Assembly: GCF_001592945.1 (NCBI RefSeq)
Contig: NZ_LRPB01000034.1
Span: 186,001-250,000, forward strand
DNA length: 64,000 nucleotides
Direction of reading: 5' to 3'
From: Roseivirga seohaensis
GTDB lineage: Bacteria; Bacteroidota; Bacteroidia; Cytophagales; Cyclobacteriaceae
Positions 1-64,000 of this stretch are shown here, in pieces. The notes below the pieces were generated by a model that saw nothing but the letters and a program-made list of their open reading frames with translations, was not told where the DNA came from and searched no databases. The position numbers were made by a program, and so were the translations under genes. Within the stretch, counting starts at the first letter, position 1; the number at the start of each line of letters is the position of its first letter.

Positions 1-1478
1 AAGTGATCTTCATCACCCAAGATATCGGAAAGAATAGCATATTTTCCTGTTTCAGCATCTGAGATCATCCCCATTGCGATACCTGAAACCGGACCAGAAA
101 TCTTAACACCTGTATCCATTAATGATAATGAACCTGCACAAACTGTTGCCATTGAAGACGAACCATTTGACTCAAGAATATCTGATACTAAACGAATTGT
201 ATAAGGGTTCTTATCCGCAGGAGGTAATACTTTTTTCAATGCACGCATTGCAAGGTTACCGTGTCCTACTTCTCTTCTACCAGGCCCTCTGTTTGGTCTT
301 ACTTCACCAGTTGAGAAACCAGGGAAGTTATAGTGTAGAATAAATTTGTTTGTGCCGTGCTCTGTAGCACCATCAATCATTTGCTCATCTAACTTAGTAC
401 CTAAAGTACAAGAAGTCAAAGATTGGGTTTCACCTCTAGTGAATACTGCAGAACCGTGTGCAGAAGGTAAATAATCTACCTCAGACCAAATTTGTCTGAT
501 TTCATTGAATTCTCTACCGTCTAGTCTTTTGCTTGAATCTAAAACGAAGTTTCTAGCAGCAGTCTTGTGTATTTTTTTGAAGTACTGGCCAATCAAGAAT
601 GAATCATACTCATGATCTTCAGGAAGAGCGTCTACCCATTCTGTTTTGATTGCCTTTACATCACTACTTCTGATGGATTTATCAGCAGTTTGTTTTGCTA
701 CCGAAGCGTAAAGCTTGTCGTAAAGCTCAGACTTCATTTTTTCGTAAAGCGCTTCATCATTATTTTCATGAGAATATTCACGCTTTTCTGTTTTGCCAGC
801 CTCAACTGCTAATTCGATTTGAGCTTGGCATTGGATTTTAATGGCATCGTGAGCAATTTTCATTGCTTCTAGCATATCGGCTTCAGAGACTTCGCTCATT
901 TCACCTTCTACCATCATAATATTATTGATATCGGCAGCTACGATAATCTCAAGTTCAGATGCCTCGGCAATTTCTTTACTTGGATTTAACTTGAACTGAC
1001 CTTCGTGTTTTACTACTCTAATTTCAGAAATAGGTCCGTTAAAAGGAATATCAGAAACAGATAGAGCAGCAGAAGCAGCAAGTGCAGCAAGTGCATCAGG
1101 CTGTACATCTTTATCATAAGAGATCATTGAGATCATTACCTGCGTGTCGGCATGGTAATCATCAGGGAAAAGAGGACGAAGTGCTCTATCTACCAAACGG
1201 CAAATCAATACTTCATGGTCTGACAATCTACCTTCTCTTTTCAAAAATCCTCCAGGAATTTTTCCTGCAGAAGCAAATTTTTCTTGATAGTCGACAGAGA
1301 GAGGAAGAAAGTCGACATTTTCTTTAGCATCTTGAGCAGATACTACTGTGGCGAGTAACATGGTGTCACCCATTCTTACTACAGCCGAACCATCGGCTTG
1401 TTTCGCTAGCTTACCCGTTTCAATCGTTATGATTTGACCATCAGGCATTTTGATGGCTTTAGTTATTACATTCAGCAT
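1..1478 (-). CDS. pnp: Polyribonucleotide nucleotidyltransferase (PNPase), 3' end cut by window edge
   Basis: Phosphorolytic 3'-5' exoribonuclease of the RNA degradation machinery. I translated the open frame from an ATG at 1478 down to base 1; it starts [15 protein letters not shown] and gives about 492 residues without a stop. It covers the first RNase PH domain ([12 protein letters not shown], then [14 protein letters not shown]), the all-alpha linker, and much of the second RNase PH domain ([18 protein letters not shown], then [17 protein letters not shown]). The C-terminal part of the second core and the KH and S1 RNA-binding domains lie beyond the left edge, since the full protein is usually about 700 residues. 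It sits directly downstream of rpsO, the same order as in many bacteria. A hairpin in the rpsO-pnp spacer may end rpsO transcripts or serve as a processing site. Identification is secure; the protein is partial only because of the window. Confidence 0.97.
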
Positions 1479-1541
1479 AAAATATTTTTTGTGTAGTACA
1501 GCGCGGGGAGATCAAAAACAACCAGCAGTATGCGAATAAGT

Positions 1542-1574
1542 AAAGAAGGGAATCCGCATTGAACTCCCTTCTTT
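1542..1574 (-). terminator. Hairpin between rpsO and pnp
   Basis: The arms AAAGAAGGGA (1542-1551) and TCCCTTCTTT (1565-1574) form a perfect 10-bp stem with a 13-base loop, directly after the rpsO stop. No long U tract follows the stem on the minus strand, so read-through or RNase processing is as likely as strong termination. In E. coli the rpsO-pnp spacer holds an RNase III-cleaved hairpin used in pnp autoregulation; whether this one is equivalent is inference. Confidence 0.6.
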
Positions 1575-1586
1575 AAATTACTTGTA

Positions 1587-1862
1587 TTACTTACGTAAGT
1601 TCAATTCAGCAATGATTGCTCTATATCTCTCAATATCAACTTTGATAAGATAATCCAACAATCTTCTTCTTTTACCTACTAATTTAAGTAGTCCAGTTCT
1701 TGAAGAGTGATCTTTTTTATTGCTCTTCAAATGTTCTGTAAGGTGATTGATACGGTAGGTAAAAAGTGCAATTTGAGACTCAGGAGACCCTGTGTCATTT
1801 TTTGCCTTTAACCGACCATGATTCTCAAACAACTCAACTTTCTTTTCGCTTGATAAATACAT
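1587..1862 (-). CDS. rpsO: 30S ribosomal protein S15
   Basis: Primary 16S rRNA-binding protein of the small-subunit platform. At 91 residues it matches the usual 88-90 of the family. The family signature is visible: [20 protein letters not shown] early on, then [28 protein letters not shown] in the centre, and a tail containing [13 protein letters not shown]. The start ATG at 1862 is preceded by a good Bacteroidota-type promoter at 1903-1934, so rpsO is probably the first gene of an rpsO-pnp unit. The gene is separated from the upstream LptF/G gene by about 70 bases. Nothing is unusual in it. Confidence 0.98.
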
Positions 1863-1902
1863 GCTTAGCTAAAATTTGATTATTAAAATTTAAAAACAGC
1901 CG

Positions 1903-1934
1903 CAAAGATAATTTATATGCGACTAGTAAACAAG
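1903..1934 (-). promoter_or_regulatory. Bacteroidota-type promoter of rpsO
   Basis: On the minus strand, TATCTTTG (1910-1903) is an exact match to the -7 consensus TAnnTTTG. A CTTG at 1934-1931 lies 20 bases upstream, one base off the -33 element TTTG and at the right spacing. The predicted transcript would begin near 1896, about 35 bases before the rpsO ATG. Confidence 0.55.
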
Positions 1935-3599
1935 TTAGGCTGTTTTTAATTCCTTCTTCCTAGAGAAGAATTTCTTTGCTTTCTCTGTCCATACCGCATA
2001 AAAATCGGCTTCGAATAAACGGGCATCTTTGCTGGCTTGACGTAAAAAGAAAAAACCAAAAGGTAAAAGGATAATATTAGACAACCACATGGCAAACAAA
2101 GGATCTACAACTCCTTGTTTACCCCATTTATCTCCGAGAGTATTTAAAGTATAATAGATTAAAAAGAAAACTACAGAGATGATAACTGGTAAGCCAAGGC
2201 CTCCTTTTTTAATAATAGCACCTATTGGCGCTCCAATTAAGAACATTACCAAACAGGCAAAAGACCTTGAAATTTGTTGGGTTCTAGTAACTCTAAATTT
2301 ATTCTTATCTCTCTGAACAGTTGCCAAGGTGCTAATATTAGCATTGATAGTCGCATTACTTCCTCTAGCACTATTGAGTGCTGTTGCGTAAACATTCATT
2401 TTTTTTGCCCGAGTATTATAGAAAGCCTCAACCGCCATAATTACTTCATCATCCGACATTACTTTACCCTTAACCTCAGTTTTTTTCTCTGCACTTGGGG
2501 GAGCGGGAGTTCTCATAAAGGCAACTTCTGGAAGATCATCTACCGGAATATCCCTTGAGTTCAAATCTTCTACTTCCGACAAATCTGTGTTAACATCCAC
2601 ATTTTCAGCTACGACCTTTTTTCTCGCAGTTCGAAGAGAATCATAAAAACTAAGCTCTTTTTCTATTTGACTTGGGGTTTCCACATCTCTAAGAATGTGA
2701 TAAGAAAACTTAGCCCCAACTTGCCTAAAAAGCGTTTTCTTACTTCTCAGAATATCCAAACTCATAGAGTCTATTCCAACCTTCAAGTCATCTCTTGTTT
2801 GTACCAGTCGACTTCTACTAAAAGCATTCTGATCGGTTTCACCCATATCAAATGAGGAAAGATCGAACCTTATAATACTTTTTTCAAAACGATTTCTTAC
2901 GAACTGGCCTCCATCAATTTTTTGGTCGTATTTATCATTACTCCCTTCATCATATTTGATTCCATTATAGAGCTCTAAGGCCAAGTACCTTTGATTCATA
3001 AAAGTGTACATGCGGCCAGAATCTGCCAAAATCACTTCCTTATTTCCTCTTTTGCTACGATTTGTATGGTCGTAAATAATGATATCGAGCAAACGTTCAT
3101 CATCAATTTTCTTGTTCACTTTAATACTATAACCTGGAATTCCGTTGTAAAAAACTCCTTCTCGTATATCTAAAGCAGGTTTTTTAGAACGCATATCCCA
3201 AAGAAGGCTGTAAGTTTTAAGGTTGATTTTAGGAACAAGCTGGGTATTGAAGTAATACGTAAAGCCGGTAAGGAAGAGTACAAAAACAAAAATGGATGCT
3301 AAAGATCTAACCAAAGATATTCCGGAACTTTTGACAGCCGTCAATTCTGAGTGTTCTCCTAAATTACCAAAGGTCATAATAGCGCTAAGGAGCACTGCTA
3401 AAGGAAAAGCATCGGGCGAAGCAGATATTGAGAAATATGCGATGAGTTCTGCAAAAACAGAGAACTCTAACCCCTTACCCATAATCTTATCGAAATACTT
3501 GAGCAGAGTTACTAAGAGCAGAATAAAATCTACAACAATTAGAGTAAGCAAAAAGGGCCCAATGAACGAGCCAAACACCAATTTATCAATCTTCTTCAT
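1935..3599 (-). CDS. LptF/LptG (YjgP/YjgQ) family permease
   Basis: Inner-membrane permease subunit of the LptB2FG machine that extracts lipopolysaccharide from the inner membrane. The N-terminus (MKKIDKLVFGSFIGPFLLTL) starts a first membrane helix, with two more by about residue 125. A periplasmic jellyroll-like region follows, and three helices lie after about residue 430 (SFACLVMFLIGAPIGAIIKKGG is typical of the family). At 554 residues it is far longer than the roughly 360 of E. coli LptF/G. The excess is a charged, low-conservation insert around residues 270-420. Only one such gene is in the window, so I cannot say whether it is LptF or LptG. It sits between a START-like gene and rpsO, 78 bases after the former. 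Confidence 0.88.
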   Translation of the reverse strand: MKKIDKLVFGSFIGPFLLTLIVVDFILLLVTLLKYFDKIMGKGLEFSVFAELIAYFSISASPDAFPLAVLLSAIMTFGNLGEHSELTAVKSSGISLVRSLASIFVFVLFLTGFTYYFNTQLVPKINLKTYSLLWDMRSKKPALDIREGVFYNGIPGYSIKVNKKIDDERLLDIIIYDHTNRSKRGNKEVILADSGRMYTFMNQRYLALELYNGIKYDEGSNDKYDQKIDGGQFVRNRFEKSIIRFDLSSFDMGETDQNAFSRSRLVQTRDDLKVGIDSMSLDILRSKKTLFRQVGAKFSYHILRDVETPSQIEKELSFYDSLRTARKKVVAENVDVNTDLSEVEDLNSRDIPVDDLPEVAFMRTPAPPSAEKKTEVKGKVMSDDEVIMAVEAFYNTRAKKMNVYATALNSARGSNATINANISTLATVQRDKNKFRVTRTQQISRSFACLVMFLIGAPIGAIIKKGGLGLPVIISVVFFLIYYTLNTLGDKWGKQGVVDPLFAMWLSNIILLPFGFFFLRQASKDARLFEADFYAVWTEKAKKFFSRKKELKTA

Positions 3600-3677
3600 T
3601 CTTCGCGATCTCAGGCCTTGCTCACAAAGATCATGCCTTGCAGAACTAAAAGCAAATACCGAAGCAAACCTAATTGA

Positions 3678-4073
3678 TTAACCTCCAATAATCTCTTTCA
3701 AGTTATGTACAGTATTTTCCCAAAGGTCTTGCTGCTCTTCTGGATCGTCTATATCTGAATAATCAGTAATTTGAATAAATACTGACTGGGTTAACTCCCC
3801 AATCAAGAGTCTTAACTCGATATAGGAAGGATCATCCTCATCCTCTTCTGTTTCTGGGAGAAATTCGAATTTAACAAAGTGGTTCGTCTTTTGAGAGGCC
3901 TTAGTCGCTTTAAACTCTTCTCCATCCCACAAAAAGCTATAGACTTTATCTTCATTGATATTTACATCTTCAGCAAACCATTGCGCCAACCCGCTTGCCG
4001 TGCTCAAATACGGAAAAAGTATTTTTTGAGAGGCATTCACTTCAAACTCTGTTACAAACTTATTCTTTGCCAT
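3678..4073 (-). CDS. START-like (SRPBCC/AHSA1-type) domain protein
   Basis: A 131-residue cytosolic protein with no signal peptide. The opening KFVTEFEVNASQKILFPYLS, the segment GLAQWFAEDVNINED and the alternating strand pattern through to a C-terminal helix (LWENTVHNLKEIIGG) fit the helix-grip fold of the AHSA1/START-like superfamily, in which a hydrophobic cavity binds a small lipid-like ligand. The middle is strikingly acidic (ETEEDEDDPSY). Proteins of this size and shape are common in Bacteroidota genomes, and no exact function is known to me. The gene lies 78 bases upstream of the LptF/G permease on the same strand, so the two may be co-transcribed; a role linked to lipid export would be speculation. 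Confidence 0.75.
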   Translation of the reverse strand: MAKNKFVTEFEVNASQKILFPYLSTASGLAQWFAEDVNINEDKVYSFLWDGEEFKATKASQKTNHFVKFEFLPETEEDEDDPSYIELRLLIGELTQSVFIQITDYSDIDDPEEQQDLWENTVHNLKEIIGG

Positions 4074-4251
4074 ATTAAAAAACTTATGTCGATAATATAG
4101 AACTAATAAAGGAATACAACAAACTAAAAAGTCGACAAAGGAAATTAAGAAGGTTGAGCATTAACCCACCTCACTTTTGGGTTGTTAAATCACCCGTTTT
4201 TTAGCACTCTAAAACCTTTCAATAAAGTTGAATAAAATTCTTCAATTCCTA

Positions 4252-4283
4252 TTGCATTTTCTTTACTCTAATTCGTATGTTTG
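4252..4283 (+). promoter_or_regulatory. Promoter of tRNA-Met
   Basis: TTG at 4252-4254 and TATGTTTG at 4276-4283, separated by 21 bases, match the Bacteroidota -33/-7 promoter (TTTG, TAnnTTTG). The tRNA begins 16 bases after the -7 element, leaving a leader of about 10 bases. Confidence 0.65.
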
Positions 4284-4298
4284 CACTCCGATTTTGAA

Positions 4299-4372
4299 GG
4301 CGAGGTAGCTCAGTTGGTTAGAGCGCAGGATTCATAACCCTGAGGTCACGGGTTCAACTCCCGTCCTCGCTA
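4299..4372 (+). tRNA. tRNA-Met (anticodon CAT)
   Basis: Full cloverleaf read by eye. The acceptor arms GGCGAGG and CCTCGCT pair with a G-U at the end, the D arm is GCTC...GAGC, the anticodon loop is TTCATAA with anticodon CAT, and the T arm is ACGGG-TTCAACT-CCCGT. The discriminator base is A at 4372 and CCA is not encoded. CAT can also be an isoleucine tRNA modified by TilS; the overall sequence resembles elongator methionine tRNA, but I cannot separate the two with certainty. The last anticodon-stem pair is an A-C mismatch. A rho-independent terminator follows at once. Confidence 0.93.
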
Positions 4373-4378
4373 CAAAAA

Positions 4379-4410
4379 AGCCCAGTTCATTTATGAGCTG
4401 GGCTTTATTT
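4379..4410 (+). terminator. Terminator of the tRNA-Met transcript
   Basis: AGCCCAGTTCAT and ATGAGCTGGGCT pair almost perfectly (one G-U), followed by TTTATTT. It lies six bases past the end of the tRNA. Confidence 0.85.
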
Positions 4411-4465
4411 TTGCCCAAAACTTGATCATTGCCTTGAGGCTGAATTCCCATTAAAAATTGGGCAA

Positions 4466-4491
4466 TAAAAAACCCCAGCCTAGGCCGGGGT
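4466..4491 (-). terminator. Terminator after rplT
   Basis: On the minus strand CCCCGGCC and GGCTGGGG form an eight-pair stem with one G-U, followed by a run of seven T (bases 4472-4466). It closes the thrS-infC-rpmI-rplT unit and faces the tRNA terminator. Confidence 0.85.
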
Positions 4492-4520
4492 CTTCCACTC
4501 TATATCTTATGGAGTTTATC

Positions 4521-4865
4521 TTACTTCACTTTCTCTACTACTGCTTTGAAAGCTTCTGGGTGATTCATAGCTAAATCAGCTAAAACCTTACGGTTAAGTT
4601 CAATGCCTGATTTACCAATAGCTCCCATTAACTGAGAATATGACATCCCGTGCAATCTTGCACCTGCATTGATTCTTTGAATCCAAAGTTTTCTAAACTC
4701 TCTTTTCTTTGCTTTTCTATCTCTGTATGCAAACTGAAGACCTTTCTCTATCTGGTTCTTCGCTACTGTCCATACATTCTTTTTTCTACCAAAATAGCCC
4801 TTGGCCATTTTGAGTATTCTTTTCCTTTTTGCTCTTGACGCTACCGCGTTTACTGATCTTGGCAT
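4521..4865 (-). CDS. rplT: 50S ribosomal protein L20
   Basis: Early-assembly 23S rRNA-binding protein. At 114 residues it is close to the usual 115-118. Its basic N-terminal arm ([20 protein letters not shown]) and the segment [21 protein letters not shown], followed by [20 protein letters not shown], are diagnostic. It is the last gene of the conserved infC-rpmI-rplT cluster, 85 bases after rpmI, and a strong terminator follows. In other bacteria L20 represses its own operon through an mRNA pseudoknot upstream of rpmI or rplT; I did not identify such a structure here. Confidence 0.98.
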
Positions 4866-4950
4866 AATTTTAATTTTTTTGACCTTTGGTGTCTCATTTT
4901 ACTGAGTACTTAAAACCAAACATCTGGTGAAACAATAACCTTAATGGGTC

Positions 4951-5145
4951 TTAAATGTTGAGCATTGCTTTAACGTTATTCTCATCCGACTTATGAACAA
5001 GTCCTGTGCCGGTAAGATTACGTTTTTGCTTCGTTTCTTTCTTGGTTAGGATATGGCTTTTAAAAGCATGCTTTCTTTTGATCTTGCCAGACCCTGTCAA
5101 TTTGAAACGCTTTTTAGCTCCTGATTTAGTTTTTGCTTTAGGCAT
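4951..5145 (-). CDS. rpmI: 50S ribosomal protein L35
   Basis: Small, very basic large-subunit protein of 64 residues, exactly the usual length. The start [20 protein letters not shown] and the following [20 protein letters not shown] are the family signature. It lies 27 bases downstream of infC and upstream of rplT, the order found in nearly all bacteria, which confirms the call and implies co-transcription. Confidence 0.98.
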
Positions 5146-5172
5146 TTTAAATTTATTTAATAAATACTGGTT

Positions 5173-5727
5173 CTACTTTTTTATGGCCTTAGGAGTAAGG
5201 TAAAGAAACATTCTTTTTCCTTCCAATTTAGGCAGCTGCTCAACCTTTGCATATTCTTCTAAGGCTTGGGCAAACTTTAATAATAAAATCTCACCTCTTT
5301 CCTTATACACAATAGTTCTTCCTCTAAAATGAACATAGGCCTTAACCTTTGAACCGTCTTTTAGAAACCCTATAGCATGGTTAAGCTTAAAGTTGAAATC
5401 ATGATCATCCGTATTGGGACCGAATCTGATTTCTTTAATCACAGTTTTAGAAGCCTTGGCCTTTATTTCCTTTTGCTTCTTCTTCTGATCATACTTAAAC
5501 TTAGAGTAGTCAACAATCTTACAAACAGGCGGGTCTGCCTTGGGAGAAATCTCTACCAGATCAAGTCCTTGATCTCTAGCCATTTGAAGTGCTTTATCTA
5601 TATCATAGACGTCTACTTCAACGTTCTCGCCAACTACCCGCACCTTAGGTGCAAGAATCTTAAGATTGACTTTGTATGGCTCTTCTACCCTGCCTCTCGG
5701 GGGGTATTTTCTCCTCATTTTTGCGAT
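5173..5727 (-). CDS. infC: Translation initiation factor IF-3 (probable AUC start)
   Basis: IF-3 binds the 30S subunit, prevents 50S joining and checks the start codon and initiator tRNA. The N-domain motif [20 protein letters not shown] is followed by [22 protein letters not shown], the linker region, and the C-domain ([21 protein letters not shown], then [18 protein letters not shown]). Start choice: the first ATG is at 5718, giving 181 residues, but the strong Shine-Dalgarno GGAGG (5737-5733) is 14 bases away from it. An in-frame ATC at 5727 lies only 5 bases after the Shine-Dalgarno, adding three codons. IF-3 genes elsewhere use rare AUU/AUC-type starts for autoregulation, so I extend the gene to 5727. 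The start is inferred; the gene is certain. Confidence 0.95.
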
Positions 5728-5739
5728 GTTAACCTCCTT
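5728..5739 (-). promoter_or_regulatory. Strong Shine-Dalgarno of infC that points to an AUC start
   Basis: AGGAGG on the minus strand, in a generally Shine-Dalgarno-poor genome. It is ideally spaced for ATC at 5727 and too far from ATG at 5718. An in-frame TAA 24 bases upstream of the ATC rules out a longer ORF. Confidence 0.6.
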
Positions 5740-5811
5740 CTTTTGTTAAAATGACTGCAAATATCGGTATAATTTTCTAATAATCAATACTCCGATATTG
5801 AGCAGGTAAAA

Positions 5812-7767
5812 TTATTGAATATTTAGCGACTTGGCTTTCTCTTTGGCAAAATAATCAACAAATGATTCTATGCTCATAGTACCTACATCACCTTGACCAT
5901 GTCTTCTCACGGCCACTTCGTTGTTATCTCTTTCCTTTTCGCCAACGATAAGCATCAAAGGTATCTTTTTAACTTCAGCATCACGGATTTTTCTTCCAAT
6001 CTTTTCATCTCTGTGATCAACAAAACCTGTAATATCTTCTGACTGAAGCTTATTATATAATTCTTGAGCATAATCGGCATACTTTTCAGAAATAGGAAGA
6101 ATTGCTACTTGATCTGGTGTTAACCAAAGTGGAAATTCTCCTGCACAATGCTCAATCAATACTGCTACAAATCTTTCTAAAGAGCCAAAAGGGGCTCTGT
6201 GAATCATTACTGGTCTATGCTTTTGGTTATCTGAGCCAGTGTATTCTAATTCAAAACGTTCAGGAAGGTTGTAATCTACCTGAATTGTTCCTAATTGCCA
6301 CTTTCTACCTAAAGCATCTTTCACCATGAAATCAAGTTTAGGCCCATAAAATGCCGCTTCACCTAATTCGGTTACTGTGTTTAGATTTTTTTCTGCGGCC
6401 GCTTCTACAATGGCCGACTCTGCCTTATGCCAAGCTTCATCGCTACCAATATATTTTTGCTTATTTTCTGGATCTCTTAAAGAGATTTGTGCCGTAAAAT
6501 TCTCGAAACCAAGTGATTCAAAAACATAAAGTACTAAATCAATTACCTTAATAAACTCTTCTTTTACCTGATCTTCGGTACAGAAAATATGAGCGTCATC
6601 TTGAGTAAAACCTCTTACACGGGTTAAACCATGTAACTCTCCACTTTGTTCGTACCTATAAACAGTACCAAATTCGGCTAAGCGCACTGGCAGCTCCTTA
6701 TATGAGCGTGGTTTTGATTTATATATTTCGCAATGATGAGGACAGTTCATTGGTTTTAACAAGAACTCCTCGCCTTCGTTAGGCGTTTTTATAGGCTGAA
6801 ATGAATCAGCCCCGTATTTCTCATAGTGACCAGAAGTTACGTATAAGTTTTTAGAGCCGATATGAGGAGTAACCACAGGATCGTAGCCAGCTTTTACTTG
6901 TGCCTTACGCATAAAAGTTTCAAGTCTTTCGCGAAGCTTAGCTCCTTTAGGTAACCAAAGCGGAAGCCCTAACCCTACTTTTTGTGAAAAAGTAAAAAGC
7001 TCCAATTCCTGACCTAGTTTTCTGTGGTCACGTTTTTTTGCTTCCTCCAACATGTGAAGGTATTCAGTCAATTCCTTTTGTTTAGGAAAAGTAATTCCAT
7101 ACAAACGTGTGAGTTGCTTGTTGTTTTCGTCACCTCGCCAGTAAGCTCCGGCAATGCTCAACACCTTAGCAGCCTTTATAAAGCCAGTGTTTGGAATATG
7201 AGGTCCACGACATAAGTCAGTAAAATTACCTTGTTGGTAAAATGTAATTGAACCGTCTTCTAAACCTTCCAAAAGGTCTAGTTTATATTCGTCATCCTTT
7301 TCCTTGAAGTAAGCAATTGCATCTGCTTTACTTACTTCTGATCTTTTGTATTCATTTTTCTGACGGGCCAACTCTAACATTTTGGCCTCAATTTTTTCTA
7401 AATGAGAATGGTCAAATTCTTGATTTTCACCAAAATCAACATCGTAATAAAAACCATTTTCAATTGATGGGCCAATCCCGAACTTAATACCAGGATAAAG
7501 AGCTTCTAGCGCTTCGGCCATCAAGTGCGCAGATGAATGCCAAAAAGTTGCCTTTCCTTCATCATTATTCCACGTCAATAGTTTTACATCCGAGTCGGAT
7601 TCTATCGGTCTATTGGCATCTCTTACCTCGCCATTTATTTCGGCTGCCAATACATTTCTTGCCAAACCTTCACTAATACTTAAGGCTACGTCCATTGCTG
7701 AACTTCCTTTGGCAAATTCTTTTACAGTTCCGTCTGGAAGGGTGATTTTTATACTTTCTGCACTCAT
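5812..7767 (-). CDS. thrS: Threonyl-tRNA synthetase
   Basis: Class II synthetase charging tRNA-Thr. Domains in order: an N-terminal TGS domain ([20 protein letters not shown]), the editing/SAD region beginning with the metal-type [11 protein letters not shown] motif, the catalytic core with zinc-ligand region [10 protein letters not shown], motif 2 ([20 protein letters not shown]) and motif 3 ([14 protein letters not shown]), and a C-terminal anticodon-binding domain. I use the ATG at 7767, giving 651 residues (MSAESIKIT). A TTG at 7782 could add five residues but has no support. It heads a thrS-infC-rpmI-rplT cluster on one strand, with about 85 bases before infC. This arrangement is common in bacteria. 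Confidence 0.98.
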
Positions 7768-7914
7768 AATTAATTTCACCAAATGCTACAAACCATTTGG
7801 ATTTGATTCATGATTCTTTCGAATCGCAAATATGCAATATTATTTAGGTTAATCCTTTGAACCAAGCCCCAAATCTCGGCCAATTCTTACTAAAGTGATT
7901 TTTAGATTTCTTGT

Positions 7915-10404
7915 TTAAAGTGAAAGGTTAAAACTCACCTTTATTTGCCTTTTCTTAATATCTGGATTATCAAGATAGGTAAGGCGTTGGAAAAAATCGA
8001 CTCTAAAAAATTTAAAGATGTTTTCTACTCCAATTCCAACCTCTGAATATGGCTTATTTGGATCTAGGCTCAAGAAATCAACTGTGGGTTGTGCGGCCAA
8101 AGTACTCTCACTAATATCTCCATAAAGTATGTTACCACTGGCTACCATTCTCCATTTAAGCCTTTTTAAGAGTGGAATTCTGTTTAAAATAAAGCCTTCG
8201 AAGAAATGCTGATAGCGCATGGAAACATATTGCTGACTTACAAATTCGTAGAAATTCATGGTATTGAAAGCAAAACTGGCATAAACGGGTTGCTCATTAC
8301 CAATATGAGCCGTTAACAAAGGATACGGAACATCTTCAAAAACCTTACTGGCCGTAATTTGATAATGCGAAATGCCCCAAAAACCCATCTTCAGCCGTTG
8401 AGAAATTCCAACATCGAGTTTATTATAATCAAAATCACCACCTAAAGGCCCCTTAAAACCATGCGTATACCCCACAATGAAGGTTGGCCAACGTACAGTT
8501 CCCAAACTAATTCTACTGTTATCGTTTATGATAAAGGTTTCGTCTTTAGCGTATTTTAGCTTTAAAGTAGCTTCAGTGCTGGTAAACTCGGTTCCAATTG
8601 GCGATGTAATATCTGAAGGCTCGGTGTAATAACTAAAGCCATCATACAGCGGAGTGAAGTCTTGGTTTTTCAACCTTAAACTAAAAGAAAAAGGCTTAGA
8701 CAATTGACTGGTCAAGTCGATCTGATAGGTTTCATAGGCAAATGGGCGAATAAGGTTTCCCAGCTGACTTAGTGCAACAAAAGCATTTGCATTGTCGAAA
8801 TCTGTAATTCCGTCTGGTTGCAAGCCCAGTTGATCAATATCTTTTCTATAGTTGGCTGATATGGTAGTCCACTTCTTTCTAGAAATAAAATGGGTGGCGC
8901 CTAAACCATATTTAAAGTTTTTGTCTTTAAAACCATAAGCTACATAGCCGTTGAACTGCCATCTCAAACTAAAGTTCTCATTGGTTCTTCCTCCAATTCG
9001 GGTTCTAAATCCTTCTACGTCATTTGAAGAAACCAACACTGGCCAAGGCCCTAAGTCTAATTGTCCCACTTCTACATAACCTCTAGCAAATGTTTTGAGC
9101 AACTCTGTCCAAGTTTTTACAATGGGAATTTGCTTTAAGGAGTCGATCATTGCAATTACACTGATCTCGGTTGTCGTCAGTGAGTCGTGTCTATTTTCTA
9201 TCCAAAACTGTTCATCAGAAATTCGCGCATCTTCTTCTAATTCAATTGTTCGTTCAAAAAACTTATTGGGTTTAGGTTCTGTAAGTGCAAGGTTTTTATT
9301 TGAGGAATAAAATTTTGCCAAAAAACCAGCTGATTTCTTTGTGATTTCTGATACATCAATCAGAATTCTTGACTTTACAGGAAGCCAAGCTCCGCCTTCC
9401 ATTCGTTCTAGCTCTTGCTGTATCTTGATCTTCTCTATAAAATTAAGGTTAGCGGTCGGTTGCATTGTCGCATCCATTCGCTTCAAGCCAAAATCTTCTT
9501 TGGCAATCCACATGGTGCCTACAAAGGCCAATTCCTGATCATTTTTTGGCTTGAAATCAAGCACGTAGCAGAACTCACCCTCTAAACTCACACTGTCTGT
9601 TAAGTCGTAGTCGTAGATCAGTCGCCAGCCATCTCCTATTGGTGAGGCGAACTCTTTTTCCACGATGTTCATTCGGTTTTGGTAGAAATTATATTCCTGA
9701 AATGATGAACCTATTACTTGAGAAATGAGTGAACCGTCTTCGATTCCGATTCCGGTGATTTTGGTTTTGATTATTTGTTCTTTCTGTAGCCTAGGGTTAG
9801 ATCTGAAATAGAATTTTGAAAGTGATTCCGAAATAAAAAGCGGCAGAATAGGCTTGCCATCTTCTCCAGCAATAATGTCGATACTATCGAGTACTGAAGT
9901 CACTTTTTGCATGTACTTCTTCTTTCTGAACTCTTCTGTAATATTATCTACATCGATTTCAATCTTGTTATACGACTCGTATTCGTATGCCTCTAGTCTT
10001 CTTTTATCATTCTTGTTTTTATTGTCTATTACGCTACGCATAATCGCAAAGGCAGGGTTTTCGGCCCTACCTGACAGCACCACGAAGTCTGCCAAACTAG
10101 TGGCTTTTGGTTGTAACTGAACATTGATTATTTGGGTGACTCCTTTCTCGTAGCGTTTCTTACGGGTTTCGTAACCCACATAAGAGAAAAGGACTGTATC
10201 TGATTCAGCTTGCCCTTTAAGCTCATAGTTACCATCAAAATCGGTAGCCATTCCAATCTGACTCCCCTGAATAACCACCGTAGCAAAAGGTACTGGGTCA
10301 CCAGTTTCGGCATCGGTTACTTTACCTCGAATAATGGTTTGCTGCGCAAAGACGAAACTTGTGGTAAAGCAGAATAGCAGTGTAAAAATGTATTTTGATT
10401 TCAA
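7915..10404 (-). CDS. DUF5686 outer-membrane protein with N-terminal carboxypeptidase-regulatory-like domain
   Basis: An 829-residue exported protein. A clear signal peptide (residues 1-20, ending VFA-QQ) is followed by a CarboxypepD_reg-like beta-sandwich at about 24-100 (GKVTDAETGDPVPFATVVIQ, then DFDGNYEL). The rest matches the DUF5686 family found throughout Bacteroidota. The C-terminal half is rich in alternating aromatic strands and ends in a charged-aromatic strand (RQIKVSFNLSL), as expected for an outer-membrane beta-barrel. No catalytic residues are known for the family and its role is undefined. It stands alone, with about 75 bases to the TrmH gene upstream and about 130 to thrS downstream. 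Confidence 0.85.
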   Translation of the reverse strand: MKSKYIFTLLFCFTTSFVFAQQTIIRGKVTDAETGDPVPFATVVIQGSQIGMATDFDGNYELKGQAESDTVLFSYVGYETRKKRYEKGVTQIINVQLQPKATSLADFVVLSGRAENPAFAIMRSVIDNKNKNDKRRLEAYEYESYNKIEIDVDNITEEFRKKKYMQKVTSVLDSIDIIAGEDGKPILPLFISESLSKFYFRSNPRLQKEQIIKTKITGIGIEDGSLISQVIGSSFQEYNFYQNRMNIVEKEFASPIGDGWRLIYDYDLTDSVSLEGEFCYVLDFKPKNDQELAFVGTMWIAKEDFGLKRMDATMQPTANLNFIEKIKIQQELERMEGGAWLPVKSRILIDVSEITKKSAGFLAKFYSSNKNLALTEPKPNKFFERTIELEEDARISDEQFWIENRHDSLTTTEISVIAMIDSLKQIPIVKTWTELLKTFARGYVEVGQLDLGPWPVLVSSNDVEGFRTRIGGRTNENFSLRWQFNGYVAYGFKDKNFKYGLGATHFISRKKWTTISANYRKDIDQLGLQPDGITDFDNANAFVALSQLGNLIRPFAYETYQIDLTSQLSKPFSFSLRLKNQDFTPLYDGFSYYTEPSDITSPIGTEFTSTEATLKLKYAKDETFIINDNSRISLGTVRWPTFIVGYTHGFKGPLGGDFDYNKLDVGISQRLKMGFWGISHYQITASKVFEDVPYPLLTAHIGNEQPVYASFAFNTMNFYEFVSQQYVSMRYQHFFEGFILNRIPLLKRLKWRMVASGNILYGDISESTLAAQPTVDFLSLDPNKPYSEVGIGVENIFKFFRVDFFQRLTYLDNPDIKKRQIKVSFNLSL

Positions 10405-10481
10405 ACTCTTGAGTTTCTGAGGTTATTAGTGCTTAACGCTGGTTGGCTTAAAAAGTATACTGACCTATTCATATTCTGTTG

Positions 10482-11189
10482 TCAACCATTATTATTAATA
10501 GAATGTTCCTTCATATAATTTTTTATATGGAGATCTGACCTCTTCACAATGCGTTGGTACCATTCGAATTTAAGATCTTCTTTTTCTTGTTCTGTCAAAT
10601 GCCATTGCACATCGCTTTCGCGAAGTCTTCTGACCAAATCTTGTAAAACCATGGCCACGCTTACCGACATATTAAATGACTCTGTAAAGCCGTACATGGG
10701 AATGTGAACCAGTTCATCTACTTCATTTTTGGTATTGTCTGAAATACCTTCCAGTTCTGTCCCAAAAATGATGGCGGTTTTTTCAGTAATATCTAACTCA
10801 TGTATAGATGTAGAATTCTGGTCTGGGGTTGTACCTACTAACCTATATTTTTTTTCTCTTAAATCGTTTAAGCAGTTCGAGCTACTTTGTTCTCCCCTGT
10901 CGTATTTGTGCAATGTAACCCAATTGGATGCGCCACGCACAATATTTGGGTTGATGTGGTAGTCGTGAAGTTTCTGACTGATATGTAAATCTTGTACTCC
11001 AAAGCAATCGCAAGTTCTTAAAACGGCACTGGCATTGTGCGAATGATAGACATCTTCTAACACTACGGTTAAATGCCTTGTACGTTCAGAAAGCACCTTG
11101 TTGATAAGGTTAACCTTATTTTCGGTAACGAATTCTTCAAGAATTTTTATAAGTTCTGCCTGCAAAACACTTATTGAATTAGATCGCAA
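10482..11189 (-). CDS. TrmH (SpoU) family RNA 2'-O-methyltransferase
   Basis: SAM-dependent 2'-O-ribose methyltransferase of the SPOUT class, probably acting on tRNA Gm18. Motif 1 is seen as LEDVYHSHNASAVLRTCDCFG, motif 2 as TAIIFGTELEGIS and motif 3 as IPMYGFTESFNMSVSVAMVL, the arginine, glutamate and asparagine-serine positions of the trefoil knot. Its 235 residues agree with E. coli TrmH (229). The frame opens with TTG at 11189, but a -7-type promoter overlaps that codon. A second TTG at 11165 would then be the likelier start. A terminator of the upstream parC gene lies just before it. Confidence 0.88.
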   Translation of the reverse strand: MRSNSISVLQAELIKILEEFVTENKVNLINKVLSERTRHLTVVLEDVYHSHNASAVLRTCDCFGVQDLHISQKLHDYHINPNIVRGASNWVTLHKYDRGEQSSSNCLNDLREKKYRLVGTTPDQNSTSIHELDITEKTAIIFGTELEGISDNTKNEVDELVHIPMYGFTESFNMSVSVAMVLQDLVRRLRESDVQWHLTEQEKEDLKFEWYQRIVKRSDLHIKNYMKEHSINNNG

Positions 11190-11194
11190 AAGTA
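11187..11194 (-). promoter_or_regulatory. -7 promoter element before the TrmH gene
   Basis: TACTTTTG on the minus strand matches TAnnTTTG exactly and directly follows the parC terminator. No TTTG is found at the -33 distance, so this is a half-supported promoter. Confidence 0.35.
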
Positions 11195-11199
11195 ATGAA

Positions 11200-11234
11200 A
11201 AACAAAAGCTACCAGCATTTTACCGGTAGCTTTT
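11200..11234 (-). terminator. Terminator after parC
   Basis: AAAAGCTACC (11204-11213) pairs with GGTAGCTTTT (11225-11234), a perfect 10-bp stem. On the minus strand it is followed by TTTTGTTTTT-like sequence. Confidence 0.75.
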
Positions 11235-11322
11235 AATTTTACAAACAATATCCTTCAACCATTGGCACGTTTTAACATGCTTACAGCTAAAAAACAGTTG
11301 TTCAGGGATTTACCCCTATTCT

Positions 11323-14028
11323 TTAAAATAGATCGATGGTTTCGCCTACATTAAAACCACCGCCTTCTTTGCCTTTTGGTTTATCTTCTTTAGTCTCTTT
11401 AGCCTGTTCTGGCTTTGGAGCATCTGACTTTGGCGCTTCAGTTTTCACCTCATTTTGGTCAACGGCTTTTGGCGTTGGGTTTTGGTCAGAATTATCAGTC
11501 TGTGTTTTGGCCTTCGACTTATCCTTGCTATTCAGTAAAGTCACTTTTTTCACTGAATGTTGAGAAATTTTATTCCCCATGGCCTTCCAGCCTTTCACAT
11601 CAATCACCATGTCCAAATCAACAGTCATGGTTTGTCTTTCCTTAGCGCCTTTTACCGTATAAGTTACCTCCACCTGAGGCTGCGGCACCGTAGTGGCTAA
11701 AAGCAACTTGGCTCCTTTTTCTTCGCTTATGAAACCAAATTTTTTATCCATTGTGCTGGTTTCAATCTGAAAACGTTTTACCAAATGATATTGGGCATCG
11801 GGATCGTAGTGAATAGCCGAAATAACACCTTCTGGATCGAATTTTTCAATCAGCATGATTTTATCCGCTTCATAACGATTGGTTAATTCAAAAGAGGTCA
11901 ATTCATATTCTCCCGAGTCGTAGATTACAAGAATTTTGTCCTCACTTTGGAAATTACCTAAGTATTCACCACGTTCGTCACGGTTAATTCTTCCGATAGA
12001 ATCGTCATACCAAATATCTACTCCACCCAAAGTAGATTTACCTTCCATTTTGAGCTGAATTTTGCGCACAGGGTATCTGGTTGCTATATTTCCTCCAGCG
12101 CCTCTTCCCTTGATCTCAATTTCAGAAAAATCAAAGTCGAAAACTTTCACCCTAGCTTTACAACCAGAGGTAAGGTAGATCGTTACAAGCTCAGCTTCGC
12201 CATTTGGATTGGCGGTAAAGTAAAGTACTTTTGATCCTCGTTCCCCCTTTGTAAGGTCATATTCCTTGTCGCGAGTAACGCCCAACACTTGGAATCGCTT
12301 AACCATACTTCGGCCAGTTTTTCCATCGAGGTAAATCATATTATACACCATACGCTCGTCATTCTTATTGAATACGCCTACATGAATAATATCTTTGCCT
12401 ACAAATATTTTATCGGAGATTCGAACCACCTGGAATTTCCCATCCTTACGGAATACGATTACATCATCAATATCGGAGCAATCGCAAACAAACTCGTCTT
12501 TTTTCATTCCGTAACCGATAAAACCTTCGGCACGGTTTACATAGAGCTTGGCATTATTGGCCGCAACAACAGTTGCTGCAATACTTTCGAATGACTTGAT
12601 TTCGGTTCTACGCTCTCTGCCTTTCCCGAATTTTTCTAGTAATTTTTCGTGGTAAGCAATCGCATACTCTACTAGGTTAGCCAAGTTATATTCTACCTCA
12701 GCCAGTTCATCTTGAAGACGTTTCATCAATTCATCAGCTTTAAAAGCATCGAATTTTGAAATTCGTTTGATCTTAATTTCGGTAAGTCTTACGATATCTT
12801 CCTCAGTAATTTCACGATAGAAATCAGGCTTAAATGGATCTAAGCCTTTATCGATTGTAGCAATTACGGCCTCCCAAGTTTCACATTCTTCAATATCGCG
12901 GTAAATTCTATTTTCGATAAAAATCTTTTCCAATGAAGAGAAAAGAAGCTTTTCGAGGAGTTCGCCTTTTCTAATTTCTAGCTCTCGTTTTAATAAATCT
13001 ACCGTCTGATTGGTACATATTTTCAGCACCTCTGTAACCCCTATAAAATGAGGCTTGTCTTCAATAATTACACAGCAGTTTGGAGAAATGCTCACCTCGC
13101 AATCGGTAAATGCATAAAGTGCATCAATGGTAATATTAGGCGACTGACCTGGTGCCAATTCGATGTAGATTTCTACGTCTTCGGCAGTATTATCCACCAC
13201 CTTTTTAATCTTGATTTTCCCCTTGTCGTTGGCCTTAATAATCGAGTCAATCACGCTCGTTGTTGTTGTTCCGAAGGGAATATCTTTAATAATTAGGCTC
13301 TTCTTATCTTCTTCATGAATTTTGGCTCTTACCTTAATTTTACCTCCTCTAAGGCCATCGTTGTATTCTGAAAAATCGGCCATACCACCCGTAGGAAAAT
13401 CAGGGTACAGCTTTACACTTTTGCCCTGTAATACCTTAATAGTGGCTTGAATAAGCTCAATAAAATTGTGTGGAAGAATTTTTGTAGAAAGTCCTACTGC
13501 GATTCCCTCAACCCCCTGAGCCAAAAGCATTGGGAATTTAACAGGCAATGTAACTGGCTCTTTTTTACGACCATCATAGGAAAGCTGCCAATTGGTGGTT
13601 TGCGGATTGAAGACGACCTCTAATGCAAATTTAGAAAGTCTGGCTTCGATATACCTTGCCGCGGCTGCACTGTCACCTGTACGGATATCGCCCCAGTTTC
13701 CTTGGGTTTCAATCAGTAAATCTTTCTGACCTATGTTTACAATGGCATCACCAATGGAAGCATCCCCATGCGGGTGATACTGCATGGTTTGTCCAATAAC
13801 GTTGGCCACTTTATTGAAACGGCCATCGTCCATCTCTTTCATAGCATGGAGAATCCTGCGTTGCACAGGTTTATAACCATCCTCAATGGCTGGCACAGCC
13901 CTTTCCAAAATTACATACGAAGCATAATCGAGAAACCAGTCTTCGTACATGCCAGAAACCGGCCTTACTTCCTGTAGCCCTCTCTCCTCTCCGTTGTTCA
14001 ATTCTTCAGTATTCTCAGTCATATTCAT
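11323..14028 (-). CDS. parC: DNA topoisomerase IV subunit A (GyrA/ParC family)
   Basis: Breakage-reunion subunit of a type IIA topoisomerase. The winged-helix core is clear (DGYKPVQRRILHAM at about 50-63, then HPHGDASIGDAIVNIGQ), and the catalytic tyrosine is Y126 in AARYIEARLS. The C-terminal region has degenerate beta-pinwheel blades. The last 80 residues are a charged, low-complexity tail rich in K, E, P and Q (EVKTEAPKSDAPKPEQAKET). I call it ParC rather than GyrA because the matching ATPase subunit is two genes upstream, an arrangement typical of parE-parC in this phylum; a GyrA role cannot be excluded from sequence alone. At 901 residues it is longer than E. coli ParC (752), partly because of the tail. 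Confidence 0.9.
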   Translation of the reverse strand: MNMTENTEELNNGEERGLQEVRPVSGMYEDWFLDYASYVILERAVPAIEDGYKPVQRRILHAMKEMDDGRFNKVANVIGQTMQYHPHGDASIGDAIVNIGQKDLLIETQGNWGDIRTGDSAAAARYIEARLSKFALEVVFNPQTTNWQLSYDGRKKEPVTLPVKFPMLLAQGVEGIAVGLSTKILPHNFIELIQATIKVLQGKSVKLYPDFPTGGMADFSEYNDGLRGGKIKVRAKIHEEDKKSLIIKDIPFGTTTTSVIDSIIKANDKGKIKIKKVVDNTAEDVEIYIELAPGQSPNITIDALYAFTDCEVSISPNCCVIIEDKPHFIGVTEVLKICTNQTVDLLKRELEIRKGELLEKLLFSSLEKIFIENRIYRDIEECETWEAVIATIDKGLDPFKPDFYREITEEDIVRLTEIKIKRISKFDAFKADELMKRLQDELAEVEYNLANLVEYAIAYHEKLLEKFGKGRERRTEIKSFESIAATVVAANNAKLYVNRAEGFIGYGMKKDEFVCDCSDIDDVIVFRKDGKFQVVRISDKIFVGKDIIHVGVFNKNDERMVYNMIYLDGKTGRSMVKRFQVLGVTRDKEYDLTKGERGSKVLYFTANPNGEAELVTIYLTSGCKARVKVFDFDFSEIEIKGRGAGGNIATRYPVRKIQLKMEGKSTLGGVDIWYDDSIGRINRDERGEYLGNFQSEDKILVIYDSGEYELTSFELTNRYEADKIMLIEKFDPEGVISAIHYDPDAQYHLVKRFQIETSTMDKKFGFISEEKGAKLLLATTVPQPQVEVTYTVKGAKERQTMTVDLDMVIDVKGWKAMGNKISQHSVKKVTLLNSKDKSKAKTQTDNSDQNPTPKAVDQNEVKTEAPKSDAPKPEQAKETKEDKPKGKEGGGFNVGETIDLF

Positions 14029-14085
14029 CTTGGATCAGAATTATACAGAATCTGAAAATTTTCAAGATTCACAGCTACCCAAAAG

Positions 14086-14469
14086 CTATTTCTGATCTTG
14101 GTATTTTGGGTTAAACATTAATTTGTATTCAAGGCTTTTGCCACCAAAATTGATAAGCAAGCCTTTCGGAAAATCGTAAGCCACAGTATAGTTCTTCGCC
14201 TGAGCCAAATAAGCATCTTCCAACCGAACCAAAGCTTTTAACTCTACCACCACCCGATCTTCAATAATGAAATCTGCCCTACGAGTCCCGACTTCAATTC
14301 CATCATAAAAAACTACTTGTTCCTGTTCTCTTTGGTAACCTATACTTGCTCTTTCCAATTCAATAGCCAAACAGCGTTGGTATATGACTTCTTGAAAACC
14401 AGAGCCTAAAGTATTATGAACTTTCATAGCGCAACCGATAACTGCATATGTCAGCTCATCTTTCTCCAT
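14086..14469 (-). CDS. GxxExxY family protein (PD-(D/E)XK-like)
   Basis: A 127-residue protein of the GxxExxY family, which Pfam places among PD-(D/E)XK nuclease-like folds. The name-giving motif is LGSGFQEVIYQRCL near residue 21, and a nuclease-type core is visible as RADFIIEDRVVVELKA at about 78-93, with D followed by ExK. Cellular function of the family is unknown to me. It lies between parE (46 bases) and parC (57 bases) on the same strand and so is probably co-transcribed with topoisomerase IV. Family members are often scattered as single mobile-looking genes, so position alone does not prove a role with the topoisomerase. Confidence 0.85.
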   Translation of the reverse strand: MEKDELTYAVIGCAMKVHNTLGSGFQEVIYQRCLAIELERASIGYQREQEQVVFYDGIEVGTRRADFIIEDRVVVELKALVRLEDAYLAQAKNYTVAYDFPKGLLINFGGKSLEYKLMFNPKYQDQK

Positions 14470-14515
14470 TCTGTAATTTCTAAAATTCTTTAAATTCTGA
14501 TTTAGACATATATTC

Positions 14516-16381
14516 TTAAACAGTTTCTGTCACCAAGTCTTTCTCAACTTTTAGTCGGTCGATGATGAAGTTTTGACGATCTGGTGTGTTTTTACCCATA
14601 TAGAACTTTAGTAATTCTTCAATGCTAGTGTCCTTTCTTAGAATGATAGGTTCTAAACGCATTTCGGCATTAATAAAGCCTTTGAATTCTTCGGGCGAAA
14701 TTTCACCTAAACCTTTGAATCGAGTGATTTCAGGCTTATTGCCGAGCTTAGCCACAGCCGTTTGCTTTTCTTCTTCGCTATAGCAATAAATTGTTTCCTT
14801 CTTATTTCGAACCCTAAACAAAGGTGTTTCTAAAATATAGACGTGGCCTCTCCTTACCAAGTCGGGAAAAAACTGAAGGAAGTATGTTAAGAGTAACAGA
14901 CGAATATGCATTCCATCCACATCGGCATCGGTGGCAATTACAATTTTATCATAGCGTAAACCTTCTAGTCCATCTTCGATATTTAGCGCATGCTGAAGCA
15001 AATTGAACTCCTCGTTTTCATACACTACTTTTTTAGAGTATCCGTAACAGTTCAAAGGCTTTCCTCTCAAACTAAATACGGCCTGAGTTTGCACATTTCT
15101 AGATTTTGTAATTGAACCACTGGCAGAATCCCCTTCGGTAATGAACAATGTAGTCGCGTTTCTCAAGTCATCATCACCCTTCTTATCATCGAGGTGAATG
15201 CGGCAATCTCTAAGCTTTTTATTGTGCAGGTTGGCCTTCTTTGCCCTTTCATTCGCCAATTTCTTAATTCCTGCTATCTCTTTTCTTTCGCGTTCTGACT
15301 GAAGAATTCGTTTTAATAGCAGGTTAGCTGTGTCTGGGTTTTTGTGTAGAAAATCGTCAAGTGCTTTTTTCACAAAGTCGTTCACAAAAGTTCTCATGGT
15401 TGGCCCATCAGGCGCAACATTTTGCGAACCTAGTTTGGTTTTGGTCTGCGACTCGAAAACAGGTTCTTGCACCCTTACCGCAATTGCACCTACGATAGAA
15501 GCGCGAACATCGGTGGCTTCAAAGTTCTTGTTATAGAATTCTCTAACGGTTTTCACTACAGCCTCTCTAAAAGCCGCTTGATGCGTTCCGCCCTGAGTGG
15601 TGTATTGCCCATTTACAAACGAATAGTAATCCTCGCCATATTGATTGCTATGCGACATAGCGATTTCAATATCTTCTCCCTTAAGGTGAATAACAGGATA
15701 TCTTAAACTATCGGCATTGGTTTTTCTTAACAACAGATCGTAAAGACCTTTTTCTGAATGGTATTTGGTTCCGTTGAAATTAATAGTGAGCCCAGCGTTC
15801 AAGAAACTGTAGTTCCAAATCAAATCATCGAGGTATTCTGGAATGAAATGGTAATTCTTGAAAATGGTATCATCGGGCCTGAAAACGATGAGGGTTCCGT
15901 TTCGGCCACTGCTCGTAGTTTCGGGTTCATCATTCTTAATTTCTCCCCTTTCAAATTCGGCTACTTTGGTGCGGCCATCGCGATAAGATTGTACCTTGAA
16001 AAAACTAGAAAGCGCATTTACAGCTTTTGTACCCACTCCGTTAAGACCAACAGACTTTTGAAAAGCACCGCTGTCATATTTACCACCCGTGTTGATTTTG
16101 GAAACGCAATCGACCACTTTACCGAGTGGAATACCACGACCGTAATCGCGCACTTCCACCTTTAGTTCAGATACTTTCACATCGATGGTTTTACCAAAGC
16201 CCATCATGTGTTCGTCAATACTGTTATCGATTACTTCTTTTACAAGTACATAAATTCCATCGTCTTGGGCACTACCGTCTCCCAATTTACCGATGTACAT
16301 TCCTGGTCTAAGTCTGATATGTTCTTTCCAATCGAGGGACCGAATACTATCCTCGGTATAATTCGCTACTTCATTCGCCAT
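14516..16381 (-). CDS. parE: DNA topoisomerase IV subunit B (GyrB/ParE family)
   Basis: ATPase subunit of a type IIA topoisomerase. The GHKL ATPase elements are present: [35 protein letters not shown] and [16 protein letters not shown]. The transducer domain follows, then the TOPRIM domain with [27 protein letters not shown] and [19 protein letters not shown]. The C-terminal end ([18 protein letters not shown]) is standard. At 621 residues it lacks the extra TOPRIM insert of proteobacterial GyrB and fits ParE. It is the first gene of a parE-GxxExxY-parC run and an ATG at 16381 gives the usual length. Confidence 0.93.
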
Positions 16382-16558
16382 TCAAAAACTCCAATAAGAT
16401 TCAAGTAGAAATTCTGTGCTGTTCCGCACAAATTAAGGCGGAAGTTAAAATATAAAAACTAAAAAGTCACTATTGACTTTGCCCTATAAAAACCTTAAAA
16501 CGGTTTAAGGAATTGAAAGTCAAGTAAAGATAAATATGAGGTGAGTTATTTTTATCTT

Positions 16559-17026
16559 TTAGTTTCTTCGTACCGAAAGAATTTTAACCAAATAGAAAAA
16601 CCAAAACACCAAAAGGATTGGCCCTATGTAGAGATAAACGCTTAGAACATCTAGTTTGAGTTCGTTCATATTCATGTAGCCTATGAAGAATACAATTGTG
16701 GTGAACATGATATTCAAAATTCCGGCAAAACCTCTTACCCATGTGATTACATCTGTTTTAAGTCCTTTATTTCGAATCCCAACACCATCATCTGAAGTCT
16801 TAATTTTCTTAAGCACTTTGATAAATGACACACAGATTACATTGGCCACCAGAAAGATAATTACACTTGAAAAAAAGAAGGTGTTTCTATCTACAAGCTC
16901 TAGGGCCGACCCATCACCATCGAATCTATAAGAGACCTGACCAGCTAAAGAAGCATAAGCCCAGATAAGGGCGGCCAAAAAGATGAGATAACTTGCCGTT
17001 CTTATAAACCCAACTAACTTGTCCAT
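16559..17026 (-). CDS. Conserved-looking four-helix membrane protein, function unknown
   Basis: A 155-residue integral membrane protein with four predicted helices (about 8-27, 50-72, 97-115 and 125-150). The loop between helices two and three is basic (KVLKKIKTSDDGVGIRNKGLK). I recognise no family motif. It is a single gene, divergent from pirin, with 177 bases to parE and 152 to pirin. A 16-bp perfect palindrome lies 22 bases before its start, which could be a binding site for a regulator of this gene or of pirin. The coding frame is convincing because of its length and hydrophobic pattern. Confidence 0.6.
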   Translation of the reverse strand: MDKLVGFIRTASYLIFLAALIWAYASLAGQVSYRFDGDGSALELVDRNTFFFSSVIIFLVANVICVSFIKVLKKIKTSDDGVGIRNKGLKTDVITWVRGFAGILNIMFTTIVFFIGYMNMNELKLDVLSVYLYIGPILLVFWFFYLVKILSVRRN

Positions 17027-17047
17027 TCGATTTTAATTTGGCGCGAA

Positions 17048-17063
17048 GATAACAATTGTTATC
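17048..17063. promoter_or_regulatory. 16-bp perfect palindrome, candidate operator
   Basis: GATAACAATTGTTATC is identical to its reverse complement. It sits in the divergent spacer between the membrane-protein gene and pirin, closer to the former. No matching regulator gene is adjacent. Confidence 0.4.
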
Positions 17064-17178
17064 ATTTATGGCATGGATATCAGCGTATATTGACTGTATT
17101 CATCCAGAATTTAATTACTGAAAACAAAAAGGAAACCTTCTGAATAATTTACATGTTGGTACATCTAAATAAGAAATT

Positions 17179-18192
17179 ATGAGCAACTCTATTCTATCCG
17201 TTCAACCTTTGACATTCCCATGGCAAACGAGCGATCCCTTTCTTTTCTGTGCTTTTCATAAAGACAATTACCCAAAAGGAAATGGTCAAATGGGGCCAAA
17301 TGCAAATCTTTCGGGGCGGAATTTAGGTTCGGACTTTGCAGGAAAGGATGGCTGGAGTATGTACCACGGACAAAGCGTACCCGGTTTTCCTGCCCATCCG
17401 CACAGAGGTTTTGAAACTGTTACGATTGCAGAAAAAGGATTAGTAGATCATTCCGATTCACTTGGTGCTGCCGGCCGTTTTGGTAATGGCGATGTGCAAT
17501 GGATGACGGCTGGCAAAGGTGTTCAGCATTCAGAAATGTTCCCATTGCTGAATGAAACTGAGGAAAATCCATTAGTACTTTTTCAGATTTGGTTAAATCT
17601 GCCAAAAGTCAATAAATTGGTGGAGCCGCATTTCGCTATGCTTTGGAGTGAAGACATCCCTGTTTTTACACACACAGACGCTCACGGAAATATGACTAAA
17701 GTGAATGTTATCAATGGTAAAATTGAGCATTACGTTTCTCCCTCTCCAGCCCCTGACTCTTGGGCAGCGAATCCAGAAAACGAAGTAGCTATATGGACAA
17801 TTGTGCTGTCTCCAGATGCAGAATGGCAATTACCAACAGCTTCAGCAGGAGTGAATAGAAGTTTGTATTTCTATGCTGGTGTAGACATGGAAATAGATGG
17901 TAGCACAGTAAAAAGAGGCAACACGATTAAACTAGACGCCACCAAAGCAACAACAGTATTAAATGGAAAAGAAGAGGCTAAACTCTTGATGTTACAGGGT
18001 AAGCCCATTAATGAACCCGTAGCACAATACGGTCCGTTTGTAATGAATAGTAATGCCGAAATTCAGCAGGCAATGCAAGAATACCAAAACACTCAGTTTG
18101 GGGGTTGGCCATGGCCTACACACGATCATACGCACAACAAAAGCAAAGGACGTTTTGCCCTACACGCAGATGGAAAAGAGGAAATTAAATAG
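17179..18192 (+). CDS. Pirin family protein
   Basis: Two-cupin protein of the pirin family; some members are quercetin dioxygenases, others act as redox-linked regulators. The metal-binding cupin signature is complete: [13 protein letters not shown] then [18 protein letters not shown], which supply the three histidines and glutamate. At 337 residues it is longer than the typical 230-300, with extended N- and C-termini. The C-terminal tail ([19 protein letters not shown]) is histidine-rich and is seen in many pirins of this kind. No signal peptide is present, so it is cytosolic. It stands alone on the plus strand, and substrate cannot be deduced from context. Confidence 0.93.
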
Positions 18193-18209
18193 AATTGGTG
18201 GTCAAAGAA

Positions 18210-18317
18210 TTAAACCTCCCAGTCCTTTTTGTGATTGCTAACTTTATTGTTTGGAAGGATCATTGGAGAAATGATTGCAAATACGAACAACACCAATACA
18301 AAACCGATAATCAACAT
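18210..18317 (-). CDS. Possible 35-residue single-pass membrane protein
   Basis: A short open frame reading MLIIGFVLVLFVFAIIS at its start, followed by PMILPNNKVSNHKK and ending DWEV. The first 18 residues form a clean transmembrane helix and the tail is polar with several lysines, the shape of a genuine small membrane protein. ATG at 18317, TAA at 18210. It lies between pirin and the SBF transporter on the opposite strand, in a spacer with nothing else in it. There is no clear Shine-Dalgarno or promoter match. I do not recognise a family. The call rests on composition and position alone. Confidence 0.45.
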   Translation of the reverse strand: MLIIGFVLVLFVFAIISPMILPNNKVSNHKKDWEV

Positions 18318-18400
18318 AGCTTTTTAATTTGACGCGAAATTGGTGAATTCTTCTTTATAAGGAAAGTAGAATTTAAGTTTATTCACCTCACTAAATCAAA

Positions 18401-18431
18401 TTTGTTATCACCGTGTTCTTCTTTAGTTTTG
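18401..18431 (+). promoter_or_regulatory. Promoter of the SBF transporter, apparently leaderless
   Basis: TTTG (18401-18404), a 19-base spacer and TAGTTTTG (18424-18431) match both elements of the Bacteroidota promoter. The ATG follows at 18436, four bases after the -7 element, where the transcript itself should begin. Confidence 0.55.
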
Positions 18432-18435
18432 GCGG

Positions 18436-19365
18436 ATGTCTACACTCGAACAAGTCCGAATTAACTTTAGCAATGACAGCGTTGGCCTTCTGAATTTTTG
18501 TCTAGGGTTTATCATGTTTGGCGTTGCCCTAAACCTTAAAAAAGACAACTTCATTAGCCTAATCAATAACAAAAAGGCTGTTTTCACTGGTTTGGCGAGT
18601 CAGTTTCTTTTGCTTCCCGCCTTTACCTTTTTATTAATCTTTTTAATTAAGCCTCATCCTGGGTTAGCCTTGGGAATGATATTGGTAGCAGCCTGCCCTG
18701 GTGGTAATGTTTCTAATTTCTATTCAATGGTAGGGAAAGGGAATATCGCATTATCAGTTACCCTTACAGCAATTGCTACGGTTGTTGCTGCATTCGCTAC
18801 CCCGTTTAACTTTAGTTTTTGGGGTAACTTATCTCCTGAAACATCTGAAATTATAAAAAGCATAGGCTTGAGTTTTACAGACATGTTTAAAACGGTATCT
18901 ATAATTTTAGTATTCCCCCTCCTGCTTGGACTGCTTGTAAGTAGCAAAACACCCAAAATTGCAAGCATGATAGAAAAGCCTGTCAAGGTGATTTCCTTTG
19001 TTATCCTAATGGCTTTTATTGCGGTTGCTACCATAGATAACCTTGATGTTTTCAAAAACTACATTCATTATGTAGTTGCACTGGTGTTACTACACAACCT
19101 GATGGCTCTAGGAATTGGCTATTTTACGGGCAAACTCTTCAAAAACAGCGAACAGGATTGCAGAACTATATCTATTGAAACTGGGGTTCAAAATGGAGGG
19201 TTGGCCCTTGTACTTATCTTTAATTTTTTTGACGGAAATGGGCCAATGGCACTTATTGCAGCTTGGTGGGGAGTTTGGGATATTTTCTCTGGCTATATCA
19301 TAGCCTCGCTTTTCGCCTACCGTTCAAAGCGTTCAACAAATAAATTAAAACAAGTTGTTAAATAA
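18436..19365 (+). CDS. Bile acid:sodium symporter (SBF/BASS) family transporter
   Basis: A 309-residue transporter with about nine to ten membrane helices. Family features include the early segment LGFIMFGVALNLKKDNF, the CPGG turn in AACPGGNVSNFYSMVGKGNIALSVTLTAI, which belongs to the first crossover region, and the second repeat with ETGVQNGGLALVL. Family members move bile acids, pantoate or other organic anions with sodium; the substrate here is unknown. The gene is alone, convergent with the DUF922 gene 27 bases downstream. Its promoter suggests a leaderless mRNA. No TM helices are missing. Confidence 0.9.
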   Translation: MSTLEQVRINFSNDSVGLLNFCLGFIMFGVALNLKKDNFISLINNKKAVFTGLASQFLLLPAFTFLLIFLIKPHPGLALGMILVAACPGGNVSNFYSMVGKGNIALSVTLTAIATVVAAFATPFNFSFWGNLSPETSEIIKSIGLSFTDMFKTVSIILVFPLLLGLLVSSKTPKIASMIEKPVKVISFVILMAFIAVATIDNLDVFKNYIHYVVALVLLHNLMALGIGYFTGKLFKNSEQDCRTISIETGVQNGGLALVLIFNFFDGNGPMALIAAWWGVWDIFSGYIIASLFAYRSKRSTNKLKQVVK

Positions 19366-19392
19366 ACATATTTAAATAACATCATATATTAA

Positions 19393-19986
19393 TTATTTGT
19401 TTTGAACGACCTTCAAACTGTTTAATACTTCTTGTTTCCAACGGGCTTGTTCCAACTTATGCTTTCCGTGATTGCTTTCCCGATCATACTGTCTTGAATA
19501 AGCATTGAACTCAGCCAAAATACGACTAATCTCTGCTCTGTATACAACAGCATTTTTCTCTTGACTCTGTTGAAGCTTAATGATTTCGTGCTCTATTTTT
19601 CTTCGATAAAGCTCCGCTATATCAAAATGTAGCTGCTCATGTTTAAGCAAATCCAAATTTGTAGTATCCGATGTCCATGAATGAGGCTTTCTAAAAAGCA
19701 CCTTAATTTCAAACTCTGGCAAACCATTTCTCATGTAGCCCTTCACAGAATGCTTTACCTTTGTTAAGGCCATACTTCCTTTAAGCCGAATACGTCTGTA
19801 AGTGTAATCTTTCCATTCTAATGGACGCGATTCACTCCATTCAATCATTGTCTCGGTCTCAATTACCTCTTCCATTTGGCCAAAAACTGGCATTGCAAAT
19901 GCAATGAAAACAAATAGGCAATACAGCTTTGACAAGCGACCGTTCATACCGAAAACTACTTTAACCATTTCACATCTCCAATTCAT
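19393..19986 (-). CDS. DUF922-like putative zinc protease, secreted
   Basis: A 197-residue protein with an N-terminal hydrophobic export signal (KLYCLFVFIAFAMPVFG); the first ATG at 19986 leaves 13 extra residues before it, so MNGRLSKLYC may be the true start. The motif LKHEQLHFDIAELYRRKIE carries an HExxH-like H-E-Q-L-H, the zinc-site pattern of the DUF922 family. The tail YDRESNHGKHKLEQARWKQEV supplies another conserved histidine region. The region before it (LEWKDYTYRR, then SWTSDTTNLDLL) also fits. Function is unknown. It is divergent from the GNAT genes and convergent with the SBF transporter. Confidence 0.7.
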   Translation of the reverse strand: MNWRCEMVKVVFGMNGRLSKLYCLFVFIAFAMPVFGQMEEVIETETMIEWSESRPLEWKDYTYRRIRLKGSMALTKVKHSVKGYMRNGLPEFEIKVLFRKPHSWTSDTTNLDLLKHEQLHFDIAELYRRKIEHEIIKLQQSQEKNAVVYRAEISRILAEFNAYSRQYDRESNHGKHKLEQARWKQEVLNSLKVVQNK

Positions 19987-20068
19987 TCATAAATTGACAA
20001 AGAGTAAATTACTTTGTTATCTGTTATTAGAGTTCTATTCACTAAATTAAAACGACATTATTTCCAAC

Positions 20069-20578
20069 ATGATTGTTTTAGAAACAGAACGCTTACGCCT
20101 CGAAGAAGGCTCTCTAAATGACCAAGTGTTTATTTTCAATTTATTGAACAGTCCTAACTGGATTGAATTTATTGGCGACCGAGGGATTAAATCGCTAACC
20201 GATGCCGAAAACTATATTAACAACACACTAATCAAAAGCTATAAGGAGGTGGGGTTTGGGCTTTACAAAGTCATTTTAAAACAAGACAACTCTCCTATTG
20301 GTCTGTGTGGATTTTTGCCACGCGATTTCCTTGATCATCCTGATATCGGTTATGCAACTCTGCCCAAACACGAAGGCAAAGGCTACACTTCCGAAGCAAC
20401 TAAAGCCATGCTTGAATATGGACGAAGTACACTGGGCTTTAAGACCATTTTGGCCATTACAAGCTCAAAGAATAGTGCTTCTCAACGTCTATTACAGAAA
20501 ATCGGACTGAACAGAAAGTACAACGAAAAGTACACTCAAGAAAGTGATGATTTACTATTCTCTATCAGTTACTTATGA
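20069..20578 (+). CDS. GNAT N-acetyltransferase (RimJ/RimL type)
   Basis: A 169-residue acetyl-CoA-dependent acyltransferase. It begins LETERLRLEEGSLNDQVFIF, as in RimJ/RimL-like enzymes, and carries the acetyl-CoA pocket motif in DIGYATLPKHEGKGYTSEATKAML (the Q/RxxGxG/A-like loop is HEGKGY). The C-terminal ITSSKNSASQRLLQKIGL is the usual final strand-helix with the conserved asparagine. The acceptor is unknown; proteins of this type modify ribosomal proteins or small molecules. Its stop overlaps the start of the next GNAT gene (ATGA), which implies translational coupling. Confidence 0.9.
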   Translation: MIVLETERLRLEEGSLNDQVFIFNLLNSPNWIEFIGDRGIKSLTDAENYINNTLIKSYKEVGFGLYKVILKQDNSPIGLCGFLPRDFLDHPDIGYATLPKHEGKGYTSEATKAMLEYGRSTLGFKTILAITSSKNSASQRLLQKIGLNRKYNEKYTQESDDLLFSISYL

Positions 20579-21036
20579 ACTCTACTGAAATCATACTAGC
20601 CCAAATCGAAGACATTAACGAACTCAATCGAATATCTTTCGCCTCCAAACAACATTGGGGTTATCCTGAAGAATGGATGGAATTATGGAAAGAGGATTTA
20701 CTGCTCACTGAGCGCGATTTTGAAGTACAGCAGATTTACAAATTGGTACTGGAAAAAATGATTATTGGCTTTTGCGCTATTCAAGAATTACCCGAAGTTT
20801 ATGATGTTACAAACCTTTGGATTGAACCAACGCAAATAGGAAAAGGCTTTGGTAAATTGCTTCTCTCCTTCTGCATTGAAAAAGTAGTGCTCAATAATAA
20901 ACTAATCGTGGTTGAAGCTGACCCCAATGCCGAAGCATTTTATGCAAACCAAGGCTTTGTCACTTATGGCCAAAAGGAAAGCTTGCCTAAAGGACGTTTT
21001 TTGCCTTTGATGAAAAAGAGTTTATACCATAATTGA
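20575..21036 (+). CDS. GNAT N-acetyltransferase
   Basis: A 153-residue acetyltransferase from a different GNAT subfamily than its neighbour. The acetyl-CoA motif is WIEPTQIGKGFGKLLLSFCIEK at about residues 82-103, followed by VVEADPNAEAFYANQGFVTYG, the classic final strand. The start ATG shares four bases with the preceding gene's stop, so the two are coupled. A second overlap in the same direction reaches the YdeI-like gene 30 bases later. The substrate is unknown. Confidence 0.9.
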   Translation: MNSTEIILAQIEDINELNRISFASKQHWGYPEEWMELWKEDLLLTERDFEVQQIYKLVLEKMIIGFCAIQELPEVYDVTNLWIEPTQIGKGFGKLLLSFCIEKVVLNNKLIVVEADPNAEAFYANQGFVTYGQKESLPKGRFLPLMKKSLYHN

Positions 21037-21066
21037 GTTAAAATTAGTAAACCTTATTTTTTAAGT

Positions 21067-21648
21067 ATGAATCCCGAAGTCGATTGGTTTTTCGAAAAAG
21101 ACACAAAATGGAAAGCTGAATATACCCACTTGAGATCCATTGCTCTCGATTGTGGCTTGACGGAAGAGTTGAAATGGGGATGCCCTTGTTATACATTTAA
21201 GGGGGCTAATATTGTTTTGATTCATGGATTTAAAGAATACTGTGCCTATTTATTTCACAAAGGTGTGTTACTAAAGGACACTGAGAACATTCTGATTCAG
21301 CAAACAGAAAATGTGCAGTCTGCCCGCCAGATTCGTTTTACTAACCTTGAAGAAATTACAGAGAAGGAAACTATTTTGAAAGCCTATATCTATGAGGCCA
21401 TTGAAGTAGAAAAAGCTGGTTTGAAAGTTCCTTTAAAGGAAACCTCCGAATTTAGTATGCCTGAAGAATTTCAAAAGGCGTTGGATGAAAACCCCGATTT
21501 AAAAACAGCATTCGAAGCTTTAACCCCAGGACGACAAAGAGGATATCTACTCCATTTTTCTCAACCCAAACAATCCAAAACCCGTGAGTCAAGAATAGAG
21601 AAGTGTACACCAATCATATTTGAAGGCAAAGGTTTGAATGATCGGTAA
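21067..21648 (+). CDS. YdeI/OmpD-associated family protein (DUF1801 plus C-terminal OmdA-like part)
   Basis: A 193-residue cytosolic protein. The first part (LTEELKWGCPCYTFKGANIVLIHGFK, then YCAYLFHKGVLL) matches the DUF1801 domain. The last 60 residues (EFQKALDENPDLKTAFEALTPG, then RQRGYLLHFSQPKQSKTRESRI) match the YdeI/OmdA-type C-terminus reported in bacteriocin-protection-like proteins. Biochemical activity is not established. It follows the two GNAT genes closely on the same strand and may form a small operon with them. A second relative of the C-terminal part lies at 60781-61302. Confidence 0.85.
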   Translation: MNPEVDWFFEKDTKWKAEYTHLRSIALDCGLTEELKWGCPCYTFKGANIVLIHGFKEYCAYLFHKGVLLKDTENILIQQTENVQSARQIRFTNLEEITEKETILKAYIYEAIEVEKAGLKVPLKETSEFSMPEEFQKALDENPDLKTAFEALTPGRQRGYLLHFSQPKQSKTRESRIEKCTPIIFEGKGLNDR

Positions 21649-21694
21649 GTAAATTCTGTTATTCTTTGGATAGATTAACTGCAGAAATCCGTAA

Positions 21695-22822
21695 TCAATT
21701 GGCTTTTGAAACATCCTCCCACATCAACTCCGCTGTTCGTACCGAAGCACCAGTACCACCCATTTTGACTTCGAGTTCATCATAGTCTTTAAGCATTTGC
21801 GCTCTCTTCTCCCCTTTTAGAATCAAATTTAATTCTTTGACCAAGCGCTTTTCGTTGAGGTCTTCTCCAATTAATTCTTGCACCGCCATTCGGTCTAAAA
21901 TCAAATTGACCATACATATAAATTTGATCTTAACGATTCGCTTAAGCAGATGATAAGTAACATAACCGGGCTTGTAGCACACCACTTGTGGTACTTTAAA
22001 CAAGGCGGTTTCTAAAGTAGCCGTTCCTGAAGTCACCAAGGCGGCAGTGGCATTATTCAGAATATCGTAAGTTCGGTTGAATATGAGTTCAACCTTATCA
22101 TCCATATAGGTTTGGTAAAAAGTCTTGTCAATCGTTTCGGAACCAGCAATTACGAACTGATGATCTGGAAAATGTTTTACCGCCTTTAGCATCGCAGGTA
22201 GCTTCGTTTTTATTTCTTGTTTTCTGCTGCCGGGTAAAAGTGCAATAATGGGCTTTTCAGTAAGGTTGAATTCCTTCCTCAGTTCGTCCGAACCTAATAA
22301 ACTAGGCTTACGCTGTTCTAAAGCATCTAAAATGGGGTGGCCAACATAGTCTACATCGTAGCCATATGATTTATAAAAGTCCTTTTCGAATGGAAGGATA
22401 GCAAAAACCCTGTGGCACCATTGGTGAATAGTGTGTACGCGTTTTTGTTTCCATGCCCAAGCTTGTGGAAGAATGTAATAGTAAATTCTAGTAGGAAGTT
22501 TTGATAACCGTACATATTTAGCAATACGCAGATTAAAACCCGAATTATCGATCAAAATCAACACATCCGGTTTAAAAGTCATAATATCATTTTCGCAGAG
22601 GGTGAAGTTTTTCTTGATGGTTCTGATGTTCCAAAGCACGTTGAAAATCCCCATAAAGGAGGAATCCTTAAAATGACGCACCATTTCATTGGTTTCCGCT
22701 TGCATTTTATCGCCACCCCAAACCCTGAAAAAAGCATTGGAATCACGCATTTTCAGCTGCTTCATTAAGTTGGCAGCATGCATATCGCCCGAGGCCTCTC
22801 CTGCTATGATATAGTATTTCAT
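21695..22822 (-). CDS. lpxB: Lipid-A-disaccharide synthase
   Basis: GT19-family glycosyltransferase that joins UDP-diacylglucosamine and lipid X to form the lipid A disaccharide at the inner membrane. Diagnostic stretches are MKYYIIAGEASGDMHAANLM at the start, RIYYYILPQAWAWKQKRV, VDYVGHPILD, IALLPGSRKQEIKTKLP and the end of the nucleotide site AALVTSGTATLETALFKVPQVVCYK. Its 375 residues match E. coli LpxB (382). It is isolated from other lipid A genes here and is convergent with the YdeI-like gene. Upstream lies the REP-like cluster. Confidence 0.97.
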   Translation of the reverse strand: MKYYIIAGEASGDMHAANLMKQLKMRDSNAFFRVWGGDKMQAETNEMVRHFKDSSFMGIFNVLWNIRTIKKNFTLCENDIMTFKPDVLILIDNSGFNLRIAKYVRLSKLPTRIYYYILPQAWAWKQKRVHTIHQWCHRVFAILPFEKDFYKSYGYDVDYVGHPILDALEQRKPSLLGSDELRKEFNLTEKPIIALLPGSRKQEIKTKLPAMLKAVKHFPDHQFVIAGSETIDKTFYQTYMDDKVELIFNRTYDILNNATAALVTSGTATLETALFKVPQVVCYKPGYVTYHLLKRIVKIKFICMVNLILDRMAVQELIGEDLNEKRLVKELNLILKGEKRAQMLKDYDELEVKMGGTGASVRTAELMWEDVSKAN

Positions 22823-22897
22823 ATTTCGGTTCGAAGTTCTATGTTCTTAGGCAATTATCAAATGTTATTTGTGAGAAGGTAATTAATCAATAAAGGG

Positions 22898-23296
22898 TCG
22901 CTCCTACGGAGCTTAATGGTATTGGTTTGCCTTGGTGCTACAAACAGTTCGCCCCGATGGGGCTTTTTTACAGGTATCCATCTGTTACAAATAAAGAATA
23001 GGTTGCCCCGCGAGGGGGCTAAACAGGAAATAAATTCATAGGCTACTCATCTAGTTATCTACCTATTAACCAATCAATCGCTTAAGAAATCAATCTCAAT
23101 ATTAGACAATCATTAAAAAAGTGGTCATAGGCTAAGAAAAAAAGGATTTCCGAATCGGGTTTTACCTAATCTTGCGAATTAGATCAGTAACCCAAAAAAT
23201 CATTTAACATTATCATGAAACCCCATCGGGGTGATCCGTTTGTAGATAATCGAACGTGAAATTTCATACAACAAGCCCCAGCGGGGCGAACCAAAG
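22898..23296. repeat. Cluster of REP-like palindromes in opposed orientation
   Basis: This gene-free stretch between lpxB and the M16 protease holds five G+C-rich short palindromes in AT-rich DNA. They are GCTCCTACGGAGC (22900-22912), GCCCCGATGGGGC (22951-22963), GCCCCGCGAGGGGGC (23005-23019), CCCCATCGGGG (23221-23231) and GCCCCAGCGGGGC (23275-23287). The second carries a left flank CTACAAACAGTTC, and the fourth carries nearly its reverse complement (GTGATCCGTTTGTAG). The left three and right two thus face each other around about 200 bases of unremarkable AT-rich DNA. It is the pattern of REP/BIME-type or MITE-like elements. No transposase is present. I see nothing else in the 570-base gap apart from the terminator at 23326. 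Confidence 0.7.
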
Positions 23297-23325
23297 ATTA
23301 ATTCAAAGATCATCGGTATTAACAG

Positions 23326-23357
23326 AAAAAGGCTCCCAGATTAATCTGGAAGCCTTT
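23326..23357 (-). terminator. Terminator after the M16 protease gene
   Basis: On the minus strand AGGCTTCCAGAT pairs with ATCTGGGAGCCT (one G-U), followed by TTTTTC. Confidence 0.85.
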
Positions 23358-23391
23358 ACAATGTATTAGTATCCGTTCTTAAAGAGGAAAC

Positions 23392-26241
23392 TTATTTCTT
23401 CTTAAGTTCTAACTTTTCGTCTTTTGGATTGACTACAATTGGCTTTCCTAAACCTGTATTTTTCAAAAGGTCCAATTGCGTTTTACCATCTCCCACAACC
23501 ACATAAATCAGTTTATCTGGATTCATATATTCTCCAATGATCTCTTTAGCATCTTCAGAAGTCATTGATTTTAACCTTTCTTCATCCTTTTTAATGTAGT
23601 CCATTGGAAGGTTGTATGTAGATATATTCTGAAGAATTCCTACCAAGCTTCCAAGAGTTTCATATGATTGCGTGTTGCTTCTCAAAATTGTTGTTCTGGT
23701 GCTTTCCATATCTTCTTCTGAGAAGTTCTTTCCGTAGTTATCAAGTATTTCTTTGAAAAGATCGACAGACTCTTTTGTTACATTACTTCTTACACTGGAA
23801 GAGGCAGTAAACGGTGCTCCGTTCATGTTTCTACTAAAGCCAGAGTAAGCACCGTAAGTGTATCCTTTTTCGAGTCTCAGTTGTTTGAAAAGAATAGACC
23901 CTGAACCATCTCCTAATCGGTAATTGGCCACTTCAGCCGCAGCAAAATCTTCGTTATCACCATTCATGCTTATGGTACCAATATTTATAACCGACTGTTT
24001 AGCATCTGGGTAATCAACAAAGTATATTCTAGAACCTTCGTCTGCAGTTTTAATTTCATACTCAGGGAATTCTACATCCTTGGCTTCCCACTTATCGAAT
24101 CTCTTTAAAGAATTCATAACAGTCGGCTCATCTAATGCGCCCACAAAATGGAACGAAGCCAATGATGGTGAGAAGTTCTTATTGTAGTAGTCTTTCAAAT
24201 CGTCTAAGGTAATATTGCTAACCGTTTCGGTTGTTCCCGAGGTTGGGTAAGCGAAGATGTGCTCTTTTCCATAAAGCACCTTATTGAAAACATTTGACGC
24301 AATAGCATTTGGGTTTGCGGCACTCTGCTGAATTGAGTTTAAGGCGGATTTTTTAACTCTGTCAAACTCTCCTTCATCCCATCTTGGCTCGAATAAAATT
24401 TCCTCAACTAAATCTAGTACTTGATCATAGTTTTTAGCTAATGAACTACCACTAATTGTGATGTACTCTTTTGAAGCAAAAACACTAACTCTAGCGCCTA
24501 GTTGCCCAATGGCCTCTTGAAGTTCTAATGGAGTTTTATTGGCAGTTCCTTCCATTAACATGTTATCTAACAAGGCGGCAGTTCCAATCTTGGCTGGATC
24601 ATCTAAGAACATTCCTCCTTTAATTCTAAGGCTAAACTGCACCATTGGCAGCTCATCTTGATAAATATGGAATACTTTCATTCCGTTATCTCGCTTGCTA
24701 TTATTAATCTTAGGAGGGTCAAAACTAAGCGTTCCTTTTAACGGAGGCGCTACACTACGATCAATTTTTGAGGCGGTTTTCTCAAATGTCACCCCTTGTT
24801 CATAGGGATTGTCTTCGGCTCCTTGAACAATGGCCTCTTCTACTACTGAAGCTTTTTCTGAGCCGTCCAATACCAATTCTTTTTGTCCTACTGGTACAAA
24901 ACTGGTCGCCAAGTAGTTTTTATCTTTAATGTACTTATTGTACACCTTCATGATTTCCTCTCGAGTTACACTTTGAGATTTCTTTAAGTCTTCAACAATA
25001 AAACCGGGATCGCCAGCAAAAGTATTATAATTGGCTAACGAAGATGCCTTACCAAACACACTTGACATTCCGTTGTAAAACCCTGTTTCTTGACCAATTT
25101 TTATTCTTGTTAAGTCAGCGTCAGAAAAACCTTCCGATTCAAACCTTTTTAAACCTTCAAAAATTGCAGCTCTTAAATCATTCAAATTCACGCCATCAAA
25201 AGCTCTAGACCCAATCGAAAATGTTCCAGCGATTTCTGCTGAGGAATTATAAGCAAAAACGCCAGGTGCCAACTTTTTCTCTTCAACAACCACCTTATAC
25301 AAAGCAGATTTTTTTCCATCAGTTAATACTTGCCCAAGCATATTTAAAGCCCAATAATCTGGGTGATATTGCTCTACGGTTGGCCATGTCATTTCTAAAT
25401 CAGGAAGGTTAGCGAATTTATCTTCGTGATAAAACAATTTAGTTTGGTCAAGAACAGCAGATTTCGGTTTTATTGCCTCTACTTCAGCTCTTGGCTCAAA
25501 TTCGCCAAAGTATTTTTCTACAAGTGTTTTAACCTCAGCTTGCTCCACATCGCCAGCAATCACTAAAGTTGCGTTGTTTGGGCCATACCACTTGTCGTAA
25601 AACTCTTTCACATCGGCTACGGTAGCATTTTGCAAATCTTCTAAGCTTCCAATCACATCCCAGCTATAAGGGTGCCCTTCTGGGTAAAGATTTTTCAGTT
25701 TTACATATTCTTTGTGGCCATATGGCCTGTTGTCTACCCCTTGTCTTTTTTCATTCTTTACTACTTGCTTTTCGTTTTCAAGTCCCCAGTCGGAAACGGT
25801 ATTGATGAAAAAGCCCATTCTATCAGATTCCATCCAAAGCATTTGCTCTACAGCATCGCTTGGCACTGTTTCATAGTAGATAGTTCCGTCAGTCCAGGTT
25901 CCTCCGTTGAAAGTTCCTCCTAAGTCGTTTACATTTTTAATAAAGTTACCTGCCCCTACGTTTTCTGAATTTTGGAAAAGCATGTGTTCAAAAAAGTGAG
26001 CAAAGCCAGTTTTCCCAGGTTTTTCGCGGTTAGAACCTACATGATACAATACCGCTACTGCCACTTTAGGGTCAGAATTATCTTTATGAACGACCACCTC
26101 TAGCCCATTGTCTAGTGTGAATTTTTCATAGTTCAATTTAAATTCTGTACTCTCCTGCTCTTCAACCCCACCAGTACAGGCGGAAAGAATAATCACGAGC
26201 GACAAGAATGCTACAAGTCGATGTTTCAATAATGTTTTCAT
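23392..26241 (-). CDS. M16 family (pitrilysin-type) zinc metallopeptidase, lipoprotein
   Basis: A 949-residue double-unit peptidase of the M16 family. A signal peptide ends in a lipobox (LSAC, cysteine 22), so it is probably membrane-anchored in the periplasm. The inverted zinc motif HFFEH lies at 82-86 within KTGFAHFFEHMLFQ, and the downstream glutamate site is in ENEKQVVKNEKRQG. The second M16 unit starts near residue 520 (KRDNGMKVFHIYQDELPMVQF) and lacks an HxxEH, as expected for the regulatory half. The family degrades peptides in the periplasm; the substrate is unknown. It is a single-gene unit with its own terminator. Confidence 0.95.
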   Translation of the reverse strand: MKTLLKHRLVAFLSLVIILSACTGGVEEQESTEFKLNYEKFTLDNGLEVVVHKDNSDPKVAVAVLYHVGSNREKPGKTGFAHFFEHMLFQNSENVGAGNFIKNVNDLGGTFNGGTWTDGTIYYETVPSDAVEQMLWMESDRMGFFINTVSDWGLENEKQVVKNEKRQGVDNRPYGHKEYVKLKNLYPEGHPYSWDVIGSLEDLQNATVADVKEFYDKWYGPNNATLVIAGDVEQAEVKTLVEKYFGEFEPRAEVEAIKPKSAVLDQTKLFYHEDKFANLPDLEMTWPTVEQYHPDYWALNMLGQVLTDGKKSALYKVVVEEKKLAPGVFAYNSSAEIAGTFSIGSRAFDGVNLNDLRAAIFEGLKRFESEGFSDADLTRIKIGQETGFYNGMSSVFGKASSLANYNTFAGDPGFIVEDLKKSQSVTREEIMKVYNKYIKDKNYLATSFVPVGQKELVLDGSEKASVVEEAIVQGAEDNPYEQGVTFEKTASKIDRSVAPPLKGTLSFDPPKINNSKRDNGMKVFHIYQDELPMVQFSLRIKGGMFLDDPAKIGTAALLDNMLMEGTANKTPLELQEAIGQLGARVSVFASKEYITISGSSLAKNYDQVLDLVEEILFEPRWDEGEFDRVKKSALNSIQQSAANPNAIASNVFNKVLYGKEHIFAYPTSGTTETVSNITLDDLKDYYNKNFSPSLASFHFVGALDEPTVMNSLKRFDKWEAKDVEFPEYEIKTADEGSRIYFVDYPDAKQSVINIGTISMNGDNEDFAAAEVANYRLGDGSGSILFKQLRLEKGYTYGAYSGFSRNMNGAPFTASSSVRSNVTKESVDLFKEILDNYGKNFSEEDMESTRTTILRSNTQSYETLGSLVGILQNISTYNLPMDYIKKDEERLKSMTSEDAKEIIGEYMNPDKLIYVVVGDGKTQLDLLKNTGLGKPIVVNPKDEKLELKKK

Positions 26242-26344
26242 AGAATAAGTTAATTTCAGAGAATAAAGCTAGCAATTTAAATCACTCGAAATCAAGTAGT
26301 TTAGCGTTGACCGGTAATTTTTGATGAATTTATTTTCTTGTAAA

Positions 26345-26374
26345 TAAAAAAGGCCAAGCGTAAACTTGACCTTT
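26345..26374 (-). terminator. Terminator after the small secreted protein gene
   Basis: AAAGGTCAAG and CTTGGCCTTT pair with one G-U on the minus strand, followed by a run of T. Confidence 0.8.
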
Positions 26375-26418
26375 GTATCGGATGATTATTTTAAAAAAGA
26401 AATTAATAATTAGTACGA

Positions 26419-26754
26419 TTACTCAACTTCGATGGTCTTTGCCCATACTTTAGGTAATGTTGGACGGTTTTTCTTCATCCACCAAACGGCATAGTCTGCA
26501 CCAGATTTAGAGTAATAGGTTTCGATATACACGTAGTATTTCTTTTCAGCATCATCGTAAAAAATACCCGCATCTTTATAGTCAGGTTTTACTTTTTTAA
26601 GCAAATCGTCAGCATTGCTTTTGGCTGGATACTGCCCTACTACAATAATAAAGTTTTTGGCCACCTTTACTTCATCAGGTTTAACATCGGTAGCACTCAC
26701 CGCAAATGGAGCGAATAACCCAAAACACAGCATTAGCATTAATATCTTTTTCAT
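26419..26754 (-). CDS. Small secreted protein, SPOR-like fold suspected
   Basis: A 111-residue exported protein: signal peptide MKKILMLMLCFGLFAPFAVSA is followed by about 85 residues. The order strand-helix-strand (NFIIVVGQYPAKSNADDLLKKV, then AGIFYDDAEKKYYVYIETYY, then SGADYAVWWMKKNRPTLPK) resembles a single SPOR-type domain, which binds denuded peptidoglycan glycan strands, and similar tails are seen on Bacteroidota gliding and secretion proteins. That assignment is inference; conserved residues were not checked. It has its own terminator, and another (that of the VPS10/BNR gene) precedes its start, so it is monocistronic. Confidence 0.55.
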   Translation of the reverse strand: MKKILMLMLCFGLFAPFAVSATDVKPDEVKVAKNFIIVVGQYPAKSNADDLLKKVKPDYKDAGIFYDDAEKKYYVYIETYYSKSGADYAVWWMKKNRPTLPKVWAKTIEVE

Positions 26755-26798
26755 AAGCGTTGTTTTCTGTTGATAAAAATAACTATTTCAAAAATTAA

Positions 26799-26828
26799 TA
26801 AAAAAACCCGTCAATAAATAACGGGTTT
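26799..26828 (-). terminator. Terminator after the VPS10/BNR gene
   Basis: AAACCCGT and ACGGGTTT form an eight-pair stem with a nine-base loop, followed by TTTTT on the minus strand. Confidence 0.8.
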
Positions 26829-26873
26829 AATTTTCAAATATGGTAATGAAGACGGAAAAACGTCTTGTTTGTA

Positions 26874-29800
26874 TTACTTCTTTTTAATCACAATAGCATC
26901 AACAGACTTCTGCTTTACTAAATCATTAAAGGCTGGTAAATCAGTTTGCATGATGGTTTTCAACTTGGCTAATTCAGCATCTATTTGCTTGGTAAGTTCA
27001 ACACGAACTTCTTCCGCCTGAGCTGTTGGTGGGTAATGTCCGCTTCCGACTACGCCATTTAATGCAGCAAGCTTGTTGTTTAACCTAATTGGGAAGTTCA
27101 GAGGATCTTGACCTGATTCATTTTTGGTTTGATAAAGCGCTTCTTCAATCTTTGTCATTTTCTCCATTAAGGCTTTACCTGCCTCTACTACTTCTTTATA
27201 GCGATCTTCACCTTTGATTTTAGACATGAGGTCATTCATTTGAGACCTTGCTTCTCTTATGTCTTTAATCGCTCTGTGCGTTTCAGTCAGTTTATCTCTA
27301 ACGGTAATTAAGAAATCGAACTGGCGAACCAATTCCTCATCTGTTGAGCCATAACGAGGGTCGGCCAAAAGTTTAAACTTTTGCTCTTGTACCTCATCTC
27401 CTACAATCAACTTTGCTGTATATTCTCCTGGAGGCGCCATTGGACCACGAAGCGATGCAGCCCACATGATATTGCCTTCGAAGTTCTCAGCATTCTCGAA
27501 CATCATATTCCAGTTGTAAGAGTTCAACCCAACTTCTGGTCTAAGAGTAGCGGTTTCAATTTTTTCACCATTACGGTAAATTTCCATAGAAACTTTAGTG
27601 CCTTTCGCTAATGCTTCTTTCACGTTGTAATAGATTACCGCACCACCTGGTTTGTTTTCACCATAAAGCAGACTGGCGTCACCACCTGATCCGCCTCCTC
27701 TACCAAATCGGAAACCTCCACTAATTCTGTAAGCGTCCATTGGTTTGAACATGTGTACTGATTTGGAAGCTACTTCATCTGAAAGCTGATGAATAATTGT
27801 CAAATCATCGATCATCCAAAACGCCCTACCTTGAGTAGCTGCAATTAGGTTATCATCTTTAATGGTGAGGTCGGTAATAGGCACAATTGGTAAATTCATT
27901 TGGAAAGGTTTCCAAGAGTTTCCATCGTCAAAAGAAATGAACATACCGCGTTCTGTTCCTGCATAAAGTAACCCCGCTCGTTTAGGGTCGGCTCTAACTA
28001 CCCTTGTGAAATAATCTTTTGGAATACCTGTGGTGATTTTCGTCCATGTTTTGCCGTAATCTTTTGTTCTATATAGATAAGGCTGGTAATCCCCTAATTT
28101 GTATTGTGTTCCAGCTACATAAGCACCACCCTTCACGAATGGGTCAGCATCAATACTATTGATCATTAAGTATTTAGGCATATCTGGTGAAGTTACATTT
28201 TCCCAGTTTTTACCTCCATCTCTGGTTACATGAATTAAACCATCATCAGAACCTGTCCAAATCAAGTCGTTTTCGTAAGGCGATTCAGTAACCGCAAAAA
28301 TGGTTGCGTAATACTCCACAGATGTATCGTCATAAGTAATCGGCCCACCTGATTTACCCAGCTTGTCTGGTTCTGCTCTTGTTAAATCCGGACTAATCAA
28401 TTCCCAACTTTGCCCTTCATTTGTAGAGGCATGTAAATGGTTAGAAGCTGTATAAAGCTTGTTCGGGTTATTTGGAGAGAATACAATTGGGAAGTTCCAT
28501 TGGAAACGGTACTTGTAATCTTCTGCACCATGCCCCATTGGGTTATCTGGCCAAGCATTTATATTTCTGCTTATTCCTTTAGCGTGATCTTGACGAATTA
28601 AAAGCCCACCATAACTACCTCCATAAACAATCTCTGGATTCTTTGGGTCTGGCGCTAAATGAGCACTTTCACCTCCGGCAGTGCTTTCCCAATCGTTGTC
28701 GGTAATTGCTCCACCAAAAGACCTGTGGTTAATTCTTACTGTAGAGTTATCTTGTTGTGCACCATAAATTCTGTAAGGAAAATGGTTATCGGTAGTCACT
28801 CTATAAAATTGAGCCGTAGGCTGATTGTTATCAGTAGACCAAGCATCTCCTCCATTGAAAGAAACTTGCGCCCCTCCATCATCGGCTATGGCTAATCTTT
28901 GATTGTCTTCAGGAGCAATCCATAAATCATGGTGATCTCCATGAGGTGCATTTCGGCCTCTAAAAGTTCTTCCTCCATCGGTTGAAGTATGGTAAGCTAC
29001 ATTCAATACATATAGTTTGTCAACGTCTTTGGTATCTGCATAAATTCGTGTGTAGTACCATGCCCTTTGGCGTAAGCCTCTATCTGAGTTTACTTTTCGC
29101 CAAGTTTCGCCAGCATCATCTGAACGATACACCCCACCATCATTGGCTTCAATCATTGCATAAACACGACTAGGGTTTACTGGAGAAATAGCAACACCGC
29201 TAATTCCAATTGGACCTTTTGGCATACCTTGGTTTTCTATGATGTTCGTCCAAGTTTCACCACCATCGGTTGACTTATAGATTGCCGAACCTTCTCCTCC
29301 TGAAGTGAGGCTATACGGTGTTCTTCTCACTCTCCATGTACTGGCCATCATAAAATCAGGGTTATTCGGGTCAAGGCTTATATCTACCGCTCCGGCATCG
29401 TTATTTGCAAACAATACACGTTTCCAGTTTTTACCACCATCGGTAGTTTTATAAACACCTCTTGTTTCAGACGATTTAAACAAATCGCCCATAACTGCTA
29501 CCCAAACGATATCAGCGTTTTCTGGGTGAATCTTAATACGCCCCACATGCATTCCGTCTTTCAAACCAATGTTCTGCCATGTTTTACCAGCATCTGTAGA
29601 CTTCCACATGCCTTCAAACCCAGAAGACACATTACCTCTAACAGTTTGCTCTCCTTGCCCTACATAAATCACCTTATTGTCTGATTCGCTTACCGCAACA
29701 GCTCCAATAGAACCACCGAAATAACCATCAGAAATATTCGCCCAGGTTTCTCCTCCGTTCTCTGTTTTCCAAACACCTCCTCCGGTGGCTCCCATATAAT

Positions 29801-30032
29801 AGAGGTTCGGTTTACCTGGAACACCAGTAACTGAAGAGGCTCTCCCTCCCCTAAAAGGGCCTATGGAGCGCCATTGAATATCGTTGTAGATTTGTGCCTG
29901 AAGGTCTTGTTTAGGCGGTGGTGGCGGTGAATTCTTTCGGTTTCTTTGCGCTTGCGTATCAAAGGCAAAAAACACCAAACCGATAAGAACCAACAAGCCA
30001 AAATGGTTGATAGTAGTTTTTATTCTGTTCAT
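26874..30032 (-). CDS. VPS10/BNR-repeat exoprotein (sortilin-like beta-propeller)
   Basis: A 1052-residue exported protein with a signal peptide (about 1-29, ending DTQAQ). Most of its length is a chain of Asp-box/BNR-type repeats, seen as ATGGGVWKTENGGETWANI, KSTDAGKTWQNIGLK, KTTDGGKNWKRVL, KSTDGGETWTNI, RSDDAGETWRKV and RTKDYGKTWTKI. These fold as beta-propellers like sortilin/VPS10 or sialidases. Sialidase catalytic residues are not evident, so binding rather than hydrolysis is as likely. The last 250 residues carry a beta-rich FN3-like part and a helical tail (about 890-1050) with KLTETHRAIKDIREARSQM. It lies alone behind an unusual 5' region with two inverted repeats. Confidence 0.88.
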   Translation of the reverse strand: MNRIKTTINHFGLLVLIGLVFFAFDTQAQRNRKNSPPPPPKQDLQAQIYNDIQWRSIGPFRGGRASSVTGVPGKPNLYYMGATGGGVWKTENGGETWANISDGYFGGSIGAVAVSESDNKVIYVGQGEQTVRGNVSSGFEGMWKSTDAGKTWQNIGLKDGMHVGRIKIHPENADIVWVAVMGDLFKSSETRGVYKTTDGGKNWKRVLFANNDAGAVDISLDPNNPDFMMASTWRVRRTPYSLTSGGEGSAIYKSTDGGETWTNIIENQGMPKGPIGISGVAISPVNPSRVYAMIEANDGGVYRSDDAGETWRKVNSDRGLRQRAWYYTRIYADTKDVDKLYVLNVAYHTSTDGGRTFRGRNAPHGDHHDLWIAPEDNQRLAIADDGGAQVSFNGGDAWSTDNNQPTAQFYRVTTDNHFPYRIYGAQQDNSTVRINHRSFGGAITDNDWESTAGGESAHLAPDPKNPEIVYGGSYGGLLIRQDHAKGISRNINAWPDNPMGHGAEDYKYRFQWNFPIVFSPNNPNKLYTASNHLHASTNEGQSWELISPDLTRAEPDKLGKSGGPITYDDTSVEYYATIFAVTESPYENDLIWTGSDDGLIHVTRDGGKNWENVTSPDMPKYLMINSIDADPFVKGGAYVAGTQYKLGDYQPYLYRTKDYGKTWTKITTGIPKDYFTRVVRADPKRAGLLYAGTERGMFISFDDGNSWKPFQMNLPIVPITDLTIKDDNLIAATQGRAFWMIDDLTIIHQLSDEVASKSVHMFKPMDAYRISGGFRFGRGGGSGGDASLLYGENKPGGAVIYYNVKEALAKGTKVSMEIYRNGEKIETATLRPEVGLNSYNWNMMFENAENFEGNIMWAASLRGPMAPPGEYTAKLIVGDEVQEQKFKLLADPRYGSTDEELVRQFDFLITVRDKLTETHRAIKDIREARSQMNDLMSKIKGEDRYKEVVEAGKALMEKMTKIEEALYQTKNESGQDPLNFPIRLNNKLAALNGVVGSGHYPPTAQAEEVRVELTKQIDAELAKLKTIMQTDLPAFNDLVKQKSVDAIVIKKK

Positions 30033-30050
30033 AGTTGTGGTTTTTGTTCT

Positions 30051-30092
30051 CCGTCATATATTTTTTGACGGTTTGCTCATGAGCAAAAGATA
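30051..30092 (-). promoter_or_regulatory. Promoter region of the VPS10/BNR gene with palindrome and hairpin
   Basis: On the minus strand, a -7-like TATCTTTTG (30092-30084) overlaps the 16-bp perfect palindrome TTTGCTCATGAGCAAA (30072-30087). Downstream the stem CCGTCA/TGACGG (30051-30071) begins 19 bases before the ATG. The palindrome overlaps the expected transcript start, a classical operator site. The rest of the 372-base spacer 30033-30404 is AT-rich with nothing else that I can support, apart from the terminator at 30349-30378. Confidence 0.4.
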
Positions 30093-30348
30093 AAAACAAC
30101 AAATGAAAAACTGAGATATCAATTCACATTTTATATGAATGGAAACACCTGAATATACTTAAAAGACTAACCATATAATCTTTCAAAGAAAGGACATCTA
30201 AAGAGTATTACTCTCTTAATTAATAAAGAGTAAGCAATTGAATATCTAAAGAAAATACTTGTGTGTAGAGTATGAAATGAAGCCTAACCCCTTACTTAAA
30301 ACGAGCCTTAGCTTGACACAACTATCTATAAACCTACGCTTTACAAAC

Positions 30349-30378
30349 AAAAAAAGCTAACCAGTTGGTTAGCTTTTA
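30349..30378 (-). terminator. Terminator after the 30405 gene
   Basis: AAAGCTAACC and GGTTAGCTTT form a ten-pair stem around AGTT. It works in both directions; the downstream T-run on the minus strand is long. Confidence 0.8.
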
Positions 30379-30404
30379 AACTATGTTTAAATATACTACT
30401 AACT

Positions 30405-30782
30405 TTATTCTGAAATTCTATAAATAGCGGTAGTGCCGTAGTTCGAAAGGAACTCTGAGCGATTTACAAGTACCTGTAAGTCTTTATCCTCAATTACTTC
30501 ATTACCTTTTAATGACACCTCACCTACAAGTTTATTATCAGCGTTGAACACCTTAATGTGTCTAATGTCGTCAACTTCGAAATCGAATGAGTACATGTCT
30601 TTTTCAATTTCAGCAACTGCCTCTGCTAAAAGCTCCATATCAACTCTAGCATCGATGTCTGAAATGTCTTCGTGAGAAGGAACTCCAAATGAATTTGAAG
30701 CTGCGAAAAGCGTAATTACTGCTGCTAAACCAAATGCCACAAAGGCGGACAGCGTTTTTTGTTTTTTTAATGCTTGTTTCAT
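30405..30782 (-). CDS. Exported or anchored small protein, function unknown
   Basis: A 125-residue protein from ATG 30782. A lysine-rich start (MKQALKKQKTLSAFVAFGLA) and hydrophobic stretch give one N-terminal membrane anchor or signal, followed by an acidic exported part (SHEDISDIDARVDMELLAEAVAEIEKDMYSF is mostly helical) and a beta-like end (HIKVFNADNKLVGEVSLKGNE). An upstream GTG at 30836 would add 18 basic residues (KKSRKVKKKTEKQQTQ); I prefer the ATG because the extension is low-complexity. No family recognised. It forms a unit with a terminator directly after it. Confidence 0.55.
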   Translation of the reverse strand: MKQALKKQKTLSAFVAFGLAAVITLFAASNSFGVPSHEDISDIDARVDMELLAEAVAEIEKDMYSFDFEVDDIRHIKVFNADNKLVGEVSLKGNEVIEDKDLQVLVNRSEFLSNYGTTAIYRISE

Positions 30783-31008
30783 GACCTGTGTTTGTTGTTT
30801 TTCTGTTTTTTTCTTCACTTTTCTACTCTTTTTCACTTAAGTGTCAGATCGTAAGAATTATCTGTTTGTTTGTTGTTTTTTCTTACTCTCTATATGACGA
30901 CAAAGGTCAACAAAAGTTTATGATTTGGCTGAAAAAAAGTATAATATTTTTATTACCCGCATATTAAGAAGTATTAACAGAATAATATTCCGAATCAAGT
31001 ACTACTAA

Positions 31009-31033
31009 CAAAAAAGCCTGCTTGAAGCAGGCC
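31009..31033 (-). terminator. Terminator after the cystathionine gamma-synthase-like gene
   Basis: The perfect stem GCCTGCTT/AAGCAGGC (31016-31032) is followed by TTTTTTT on the minus strand. It ends the 36497-31056 gene run. Confidence 0.88.
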
Positions 31034-31055
31034 ATTTCACTGATATAATATTTGG

Positions 31056-32213
31056 TCAAGCCAAGGCTTGCTCTAAATCTTTAATCAAATCTTCTATATC
31101 TTCAATTCCAACACTTAATCGAATTAATGAATCCAACAGTCCAACTTTCATCCTTTCTTCCTTAGGAACGGCCCCATGAGTCATTGTAGCTGGATGGTTA
31201 GATAACGACTCTACACCGCCTAAAGATTCGGCTAAAGCAAATAATTTCAACCTTTCTAATACTCTAAAAGCTTGCTGTTGATTATCCTCTTTAAAAACGA
31301 AAGAAATCATACCGCCAAAACCTGTCATTTGCTCTTTTGCAACCTCATGGTTTGGGTGACTTTCAAAACCAGGCCAGTATACCTTGCCTATTTTCGGGTG
31401 AGCAGCCAAATACGTGGCCACCTTCTCGCCATTCTCGCAATGCCTTTGCATACGCAAATGCAAAGTTTTGATTCCCCTTAACACTAAAAATGAATCTTGC
31501 GGGCCACACACAGCTCCACAGGACTTTTGAATAAAGGCCAAATCTTTAGCTAACTGATCGTTATTAGTAGCCAAAGCACCCATCACTACATCTGAGTGAC
31601 CCGATAAGTATTTAGTTGCAGAATGCATTACAATATCTGCACCTAAATCCAATGGATTCTGAAGGTAAGGGGTTGCAAAGGTGTTATCCACCCCTAGCAT
31701 AACCTTATATTTATTGGCAATTGCCACAGCTCCTTTGATATCAATAATGTTCATCATAGGGTTTGTAGGCGTCTCTATCCAAATTAATTTAGTATTTGGA
31801 GTAATATGCTTTTCAATATTCGATACATCTTCCAAAGAGATGAAATTAAATTTGATTCCATACTTGGCGAATACTTGAGTGAAAATTCTATAGGTTCCAC
31901 CATAAAGATCATCACCAGCAATTACTTCATCACCTGGGCTTAAAAGTTTGATTACAGCATCGATTGCTGCCATTCCTGAGCCAAAGCACAAGCCATATTT
32001 TGCATTCTCTAGCGCAGCAATACTCTGTTGTAAAGCAGATCGGGTAGGATTTTGCGTTCTTGAATATTCATAACCCAAATTGTCGCCTGGGGAGCGCTGA
32101 ACATAGGTTGTTGTTTGATAAATGGGTGTCATGATGGCGCCTGTGGCAGGGTCAGGCTTTACTCCAGCATGAACCGCCTTAGTCCCAAATTTATTGCTTA
32201 CCTCCTTTTCCAT
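31056..32213 (-). CDS. Cystathionine gamma-synthase/beta-lyase family PLP enzyme
   Basis: Pyridoxal-phosphate enzyme of trans-sulfuration or methionine synthesis. From the ATG at 32213 it has 385 residues (MEKEVSNKFGTKAVHAG). The PLP lysine is K201 in SATKYLSGHSDVV, the phosphate site is in CFGSGMAAIDAVIKL, and IYQTTTYVQ plus EYSRTQNPTRSALQ are typical. It could be a cystathionine gamma-synthase (MetB) or a beta/gamma-lyase (MetC, CGL); sequence reading alone does not decide. The longer frame opens with TTG at 32234. The ATG lies 23 bases inside the upstream MscS gene, so translation is likely coupled. No other methionine gene is nearby. Confidence 0.88.
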   Translation of the reverse strand: MEKEVSNKFGTKAVHAGVKPDPATGAIMTPIYQTTTYVQRSPGDNLGYEYSRTQNPTRSALQQSIAALENAKYGLCFGSGMAAIDAVIKLLSPGDEVIAGDDLYGGTYRIFTQVFAKYGIKFNFISLEDVSNIEKHITPNTKLIWIETPTNPMMNIIDIKGAVAIANKYKVMLGVDNTFATPYLQNPLDLGADIVMHSATKYLSGHSDVVMGALATNNDQLAKDLAFIQKSCGAVCGPQDSFLVLRGIKTLHLRMQRHCENGEKVATYLAAHPKIGKVYWPGFESHPNHEVAKEQMTGFGGMISFVFKEDNQQQAFRVLERLKLFALAESLGGVESLSNHPATMTHGAVPKEERMKVGLLDSLIRLSVGIEDIEDLIKDLEQALA

Positions 32214-33822
32214 CCTTGATTTCGTTTTTAGCAAAGAAGTCTTCCATTTCTTTGTGCATTTCCTCTTTGCTCTGGTTGTAGTTAGGTGTTAAAGATAGCT
32301 TTCCTGGGAATTGTTCAACCATAAGTGTTTGTGTTGGGAAGGCAAACCTCACTCCTAGTTTTTCAGCCAAACGATTTACACTTAACATTACCTCTTGTCT
32401 GCACCTTAATTCTTCATTCCAAGTAGGCACTTTAAAGAAAATATAAAGCATAACGTCTAAGGAAGAAGCTCCATAATCATTGAGGAAAATATTGTATGCA
32501 TCTTTACGAGTATGAGGGTGGTTCAAAACAATCTTCTCTACCCCTTTCACAAACACTTCGATTAAATCAGCTGGAGTATCGTATGTAATGGCCAGCTTGG
32601 TGAAGTACCTCCTGAATTGACGTTTACCATGATTATCTACAGTTCTGTTAGAAATCACACTATTCGGTACATACATTAATGAATCTCTGAAAGTTCTAAT
32701 ACGCGTAGAACGGAAACCTACTTCTTCTACTGTTCCATCCACATCATCAGAAGTAATCCAATCTCCGATTTGAAATGGGCGGTCAATGAAAATCATAACA
32801 GAACCAAAGAAGTTTTTAAGGGTATCTTGAGCAGCTAAGGCTACTGCCAATCCTCCTATGGACAAACCTGTGATTAAAGGCCAAATGTCGAATTTAAGCC
32901 CATCAAGTATGGCCATGATTCCCACCAAGATCACAAATGTTTTTAAAATCTTCCGCACCAATGGTACCAATTGGTCATCTAGGGTATTTTGTGTTCTTTC
33001 TGCTACTTTTTTCATGTATGCTCCCAAAACATCCACCATTTTATAAAAGAACATGGTAGCGAAAAGCGGAAGTAATGCACCTACTCCTAAAATCAAGTAT
33101 TTAGAAATAGCAATGGGTAATTGTAGCGTTGGAATTAGAATACTTACGAAAGCAAATACAATAACCAAACTAAAAGGTTTTGCCACGGGCAATATGAGAT
33201 TATTCGCCAAATCGACCTTTCCGTACTTATGAAGCAATCGGAAAATAACAACCCTCAATAACACTGTGAGTAGCAAATGCAATACATAAGCAACAGTAAT
33301 AATGATTAGACCACCGATTAACTGCCACATGTGTAGCCCAATGTACTTTTTAGAGCCTAATTTCGGCAACAAATTCAAAAGGCGATCTGTACCAAAAGGA
33401 TAAACCGACTTATGAATTAGGTCAATACTTTGAACCGTTTTACCCGAATAGAACCAACCCTCTGTTTCCTTTTGAACATAAATATCTGGAAACTCGCTAA
33501 AAAGAACATAGCGCTTTTTCATGGTGGCGCTGTCTAAATAATCAGGATTTTTCGGAACATCGTCTAAATAAACATAGTTACCAGAGCCATCAAATATTTG
33601 CTTTAGCTCTACTGCCACGTTCTCAATTTCTTCTTGAGACATATCTGCTTGTCGCAAAGATTTTGCGGCTTGAGCAGGATTGTAATTATCCTCTTGCAAA
33701 TATTTAAGGTGATTCAGAATGGCATCGTAAGGAGAGTTAAAACGATCGGGTAAACTGTCGTTTTGAGCTACTGAAACTCCTGAAACTGCAACTAGTAATA
33801 GAAATGAAAAAAATAATTTCAT
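32191..33822 (-). CDS. Mechanosensitive ion channel, MscS family
   Basis: A 543-residue channel protein. It starts with a signal peptide (MKLFFSFLLLVAVSGVSVAQ), then has a periplasmic segment of about 140 residues. Helices follow (170-200, 215-245 and 290-310), and the conserved MscS core begins LSIGGLAVALAAQDTLKNFFG at about 325-345, with PFQIGDWI and the C-terminal beta domain. MscS channels release osmolytes on hypo-osmotic shock. This one has the extra periplasmic N-terminal part found in the larger MscS-like proteins. It lies 11 bases after the large unknown gene and overlaps the cystathionine enzyme, so three genes form one transcript. Confidence 0.93.
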   Translation of the reverse strand: MKLFFSFLLLVAVSGVSVAQNDSLPDRFNSPYDAILNHLKYLQEDNYNPAQAAKSLRQADMSQEEIENVAVELKQIFDGSGNYVYLDDVPKNPDYLDSATMKKRYVLFSEFPDIYVQKETEGWFYSGKTVQSIDLIHKSVYPFGTDRLLNLLPKLGSKKYIGLHMWQLIGGLIIITVAYVLHLLLTVLLRVVIFRLLHKYGKVDLANNLILPVAKPFSLVIVFAFVSILIPTLQLPIAISKYLILGVGALLPLFATMFFYKMVDVLGAYMKKVAERTQNTLDDQLVPLVRKILKTFVILVGIMAILDGLKFDIWPLITGLSIGGLAVALAAQDTLKNFFGSVMIFIDRPFQIGDWITSDDVDGTVEEVGFRSTRIRTFRDSLMYVPNSVISNRTVDNHGKRQFRRYFTKLAITYDTPADLIEVFVKGVEKIVLNHPHTRKDAYNIFLNDYGASSLDVMLYIFFKVPTWNEELRCRQEVMLSVNRLAEKLGVRFAFPTQTLMVEQFPGKLSLTPNYNQSKEEMHKEMEDFFAKNEIKDGKGGKQ

Positions 33823-33833
33823 GGTGATTTAAC

Positions 33834-36497
33834 CTATTTGGTAAATGTATAAATAGCCATTTGGTTGTCGAAATTAACAAAAAGCTCATATTCTCTTTTG
33901 TTCTGATAGTAGAGAATACCCACTGGATTTGTAGAAAAAGCTTCTTTAGAAAATATCTCTTTGCCTTGATCATCTAGAATTACCAGATCTCCAGTGGCTA
34001 GATTTTGAGCAACATATAACTCACTGTCGTTTCTGAAATTATAATATTCAAAAACCCAATCTCCTTGGCCCTTAAAGTCATGATCAAATTTGCGCTGCGC
34101 CTTTTCATCAAACACAGTAAACTGATTATTGTCTTTTCTTACAGTTAATAGTCCAGTATTCAACTTATCTCTTACGGCTATAAAACGACTAGATACTGAA
34201 GGTTTAACCATTTGATTTCGCCCTTTAACAGTTCCATTGAAATCAAGGGAGAGCAATTCTCCATCTTCACTCAAAATCTTAATATACGACTCATTAAAGG
34301 ACGGTCCTTGTTGAATAAAATAGTCTCCAGAAATTCGTTTGTCGGTATTGTAAGGAAAACCTGGGTATTCTTCACCCCTACGATTCAACAGATGCACATT
34401 TCCGTTAGTCTCTACAATTACAAAACAGTCTCTTCCCCTAATTCTAACATGCTCTGGTGCAGCACGCAATGCAGAACCTATCACCTTTGGCGCCCAGCCT
34501 TCCAGCATTTCACCTTCTTTACTCAATAAATAAACGTTACCCCTTCTATCCGTAGTAGCATATCTATAATTTTTACTGTTATCGTAATCTACAACTGAGT
34601 ATTGAACCACAGGAAGTTCCGTGTTAAATGGAACAGGAAAACCCTCTACGTCATCTCCATTTCTATCAATTAAATGAACTGCAGAATCGGTGAAAATCAG
34701 ATACTGAAGCTTACGATTTGCATAGAAATCCACTTGCTCAATCGCCCCATTAATTTTTCCTTCAAGTTGTTTCTTCCATAAAATATTGCCCGTTCTATCT
34801 ACCAAATAGAGTTGATGCAGCTCATCTTGGAAAGCGATTTCCTGTTCATTATTGACATGGTTTTTAACGATATACGGCTTAGTAATCAGCTTACTGTTTC
34901 CATAAGCATTGGTCACTAAATTCAGTCCAACTTCGCGATTGACTGGCTCCGTACTGCTATTGGTATTTCGAGCTACAGTGCCTTTCACCGACTCGTTAAA
35001 AGTAAGTTCTGCACTCACAATCAATCGATTAGAAGCCTCATTGATTTGAAAATTGAAATTATCGAATGAAGAAAACAATTGAATATGCTCTTTAAAAAAG
35101 GCCTTCCATTTAGGGTTAAAGGAATTAACGAGCGGGTCTAAATAGTATTCAAAATTATTGAGTTGTGTAATGTTGGCTTCTTGAACCAGGTTATCTAAGT
35201 ACCTTCTTTTTTCAGGAATTCGCCCCCATGTGTTTTCAGCATCGTAATCAATTAAAACCGTTTTTAAGGCATCAATATTATCACTAATGAGCATTACATT
35301 ATTAAAGAAAGCATAGTATGGCTTGCCTGATTTCTGATATCGCTCTCCGTATGTTTTGGCCAAAAACTGACCATCATTCACAAACCTAATCTCGTTATTA
35401 ATAAAACTTTCGGTAAACAAGGTGTCACCTTCTGCCCTGCTGGCTTTCGAAATATTTTCAAGCATTTTCGATATTTCTGACACATCAGAAACCTCAGATA
35501 AAAGCACCTGAGACATGGTGTTTGATCCAAGTACAATATTCACCTCGCACACTTCGAAATTTTGAAGTTTTTGAAAAGATGTAATATCAAAGCCATTCAG
35601 CGAAGAATTCTGGCCTTCTTCAAGTCCAAACCAACGAACAAAACTTGCAGAACTAGGTATGAAATTTTCAACATTAACAATTGCATTGGAAGGCAAACGT
35701 TGGTCTAAATTTTGTCCTGTAACACTAATACCATTGAAAGTAAGTCCTTCATTTGACGGCTCTACGGTAATATTTATCAGTCCTTTGAGTTGATTTCGAG
35801 AAGGCTCTGTACTACTTGTAAACACATTTTTGAGCCTTCCAATTCGGTCTGTATTGAGTAATAAATTCACTCCTTTTTGGTTTTCATCAACCTTCATTTC
35901 TGATTTAACCAGTCGGTTAGATTCATCTTCTTCAGCACGTATTACATCTTCTAGCAAAACTGAATTTGTAGAAATCACCAGGTAATTGCCCAAGCTTATA
36001 AAACCCCATTTAGACTGCTTTACATCTGCTTCGTAAATGAGTTTCTCGTTAAATATTCGGCTTTCAAATAGTAATTCCTTATTGAACCATAGATTGGCCA
36101 GTTTCTTAATATTTGTAGGCAACCATTCAAAACCATCTGAACCAATGAAGAAAAGCGGTTCGATTCTGTTGTTTGAAGTCAAATGAAAAGACACATAAAC
36201 AGGGTTTTCATTGATTTTAGACTGTAACACTCCAGCCTTTACCAATGAATCGATTTTAGTATTGGCTTCGGTGAGCGCATTGATAAAAGGCAAAGAACTT
36301 GCCTCGTCCCACCATGGAAAATCTGAATACTCATCGATAGCGTTCGAAACATTATCGATCGTTATTAGCGCAAGACTATTGGCGGGTATCAATTTTTGTA
36401 TTTCGGTGTCGCCATCTTTCTCAAAAAAATAGATGTAGCCGACTGCCGCAGACACAACCAAAATGAGTAAAGTAACAAGTAAGGTTTTCGTTTTCAA
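33834..36497 (-). CDS. Large anchored protein with propeller-like C-terminus, function unknown
   Basis: An 887-residue protein with one N-terminal helix (residues 4-24, TLLVTLLILVVSAAVGYIYF) and a long exported part. Residues about 30-540 form an undefined mixed region, beginning KLIPANSLALITIDNVSNAI. From about 560 to 887 the repeated pattern (NILWKKQLEG, then LIDRNGDDVEGFPVPF, LLSKEGEMLEGWAPKV, LLNRRGEEYPGFPYNT) resembles PQQ- or WD-like beta-propeller blades. The first part recalls DUF3352-type proteins, but I cannot confirm it. It is the first gene of a three-gene run with MscS and the cystathionine enzyme. Role unknown; an envelope-stress function is only a guess from the channel neighbour. 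Confidence 0.65.
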   Translation of the reverse strand: MKTKTLLVTLLILVVSAAVGYIYFFEKDGDTEIQKLIPANSLALITIDNVSNAIDEYSDFPWWDEASSLPFINALTEANTKIDSLVKAGVLQSKINENPVYVSFHLTSNNRIEPLFFIGSDGFEWLPTNIKKLANLWFNKELLFESRIFNEKLIYEADVKQSKWGFISLGNYLVISTNSVLLEDVIRAEEDESNRLVKSEMKVDENQKGVNLLLNTDRIGRLKNVFTSSTEPSRNQLKGLINITVEPSNEGLTFNGISVTGQNLDQRLPSNAIVNVENFIPSSASFVRWFGLEEGQNSSLNGFDITSFQKLQNFEVCEVNIVLGSNTMSQVLLSEVSDVSEISKMLENISKASRAEGDTLFTESFINNEIRFVNDGQFLAKTYGERYQKSGKPYYAFFNNVMLISDNIDALKTVLIDYDAENTWGRIPEKRRYLDNLVQEANITQLNNFEYYLDPLVNSFNPKWKAFFKEHIQLFSSFDNFNFQINEASNRLIVSAELTFNESVKGTVARNTNSSTEPVNREVGLNLVTNAYGNSKLITKPYIVKNHVNNEQEIAFQDELHQLYLVDRTGNILWKKQLEGKINGAIEQVDFYANRKLQYLIFTDSAVHLIDRNGDDVEGFPVPFNTELPVVQYSVVDYDNSKNYRYATTDRRGNVYLLSKEGEMLEGWAPKVIGSALRAAPEHVRIRGRDCFVIVETNGNVHLLNRRGEEYPGFPYNTDKRISGDYFIQQGPSFNESYIKILSEDGELLSLDFNGTVKGRNQMVKPSVSSRFIAVRDKLNTGLLTVRKDNNQFTVFDEKAQRKFDHDFKGQGDWVFEYYNFRNDSELYVAQNLATGDLVILDDQGKEIFSKEAFSTNPVGILYYQNKREYELFVNFDNQMAIYTFTK

Positions 36498-36726
36498 GAA
36501 CAGTAATATTTGAATTTCAGAAATCAGGCGAAATTACACATTTCTAGTATCACTCAAGTGTAAGCTCTAAATAGAATCAGAAGCTGATAGTGTTTTGCCT
36601 TAATAATCTAACTCCATTCCAACCCTTTCATTTTAATTACTGTCTAGCAATTATTGACATTCATTATTTCGAAACACTGTATGTGAAAAGAAATGGCGAA
36701 ATTATTCAAAAAGATTTTCACTAAAG

Positions 36727-36758
36727 TTTGGCTTGATTTTTATAGTAAAGTATCTTTG
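36727..36758 (+). promoter_or_regulatory. Textbook Bacteroidota promoter of the YwqK-like gene
   Basis: TTTG (36727-36730), a 20-base spacer and TATCTTTG (36751-36758) match both elements exactly. Transcription should start near 36765, giving a leader of about 28 bases before ATG 36793. Confidence 0.8.
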
Positions 36759-36792
36759 AAATCGTTTTGAAGCAAACTAACACAACTAGTAC

Positions 36793-37350
36793 ATGAAAAT
36801 AGCAACCTTCGTTTTAACTTTCTTAATATCGTTTACCTCATTCAATAATGAGAAACTAGCTGATTCTGTGAGGATTAACGAAATTGAATATAAGGATGGA
36901 GTCTACTTTTTTAAAGACAAAATATTTAATGGCGACATTGTAGATTACTACGAGAACGAAACATTGAAATTTCGATATACCGTACTAGATGGCCGATTAA
37001 ATGGTGTAGCCAAAGAGTTTTTCCCCGATGGCGAAGTCAAAAGTGAGCGCACCTATTATATGAGTAAATTATATGGCAACTTTACCGAGTACTATCAAAA
37101 CGGGCAAATTAGAGCGAAATTCGATGTAAAGCTTAATGCTTATGGTCAAGGTGAAATAGTTGAAAACATTACCATAGGTGAGTTAAAAAAAGGCAAGCAT
37201 AAAACAAAAAAATTCGACAAAGGGATTATCTATTTCACTGGCGCCTCAAACGAAATACTTGAAACAAGTGAGAATATTTTCATCCTGAATCAGACCCAGT
37301 ATAAAATAATGGATGAAGACAAAAAGAATACTCTAATAGAAATAAAATAA
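36793..37350 (+). CDS. Exported YwqK/MORN-repeat-like protein
   Basis: A 185-residue protein with a short N-terminal signal sequence (MKIATFVLTFLISFTSF). Its centre carries repeats of the type seen in YwqK and MORN proteins: FNGDIVDYYENETLKFRYTV, then GRLNGVAKEFFPDGEVKSER and YGNFTEYYQNGQIRAKFDV, each a strand pair built around G-x-x-x-x-Y/F-G/N. The C-terminal 60 residues lack the pattern. In some genomes YwqK is called an antitoxin, but no toxin is adjacent here, and the signal sequence argues for an exported role. Excellent promoter before it and a terminator behind it make it monocistronic. Confidence 0.72.
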   Translation: MKIATFVLTFLISFTSFNNEKLADSVRINEIEYKDGVYFFKDKIFNGDIVDYYENETLKFRYTVLDGRLNGVAKEFFPDGEVKSERTYYMSKLYGNFTEYYQNGQIRAKFDVKLNAYGQGEIVENITIGELKKGKHKTKKFDKGIIYFTGASNEILETSENIFILNQTQYKIMDEDKKNTLIEIK

Positions 37351-37371
37351 GGTTTCACCCTAAATATGTAT

Positions 37372-37400
37372 AAAGGCAGCCATTGAAGCTGCCTTTTTTG
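37372..37400 (+). terminator. Terminator after the YwqK-like gene
   Basis: AAAGGCAGC and GCTGCCTTT pair perfectly around CATTGAA, followed by TTTG. Confidence 0.88.
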
Positions 37401-37525
37401 TTTTGTTTAACTCCCAAATCTCGGTTTTCTATTTAAACAATGTTGTACAATCATTTAGTCAATTTCAATTCGATTTCATAAATTCAAGGGATTCAAAATA
37501 TACTTTTTAGATATAAACCTTAATT

Positions 37526-38977
37526 ATGTCAGCTAACGAAGAAAAAAAGGAGCCCTCAACCTCTACCACCCGAAGAAACTTTATTAAAACATTAGGCTTT
37601 GCAGGAGCCGCATTTACTATTGTTCCACGACATGTATTAGGCAAAGGCTTTGTAGCGCCTTCTGATACTTTATATATAGCAGGGATTGGAGCAGGAGGAA
37701 AAGGCACAAGCGATTTAGCCTCTTTTGCCAAAAGCCCGAATGTAAAAATAGCTTACCTCTGTGATGTAGACGAGAGAAGTACTAAGGAGTCTGTAAAGAA
37801 TTTCCCAGATGCGCCAATGTACAAAGACTACCGCAAAATGCTGGAAGAAAACAAAAACAGCATTGATGCTGTGTCCGTCTCTACTCCGGACCATATGCAC
37901 GCGGTGCAGGCCATGGCGGCTATGGAGTTAGGCAAACATGTTTATGTTCAAAAACCCCTTACCCACGATATTGCTGAAGCTAGGCAATTGACAGAAGCTG
38001 CTCGAAAGTACAAGGTAGTTACCCAAATGGGAAATCAGGGCGCTTCGGGAGATGGTGTTCGGAAGATAAAAGAATACTATGATGCCGGATTAATTGGCGA
38101 AGTCCATACCGTGCAATGCTGGACAAACCGAGCCATTTGGCCTATGGCATTGGCAACGCCTACCCGAAAAGATAATATTCCGAAAGAATTAGATTGGGAT
38201 TTATGGCTGGGCACTGCCGAAAAACGCGACTACAATGATGCTTACTTACCATTTAACTGGAGAGGCTGGTCAGATTTTGGAACTGGCGCATTAGGAGATA
38301 TGGCCTGTCATATTATGGATCCTGTGTATAGAATTCTACCAATTCTATATCCAGACCAAGTTGAATGTAGCGCTGTTGATGCTTTCAAAGCTAATTTTGA
38401 AACACTCGATTTCCCAAAAAGCTTTCCTACAGCAAGTAAAATTCATTTAAACTACCCAAGAACAGATGGCAAAGGAAATATAAAAGTTGCTTGGATGGAC
38501 GGAGGCATAATGCCCGAAAGACCAGAAGAGCTTGGTGATGATGAAGCATTTGGTAATTGGGATGGTGGAGTACTCTTTATAGGAACTAAAGGAAAGCTTT
38601 TAGCGGATTGTTATGGCGCTAACCCGAGATTACTCCCTCTATCATTAAATGAGCAGGTATCGGTAAAAGAAACTATTGCTAGAGTTCCTGAAGGGCACTA
38701 TTTACAGTGGGTAAACGCATGTATAGCTGGGTACGGAAACGCTGAAACAAGTTCTTCATTTGACTACGCTGGGCCATTCACTGAAAGTATTCTTATAGGA
38801 AACCTTGCCTTAAAAGCATATTTTGAAGTAGACCCAAATGCAAAAAACCAAGGTTTCTGGGGAGGAACAAAATACCATGGCAGAAAGAGGTTGCATTGGG
38901 ATGCCAAAAACATGAGGGTTACCAACTTTGATGAAGCCAATCAATACGTAAAACGAGAGTATAGAACAGGTTGGTAA
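37526..38977 (+). CDS. Gfo/Idh/MocA family oxidoreductase, Tat-exported
   Basis: A 483-residue NAD(P)-binding oxidoreductase. The N-terminus has a twin-arginine signal (STTRRNFIKTLGFAGAAFT, residues about 11-29), so the folded enzyme is exported. The dinucleotide-binding strand-loop is LYIAGIGAGGKGTSDLA, the canonical VQKPLTHDIAEA follows near residue 140, and PDHMHAVQAM fits the family. C-terminal half is the Gfo/Idh/MocA substrate domain. In Bacteroidota such proteins often act on sugars or sugar acids together with glycan-use genes, but none is adjacent. The exact substrate cannot be named. A hairpin follows the gene. Confidence 0.93.
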   Translation: MSANEEKKEPSTSTTRRNFIKTLGFAGAAFTIVPRHVLGKGFVAPSDTLYIAGIGAGGKGTSDLASFAKSPNVKIAYLCDVDERSTKESVKNFPDAPMYKDYRKMLEENKNSIDAVSVSTPDHMHAVQAMAAMELGKHVYVQKPLTHDIAEARQLTEAARKYKVVTQMGNQGASGDGVRKIKEYYDAGLIGEVHTVQCWTNRAIWPMALATPTRKDNIPKELDWDLWLGTAEKRDYNDAYLPFNWRGWSDFGTGALGDMACHIMDPVYRILPILYPDQVECSAVDAFKANFETLDFPKSFPTASKIHLNYPRTDGKGNIKVAWMDGGIMPERPEELGDDEAFGNWDGGVLFIGTKGKLLADCYGANPRLLPLSLNEQVSVKETIARVPEGHYLQWVNACIAGYGNAETSSSFDYAGPFTESILIGNLALKAYFEVDPNAKNQGFWGGTKYHGRKRLHWDAKNMRVTNFDEANQYVKREYRTGW

Positions 38978-38997
38978 AACACACCTTAAATTATTCA

Positions 38998-39042
38998 ATG
39001 TCTCCACTGATTTGGCAATCGCTTTTCAATGGAGACATTTTT
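38998..39042 (+). terminator. Terminator after the Gfo/Idh/MocA gene
   Basis: ATGTCTCCA pairs perfectly with TGGAGACAT across a long 23-base loop, followed by TTTTTC. The loop length makes it a moderate terminator. Confidence 0.6.
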
Positions 39043-39079
39043 CATTATGAACAGTATATTGCCGCCAGATAAAAATTAA

Positions 39080-39781
39080 ATGAAGCACATTAAAACCATC
39101 GCTTTTGATGCCGATGACACGCTTTGGGTAAACGAACCGATCTTCACTAAAACCAGACTTCAGTTTGAAACTATTCTTTCTAAGTACTTTGAAATTGATA
39201 ACAATTTAGAGCATCAACTTTACGAAGTGGAGTTAAAAAACCTAAGGCTTTTCGGTTACGGAATAAAAGGTTTTATGCTCTCCATGATCGAATCGGCCAT
39301 TGAACTAACACAGCATAAAATAACCGGTGCCGATATACAAAATGTAATCAACTTGGGTAAAGAAATGCTTACTCACCCTGTTGAAGTATTACCTGGAGTT
39401 CAAGAGAATCTCGACTGGCTCAAAGACAATTATCAGCTGATTGTGATTACCAAAGGGGATTTATGGGATCAAGAAACAAAAATTGCTAGATCGGGCTTAG
39501 CCGACTACTTTGATCATATTGAAATTGTTAGCGAAAAAAACGCATCTACCTACCGAACCATTTTAGACCGTTATCAAATCAGTCCGTCTGATTTTCTTAT
39601 GATCGGGAATTCACTAAAATCAGACATTCTTCCTGTTTGCGAAATTGGTGGGCATGCCATTCATATCCCCTTTCACGATACTTGGGTACACGAAAAAATT
39701 GACAAACACACCATTGGTGATTTCTCGTTTTATGAACTCGATAGTATTGCTGATTTAAAAGCTTATTTAAACAAAAAATAA
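39080..39781 (+). CDS. HAD superfamily hydrolase
   Basis: A 233-residue phosphatase-like protein. HAD motif I is IAFDADDTLWVNEPIF (residues 7-22, nucleophile and acid aspartates both present), motif II is VITKGDLWDQETK, and motif IV is FLMIGNSLKSDILP with two aspartates. The cap between is helical (residues about 25-100), as in subclass I phosphoglycolate-phosphatase-like proteins. Substrate unknown. It stands between the oxidoreductase and the EamA transporter on the same strand with about 100-base gaps; joint transcription is possible but not shown. Confidence 0.9.
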   Translation: MKHIKTIAFDADDTLWVNEPIFTKTRLQFETILSKYFEIDNNLEHQLYEVELKNLRLFGYGIKGFMLSMIESAIELTQHKITGADIQNVINLGKEMLTHPVEVLPGVQENLDWLKDNYQLIVITKGDLWDQETKIARSGLADYFDHIEIVSEKNASTYRTILDRYQISPSDFLMIGNSLKSDILPVCEIGGHAIHIPFHDTWVHEKIDKHTIGDFSFYELDSIADLKAYLNKK

Positions 39782-39874
39782 GCGAGCTCCACTCCTCTCA
39801 TCCACTTGAAAAAAAACTAGTAATCCAGCAACTGAAAACTGAACCATCTCGCTAAATTCGGGCTTTCAAATCTC

Positions 39875-40777
39875 ATGAAGGAATCGAATAATTTTGTGCT
39901 TTTTGCTATACCAGCGCTTATCTGGGGCTCTACTTGGTATGTCATCACTTTTCAACTGGGTAGTGTTGATCCAATAATGTCAGTAAGCTATCGGTTTGCT
40001 TTGGCTGGTTTGCTGTTTTTGGCCTATTGCAAAATCAGGTCGAAAAATCTTTCCTTCAAATGGCAGGTTCATTTAAGAATCGCCCTGCAAGGCATCCTTC
40101 TCCATGGCTTCAATTATTGGTTGGTCTATCAGTCTGAACAATACTTAACAAGCGGACTAGTAGCTGTTGGGTTTTCACTTATCATATTCTTCAATATGAT
40201 TTTCGGTTCTATATTCCTAAAACAACCCATTATACCTAAAGTATTCATTGGAGCACTGTTCGGTGTAATTGGCACTATGGTTATTTTTAAAAGGGAGTTA
40301 ATGGCATTTACAGCCGCAGATGGATCATTCACGGGGTTAATTCTATGCGTTTCTTCAGTAATGATTGCCAGTCTTGGAAATGTGACTTCGGGTTATAATT
40401 CAAAATTGAAAATCCCTGTAATGCAATCCACAGCATTTGCTATGGTTTACGGAGCCCTTGCAATGCTTATTGTTGCCGTAGCGCTCGGCAGGCCATTTAC
40501 CATCGACTGGTCTGGATCTTACATATTTTCACTTCTGTATTTAGTGATTTTTGGCTCAATCATCGCTTTTAATATGTACCTCACACTTATCAGCAAAATT
40601 GGAGCAGGAAAGGCAGCTTACACCATCGTTGTAGTTCCAGTTGTTGCCGTTATTATTTCTACTATTTTCGAAGGGTTTATAATTACGGAGTACACCATTA
40701 TTGGAATGCTAATGCTTATTGTAGGTAATGTTTTTGCATTGTATAAGAAAAAACAACCCAAATTGGCTAAGGCCTAG
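39875..40777 (+). CDS. EamA/DMT superfamily transporter
   Basis: A 300-residue inner-membrane protein with ten predicted helices in two EamA repeats of five each. The first repeat begins FAIPALIWGSTWYVITFQLG, the typical W-G-S-T/N motif, with the SYRFALAGLLFLAYC helix. The second repeat starts near residue 150 (GLILCVSSVMIASLGNVTSGY) and contains SLLYLVIFGSIIAFNMYLTL. Members export metabolites such as amino acids, but the substrate is not predictable here. It is convergent with the RidA gene, whose end is 14 bases away. Confidence 0.92.
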   Translation: MKESNNFVLFAIPALIWGSTWYVITFQLGSVDPIMSVSYRFALAGLLFLAYCKIRSKNLSFKWQVHLRIALQGILLHGFNYWLVYQSEQYLTSGLVAVGFSLIIFFNMIFGSIFLKQPIIPKVFIGALFGVIGTMVIFKRELMAFTAADGSFTGLILCVSSVMIASLGNVTSGYNSKLKIPVMQSTAFAMVYGALAMLIVAVALGRPFTIDWSGSYIFSLLYLVIFGSIIAFNMYLTLISKIGAGKAAYTIVVVPVVAVIISTIFEGFIITEYTIIGMLMLIVGNVFALYKKKQPKLAKA

Positions 40778-40791
40778 AAAGAGAAGAATAG

Positions 40792-41169
40792 CTATCTAAT
40801 TTCAGCGATGCACTCAATTTCTACAAGGGCATTTAAGGGCAGGCCTGCAACGGCCACAGTGGTTCTAGCAGGTGTGTGGCCTTCGAAAAACTCACCATAT
40901 ACAGAGTTCAATAGTTCGAAATGCTCCATATCGCTGAGGTAAACATTACACTTCACAACATCCTTCACTCCTAGTCCTTCAGAAGCCAAAACAGCTTTTA
41001 AATTTGCTAACACCTGTTTAGTTTGTCCTTCAACTGTTGTTGATTCTATTTTATTTGTAAATGGGTTAATTCCCGTCTGGCCTGAACAGAAAAGTAAATT
41101 ACCCGTACGAATGGCTGAGCAATAAGACCCTAAAGCCTTTGGGGCGTTGGTTGAATGAATAATTTTCAT
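40792..41169 (-). CDS. RidA family enamine/imine deaminase
   Basis: A 125-residue protein of the YjgF/YER057c/UK114 (RidA) family, which hydrolyses reactive 2-aminoacrylate-type enamines formed by PLP enzymes. The family signature is near the C-terminus: GHTPARTTVAVAGLPLNALVEIECIAEI, holding the catalytic arginine and glutamate. The opening TNAPKALGSYCSAIRTGNLLFCSGQTGI is also typical. Length is normal (about 125-130). It lies 8 bases downstream of the TRIC-like gene in the same direction and is probably co-transcribed with it. Confidence 0.95.
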   Translation of the reverse strand: MKIIHSTNAPKALGSYCSAIRTGNLLFCSGQTGINPFTNKIESTTVEGQTKQVLANLKAVLASEGLGVKDVVKCNVYLSDMEHFELLNSVYGEFFEGHTPARTTVAVAGLPLNALVEIECIAEIR

Positions 41170-41177
41170 TGCCAGTA

Positions 41178-41789
41178 TTATTTAATAGTTGGAAACGACC
41201 ATTTATATTTTACAGAAACAATTCGGAGTGCTATAATATAAACCACTGTAAGAATGATTCTCACATCAACATTCACATTAAAATGACCTAAAACCAGAAA
41301 TAGAATACCCCCTGTTAAACAAGCCGTTGCATAAATTTCCTGCCTAAAAATTAAAGGCACTTCATTGGCCAAAGTATCACGCAAAACCCCGCCAAAAACG
41401 GCTGAAACGGTGCCCATCATTACGGCAATAACAGGGGTTAAACCAAATGAAAGTGTTTTTTCGATTCCCAATATGGTAAACAAACCAATCCCGATAGAAT
41501 CAAACAGGAACATGGTTTTTCGAAGTTTTTCTAAATAACGCTTAAACAAAAACCCAAGCCCAATTCCGCCAGCAATCATAAGGAGGTAGTTTTGATCGAC
41601 CATCCATCCTACCGGCTGACTGCCGATTAATAAATCACGCAAAGTACCACCCCCAACTGCGGTAATAAAAGCAATTACAGAAGCACCAAAAGGATCCATT
41701 TGCTTTTTAGAAGCGGCTAACCATCCACTAATCGCAAACACGAGTGTTCCTCCTAAATCAATAAAATAAACTAATTCTTGGGTACTCAT
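41178..41789 (-). CDS. Trimeric intracellular cation channel (TRIC) family protein, UPF0126 type
   Basis: A 203-residue membrane protein with seven helices. Both copies of the signature are present: GGGTLRDLLIG (about 46-56) and GGVLRDTLANEVPLIF (about 131-146), the G-G-x-x-R-D motif of bacterial TRIC/YadS-type proteins. Bacterial members form trimeric cation channels; their physiological role in bacteria is unclear. RidA follows by 8 bases. The start ATG at 41789 is 128 bases from the divergent uracil-DNA glycosylase gene. No unusual features. Confidence 0.93.
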   Translation of the reverse strand: MSTQELVYFIDLGGTLVFAISGWLAASKKQMDPFGASVIAFITAVGGGTLRDLLIGSQPVGWMVDQNYLLMIAGGIGLGFLFKRYLEKLRKTMFLFDSIGIGLFTILGIEKTLSFGLTPVIAVMMGTVSAVFGGVLRDTLANEVPLIFRQEIYATACLTGGILFLVLGHFNVNVDVRIILTVVYIIALRIVSVKYKWSFPTIK

Positions 41790-41917
41790 TCATTTAAACT
41801 TTGGGCGAAGATAATCTAATGCCATTAATTCAGCTTCATTATCTTTTTGTCATTTCCAATACAGTCAATAATCCATGTCCATTTCTCTCTAGCATTTTTG
41901 TTTTAAATTGGAATGCT

Positions 41918-42499
41918 ATGTCAAACTTTGAATACTTACTAAGCCAAATTAAAGCATGTACGGTTTGTGCCGAACATTTACCACTTGGGCCGCGACCTGT
42001 AGTATCTATTAGTGCTCATTCAAAAATATTAGTGATTGGCCAAGCGCCAGGCACCAAAGTACACGCATCGGGAATTCCTTGGGACGATGCCTCTGGCAAG
42101 AACCTTAGAAAATGGCTGGGTGTAACCAATGAACAGTTTTATGATACTAACCTTTTTGGCATTGTACCAATGGGTTTTTGCTATCCGGGAAAAGGAAAAT
42201 CAGGCGATTTACCTCCTCGACCAGAGTGCGCTCCACTATGGCACAACCAAATTTTAGACCTTCTTAAAGAAGTTAAACTAACACTCTTGATTGGTCAGTA
42301 TGCCCAAGCTTATTATTTAGGAGAACGAAAGAAGAAAACTCTTACAGAAACAGTTCAGAATTACAACCATTATTTACCAGAATTCTTCCCCTTGGTTCAC
42401 CCCTCGCCTAGGAATGGAATTTGGATGAGGAAAAATCAATGGTTTGAAGAAGAAATCATTCCAAAGTTACAGCAAAGTGTAAAATCAATTTTAGGCTAG
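41918..42499 (+). CDS. Uracil-DNA glycosylase family protein
   Basis: A 193-residue member of the uracil-DNA glycosylase fold. The frame runs upstream to TTG 41801, but the ATG at 41918 (MSNFEYLLSQIKACTVCAEH) is chosen because the extension is unlike any glycosylase. The water-activating-type motif is KILVIGQAPGTKVHASGIPW, and the DNA-loop region is VHPSPRNGIWMRKNQWFEEE. The N-terminal CTVCAEH...P and the downstream PRPECAP provide cysteines, which may form a partial iron-sulfur site; not all four usual cysteines are seen, so this is uncertain. It probably removes deaminated or damaged bases. Monocistronic. Confidence 0.87.
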   Translation: MSNFEYLLSQIKACTVCAEHLPLGPRPVVSISAHSKILVIGQAPGTKVHASGIPWDDASGKNLRKWLGVTNEQFYDTNLFGIVPMGFCYPGKGKSGDLPPRPECAPLWHNQILDLLKEVKLTLLIGQYAQAYYLGERKKKTLTETVQNYNHYLPEFFPLVHPSPRNGIWMRKNQWFEEEIIPKLQQSVKSILG

Positions 42500-42621
42500 T
42501 CACTATCTAAATGCCTTCAATATTACCTAATAGCACCAATTTTAACAGAGATTAGCGAAATATGTACTAGTTTCGAAGTCAAAACTCAACATATTAAAAC
42601 AACCACCCGTAACAGGATTCC

Positions 42622-43566
42622 ATGTACATTAATCTAGCGTCACATTATATACCTTCTAACATAATTCCGAACAGTTATTTCTTTGATAAAAATGGAATGG
42701 ACGATGAAACCATTATCCGTAAATCAGGAATTAAGAACCGCAGAAGAACTTCAGAAAACGAAAATGTAAATACTATGGCCATTTCGGCCATTGAAAATGG
42801 ATTGAAGAATCTACCTTATGATATCACCGAAGTTGATTTGATTATAGGTGCTACTTATTCACCCTATGACACTGTTGGCACTCTGGCTCATGTGGTTCAA
42901 CAAAAGTATGGCATCAACGGAGCCATTGTGTTTTCCGTTTCTTCTGCCTGTAGCTCGTTTGTCAATGCCATTGAAATTGCTGAAGGTTATTTCGCCACGG
43001 GAAAAGCTAAAAAGGCTTTAATCGTAACTTCAGAACACAATTGGGCTTATTTAAATGAATCAGACCCTATTTCTGCACACCTATGGGGAGATGGGGCTTC
43101 TGCTGTATTTCTTTCAAATCAAAGAGTTACTGATAAAGACCATGAAGTTCTTGGGGTAAATACTGAAGGCCACGCGACTATTGGACGAGGGCCAAACGGT
43201 GTATGTTTAAAGCCTTTTGATGGTGGTATTTCTATGCCCGATGGTAGAGATGTTTTTTACAATGCCATTAAATACATGTCGGAAAAAACGGAGATTATCC
43301 TAGAAAAAAGTGGCTGTAAACTAGCGGATTTAAACTACCTCATTCCACACCAAGCCAATATGAGGATAATCAATAAAGTTGCTGAAACTCTAAATTTCCC
43401 TATTGAAAAGGTGGTTATCAACATGGTTGAATTTGGCAATACAGGCTCGGCTAGTTCTTCTATCGGTTATTCTCAGGTCTTCGGTTCTATGCAAAAAGGT
43501 GAACTGGCTGTTGTAACCGTTTTTGGCGGTGGTTATTCCAGTGGTGCTATGCTAGTAAGGGCATAA
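42622..43566 (+). CDS. Beta-ketoacyl-ACP synthase III-like (FabH) protein
   Basis: A 314-residue thiolase-fold synthase. The catalytic triad is present: cysteine 110 in VSSACSSFVNAIE, histidine in LIPHQANMRIINK and asparagine in EFGNTGSASSSIGY. Length agrees with FabH (317). FabH begins fatty acid synthesis by condensing acetyl-CoA with malonyl-ACP; relatives take other acyl starters in secondary pathways. There are no other fatty acid or polyketide genes next to it, so a specialised role is possible. It is not adjacent to plsX or fabD. The following hairpin belongs to the convergent POT gene. Confidence 0.88.
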   Translation: MYINLASHYIPSNIIPNSYFFDKNGMDDETIIRKSGIKNRRRTSENENVNTMAISAIENGLKNLPYDITEVDLIIGATYSPYDTVGTLAHVVQQKYGINGAIVFSVSSACSSFVNAIEIAEGYFATGKAKKALIVTSEHNWAYLNESDPISAHLWGDGASAVFLSNQRVTDKDHEVLGVNTEGHATIGRGPNGVCLKPFDGGISMPDGRDVFYNAIKYMSEKTEIILEKSGCKLADLNYLIPHQANMRIINKVAETLNFPIEKVVINMVEFGNTGSASSSIGYSQVFGSMQKGELAVVTVFGGGYSSGAMLVRA

Positions 43567-43590
43567 AAAAAGCCGCTCTATGAGCGGCTT
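43563..43590 (-). terminator. Terminator after the POT transporter gene
   Basis: AAGCCGCTC and GAGCGGCTT pair perfectly around TAT, with a T run on the minus strand. The stem also sits immediately after the convergent FabH-like stop. Confidence 0.88.
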
Positions 43591-43610
43591 CTAATGTCAT
43601 ACACAACTTT

Positions 43611-45140
43611 CTAGTGAACGTTTTGCATCCATCTTTTCATTATTGGACCTAGTATAAACACTATAATCGCTGCACCGAATGCATATTTAGCAATTAGTTC
43701 AAAGCCACCAATGTAAGTATCTAACGATTCAAAACCTCTCACGTCCTTATCTGTACTCTCTACTGCCAATTGCTTACCAATAAAACCAACAATTTGGAAT
43801 GCATAAGCAGAAGACAAGAACCAAACACCCATCATAAATGCTACGATTCTTTGAGGTGACAGATCTGTAATTTTAGAAAGGCCAACTGGCGACATGAATA
43901 ACTCACCAACTGAAATTAAGAAGTACATTACCATGAGATAGAAAAAAGGCACCATTCCTTCAGAATCAGCAGCATTTCCACTTAAAGACAGTACAAAGAA
44001 ACTGATTGCTGCTAAAGATAGCCCCAAAGCAAACTTATAAGGAGTTCTAGGGTTTAACTTCTTTTTGGCCAAAAAGCCCCACAGCAACGATATTGGAATG
44101 GATAGAATAATGATCCACATCGAGTTTAACGCATTCGTTTGAGCAGCGTCAATCAACCATAGATTTACGTTTCTGCTGGCAAAGAGCGTAATTACAGATC
44201 CCGATAATTCATGAAAACCCCAAAAAATACTCATGAAAACGGTAATCATTAATGCTACCGCTAACTTCTTCCTTTCAGAAGCGGTAGCCTGATACATGAT
44301 TACCGCCATATAGATGAGAATAGCGAAGCCGAGCAATTTAAATATTAATGTCACTACATTCTGGTCACCTAAAAAGGTATCGCCACCACCAATTGCTCCG
44401 TAAGAAGATAACATCATTGCAATTACTGGCGCGGCTAAGAAAGCCAAAATTGGAACGAAAGTTTTCTTTTTGATACCTAAAACTCTTGATTCAAGCCTTT
44501 CAACACTAGGCGCCATTCCCTTATCTAGGAATACCCCTGCTTTAATTCCACGCCAAAAAACAATAAGTCCGGCAAGCATACCAATACCGGCAAGGCCAAA
44601 ACCATAATGCCAGCCATATTCACGGCCTAACCAACCACACAAAAGTGGTGCAGCAAAACCACCAATATTAATTCCCATATAAAAAATGGTAAACCCAGAA
44701 TCTTTTCTGGTATCTCCATCTTTATAAAGAGAACCTACAAAAGTTGAGATATTTGGCTTAAAGAAACCGTTCCCCACTACAATTAAGGCAAGCGCTAGAT
44801 AGAATGTATACTCGTTTTCTACTGCAAGAACAAAATGGCCTAGCGACATTAAAACTCCACCCAGCATAATCGACCTTCTGAAACCCAAGAGTGTATCAGA
44901 AACCCTTCCGCCAACTACAGTAGAAGCGTAAACCAAAGAGCCATAAGAAGCATATACCGCAGCAGCGGCCAAATCTCTAGAGGTAAGAGCTTCAAAAATT
45001 TCGTTGACCATATATAGGGTCAACAATGCCCTCATTCCGTAAAAGCTAAACCTTTCCCAAAGTTCAGCGAAAAAAAGATAGAACAGACCTTTGGGATGCC
45101 CCATCATCTGCGGACCTTCAATAGTTCCTTTATCCAACAT
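43611..45140 (-). CDS. Proton-dependent oligopeptide transporter (POT/PTR2, MFS)
   Basis: A 509-residue major facilitator protein with twelve to fourteen helices that imports di- and tripeptides with protons. The N-terminal signature FAELWERFSFYGMRALLTLYM (a variant of the E-x-x-E-R motif) and GGRVSDTLLGFRRSIMLGGVLM are present, as are GNGFFKPNISTFVGSLY and FYMGINIGGFAAPLLCGWLG, all POT hallmarks. It is transcribed alone, divergent from pckA and convergent with the FabH-like gene. An ATG at 45140 gives the full N-terminus. Confidence 0.95.
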   Translation of the reverse strand: MLDKGTIEGPQMMGHPKGLFYLFFAELWERFSFYGMRALLTLYMVNEIFEALTSRDLAAAAVYASYGSLVYASTVVGGRVSDTLLGFRRSIMLGGVLMSLGHFVLAVENEYTFYLALALIVVGNGFFKPNISTFVGSLYKDGDTRKDSGFTIFYMGINIGGFAAPLLCGWLGREYGWHYGFGLAGIGMLAGLIVFWRGIKAGVFLDKGMAPSVERLESRVLGIKKKTFVPILAFLAAPVIAMMLSSYGAIGGGDTFLGDQNVVTLIFKLLGFAILIYMAVIMYQATASERKKLAVALMITVFMSIFWGFHELSGSVITLFASRNVNLWLIDAAQTNALNSMWIIILSIPISLLWGFLAKKKLNPRTPYKFALGLSLAAISFFVLSLSGNAADSEGMVPFFYLMVMYFLISVGELFMSPVGLSKITDLSPQRIVAFMMGVWFLSSAYAFQIVGFIGKQLAVESTDKDVRGFESLDTYIGGFELIAKYAFGAAIIVFILGPIMKRWMQNVH

Positions 45141-45301
45141 AGATTCTGATTTTTGTTTAGTTCAATACCGATAAAACTACTACGGTAAAAGGGTATTTAC
45201 AAATGCGATTATGTTAATGACCATCGAACAGAGTTTTTGAACCACTTATAAGAGTCTTTTTATTATTACTGCGTGGAATTCTAATCAATAGTTTTTTTCC
45301 C

Positions 45302-45309
45302 TATTTTTG
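45302..45309 (+). promoter_or_regulatory. -7 promoter element of pckA
   Basis: TATTTTTG matches TAnnTTTG exactly. The -33 position is not a good match, so the call is moderate. The expected leader is about 48 bases. Confidence 0.45.
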
Positions 45310-45363
45310 CACCCCTAAATAGAATGCAATCGTTTGCAAAACAGAGTATTAAAAACTAAGAAA

Positions 45364-46977
45364 ATGCAAGAAAACGGGCTTAAATCCAACGAAGCGAGTG
45401 TGAAAGAATTGGGCATCAAAGATGCAATTGTACATTGGAACCTATCCTCAGAAGAACTGGCGAAAATTTCTGTGGAAAAAGGAATGGCGCAAGAAACCAG
45501 TACTGGTGCCATAAATGTAAACACTGGTGAATTCACCGGTCGTTCACCAAAAGACAGGTTTATTGTTAAAGATGAAATCACCGAAGATTCGGTTTGGTGG
45601 GGAAATATTAACATCCCGTTTGAGCCAGCTAAATTCGATGCGCTTTATGACAGAGTAACAGATTACCTTTCTGGAAAAGAAATTTATGCACGCGACTCAT
45701 ACGTTTGTGCAGATCCGAAATACAGAACTAATGTAAGAGTAGTGACTGAATTCCCTTGGTCTAACTTATTTACATTTAATATGTTTTTGCGCCCTACGGA
45801 AGAAGAAATAAAAGACTTCACTCCAGAGTGGACCGTAATGTGTGCTCCGGGTTTTATGGCTGTTCCGGATAGAGATGGAACAAGACAGCACAACTTTGCC
45901 ATCTTAAACTTTAAAAGGAAAATCGCTTTAATTGGTGGAACCGGTTACACTGGTGAAATGAAAAAAGGTATTTTCTCTGCCTTAAACTTCATCTTGCCTC
46001 ATCAAAAAGATACTTTAGCAATGCACTGCTCTGCTAACGTTGGTGAAGATGGTGATACTGCAATTTTCTTTGGTCTTTCAGGAACAGGTAAAACTACTCT
46101 TTCTGCCGACCCGAACAGAAAACTTATTGGAGACGATGAGCATGGTTGGACAAGCGAAAACACTGTTTTCAACTTTGAAGGTGGTTGTTACGCTAAAGTA
46201 ATTGACCTTTCTGAAGAAAAAGAACCCGACATTTGGAATGCAATTAAACCAGGCGCATTATTAGAAAATGTTACTTTTAAAGAAGGTACTAACGAGCCTG
46301 ATTATACAAGTGGTAAAATCACAGAAAACACTAGAGTTTCTTACCCTATTTACCACATCAATAACATTCAAGAATCTTCTGTAGGTGCTAATCCTAAGAA
46401 TATTTTCTTCCTTACTTGCGATGCTTCAGGTGTATTGCCTCCAATCTCTAAGTTAACACCTGGCCAAGCCATGTTCCACTTTATTTCTGGATATACAGCT
46501 AAGGTAGCAGGTACAGAAGCAGGTATTACTGAGCCAGTTTCGGCTTTCTCTGCTTGTTTCGGAGCTCCATTCATGCCTTTACACCCAACTAAATATGCCG
46601 AAATGCTTGGCCAAAAAATGGAAGCAGCTGGTGTAAACGTTTGGTTGGTAAACACTGGCTGGTCTGGTGGTGCTTATGGTACTGGTAGCCGAATGAAACT
46701 GAAGTATACAAGAGCTATGATTACAGCTGCTTTAGAAGGTAAGCTTGATAACGTAGAATATACTACTCACAATGTATTCGGTTTGGCAATGCCAAATGAA
46801 TGTCCTAACGTTCCAACTGAAATATTGAGTCCTAAAAATACTTGGGCAGATAAAGCAGCTTACGATGCAGAAGCAAATAAATTAGCGATTAAATTCAATG
46901 AGAATTTCGCGAAATTTAAAGAGTATGCTAGTGAGGAAATTCTTGCTGGAGCTCCTAAAGTGAGCGCAAACGTTTAA
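45364..46977 (+). CDS. pckA: Phosphoenolpyruvate carboxykinase (ATP)
   Basis: Gluconeogenic enzyme converting oxaloacetate and ATP to PEP, ADP and CO2. Start: the ATG at 45364 (MQENGLKSNEAS) gives 537 residues, the usual length; the frame extends to TTG 45334 without evidence. Key sites are the P-loop FFGLSGTGKTTLSADP (kinase-1a), IGDDEHGWTSENTVFNFEGGCYAK with metal-binding aspartate and lysine, GRSPKDRFIVKD near the N-terminus, and NTGWSGGAYGTGSRMKL near the C-terminus. It stands alone between a -7 promoter and a terminator, as for a single metabolic gene. Confidence 0.98.
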   Translation: MQENGLKSNEASVKELGIKDAIVHWNLSSEELAKISVEKGMAQETSTGAINVNTGEFTGRSPKDRFIVKDEITEDSVWWGNINIPFEPAKFDALYDRVTDYLSGKEIYARDSYVCADPKYRTNVRVVTEFPWSNLFTFNMFLRPTEEEIKDFTPEWTVMCAPGFMAVPDRDGTRQHNFAILNFKRKIALIGGTGYTGEMKKGIFSALNFILPHQKDTLAMHCSANVGEDGDTAIFFGLSGTGKTTLSADPNRKLIGDDEHGWTSENTVFNFEGGCYAKVIDLSEEKEPDIWNAIKPGALLENVTFKEGTNEPDYTSGKITENTRVSYPIYHINNIQESSVGANPKNIFFLTCDASGVLPPISKLTPGQAMFHFISGYTAKVAGTEAGITEPVSAFSACFGAPFMPLHPTKYAEMLGQKMEAAGVNVWLVNTGWSGGAYGTGSRMKLKYTRAMITAALEGKLDNVEYTTHNVFGLAMPNECPNVPTEILSPKNTWADKAAYDAEANKLAIKFNENFAKFKEYASEEILAGAPKVSANV

Positions 46978-47005
46978 TTGAACTACAAAATATAATGTAA
47001 ACAGA

Positions 47006-47040
47006 AAAGGCTGCTTCGTATGAGGCAGCCTTTCTTATTT
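47006..47040 (+). terminator. Terminator after pckA
   Basis: AAAGGCTGCTTC pairs with GAGGCAGCCTTT (one G-U), followed by CTTATTTT. Confidence 0.8.
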
Positions 47041-47100
47041 TAAATGAGTGTTTTTGTGAGGTGTAAAATTTGACAGTGATGGTTCTTCTGTCGAATTGAA

Positions 47101-47712
47101 CTATCTATTCAATTCTAGTTTATTTAATGCGGTTTGAAGTTCACGTTTAATCTTAATTTGATTTTCCTTTGCCTCAAACTGATATGCTCTAAACTCTTCA
47201 CTTACTTGAGTAAATGAGCCCTTAATTCGCTTTGCAGATTGCGCCACCTTTTTCATACGGGCTAACATTACTAATATTACCCCAATCAAAACCGCCACTA
47301 TAGACCATACAATAATATTATAAACTGATTTGCTCAAAAGAATACCAAAGAATGACATATTATCATTCAGTTTTTCACTGGCTTCCAACTCAGCTTTTAC
47401 CGACTCCAGCTCTGACCTTAAAGCATTAACTTCAAGTTCAATCTTATTTTTCTCGGTATTCAAGCTTTCTATACTATTTGAATAGCTAGCCAAGCTATCT
47501 CCTAGCGCACTTCTAAATTCGTTCAAACTTGTAATTCTAATAATTTTCTTATCTACATAAGTTCCTGAAGATTCTATTAGCGATTCCAACTGGCTTATTA
47601 AATCTGTTTTAACTACTTCTTCTTGAACTTCTTCTTGCCCAAAAGATGGAGTCCTATTTGTTATCAATAGTGCAACCATCAGCACTAATACGGTTAAAAA
47701 TCTGTATTTCAT
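47101..47712 (-). CDS. Exported coiled-coil protein with C-terminal membrane helix, function unknown
   Basis: From ATG 47712 the protein has 203 residues: a signal peptide (MKYRFLTVLVLMVALLIT), a short acidic stretch, a coiled coil from about 65 to 120 (LNTEKNKIELEVNALRSELE, then SVKAELEASEKLND), a transmembrane helix at about 125-150 (IIVWSIVAVLIGVILVMLA), and a basic cytoplasmic tail of about 50 residues rich in lysine. An upstream ATG at 47787 would add 25 non-signal residues and is less likely. I recognise no family. It is divergent from the iorAB-like pair and lies 124 bases after pckA on the other strand. Confidence 0.6.
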   Translation of the reverse strand: MKYRFLTVLVLMVALLITNRTPSFGQEEVQEEVVKTDLISQLESLIESSGTYVDKKIIRITSLNEFRSALGDSLASYSNSIESLNTEKNKIELEVNALRSELESVKAELEASEKLNDNMSFFGILLSKSVYNIIVWSIVAVLIGVILVMLARMKKVAQSAKRIKGSFTQVSEEFRAYQFEAKENQIKIKRELQTALNKLELNR

Positions 47713-47811
47713 TCGTTTATAATTATTTGGTAAAACACTCTGAAAACGTAACGGCTTAATTGCGAAAATCGCATTCGCGAACCACATATTACATCACATT
47801 TAATTTGGCCG

Positions 47812-47819
47812 CAAAAGTA
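47812..47819 (-). promoter_or_regulatory. -7 promoter element of the coiled-coil gene
   Basis: TACTTTTG on the minus strand matches TAnnTTTG. It would give a leader of about 94 bases before ATG 47712. No -33 TTTG is seen at the usual spacing. Confidence 0.3.
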
Positions 47820-47981
47820 ACCTCTATTCTGCAGAAAAAGGAATTATCGGACACAACGGCAGAAAAAATAAGACGAAGATTATCGCATAAAATCTAGATA
47901 AGGCTCTTCATCAATTATAGCTATGATTTTGAACTCATAAATCATATATTCATCAATTCAAATTTCTCAAAATCATCCGTT

Positions 47982-48440
47982 ATGGCAACTTACCAACTTA
48001 CAATCAATGGCAAGCAACAAACCGTTGAGGCTGATGCAGACACCCCAATGCTATGGGTTTTGCGCGACCACCTAGACCTTAAGGGCACAAAATTCGGCTG
48101 TGGAATTGCGCAATGTGGGGCTTGTACCATTCACATGGACGGCAATGCAGTTCGTTCTTGTTCGATTCCAGTTTCAGCAGTTTCTGAAGCTAAAATCACC
48201 ACTATTGAAGGCCTTTCTAAAAAAGCCGACCACGTTTTACAAAAAGCTTGGGTAGAACATGATGTTCCTCAATGTGGCTATTGTCAAGCGGGGCAAATTA
48301 TGAATGCCGCAGCTTTACTGCAACGCAATAGCTCCCCTTCTATGGATGAAATTGAAACCGCTATGAACGGAAATCTATGCCGTTGTGGTACATACAATAA
48401 AATAAAAGCCGCCATTTCTTCGGCTGCATCTAATCTATAA
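47982..48440 (+). CDS. (2Fe-2S)-binding subunit of an isoquinoline 1-oxidoreductase-type molybdenum hydroxylase
   Basis: A 152-residue small subunit carrying two iron-sulfur clusters. The plant-type cluster cysteines are C40, C45, C48 and C60 in [18 protein letters not shown] with the following RSC. The second cluster lies in [18 protein letters not shown] and [10 protein letters not shown]. This matches IorA of isoquinoline 1-oxidoreductase and the small subunits of aldehyde oxidases. It precedes the large subunit by 18 bases. No FAD subunit gene follows, so electron transfer probably goes to a periplasmic or membrane acceptor. Translation start ATG 47982 is clear. Confidence 0.93.
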
Positions 48441-48458
48441 CCTCCAAATCAAGGAAAA

Positions 48459-50579
48459 ATGACAGTTATAAAAACAAAAGTAGACAGGAGATCATTCCTC
48501 AAAACTTCTGCTCTTGCTGGAGGAGGATTAATGATCGGATTCAATTGGGCTTGTTCATCTTCGGCAGAAGTAAAAGACCCAGCATCGGCTTGGTTCGATA
48601 TCAATGCCTACCTCACCATTGCCAACAATGGTGAAATCACCATCATGTCGCCAAATCCGGAAATTGGACAGAATGTAAAAACATCTATGCCGATGCTTGT
48701 GGCTGAAGAATTAGATGTAGACTGGAAAGATGTAATCGTAAAACAAGCCCCGCTCGATAATGCATTCCCACGTCAGGTAGCAGGCGGAAGTCAGTCCATT
48801 AGAAGTAGTTGGAAAAGCATGCGAATGGCAGGTGCCACTGCTAGAAGACTGATGATAGAAACTGCCGCCAAAGAATGGGCAGTAGATGCCAACAGCCTTA
48901 CCACCAAGGGTGGTTATGTGCTGAATGGCAGTAAAAAATTAAGTTATGGAGAATTGGCCTCAAAGGCCGTAGGTATAGAAATACCAGAAGAAGTTACTTT
49001 AAAAGAGCCTAAAGACTTTACCATTATTGGTAAGAGTCAGAAAAATGTTGATTTAGATGAAATTATTACCGGTAAGCCTGTATTCGGAATTGATTACAAG
49101 CAAGAAGGAATGCAATATGCCGTGGTGCTTCGCCCACCTGCATTTGGCGCTAAACTAAAATCCTTTGACGACACAGAGGCCAGAAAAGTAAATGGCGTAA
49201 ATGATGTAATTCAATTTGGAGATAAAGTAGCTGTTTTAGGTAACAACACTTGGGCAGCCATGAAGGGTAAAAAAGCCTTAGTGGCCGATTGGGACATGAG
49301 TGGACGGCTTGAAGACACGCCTTATCACGATAGTGAAATGAACAAACTGCTCAATAAAAGAGTAGAAAGGCCAAGTCGTAGCGATGGTGATGCATTAAAA
49401 GCAATGGCTTCGGCAGATAAAGTATTTGAAAAAACCTACGAGGCTCCTTTTTTACCACACAACACCATGGAGCCGATGAATTTCTTTGCCGATGTTACAG
49501 GCGACAAAGTTAAACTAGTCGGGCCAATTCAAACACCGGCCGGTACCCGAGGGCAAATTGCCCGACTGCTTGGAAAAAGCCCTGACGATATTACCTTAGA
49601 AATGACCCGAATGGGTGGCGGTTTTGGACGAAGACTTTATGGAGACTTTGCTTTAGAAGCTGCCGAAATTTCTCAGAAAGCCAACAAAGCCGTTCAAGTG
49701 ATTTTCTCGAGGGAAGACGACATGACCGCGGGCACATACCGTCCGGCATCAAAATATAAATTCAGAGCTGCCATTAAAGACGGAAAGCTTACGGGCTACC
49801 ATTTATCTGGTGCAGGAATAGGACGTAACAACTGGGTTCGTCCAGATTGGTTTCCAGCAGGCGGCATCGAAAACTACTTAATAGAATCGAGTTATGTAGA
49901 TAGTAACATTACTACAGGAGCATGGAGAGCCCCTATCACCAACTTCTTGGCCGTAGCCGAGCAGTGCTTCTTCGATGAATTAGCTGCTGAAATGGGACAA
50001 GATGCGATTCAGCTAAGATTAGATATTCTTGAACGGGCGAAAAACAATCCTGTTGGGGAGATTGACTATGAACCAGCAAAAATGATTGGTGTGATTAAAT
50101 TGGCTGCCGAAAAAGGAAATTGGGGTAAAGCCGAAAGTGGTGTAAGCAAAGGTTTCAGTGCTTATTATTCGCACAATACCTATGTGGCCGAAGTGGCTGA
50201 TGTGATTATGAAGGATGGCAATCCGATCGTGAAAAATGTAACGGTTGCTGTAGATTGCGGAATTGTAGTAAACCCTGATGCGGCCATTAATCAAATTCAG
50301 GGTGGTGTAGTAGACGGAATGGGACATGCGCTTTATGGCGATTTCTCCTTTGTAAATGGAACACCTCAAGCTTCTAACTTTAATAATTATCGTTTGATAA
50401 GAACCAAAGAAGCACCTACCGTAGATGTTCATTTTGTAGAAAGCTTGAACGATCCAACTGGTTTGGGTGAGCCTTCTTTACCACCTGCAGGCGGTGCTCT
50501 GGCTAATGCCATGGCCAAAGCCACGGGAAACAGACTTTATAAAATTCCTTTCGTAAAGGATCAAATGGTTTTTGGATAG
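48459..50579 (+). CDS. Molybdopterin-binding large subunit, isoquinoline 1-oxidoreductase type, Tat-exported
   Basis: A 706-residue molybdenum hydroxylase subunit. A twin-arginine signal opens it (VDRRSFLKTSALAGGGLMIG), so the complex is exported folded. The cofactor-binding regions are seen as MGGGFGRRLYGDFALEAAEI, WRAPITNFLAVAEQCFFDEL and, near the end, the conserved glutamate segment TGLGEPSLPPAGGALANAMA. At 706 residues it fits the single-chain family that pairs with an iron-sulfur subunit, which is present directly upstream. Substrate is unknown; relatives oxidise N-heterocycles or aldehydes. No molybdenum cofactor insertion gene (XdhC-like) is next to it. A terminator follows. Confidence 0.92.
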   Translation: MTVIKTKVDRRSFLKTSALAGGGLMIGFNWACSSSAEVKDPASAWFDINAYLTIANNGEITIMSPNPEIGQNVKTSMPMLVAEELDVDWKDVIVKQAPLDNAFPRQVAGGSQSIRSSWKSMRMAGATARRLMIETAAKEWAVDANSLTTKGGYVLNGSKKLSYGELASKAVGIEIPEEVTLKEPKDFTIIGKSQKNVDLDEIITGKPVFGIDYKQEGMQYAVVLRPPAFGAKLKSFDDTEARKVNGVNDVIQFGDKVAVLGNNTWAAMKGKKALVADWDMSGRLEDTPYHDSEMNKLLNKRVERPSRSDGDALKAMASADKVFEKTYEAPFLPHNTMEPMNFFADVTGDKVKLVGPIQTPAGTRGQIARLLGKSPDDITLEMTRMGGGFGRRLYGDFALEAAEISQKANKAVQVIFSREDDMTAGTYRPASKYKFRAAIKDGKLTGYHLSGAGIGRNNWVRPDWFPAGGIENYLIESSYVDSNITTGAWRAPITNFLAVAEQCFFDELAAEMGQDAIQLRLDILERAKNNPVGEIDYEPAKMIGVIKLAAEKGNWGKAESGVSKGFSAYYSHNTYVAEVADVIMKDGNPIVKNVTVAVDCGIVVNPDAAINQIQGGVVDGMGHALYGDFSFVNGTPQASNFNNYRLIRTKEAPTVDVHFVESLNDPTGLGEPSLPPAGGALANAMAKATGNRLYKIPFVKDQMVFG

Positions 50580-50598
50580 AAATTCAGACCACAAAATT

Positions 50599-50630
50599 AA
50601 GCCCAACTTCAGATGAGGTTGGGCTTTTTA
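50599..50630 (+). terminator. Terminator after the molybdenum hydroxylase pair
   Basis: AAGCCCAACTTC and GAGGTTGGGCTT pair with one G-U, followed by TTTT. The stem overlaps the end of the convergent membrane-protein gene. Confidence 0.85.
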
Positions 50631-50917
50631 CTTTCTATAAATTCATCACTTTTGACTTTCTCTTGATTTCTAAATTTAATCAAGCCGTAACAGGCTACAA
50701 TTCCCCAAAAGAAATTGGCCGCAGCCGCAGCATAAGAGAAGTCGTAAACAGTGTCAATCACTAAAAACACGCTTCCTAAGATATTGTAAACGTGAAATTT
50801 TGTATCCTGAAGGGTCCAAACTCCACGATTTAGCTGAATGTAACTCACAATAAAAAGTAGCGTACCAAGCCACCCTAAAGTTTGAACACTATAACTTATT
50901 AGAGTTTGAGAAACCAT
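50609..50917 (-). CDS. Small membrane protein of the CBU_0592 type
   Basis: A 102-residue protein with three predicted helices (about 10-25, 42-60 and 65-82). The opening VQTLGWLGTLLFIVSYIQLNRGVW and the later LGSVFLVIDTVYDFSYAAAAANFFWG match the small CBU_0592-type membrane protein family as I remember it. Function is unknown. Its stop lies in the terminator of the opposite-strand molybdenum hydroxylase genes. No operon partner. Confidence 0.6.
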   Translation of the reverse strand: MVSQTLISYSVQTLGWLGTLLFIVSYIQLNRGVWTLQDTKFHVYNILGSVFLVIDTVYDFSYAAAAANFFWGIVACYGLIKFRNQEKVKSDEFIESKKPNLI

Positions 50918-51026
50918 ATAAACCGTTCTGTTAAAAACTAAAGTATTGCAATAGTCTTTAAAAAAGCTTGGTTATGGAAGTACTTAACGATTTCACCCAA
51001 AAAGCTTAATTTCTGATTAATACTCA

Positions 51027-51944
51027 CTAATTCCAGCTGTAAGTGTGGTATTGCACATCAAATTCTCCACCTTCATATAAATCCACAGTAGCAAAACCAG
51101 CTTGGGTTTCGTAGTACATTTCGTTACCCCACCAGCCTCCGCTTACTGCACCATTGCAGCAATAGGTTACACCATTATATTCTACTTTATCCAATAAATG
51201 CATATGCCCACTTACACAAAGTTTTACATTGGCATGTTGCATAAAAAGCTTTTTGATTCTATTGAAATCAATATGCATCCATCCACCAGGCACTGACCAG
51301 TTTCCATTCTTCTCATTACCTTCATAAAAGCCGGTAGCCGTTAAAATTGGAATATGCGACATTATCATAACAGGTGTAGTTGAAGGTGTAGCCTCTAATT
51401 CTTTTTCAAACCAATCGAATTGCTCATCATCTAACTTAGCTGTATACCAGCCCTCTCCTACGGGATGTGTGCTATCAAGAATAATAAACTTCCATCCAGC
51501 CTTTTCGAAAGAATGATATGGTTTATCTAAATCCATTTTCTCCAAAGCATATTTTTTACCATAAAGCGGATCCGATTTTTCTCCAGCCCCCCATACGTCA
51601 TGGTTGCCAATACAATTAACTACAGGCAAATCATTTTCAGCTTTAATGACTTTATCCCAAAGTTGCCATTGCTTTTCAACGCTTGTTTTATCGGTACCTA
51701 AAGCATCAAAAATTGTATCGCCCCCATTAAAAATCATATCAGGTTTATCCTTCAACGACTGCATAATATGTAAACACTTGATAAATTTATCAGGCGCATT
51801 ATCCGCATCACGTAAATGCACATCTGTAAGGTGAGCAAGGCGTAGAACTCTTTTTGTTTTAGGTTGAATAGAAGTTAAATCACCCCCTATTAATGCTCCC
51901 GTACCAGCTAAGGCTATTGATTTTAGAATATTTCGTCTATTCAT
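51027..51944 (-). CDS. Exported calcineurin-like metallophosphatase
   Basis: A 305-residue phosphoesterase. The N-terminus (MNRRNILKSIALAGTGALIGG) has a twin-arginine-like signal. All metal-binding motifs of the calcineurin-like fold are present: LAHLTDVHLRD (D-x-H), DMIFNGGDTIFD (G-D), VNCIGNHDVWG (G-N-H-D), IMSHIPIL and CVSGHMHLLDK (G-H-x-H). The enzyme class hydrolyses phosphomonoesters or diesters. It follows the phosphodiesterase-like gene by 9 bases, and both follow SusC/SusD on the same strand, so a coordinated role in phosphate-ester use is likely. Substrate not shown. Confidence 0.93.
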   Translation of the reverse strand: MNRRNILKSIALAGTGALIGGDLTSIQPKTKRVLRLAHLTDVHLRDADNAPDKFIKCLHIMQSLKDKPDMIFNGGDTIFDALGTDKTSVEKQWQLWDKVIKAENDLPVVNCIGNHDVWGAGEKSDPLYGKKYALEKMDLDKPYHSFEKAGWKFIILDSTHPVGEGWYTAKLDDEQFDWFEKELEATPSTTPVMIMSHIPILTATGFYEGNEKNGNWSVPGGWMHIDFNRIKKLFMQHANVKLCVSGHMHLLDKVEYNGVTYCCNGAVSGGWWGNEMYYETQAGFATVDLYEGGEFDVQYHTYSWN

Positions 51945-51953
51945 TGTTTCAGC

Positions 51954-53177
51954 TTATTCAACGATTATCCAAACATTTGTCCAGTTATGGGGCGCCTTTA
52001 GTAAGAGCTTGGTAGTTCCTACAGGAAAAACAAAATCAGTTTTAAATCGACCATTTTTCACATCTGCCTTGCCTAAAAGTGAGTACTCATCCTTTTCCCC
52101 TTTGGCAAAGTTGTTTGTGGAAGATTGGTAGATTTCTACACTTCCTGATGCATCAGCTACCTCCCAAGAAACGATAAGCTCGTCCCCTTCTACTTTGGCT
52201 TTAGCATTCATTATTGAAATATCACCAATGAACGGAACACCATCCATTTCTTCCTTGATTTGATCAGGGGCTTCAATACCTAAAAACCTTAACGCACTAG
52301 CAGCGACATCGACTACCGGTGGGTTATTTTCAAACCTTTTGTTGAGGTTGTTTTGATTGGTTACAATCCAGGTAGTACGCTCTCTTTCTGATTGACCACC
52401 GTGACCTTTACCATTGGATTCTGTCCTTCCATGGTCGGTTGTAATTACAATCATCCAATCTTCATTGAATTCCTTTTCGCGTTGCTGAATGGCCGCCCAC
52501 ATTCTACCTACTTGGTTATCCATACCTTTTACGGCTTCAATCATTTGTGGGCTGTCGCCATACATATGCCCCATATCGTCCGTAAACTCTAAATATACCC
52601 ACGATAAATTTGGTGCATCAGTAAGCACATAATCGGCTGTTCCTTTCGAAACATTTTCGTCAATATTAAACATAAAGCTACGGTCGGCTGTATGTGGAAA
52701 AGCCACTGTATCTAACTCAAAACCGTCAAAAGAGTAATCGAACATGAAATTCCCAGCCTCTGTTTTTCCTTCTCCTACTAACTTTGTTCTATTATCTTCC
52801 CAACTAGAAAAAATGGCAGTGGTCATTTCTGGATTTACCGTTTTAACGGTACGAAAGATGTTCCAGTAGTTATAGTTCGGGTTTCTAACACTGTTGCCCC
52901 AAACATTGTGTTTGTTTCCCCAAACCCCAGTAATCATGTTCATATAACCTGGAGCCGAAATGGTAGGTGTTTGTGTATACTCATCTTTTCCTCCGCCTTG
53001 GTAGGCACGAGTATAGCCTCCTTGTGTAGCAATTTGATCCAAAATCGGGGTATCTACACTTTCAAGCACGTCTGCAGGAACGCCATCTACTAAGATAATC
53101 ATCACCTTTTTTTCTGGTGTAGAATTGCAAGCCGCCATAATTATGGCCAAAAAAAGTATGCTTATTGATTTCAACAT
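51954..53177 (-). CDS. Lipoprotein of the type I phosphodiesterase/alkaline phosphatase superfamily
   Basis: A 407-residue lipoprotein: the signal ends in a lipobox with cysteine 17 (IIMAACNST). The first metal aspartate is in MIILVDGVPADVLESV, the nucleophile region is TPTISAPGYMNMITG, and DWMIVITTDHGRTESNGKGH with the following GGQSERERTTWI supplies the distal metal ligands. In nucleotide pyrophosphatase/phosphodiesterases the nucleophile is threonine; here serine 74 stands in its place, as in alkaline phosphatases. The phosphatase/phosphodiesterase choice is therefore open. The last 80 residues form a beta-sandwich-like domain. It lies between SusD and the calcineurin-like phosphatase in one run. 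Confidence 0.9.
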   Translation of the reverse strand: MLKSISILFLAIIMAACNSTPEKKVMIILVDGVPADVLESVDTPILDQIATQGGYTRAYQGGGKDEYTQTPTISAPGYMNMITGVWGNKHNVWGNSVRNPNYNYWNIFRTVKTVNPEMTTAIFSSWEDNRTKLVGEGKTEAGNFMFDYSFDGFELDTVAFPHTADRSFMFNIDENVSKGTADYVLTDAPNLSWVYLEFTDDMGHMYGDSPQMIEAVKGMDNQVGRMWAAIQQREKEFNEDWMIVITTDHGRTESNGKGHGGQSERERTTWIVTNQNNLNKRFENNPPVVDVAASALRFLGIEAPDQIKEEMDGVPFIGDISIMNAKAKVEGDELIVSWEVADASGSVEIYQSSTNNFAKGEKDEYSLLGKADVKNGRFKTDFVFPVGTTKLLLKAPHNWTNVWIIVE

Positions 53178-53235
53178 GATGTTAATTTTGTCTGGTTAGT
53201 TGAGTGGTTGGGCTTAAGTTAGGTGAAAAGAAGAA

Positions 53236-53269
53236 AATACCAGAAGAGGCCGAGGGCCTCATCCAGTAT
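53236..53269 (-). terminator. Weak hairpin between susD and the phosphodiesterase-like gene
   Basis: GAGGCC and GGCCTC form a perfect six-pair core (53246-53260), extended by AATAC/GTATT arms. There is no U run, so it may only reduce read-through, which is common in SusCD operons. Confidence 0.4.
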
Positions 53270-53289
53270 TTCAACATTTGCAACCTAAT

Positions 53290-55077
53290 CTAATTCCATC
53301 CGAAAATCTGTGTCAAATTTGGGTTTAACGCTACTTGAGCAGCTGGTACAGGGCGATAATAGAACTTCGGATCGTCAAATGTTCCTCTTTCAATTACCGT
53401 TAAAATATGTCCGCTGTTACCATCTGATAAAAACACCCCTACGTTTTCACCAAAACTTCCAACTCTGTAATAGGCAAAAGGAACATCTAAAGCATTTCGC
53501 TCTTTGGTATCAGGAATTGAAGCCGAAGCATCTAATAATATAATGTCTTCAATTCCATCGCCAGTAACATCGTGCTTACCTAAACCACTGAAATACAAAC
53601 CTTTTGGCTCTTCTTCCAATAATTTACCTGCTTTCCAACGCATTAAATCATCGAACCTATACCCTTCTAAAGCCAATTCAACTCTTCTTTCTCTTCTGAT
53701 TTCAAGTAAAACTGGGTCTGTTACAGTAGGGTATTTTGCCTGTAATACAGGGTCTACAGTGGCGCCCATTGTTAATGCTGGCATTCCTGCTCTATCGCGC
53801 AACAGGTTAATCGACTCATTTAATACAGCTTGATTCATTTCATTTAGTTCAGCCTTAGCTTCGGCATAAATCAAAAGTGTTTCTGCAAACCTTAACACCG
53901 GAAAGTCCAAGTTATTAATAGTGGCCTGATCTGTTACATTCACAAAACCTTTTAATTGATGATAACCCGAGAAATTCTTTGCCAATTGCTGCACATACAT
54001 TCCCGCACCTTGACTGTAAGTTCTTGAGTTTACCAACACAAAACCTGGATAAGCATATGTTTGAGACAATCTAGGGTCTCTATTTTGAAACTCTTGAACA
54101 AAGCTGAATTTATCGTAGTTGGCTTGATTTGAATAATACGAACCATCTGCCATTAAGTAAGACTGCAATAAATCTTTCGCTGGACTGGTTTCATAGTTAC
54201 CAAACACGGTTTCGGACCAGCCACTGTTTTTCACTTGGTCTAGGCTATATACTCCTAAAATGACTTCAGGATTTGACTCTAAATCAGTGCTATTAAACAA
54301 GCTGCTGTAATCAGTTGCGCTATTGCCTGTATTCTTAATACTGAAAGGCCCATTATCCATAATGTCTTTGGCAATATCTCTTGCCAATTTCAAATACTTA
54401 TCAGCCGAAGCAGTAAGATTTAATTCGCTGTGATATTTTCTGAAAGTACCTTCGTGTAGCGCGTTTCTTGCCATAAAGGCTTTTGCCACCCATCTGTTTA
54501 CTGCGCCATCAGGCTGATTCTCGAAAATGTTTTCAATAGCAAATTGATAATCTTCAAAAACTTTATCTACCACCATTTCTCGCGAATCTCGCGGCTTGTT
54601 CAAGGCTTCAGTATCACCTGTTTCGATCACAAAATCGTAATATGGCACATCTGAATACCTTTTTACCTTATCGTAGTAAAACTGAGCTCTAAAGAACCTT
54701 CCTAAGCCTTCAAAATGGTTCAGTTTTTCTTGAGAGATGTTCGCTTTGTCAAAGTTTTCTAAAAACAAGTTGATTGACCTTAGCGCACCCCAGTTCCAAC
54801 CCGATGTAATGGTAGAAGAAGATGCAGTACTAACCATCATGGTTTTGATTTCAGTATTCCCTGTAGTGGCAGCATTGTCTGTTCCACCATCGGCATAATA
54901 AATCCCCGAACCTGGGAAATTATAAAGGCTATTGACGTAAATATTAAGGTCTTCTTCTGTGTTAAAGAAGTTCTCTACGCCAATCGAAGTTTCTGGCACT
55001 ACATCTAAGAAGTTGTCGTTACAGGCTGTAACCAAACCAATTAAGAAGAGTGCAATCAGTATTTTAAAATTTTTCAT
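53290..55077 (-). CDS. RagB/SusD family nutrient-binding outer-membrane lipoprotein
   Basis: A 595-residue surface lipoprotein that acts as the lid of a SusC transporter. The signal ends in a lipobox at LVTACNDN (cysteine about 19). Family features include FLDVVPETSIGVENFFNTEED at the start, the TPR-like helices, and near the C-terminus EIRRERRVELALEGYRFDDLMRWK, which is highly conserved. It follows SusC by 26 bases. The substrate is a guess; the two phosphatase-type genes downstream point to a phosphorylated compound. Confidence 0.96.
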   Translation of the reverse strand: MKNFKILIALFLIGLVTACNDNFLDVVPETSIGVENFFNTEEDLNIYVNSLYNFPGSGIYYADGGTDNAATTGNTEIKTMMVSTASSSTITSGWNWGALRSINLFLENFDKANISQEKLNHFEGLGRFFRAQFYYDKVKRYSDVPYYDFVIETGDTEALNKPRDSREMVVDKVFEDYQFAIENIFENQPDGAVNRWVAKAFMARNALHEGTFRKYHSELNLTASADKYLKLARDIAKDIMDNGPFSIKNTGNSATDYSSLFNSTDLESNPEVILGVYSLDQVKNSGWSETVFGNYETSPAKDLLQSYLMADGSYYSNQANYDKFSFVQEFQNRDPRLSQTYAYPGFVLVNSRTYSQGAGMYVQQLAKNFSGYHQLKGFVNVTDQATINNLDFPVLRFAETLLIYAEAKAELNEMNQAVLNESINLLRDRAGMPALTMGATVDPVLQAKYPTVTDPVLLEIRRERRVELALEGYRFDDLMRWKAGKLLEEEPKGLYFSGLGKHDVTGDGIEDIILLDASASIPDTKERNALDVPFAYYRVGSFGENVGVFLSDGNSGHILTVIERGTFDDPKFYYRPVPAAQVALNPNLTQIFGWN

Positions 55078-55103
55078 TTTGAATTCGTTTAAAAATCAGA
55101 TGA

Positions 55104-58100
55104 TTACAAAGTGATGTTGATTCCCAATACATACCTTCTTTGGAAAGGGTAAGTGTAACCTTTACCTACTCCTCTTCCTCCGCTTACAGCTGGGTTATAT
55201 TGAATGGCATTGTTTACTGCTTCTGGATCGAAGAAATCTTTTAATGCCGACCACTCGAAAAGGTTTTCGCCACTGGCATAAACCCTTACACTTGAAAGGC
55301 CTGTTTTAGACATTAATGCGACTGGTAAAGTATATCCGATGGTTAAGTTTTTGAGCCTTAAATAAGCTGCGCTCAACAAATAATCTGTTTGAGGAATGGC
55401 CAAACCTTGCGCTTGATCAATTCTTTCTCCCAAATTTCTATCGGCCAACCAAGATTGTAAGTGAGGATATTTAGCATCTAAATTTTGATCTGCTAAACCT
55501 GCATCTAAATACGATTGTGAATGCCTGTCTCTATCGGCACCAGTTTCTGATTCAGCTCGGTAGAAATCGTTCAAATGCGGATAACCACCTGCATAGGGCT
55601 GCTGATAAAACCCCCAATACAAGTAATCTAAAGGATAGTAATCTCTCTTCCCTACTCCTTGGAAGAGAACGCTTAAATCGAATCCATTCCAATCGGCAGA
55701 AAGGTTTATTCCATAACGGTACCTTGGTGATTGATTTCCGATGATTGACAAATCTTTTGTATCATCCAAAGTATAGCCTTTAGTGATCTTATTGTCTCCG
55801 TTTAGGTCTTTGTATTTTGGCCATCCTTCAACAATTGAAATAGCACCCCAAGGCACAATCGCGTTCTGATCTAGTGCGTTGATTTCTTCGGCAGACCTGA
55901 AGAAACCATCGTTTTGAAGTCCCCAAATTTGGCCTAACTCCATTCCTTCATAAAACTGAGTTATGCTTCCTGTTGGGTTATCGAATTTAGTGATATAAGA
56001 ACGGCTGTCAGATAAGTTGAAACCCGCTTTAAAGTTTAATGGCTTACCAGCAAGGGCCACTTCGTTTTGGTAACCTAAAGAGAATTCCCAACCGTTAGTT
56101 TTCAAATCAGCAGCGTTTTCTTTTGGCTCAGTTGCACCCAAAACATCTGGCAACTCTCTTCCCAAAGTCAACATCCCTTTGGTGTCTCTTCTGTAAATAT
56201 CGAATGATGCAGACACTCTATTTTCGAGGAATCCTAAGTCTACACCAAAGTTTTTGGTTACTACCTCTTCCCAAGAAAAGTTATTTGAAACCAACTGAGG
56301 TGAAGAAATTTCTAGCGGCAACTTTCCGTCAATCAGGTAATTACCTTGGTATGCGCTCATGGTTGAAATGTATTCATAAGGGCCAATAGCTTGGTTACCC
56401 AAAGACCCGATAGAACCTCTGAGTTTAAACTGGCTTACCCAGTCTCTCATTCCAGCCATAAAGTTTTCTTCATCTACTCTCCAAGCCAATGAAGCCGAAG
56501 GGAAAAATCCATAACGATTATCAGAAGGGAATTTAGAAGCGCCATCATATCGGCCATTCAATTCTAGAATGTACCTATCATTATAGATATAGTTCAATCT
56601 GTAAAAAACACCTCTCACTGCCCATTCAGATACGCTTTCACCTACAAACTGATCGCCTGTTGCCAGTGCTATGGTAGGTAGCGAAGCAGAAATAACATTG
56701 TTTCGCTGCGCGCTAAACGAGTTCCAGCGGTTGTGCTCTTGGTTAAAACCTAAAGTTCCGCTTAATGCATGATCACCAAATTGTTGTTTGTAGCTTAAAT
56801 AGCTATTCAACACATAGTAGTTTTCTACTGAGCTTGATCTGTAAGCTGAATTATTGCCCTGCTCTCTAATGTCACTTGGGCCATAACCAATGTTATATTT
56901 TGTTTGAAACCAGTTCCTATCTTGTCTTCCTCTTCTAAAGGTGAAATCAGTATTAAAAGTCAGAATATCCTTTAACAATATTGCTTGTACGCCAAACTGC
57001 GACTGAACACTTGTAAATTCAGTAATATCTTCTCCTCCATCCGTTAGTTGGGCAGAAATTACTCCAGCTTCAGAATTGGCCCAACTTCCGTCAGGGTTAA
57101 TATTCCATGATGTAGGAGCTATATTATAGATTGAAGTAATATCGAAATACGAAGGTTCTTTTCTTTCCGTAGTGGTTAAATAGGTGTTGTTGCTAATGGT
57201 TAACCAATCGTTGGCTTTGTATGAAACTTTGCTTCTTACCGTGTATCGATCAAAGTAATCATCGGCAATGGCCAAAACCCCGTCTTGATGACTATATGAA
57301 CCTGAAAGTAAATAATTAACACGATCGTCACCTCCACTAATTGAAAGCTGATGGTTGCTTGAAGTAGTTTGATCTTTCATAAAATGACGAGACCAATCTT
57401 GGCCACCCATATATTCCCAAGCGGCTTCGTTAGTTGGATTTCTTCTTACCCCAGGCAATGAAGGATCGTTAGAGCGATCTCTGGCCCAAGCATAATACTG
57501 ATCACTGAAGTTAATATTGTCCCAAGGAGTATTATCGGTTGAAGTTTCTAACAGCCTTGAGTAGATATAAGGATCGGTGATTTTGTTGGGTATAACTGTG
57601 GCTTCATTCATTGACGTATAACCAGAGTAGCTGATTCTCATTTTATCAGCTCCATTCTTTGTAGTAATGATTACTACACCAAATGCTGCCCTTGCACCAT
57701 AAATGGCTGCCGAAGAAGCATCTTTGATTACTGAAATGCTTTCAATGTCTTGAGGAGCAATGCGGTTTAACTCCACCGCATCAGAAGGAACACCGTCAAT
57801 CAAAATCAATGGATTTCCACCATTGATTGAAGTCACGCCTCTAATGTTAATATTTGGGGTAGAACCTGGAGCACCAGAATTACTATCGATATTTAGGTTA
57901 GGAATAACCCCTTGAAGCCCCTCAGTTACACTACTGATTGGCCTTTTCGCTAATTGCTGTGCATCTACTTGGTCTACAGCACCAGAAAGATTCACCTTCT
58001 TTTCTACACCATAGCCAACTACTACAAACTCCTGAAGTTCTTTAATGTCTTCCTGAAGCGTAATATCAATTGTAGACTGATTATTCACTGTTACTTCTTG

Positions 58101-58376
58101 AGAAATAAAGCCTACGAATGAGAATACAATTACTGATTCTTGGCTTTTTACTTTAATGCTGTATTTTCCGTCAGCACCAGTAACCATTCCATTTGTAGTT
58201 CCTTTTTCAAAAACTGTAACACCAAAAATAGGCTGTCCTTCAGTATCTGAGACCAAGCCTTTAACATTCAATTCTTGGGCATAGCCCAACGCAGACACAC
58301 ATAAACACATCAACATGAGGCAAGCCCTGCGGAGCTTCCTATGTTGGGTTGAAATCGTGGATGTAAATCCTTTCAT
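55104..58376 (-). CDS. SusC/RagA family TonB-linked outer-membrane transporter
   Basis: A 1090-residue beta-barrel importer powered through TonB. It starts with a signal sequence, then a CarboxypepD_reg-like domain (LKVKGLVSDTEGQP-like, here NVKGLVSDTEGQPIFGVTV), a plug domain (RPISSVTEGLQGVIPNLNI, then INGGNPLILIDGVPSDAVE, the SusC-specific signature) and a C-terminal 22-strand barrel ending RRYVLGINITL. It is the first gene of a SusC-SusD-phosphodiesterase-phosphatase run, reading away from a TetR gene. A -7 promoter element lies 38 bases before the ATG. Such pairs normally take up glycans or peptides; the phosphatases suggest another substrate class. Confidence 0.97.
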   Translation of the reverse strand: MKGFTSTISTQHRKLRRACLMLMCLCVSALGYAQELNVKGLVSDTEGQPIFGVTVFEKGTTNGMVTGADGKYSIKVKSQESVIVFSFVGFISQEVTVNNQSTIDITLQEDIKELQEFVVVGYGVEKKVNLSGAVDQVDAQQLAKRPISSVTEGLQGVIPNLNIDSNSGAPGSTPNINIRGVTSINGGNPLILIDGVPSDAVELNRIAPQDIESISVIKDASSAAIYGARAAFGVVIITTKNGADKMRISYSGYTSMNEATVIPNKITDPYIYSRLLETSTDNTPWDNINFSDQYYAWARDRSNDPSLPGVRRNPTNEAAWEYMGGQDWSRHFMKDQTTSSNHQLSISGGDDRVNYLLSGSYSHQDGVLAIADDYFDRYTVRSKVSYKANDWLTISNNTYLTTTERKEPSYFDITSIYNIAPTSWNINPDGSWANSEAGVISAQLTDGGEDITEFTSVQSQFGVQAILLKDILTFNTDFTFRRGRQDRNWFQTKYNIGYGPSDIREQGNNSAYRSSSVENYYVLNSYLSYKQQFGDHALSGTLGFNQEHNRWNSFSAQRNNVISASLPTIALATGDQFVGESVSEWAVRGVFYRLNYIYNDRYILELNGRYDGASKFPSDNRYGFFPSASLAWRVDEENFMAGMRDWVSQFKLRGSIGSLGNQAIGPYEYISTMSAYQGNYLIDGKLPLEISSPQLVSNNFSWEEVVTKNFGVDLGFLENRVSASFDIYRRDTKGMLTLGRELPDVLGATEPKENAADLKTNGWEFSLGYQNEVALAGKPLNFKAGFNLSDSRSYITKFDNPTGSITQFYEGMELGQIWGLQNDGFFRSAEEINALDQNAIVPWGAISIVEGWPKYKDLNGDNKITKGYTLDDTKDLSIIGNQSPRYRYGINLSADWNGFDLSVLFQGVGKRDYYPLDYLYWGFYQQPYAGGYPHLNDFYRAESETGADRDRHSQSYLDAGLADQNLDAKYPHLQSWLADRNLGERIDQAQGLAIPQTDYLLSAAYLRLKNLTIGYTLPVALMSKTGLSSVRVYASGENLFEWSALKDFFDPEAVNNAIQYNPAVSGGRGVGKGYTYPFQRRYVLGINITL

Positions 58377-58413
58377 AAGTTTTGTTTTAGTTTTAGAGCA
58401 GATTTTAGATTGT

Positions 58414-58421
58414 CAAATGTA
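58414..58421 (-). promoter_or_regulatory. -7 promoter element of the SusC gene
   Basis: TACATTTG on the minus strand matches TAnnTTTG exactly. A transcript would start about 31 bases before the SusC ATG. The -33 element is poor, as in promoters that need an activator. Confidence 0.45.
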
Positions 58422-58462
58422 GGCGCGGCATGTTACCCCATCATTAACCGCGATTTAATTTT

Positions 58463-58482
58463 AATTGAATAGTCGTTCAATT
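58463..58482. promoter_or_regulatory. Inverted repeat, candidate TetR operator
   Basis: AATTGAA (58463-58469) and TTCAATT (58476-58482) form a perfect 7-bp inverted repeat around six bases (TAGTCG). It lies between the divergent SusC and TetR genes, about 42 bases before the TetR ATG and 40-60 bases upstream of the SusC -7 element. Confidence 0.5.
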
Positions 58483-58524
58483 TATTTTCCACATATTTGG
58501 GCCTCAGAATCACACACAAATTCA

Positions 58525-59118
58525 ATGGGAAGAAAGAACATTAAAGACCTCAGAAGACAAGAAATAGTAAAAGCATTCTATAAAACAGCCAAGGCAGAAG
58601 GGCTCCAAAACACCTCTATTGCTAAGATTGCAGAAGCCATGGATGTTAACCCTAGCTTAATCTTGCATAACTTTAAGAACAAAGATGAGCTAGTGCTTGC
58701 CCTCATTGATTATATTCTAAGTCGTTATCAAAAAATCTATAGCACTCAAAAAGATGGCACTTCGATTGACCATTTAAAGGAAGTGCTCAACAACCTTTTC
58801 TCCAGAAAATGGAATGCTCTGATTAGCGATGATGTTTATTACAGTTGCTACAGCTTGATTTTTAGAAACAACGTGATTCGTTCTAAATACAAAGAGTTAC
58901 ATGACTCTTTACGCGTTTGGTTAGAATCTCATTTGTTGGAATGTATAGAAGAGGGGTCACTGAAACTAGAAGATCCAAAACGAACCGCAAATTTGATTTA
59001 TACCATCTTAGAAGGCGCCTATTACTATTTATGTATGGAAAAGAATGTTGCTAAAAAAGACGAAATTATGGAGCAGTATAAACAGCATGCTTATGATATT
59101 CTGAAACTCGAGGCTTAG
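58525..59118 (+). CDS. TetR/AcrR family transcriptional regulator
   Basis: A 197-residue regulator. The ATG at 58525 (MGRKNIKDLRRQEIVKAFY) is the right start; a TTG at 58465 would extend the frame through the operator-like repeat. The N-terminal helix-turn-helix region is seen as GLQNTSIAKIAEAMDVNPSLIL and HNFKNKDELVLALIDYIL, the classic TetR signature, and the rest is an all-helical ligand and dimer domain. It is divergent from the SusCD-phosphatase genes with the spacer repeat at 58463-58482, so it may control that transport locus and itself. The ligand is unknown. Confidence 0.92.
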   Translation: MGRKNIKDLRRQEIVKAFYKTAKAEGLQNTSIAKIAEAMDVNPSLILHNFKNKDELVLALIDYILSRYQKIYSTQKDGTSIDHLKEVLNNLFSRKWNALISDDVYYSCYSLIFRNNVIRSKYKELHDSLRVWLESHLLECIEEGSLKLEDPKRTANLIYTILEGAYYYLCMEKNVAKKDEIMEQYKQHAYDILKLEA

Positions 59119-59257
59119 CTTTTAAACTATACTGCCGTCAATCTTGCCTTTCTAGTGAACCAATTATGTATTGATTCCATTCTCATTACATTGGAATGAA
59201 TAGTATGCTCGTACTATTTTGTAAGTTTAGTTAACTTGAAGCCCAAAAAATTCAGCA

Positions 59258-59863
59258 ATGGAGGAAAAAAATAAGAAAAAGAAAGGCGTAACCAAACGAG
59301 ATATCATTGAGCTATCCATTGTTGTAATGGTTTTTCTGGTCATCTATTTGATAGGTTCTCAGGCCGAAGTTTTCGGAAAAGTGCAGCAGGCAGTATTGGT
59401 AACTGGTGTTGCGAACGCCACTGCTTTAGATGCCGATGAAGTGGTTGATGCCGATTACAATTTCCGTTTGGTAAATGAAGAAGGCAACAAAATAGATGTT
59501 CGTGATTTAAAAGGGAAAACGCTTTTCATTAACATTTGGGCCACTTGGTGCCCGCCTTGCGTTGCCGAAATGCCTAACATCAATTCGCTCTACAATAAAA
59601 TTGAAAACAAAGATGATATTGTGTTTTTGATGATTTCTCACGATGACGAAATGAAAACAGCTCGCACTTGGGTAAAGCGCAAAGGATTCGATTTTCCTGT
59701 ATTCAAATTGGCCTCTCCTCTACCCGATGTTTTCGAAACTGGCGTAGTTCCATCCACTTTTGTAGTTTCTCCTGAAGGTAAAATTGTAGTAAGTAAAACA
59801 GGAATGGCCAATTACGACACCAAACGTTTCAAGAAATATTTGCTAAAGCTGGCTGAGAAATAA
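59258..59863 (+). CDS. TlpA family thioredoxin-like disulfide protein, membrane-anchored
   Basis: A 201-residue protein with an N-terminal basic region (KNKKKKGVTKRD), a single membrane helix (residues 18-34, ELSIVVMVFLVIYLIG) and a periplasmic thioredoxin fold. The active-site motif is WATWCPPCVAEMPNINS, with CPPC at 98-101. The last part (TGVVPSTFVVSPEGKIVVSK) has the expected cis-proline. It is likely to reduce or form periplasmic disulfides, for example in cytochrome maturation; the partner is unknown. No other redox gene is adjacent. It stands alone with a 139-base gap after TetR. Confidence 0.93.
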   Translation: MEEKNKKKKGVTKRDIIELSIVVMVFLVIYLIGSQAEVFGKVQQAVLVTGVANATALDADEVVDADYNFRLVNEEGNKIDVRDLKGKTLFINIWATWCPPCVAEMPNINSLYNKIENKDDIVFLMISHDDEMKTARTWVKRKGFDFPVFKLASPLPDVFETGVVPSTFVVSPEGKIVVSKTGMANYDTKRFKKYLLKLAEK

Positions 59864-59967
59864 AGGGATGTTCGTTAAGTTTATGTGCCAATAAGGCAAT
59901 TATTAAATTCAAGCCAAATCCATTATCGGTTGGTTTCTATTTTGTAAATAAACATTGACGATCCTCC

Positions 59968-60762
59968 ATGAAATTTCTACAACTTTCCATCCTATCACTC
60001 AGCCTAGGCATTATTTCATGCACTCCTTCTAAAAAAGATAAGTATTCTTTGGCCAACCCTGAATTGATCAGCTACAAGGTGGAGCAAACCATGCCGCATG
60101 ATTCTACTGCTTACACGCAAGGCTTACTGGTTCATAAAGGAAAAATATACGAGAGTACAGGTAGAGAAGCTTCGTGGATCGGAATTGTAGATCCTTCCAC
60201 TGGAAAGCCAGACAAAAAGGTAATACTAGACGACAAATTCTTTGGAGAAGGTATTACCATTCTGAATAACAAAATCTACCAACTTACATGGCAGCAAAAA
60301 GTAGGCTTTGTTTACGATTTAGAAACCTTTGAACAGTTAAGAGAATTCAAATACAATAATGAAGGTTGGGGATTAACCCACGATGGAAAAAATCTGATTA
60401 TGTCAGACGGTTCGAACTCGCTTTCGTTTTTAGATACTGCCAGCTTAACTCCAATAAAAAAGCTTAATGTAACTTATAAAGGTGTAGCCGTAAGCAGCCT
60501 AAACGAGCTTGAGTACGTTGATGGCTATATTTGGGCAAACATTTACTTAAAAGACCAAATTGCTAAGATTGATGCCAATACAGGCGAAGTACAAGGTTTT
60601 TTAGACCTTTCCGACCTAACTTACCGCACCCGATTGCTTAACCCAGATGCTGATGTTTTAAATGGAATTGCTTGGCATGAATCAACTAAGTCTTTACTCG
60701 TAACTGGCAAACTTTGGCCACTGATTTATGTGTTGAAACTCACGGCCAACCCAGAAAATTAA
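59968..60762 (+). CDS. Glutaminyl-peptide cyclotransferase, lipoprotein
   Basis: A 264-residue member of the plant-type glutamine cyclotransferase family, which turns N-terminal glutamine into pyroglutamate. It has a lipoprotein signal (LGIISCTPSK, cysteine about 18). Family features are YTQGLLVHKGKIYESTGREA, GEGITILNNKIYQLTWQ, GWGLTHDGKNLIMSDGSNSL and NELEYVDGYIWANIYL, which correspond to blades of the five-bladed propeller. In Bacteroidota such enzymes act on exported proteins whose mature form begins with glutamine. It is followed by a DUF1905 gene 18 bases later. Confidence 0.93.
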   Translation: MKFLQLSILSLSLGIISCTPSKKDKYSLANPELISYKVEQTMPHDSTAYTQGLLVHKGKIYESTGREASWIGIVDPSTGKPDKKVILDDKFFGEGITILNNKIYQLTWQQKVGFVYDLETFEQLREFKYNNEGWGLTHDGKNLIMSDGSNSLSFLDTASLTPIKKLNVTYKGVAVSSLNELEYVDGYIWANIYLKDQIAKIDANTGEVQGFLDLSDLTYRTRLLNPDADVLNGIAWHESTKSLLVTGKLWPLIYVLKLTANPEN

Positions 60763-60780
60763 ACTCACAATTTTGAACCA

Positions 60781-61302
60781 TTGGTCAGCTTTACTACCAC
60801 TTTAGCCCAATTCCATTATGAACATTGGAGCTACCATTTGCCTGTAAGCCCAGAAATAACGGCTCAGTTTACCAATGGCAATAACAGACGAGTAAAGTGC
60901 CTGATCAATAACAAAATCACTATTCATACAGCTTTGATGCCCATTAACGAGGGAAGTTATATTCTCGTTAACCAAAAAATAAGAACCGAGCTGAATATAA
61001 GTGAAGGCGATAAGGTGGAAGTAACGCTTGAAAAGGACAATTCAGAATATGGAATACCAATGCCTGAAACCTTTAGCGTTTTGCTAGATCAAGATGAGGT
61101 TGGCTCTAAATTCTTCCATTCTCTTACTCCTGGTAAGCAACGTAGCCTCATTTACATTGTGGGGAAAGTAAAAAGCATAGACAGCCAGTTGAACAAAGGG
61201 TTGGCTATTCTAGATCACCTTACTGAGGTTCAGGGCAAATTAGATTTCAAGGCTTTGAATGTGAAGATCAAGGAATACAATCAGCGTGGTAAAATGCGTT
61301 AA
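60781..61302 (+). CDS. DUF1905/YdeI-type protein
   Basis: A 173-residue protein opened by TTG at 60781; no ATG or GTG is available at the start. The first 95 residues (residues about 25-90, PEITAQFTNGNNRRVKCLIN, then YILVNQKIRTELNISEGDKVEVTL) match the DUF1905 beta-barrel, and the last 70 (SKFFHSLTPGKQRSLIYIVGKV) match the YdeI-type C-terminus. Activity is not established. It is related in its C-terminus to the 21067-21648 gene. It follows the cyclotransferase by 18 bases and ends at a strong terminator, so the two may share a transcript. A TTG start deserves checking. Confidence 0.82.
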   Translation: MVSFTTTLAQFHYEHWSYHLPVSPEITAQFTNGNNRRVKCLINNKITIHTALMPINEGSYILVNQKIRTELNISEGDKVEVTLEKDNSEYGIPMPETFSVLLDQDEVGSKFFHSLTPGKQRSLIYIVGKVKSIDSQLNKGLAILDHLTEVQGKLDFKALNVKIKEYNQRGKMR

Positions 61303-61317
61303 AATCGGGCACAAAAA

Positions 61318-61351
61318 CAAGAAGGTTATCCCGTCCGGATAACCTTCTCTA
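61318..61351 (+). terminator. Terminator after the DUF1905 gene
   Basis: GAAGGTTATCC pairs perfectly with GGATAACCTTC around CGTC, followed by TCTACT. Confidence 0.75.
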
Positions 61352-61395
61352 CTAACACAAAGGGTCACTTATGTGAATACTCAACCAAAAACTGA

Positions 61396-61731
61396 TTACT
61401 GTTTTCCGTCAATAGCTACCTCTCTCAGTAACGTTCCGTCCATTCCAAAGTGAACAGCTACTTTACCAGTCTCTTTTTTCACGATGAACTCGATGTACTC
61501 TTCGCTCTCTGGTGCTGGAGTTTCAACTTTGTAGATTTTCTCTACGTTTTCATCTTTGTATTCTGCTTCTTCCCATCCTTTTTTCACTTCTTCAGGAAGG
61601 TTTTTCATCAGAATTTCTGTTTTCTTCTCTTGCTGAACAAGCACTGTAGCAGCTTCGCCTACACTAGTGAATGCAACAGATGTGAAACTTAAAGTACCTA
61701 TTGCTAATAAACTTAAAATTGCCTTTTTCAT
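61396..61731 (-). CDS. Small secreted PepSY-like protein, function unknown
   Basis: A 111-residue exported protein. Signal peptide MKKAILSLLAIGTLSFTSVAF, then a mature part of about 85 residues that begins with a helix (TEILMKNLPEEVKKGWEEAE) and ends in a beta-meander (YIEFIVKKETGKVAVHFGMDGTLLRE). That order resembles the PepSY/BPSL1050-like fold of periplasmic inhibitors. The match is only by shape. It is a single gene, and the AT-rich spacer before it has no strong promoter that I can support. Confidence 0.6.
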   Translation of the reverse strand: MKKAILSLLAIGTLSFTSVAFTSVGEAATVLVQQEKKTEILMKNLPEEVKKGWEEAEYKDENVEKIYKVETPAPESEEYIEFIVKKETGKVAVHFGMDGTLLREVAIDGKQ

Positions 61732-61917
61732 AACTTTATAATTTTTGTTGAATTAATTGTTTTACCCTTCTTATTGAAAAAGACATGCCAAGAGCACAAA
61801 TATCAATACACCAACTGAATTACAGCTACTTACATTATTAGCTATTTAATAAAGGGCGATAGGATTCACTTCAAATTGTGGAACAATCCAACACTTTGAG
61901 GTGAATAACAAAACACT

Positions 61918-62013
61918 TCAATTCAAACATTCAGGCTTATTAGCATAGGATTGGTTATCGGCAAGAATAAACTCTGGGTCCATCAAAAGAGGTTTTCCTT
62001 TTCGATAGACCAT
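61918..62013 (-). CDS. Doubtful 31-residue ORF
   Basis: ATG at 62013, stop at 61918, reading MVYRKGKPLLMDPEFILADN and then QSYANKPECLN. It starts just after the DUF4249 terminator and ends 12 bases before the 61864-61906 hairpin. No family, no ribosome-binding site and no promoter support it. It could be chance. Confidence 0.2.
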   Translation of the reverse strand: MVYRKGKPLLMDPEFILADNQSYANKPECLN

Positions 62014-62025
62014 GTTAAATAAAAA

Positions 62026-62060
62026 ACGGAATTACCGCATTTGGCAATCCCGTTTTTGTA
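62026..62060 (-). terminator. Terminator after the DUF4249 gene
   Basis: AACGGGATTGCC pairs with GGTAATTCCGTT (two G-U or mismatched positions tolerated), followed by TTTTT on the minus strand. Confidence 0.75.
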
Positions 62061-62091
62061 TCACTCACAAAAGTGAAATGTCTTAATTGAG

Positions 62092-62928
62092 TTATTTTAT
62101 TTCTATCTCCATAATATCTACCGCACTGACCTGAAAGTATCCGAATGCCCCATTCGACAAGTTTGTTCTTGGGTTTGCTGGCGGAGGCGTAAACATTCCC
62201 CCATCATTGTTGAGCAAGTTCGATAAATCATTATAGTAAATAAATGCCTCTCGGGTAATACTATACATTTCCACTTTAGCATACTGGCCAAGCTTATAAT
62301 ATCCGGCAGTAGGTATTCCGCTAATTTCTTCTCCTAGAAATTCATCTTCAGAGAAATAGATATCGCCTTCAAAATCCCTGAGTGTTAAACCATTCTTATA
62401 GAATTTAAAAAGGTAATGGTCCACCCTATCCTGAGGTTCTTTTGCATAAAACAATACCTCATAAAACTCACCTTCTTCGTCAGGATCTTCCCTTTCTTCT
62501 TCATCAATAGTTACTACTAATGAATCAATTTTGGTGACGGGTAACATAGTTTCTGAAGCAGTATAATCCACTCCATCTACAGTCACTTTTAAGCGGTATG
62601 TTGTCCAAATACTGCCAGCATAAGGTGTTTGCGGATAATAATAACCTTTCTTCGATGGCTCATTATTTGGGTTATGTATATAAACCACTTCATTATCTGC
62701 ATCATCTGTAACGGTAACTACGGCATCTGTAATGGCAGGATTTGGATCAAGTGAATAAAAGCCTCTTGTATAGCTAAGCTTAATAAAGTTGAGTTCAGAA
62801 TTATTCGTTAATACCCCATCAATCACCACTTTAGGTTCAGAGGTAATGGTATCGATATCGATGGTTTCTTCACAGGAAACAAAGAAAACAGTCAAGGAAA
62901 ACAGTATGTATTTATATAGATTTTTCAT
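62092..62928 (-). CDS. DUF4249 family lipoprotein
   Basis: A 278-residue lipoprotein: the signal ends FVSCEETID (cysteine about 19). The following VVIDGVLTNNSELNFIKLSYT, AVVTVTDDADNEVVY and the beta-rich remainder match the DUF4249 family, which occurs almost only in Bacteroidota and nearly always beside a TonB-dependent receptor with a carboxypeptidase-regulatory-like domain, as here. Function is unknown; by analogy to SusD it may be a substrate-binding or accessory lipoprotein. It follows the receptor by 15 bases and ends in a terminator. Confidence 0.9.
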   Translation of the reverse strand: MKNLYKYILFSLTVFFVSCEETIDIDTITSEPKVVIDGVLTNNSELNFIKLSYTRGFYSLDPNPAITDAVVTVTDDADNEVVYIHNPNNEPSKKGYYYPQTPYAGSIWTTYRLKVTVDGVDYTASETMLPVTKIDSLVVTIDEEEREDPDEEGEFYEVLFYAKEPQDRVDHYLFKFYKNGLTLRDFEGDIYFSEDEFLGEEISGIPTAGYYKLGQYAKVEMYSITREAFIYYNDLSNLLNNDGGMFTPPPANPRTNLSNGAFGYFQVSAVDIMEIEIK

Positions 62929-62943
62929 CTTAATATGTCTCGA

Positions 62944-64000
62944 TTAAAATTTGATATTATAAGTAACTGAAGGTAGAATTGGGAACAGATAGATCATTCT
63001 AGCTTCTTTTTCATTCCCATCGCCAATGGTATTTCCATCTTTATCTTGCTTTACTCGGGTGTACAGCGAGAATGGATTTTTACGGCTGTAGGCATTGTAT
63101 AATGAAAATACCCAAGAGGTTTTCCATTTTTTATGAGCATTTGATTTTGGCGTTAGCGTAGCACTTAAATCTAATCTATGGAACGAAGGCAGATTATACC
63201 CATTTCTTTCTGTAATTACATCGGCAGAATATCCGTCTCCCCATTCGTAAGTTCCTGAAGGAATGGTCGTTGGCCTTCCTGTTCCATAAGTAAAACCAGC
63301 ACCAAACGACCATTTATCGCTGTAATCGTATGTAGCAAGCATATTTAAGCTATGGCGTCTATCGTAATTGGCTAAAAAGGTTTCACCTAAATTCACACCT
63401 TCAATTGTTCGCTCTGTTTTCGACAAGGTATAGGCAATAAAACCAGTAAGTGCGCCTTCTTTCTTCTGTAAGAAAAATTCTAAACCATAAGCCTCTGCAT
63501 CGCCTTGGCGGTACTCTGTACTTAAATCTGTATTAAAGAAAACCTGCGCGTTATCCGCAAAATCGGTTACGTTATCCATTGTTTTGTAATAGGCCTCTAC
63601 AGAGAACTCATACATATTATCATTTAAGTTTTTGAAGTAACCCAGAGCCACCTGATCGGCAATTTGAGGTTTAAGGTAATAGCTACTTGGCGCCCACGTA
63701 TTAAAAGGCAAAGGCACTGTACCGCTTGAAATCAAGTGCGTATTCTGAACCATTCGGTTATAGCTCATCTTTACAGAGCTAGATTCATTGAGCATATAGC
63801 GCATAGAAAACCTTGGTTCAAAATTGAAATAGGTTTTGATAGGCTCGAAACTTTTAAAAGAAAGCGTGTCGGTGCGTGTTGGGTCAATATTGTCATTCGG
63901 GTCTTCATATAAATACACATCGCCTTTGCCTATGCTCTGAAAAGCTGATAATCTAGCACCATAATTCATCGTCAGTTTTGAAGATAATTCGTGTTGGGCT
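62944..64000 (-). CDS. TonB-dependent receptor, C-terminal part, cut by the right window edge
   Basis: The frame stays open from base 62944 to the right edge; the internal ATG at 63969 is not the start, because the reading continues upstream with QHELSSKLTMNYGARLSAFQ. About 350 residues are visible, all beta-barrel: FNFEPRFSMRYMLNESSSVKM, YNRMVQNTHLISSG, KPQIADQVALGYFKNLNDNMYEFS, GLEFFLQKKEGALTGFIAYTLSKT, and a C-terminal end (LFPILPSVTYNIKF) with an aromatic last residue as needed for barrel insertion. The plug and any N-terminal domain lie beyond the window. It pairs with the DUF4249 lipoprotein. Confidence 0.9.
   Translation of the reverse strand, partial: AQHELSSKLTMNYGARLSAFQSIGKGDVYLYEDPNDNIDPTRTDTLSFKSFEPIKTYFNFEPRFSMRYMLNESSSVKMSYNRMVQNTHLISSGTVPLPFNTWAPSSYYLKPQIADQVALGYFKNLNDNMYEFSVEAYYKTMDNVTDFADNAQVFFNTDLSTEYRQGDAEAYGLEFFLQKKEGALTGFIAYTLSKTERTIEGVNLGETFLANYDRRHSLNMLATYDYSDKWSFGAGFTYGTGRPTTIPSGTYEWGDGYSADVITERNGYNLPSFHRLDLSATLTPKSNAHKKWKTSWVFSLYNAYSRKNPFSLYTRVKQDKDGNTIGDGNEKEARMIYLFPILPSVTYNIKF

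Follow-up and report, generated by a model that had tools for sequence, protein, structure and literature searches.

What are the short G+C-rich palindromes that lie in the intergenic gap beside lpxB in Roseivirga seohaensis, and how did they come to lie there? The window, that is, the whole stretch of 64,000 nucleotides that was analysed, contains a gap of 569 bp (22823-23391) that separates two minus-strand genes, lpxB and one for an M16 peptidase. The sequence-only reading had seen in this gene-free gap five such palindromes, three pointing one way and two the other, and had taken them for a BIME- or MITE-like element whose transposase, a REP-associated tyrosine transposase (RAYT), lies elsewhere in the genome. 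All five could be located (22900-22912, 22951-22963, 23005-23019, 23220-23232 and 23275-23287), each with a perfect 5-bp stem. The gap contains no open reading frame of 80 aa or more and no remnant of a transposase gene (tnpA) at E<=10, and Rfam at gathering scores returned only a tRNA across the window. The second and fourth units, described as near reverse complements, are 28 nt long (22938-22965 and 23218-23245) and 86% complementary to each other, and the count of three palindromes in minus and two in plus orientation holds provided that the degenerate hairpin at 23005 is read as minus, as judged by eye from its flank. By themselves, the bare palindromes of the window are not compelling: GCCCCNNNGGGGC, with up to 2 mismatches, gave 11 matches in the window, mildly above the 6.67 expected, and 10 of 100 shuffles equalled that number.

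Four of the five palindromes belong to a larger unit, being parts of two opposite-orientation copies of a module of about 84 nt. In the aligned copies this module consists of hairpin 1 (5-bp stem, 3-nt loop), 6 nt, the tag TTTGTAG or a near version of it, a little-conserved spacer of 23-31 nt, and hairpin 2. The two hairpins stand in direct order, with the (R)TAG tag 3' of hairpin 1; hairpin 2 often has GACC 3' of it and mostly lacks the tag. Scores below refer to model R1, built from 14 modules of this genome away from tnpA, the two tnpA-adjacent ones being excluded, and to model R2, built from other genomes; both window modules are among the 14 building copies of R1. The features of the locus are as follows.

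21695-22822, minus strand: lpxB (lipid-A-disaccharide synthase), neighbour gene, Pfam PF02684
22886-22967, minus strand: module 1 (hairpin 1, TTTGTAG tag, spacer, hairpin 2), R1 79.2 bits, E 1.8e-20, R2 71.7 bits
about 22890-23310, no strand: DNA absent from the orthologous gap of two relatives (G004 and G014), extent approximate
22900-22912, minus strand: hairpin 2 of module 1, GCTCC-GTA-GGAGC on the minus strand
22938-22944, minus strand: tag TTTGTAG of module 1, CTACAAA on the plus strand
22951-22963, minus strand: hairpin 1 of module 1, GCCCC-ATC-GGGGC on the minus strand
22968-23215, no strand: inner 248 bp between the window modules, without a tnpA remnant and unmatched by six other inner stretches
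23005-23019, minus strand (by eye): third, degenerate hairpin, without an R1 match at E<=1
23216-23301, plus strand: module 2, in opposite orientation, R1 69.5 bits, E 9.2e-18
23220-23232, plus strand: hairpin 1 of module 2, ACCCC-ATC-GGGGT
23239-23245, plus strand: tag TTTGTAG of module 2
23275-23287, plus strand: hairpin 2 of module 2, GCCCC-AGC-GGGGC
23328-23357, no strand: palindrome resembling a terminator, next to the M16 gene at its 3' end, with similar sequence in both relatives (G004 and G014)
23392-26241, minus strand: M16 peptidase gene, neighbour gene, Pfam PF05193 and PF00675

The module recurs throughout the genome, which dismisses the possibility that the units are single-copy local structure. 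Across the 4.15 Mb of the assembly (48 contigs), CGCCCCNNNGGGGC was found 13 times as an exact match, two of the matches overlapping, against 0 for the reversed control, and a 26-nt hairpin-plus-tail pattern, at up to 3 mismatches, was found 20 times against 2 for its control. Seven of 23 hairpin-plus-tail candidates were omitted from the alignment (three chance-like, one a single hairpin, two with another second hairpin and one a reverse reading). The genome carries at least 16 modules, and a relative as many as at least 46, these counts being lower bounds from at most 77 candidates scored per genome; further copies lie on contigs C1, C3, C22, C33, C46 and C47. Among the 14 dispersed modules of this genome the tag is exactly TTTGTAG in 8, and all 14 have G at the place that differs from TTTATAG. 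In 28 of 59 genomes, comprising this one and relatives, R1 detects modules. Three loci on contig C46 of the same genome (L009, L011 and L013) are dispersed repeats, 73-83% alike, in which the hairpin-plus-tag unit is combined with other palindromes; L009 and L011 have 289 bp in common.

The case for the modules is based on this recurrence and on compensatory changes in the stems, folding energy being weak evidence: single-strand folding of modules was barely better than that of shuffled DNA (z -0.95 to -1.90). Stem pairing reaches 97.9% of cells across the first 14 modules, a set chosen partly for good stems. Among 146 distinct modules from a set of named genomes, all 10 stem pairs vary on both sides, and cells with double changes number 306, versus a shuffle mean of 88 and at most 57 when partners were slid, in an alignment that was fitted to the module model and thus favours the structure.

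Comparison with relatives of the same genus suggests that the cluster was gained as extra DNA. In G004 and G014, whose lpxB genes are 91% and 90% identical to that of the window, the orthologous gap measures about 150 bp and the whole cluster is absent. The terminator-like palindrome at 23328-23357 is not part of the insert, since its counterpart is present in both relatives. Insertion in the lineage of the window is a simpler reading than loss in the relatives. At the site of a second cluster, on contig C22, no module is present in G004, G014 or G006; there the G014 sequence runs on almost without a break, and other DNA stands in its place in G004 and G006. A 9-bp direct repeat, TTATGTTTT, flanks the C22 insert, a single and unproven case. 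The C1 and C47 sites, two of the four examined, are occupied in relatives with differing numbers of modules. In the G004 counterpart of the C22 site (L215, on contig C2 of that genome), a stretch of about 50 bp is repeated at the borders of the different DNA, as seen by eye.

An insert of this kind could be a single MITE of about 400 bp that moved as a unit, inverted arrangement included; the sequence-only reading had called its roughly 400-base unit BIME- or MITE-like. The absence of the entire stretch in both relatives would fit such an element, as would the similar inner lengths of the window cluster (248 bp), the C22 cluster (254 bp) and an array in G004 (254 bp, twice). The inner sequences themselves speak against it: six others were compared with that of the window and none matched it, and other (-)(+) module pairs lie about 15 to 160 bp apart. 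The inner stretches of C22 and C1 match those of G004 weakly and over short lengths only, and the G004 pair is itself a tandem copy. We therefore regard movement of the whole stretch as one MITE as unlikely. What stood of the earlier proposal is that the cluster is REP-like, dispersed and non-autonomous, with an empty site in two relatives; what did not stand is the repeat unit, which is the module of about 84 nt and its inverted pairs rather than the stretch of about 400 bp. G004 has a tandem duplication of 566 bp, 93% identical, with inverted modules within (L262, G004:C45:644200-646000).

A candidate enzyme is encoded in the same genome. Three matches to Y1_Tnp (PF01797) were found, two of them above the cut-off, and one of the three, a close copy at G000:C33:314157-314621, lies some 105 kb away from the cluster in the window. 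The TnpA that it encodes scores 85.5 bits against PF01797 (cut-off 23), fails the REP-transposase model NF047646 (REP_Tyr_transpos; 29.7 bits, cut-off 80) and scores above the cut-off of the IS200/IS605 model (58.7 against 55 bits). Among 20 sequences of the family, both histidines of the HxH motif and the tyrosine are present in all 20; of the Y---Q--HH motif, all 20 have Y, Q and the first H, and 19 have the second H, and a WQ motif is also present. The family resembles transposases in the PDB, including ISHp608 TnpA and 2xm3, which we take to be ISDra2 TnpA. Module hairpins lie directly 3' of the resident tnpA, with none 5' of it, and R1 matches the modules there at 27.0 and 19.3 bits; some hairpins at this locus (L015) reach 7 bp. 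The tag directly beside the only close tnpA is TTTATAG in this genome and in two close relatives, whereas the sampled dispersed modules read TTTGTAG. A second module beside the G014 tnpA reads TTTGTAG, and the G014 copy of the gene has an in-frame stop. Thus a related Y1 gene does lie elsewhere in the genome, as had been supposed, but it is not a canonical RAYT: it falls short of the RAYT model and has the Y---Q--HH motif. The repeats are without the canonical 5' GT[AG]G foot, and the tag beside the gene differs from that of the dispersed modules.

In many Bacteroidota, modules flank homologues of this gene in a fixed orientation. Among 30 tnpA loci, 16 have a module within 130 bp, and the modules are in plus orientation upstream in 12 of 12 cases and in minus orientation downstream in 9 of 9, a count that omits one overlapping match far from the gene (L123) out of 62. 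Those 62 R1 matches fall in 100 kb of tnpA loci, versus 2 weak matches in 119 kb of 29 lpxB loci at the same E-value limit. A set of named genomes yielded 80 tnpA loci, kept from at least 579 relatives and including Flavobacterium, Chryseobacterium, Pedobacter, Mucilaginibacter and Ignavibacteria records. Here 73 of the 80 loci have one or more modules at E<=0.1 with R1; seven have none at that limit (L142, L145, L164, L168, L178, L205 and L206). The nearest module is plus upstream in 48 of 54 cases and minus downstream in 45 of 50, with modules on both sides at 39 of 80 loci. The other orientation accounts for 11 of the 104 nearest modules, and 15 of the 80 loci are without a module within 130 bp; the 237 matches in this set became 232 once overlaps were removed. 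Read in order, the transposase unit is hairpin 1, tag, hairpin 2, tnpA, hairpin 2', tag', hairpin 1'. Gene-less (+)(-) module pairs are present in G006 and G051. The order in the window is (-)...(+), with hairpin 2 outermost, which is the opposite of the order around tnpA.

Such units could be ordinary insertion sequences of the IS200/IS605 family, and the dispersed modules their deletion derivatives. The resident TnpA passes the model of that family and resembles ISDra2-type and ISHp608 TnpA, and in G026 an element, L245, of which L246 is a near-identical copy, has kept coding sequence for a stretch resembling TnpA residues 139-154, from the C-terminus of the protein. The family shares with the present system a homologous transposase and hairpin-based ends. 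Its members are described, in the available text of PMC2817692, as being without terminal inverted repeats, whereas inverted module pairs form the ends here, and tnpA is close to single copy in the present genome, one close gene being there for at least 16 modules. An ordinary IS200/IS605 origin thus seems very unlikely. The near-identical G026 copies were also considered as markers of element ends and were rejected, as they lie within another repeat with its own inverted ends. In L245, L246 and L247 the module sits within this longer repeat, which has the inverted ends GGCTCTATTNTAAAA...TTTTAGAATAGAGCC; other elements thus seem to carry modules, and L248 and L249 appear to hold another such frame.

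Modules and transposase also occur together. In 59 genomes, with kinship ignored, modules are present in 20 of 23 with a close TnpA (>140 bits) versus 8 of 36 others, and outside the genus, again with kinship ignored, in 9 of 12 versus 7 of 28. Across 198 genomes of the phylum, also without regard to kinship, the figures are 51 of 56 with a TnpA at E<=1e-50 versus 26 of the 142 others, the latter made up of 15 of 39 with weaker TnpA matches only and 11 of 103 with no TnpA match; all of these counts include modules adjoining tnpA itself, and the number of modules per genome is a lower bound, from 77 or 23 candidates scored. TnpA at E<=1e-10 was found in 95 of the 198 sampled Bacteroidota genomes, about half. 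The two modules of one element are more alike than modules across elements (none of 2000 permutations over 31 elements did as well), in a test that took 84 modules above 20 bits in the expected orientation and so says nothing on orientation. The tags of dispersed and adjacent modules also match within a genome (4 of 5000 permutations over 11 genomes), in a comparison that took one module of each kind from every genome and left out G050, which has no adjacent module. The window's trio of genomes is the exception; without it, 8 genomes gave 7 of 5000 permutations.

These results bear on whether the modules are simply host hairpins, such as terminators or elements for RNA stability or gyrase binding, that spread by duplication and have no tie to a transposase. 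The window cluster is intergenic, mobility is here deduced rather than observed, and the module-bearing genomes that have no TnpA match are in keeping with such an origin. Against such an origin speak the fixed inverted order around tnpA, the co-occurrence with TnpA and the similarity of modules within an element, and at orthologous sites of relatives the DNA is missing. Taken together, this leaves the host-hairpin explanation highly improbable.

We conclude, with a probability of roughly 0.8, that the gap holds a non-autonomous REP cluster of a module system associated with a Y1 tnpA, the modules of which have probably been spread in trans. Most probably the module repeat belongs to a mobile repeat family, one that is apparently undescribed. 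Two facts in this genome stand against this conclusion, namely the tag mismatch and the reversed module order; so do the modules in 11 of 103 phylum genomes without a TnpA match and in 8 of 36 relatives without a close TnpA.

Among described systems, a close likeness is to the REPtrons and BIMEs of REP/RAYT (TnpAREP), where in the text available from PMC2817692, PMC6006769 and PMC8266576 a Y1 HUH gene also lies between inverted palindromic repeats that are dispersed as well; there, too, stems covary and repeats resemble those of their own transposase gene. The modules described here have in common with REPtrons the Y1 gene, the inverted flanking repeats (downstream modules only at the gene of this genome) and the dispersed copies; they lack the 5' foot and the basal stem of 7-20 nt, and the enzyme scores below the REP_Tyr_transpos cut-off. 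They differ further in that a TAG begins 10 nt 3' of the 5-bp stem, as opposed to GT[AG]G 0-2 nt 5' of it, in that the module has two hairpins in direct order, and in the Y---Q--HH type of the transposase. A GTAG or GTGG foot at hairpin 1 was found in 0 of 84 modules on the module strand and in 1 of 84 on the other strand, and TAG occupies a fixed 3' place in 66 of 84. The automatic search of Quentin 2018, as its available text gives it, required a basal stem of 7-20 paired nt preceded at 0-2 nt by GTAG or GTGG (PMC6006769), and the lack of that foot, with TAG standing 3' instead, would explain why the modules were missed. The system works like a REPtron yet lies outside the canonical REP definition, and is a widespread REP/transposase variant.

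With subclass 1.2 of TnpAY1, as far as the available text of PMC6006769 describes it, the present enzymes share motifs of the DH[IV]H, WQ and Y---Q--HH type, a length of about 150 aa, low copy number and occurrence in Bacteroidetes, an assignment made by motifs. Table 1 of the same source has 'no' under REP for this subclass, whereas the genes studied here are flanked by modules. GTAG- and CGTC-tagged repeats are likewise short palindromes tagged at one end that occur in dimers and clusters; in the available text of Di Nocera 2013 (PMC3733652), GTAG repeats come from Proteobacteria, Cyanobacteria, Chloroflexi and the PVC group, and from Bacteroidetes only CGTC repeats are given. Palindromes have been counted in two Flavobacterium genomes, with no transposase named in the text available (PMC12306157), and a 'RayT' gene has been named in Chryseobacterium, in an available text in which the whole words 'REP' and 'palindrom' were not found (PMC11194056). 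No account of these modules was found among the records that the literature searches listed, a scope that most subscription papers and preprints lie outside.

As to how the system may operate, we infer that TnpA cuts and moves the modules. The transposase unit, written module(+) - tnpA - module(-), has modules at both ends, and the genomes also contain scattered modules and inverted module pairs that lack the gene. When the DNA is single-stranded, for example on the lagging-strand template, TnpA would bind the folded hairpins, and its tyrosine would cut near the tag, possibly between C and TA in the complement of the TAG tag, which makes CTA a candidate cut site; the enzyme could then move or copy modules in trans. 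According to the available text of PMC8266576, TnpAREP in vitro cuts CT (one enzyme also CA) near the hairpin, with GTAG as a likely guide. The modules of the present genome probably owe their spread either to a TnpA with the matching tag specificity, for which no gene was found here, or to loose specificity of the resident enzyme.

A broader proposal, to which we give even odds, is that this is a class of its own across the phylum, in which subclass 1.2 transposases maintain two-hairpin modules with the tag on the opposite side of the hairpin from that of GTAG REPs, and that in the lineage of the window the modules outlived the matching transposase. If true, this would imply a different strand polarity of recognition and cutting. 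The widespread small HUH transposases of Bacteroidota gain a likely substrate, and a class of intergenic hairpins would be explained; the different tag position and the two-hairpin module would make models of guide and cut site testable independently of the proteobacterial cases. Why bacteria keep nearly single-copy transposases of such a kind is, to our knowledge, an open question in the REP field.

Two further Y1 genes of this genome have direct repeats on both sides. A second, more distant tnpA (L014, G000:C9:20622-22553; gene at 1423-1857, minus strand, with a YIKNQKEHH motif) sits between 53-bp direct repeats that are 96% alike and in which a 36-nt perfect palindrome is present in whole or in part. 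Related palindromes lie close to the C46 clusters, and this tnpA may have a repeat family of its own. A class 2-like Y1 transposase gene with YTHQNP (L016, G000:C2:124856-128029; gene at 1105-1692, minus strand) has imperfect direct repeats on both sides, 71% alike over 112 bp.
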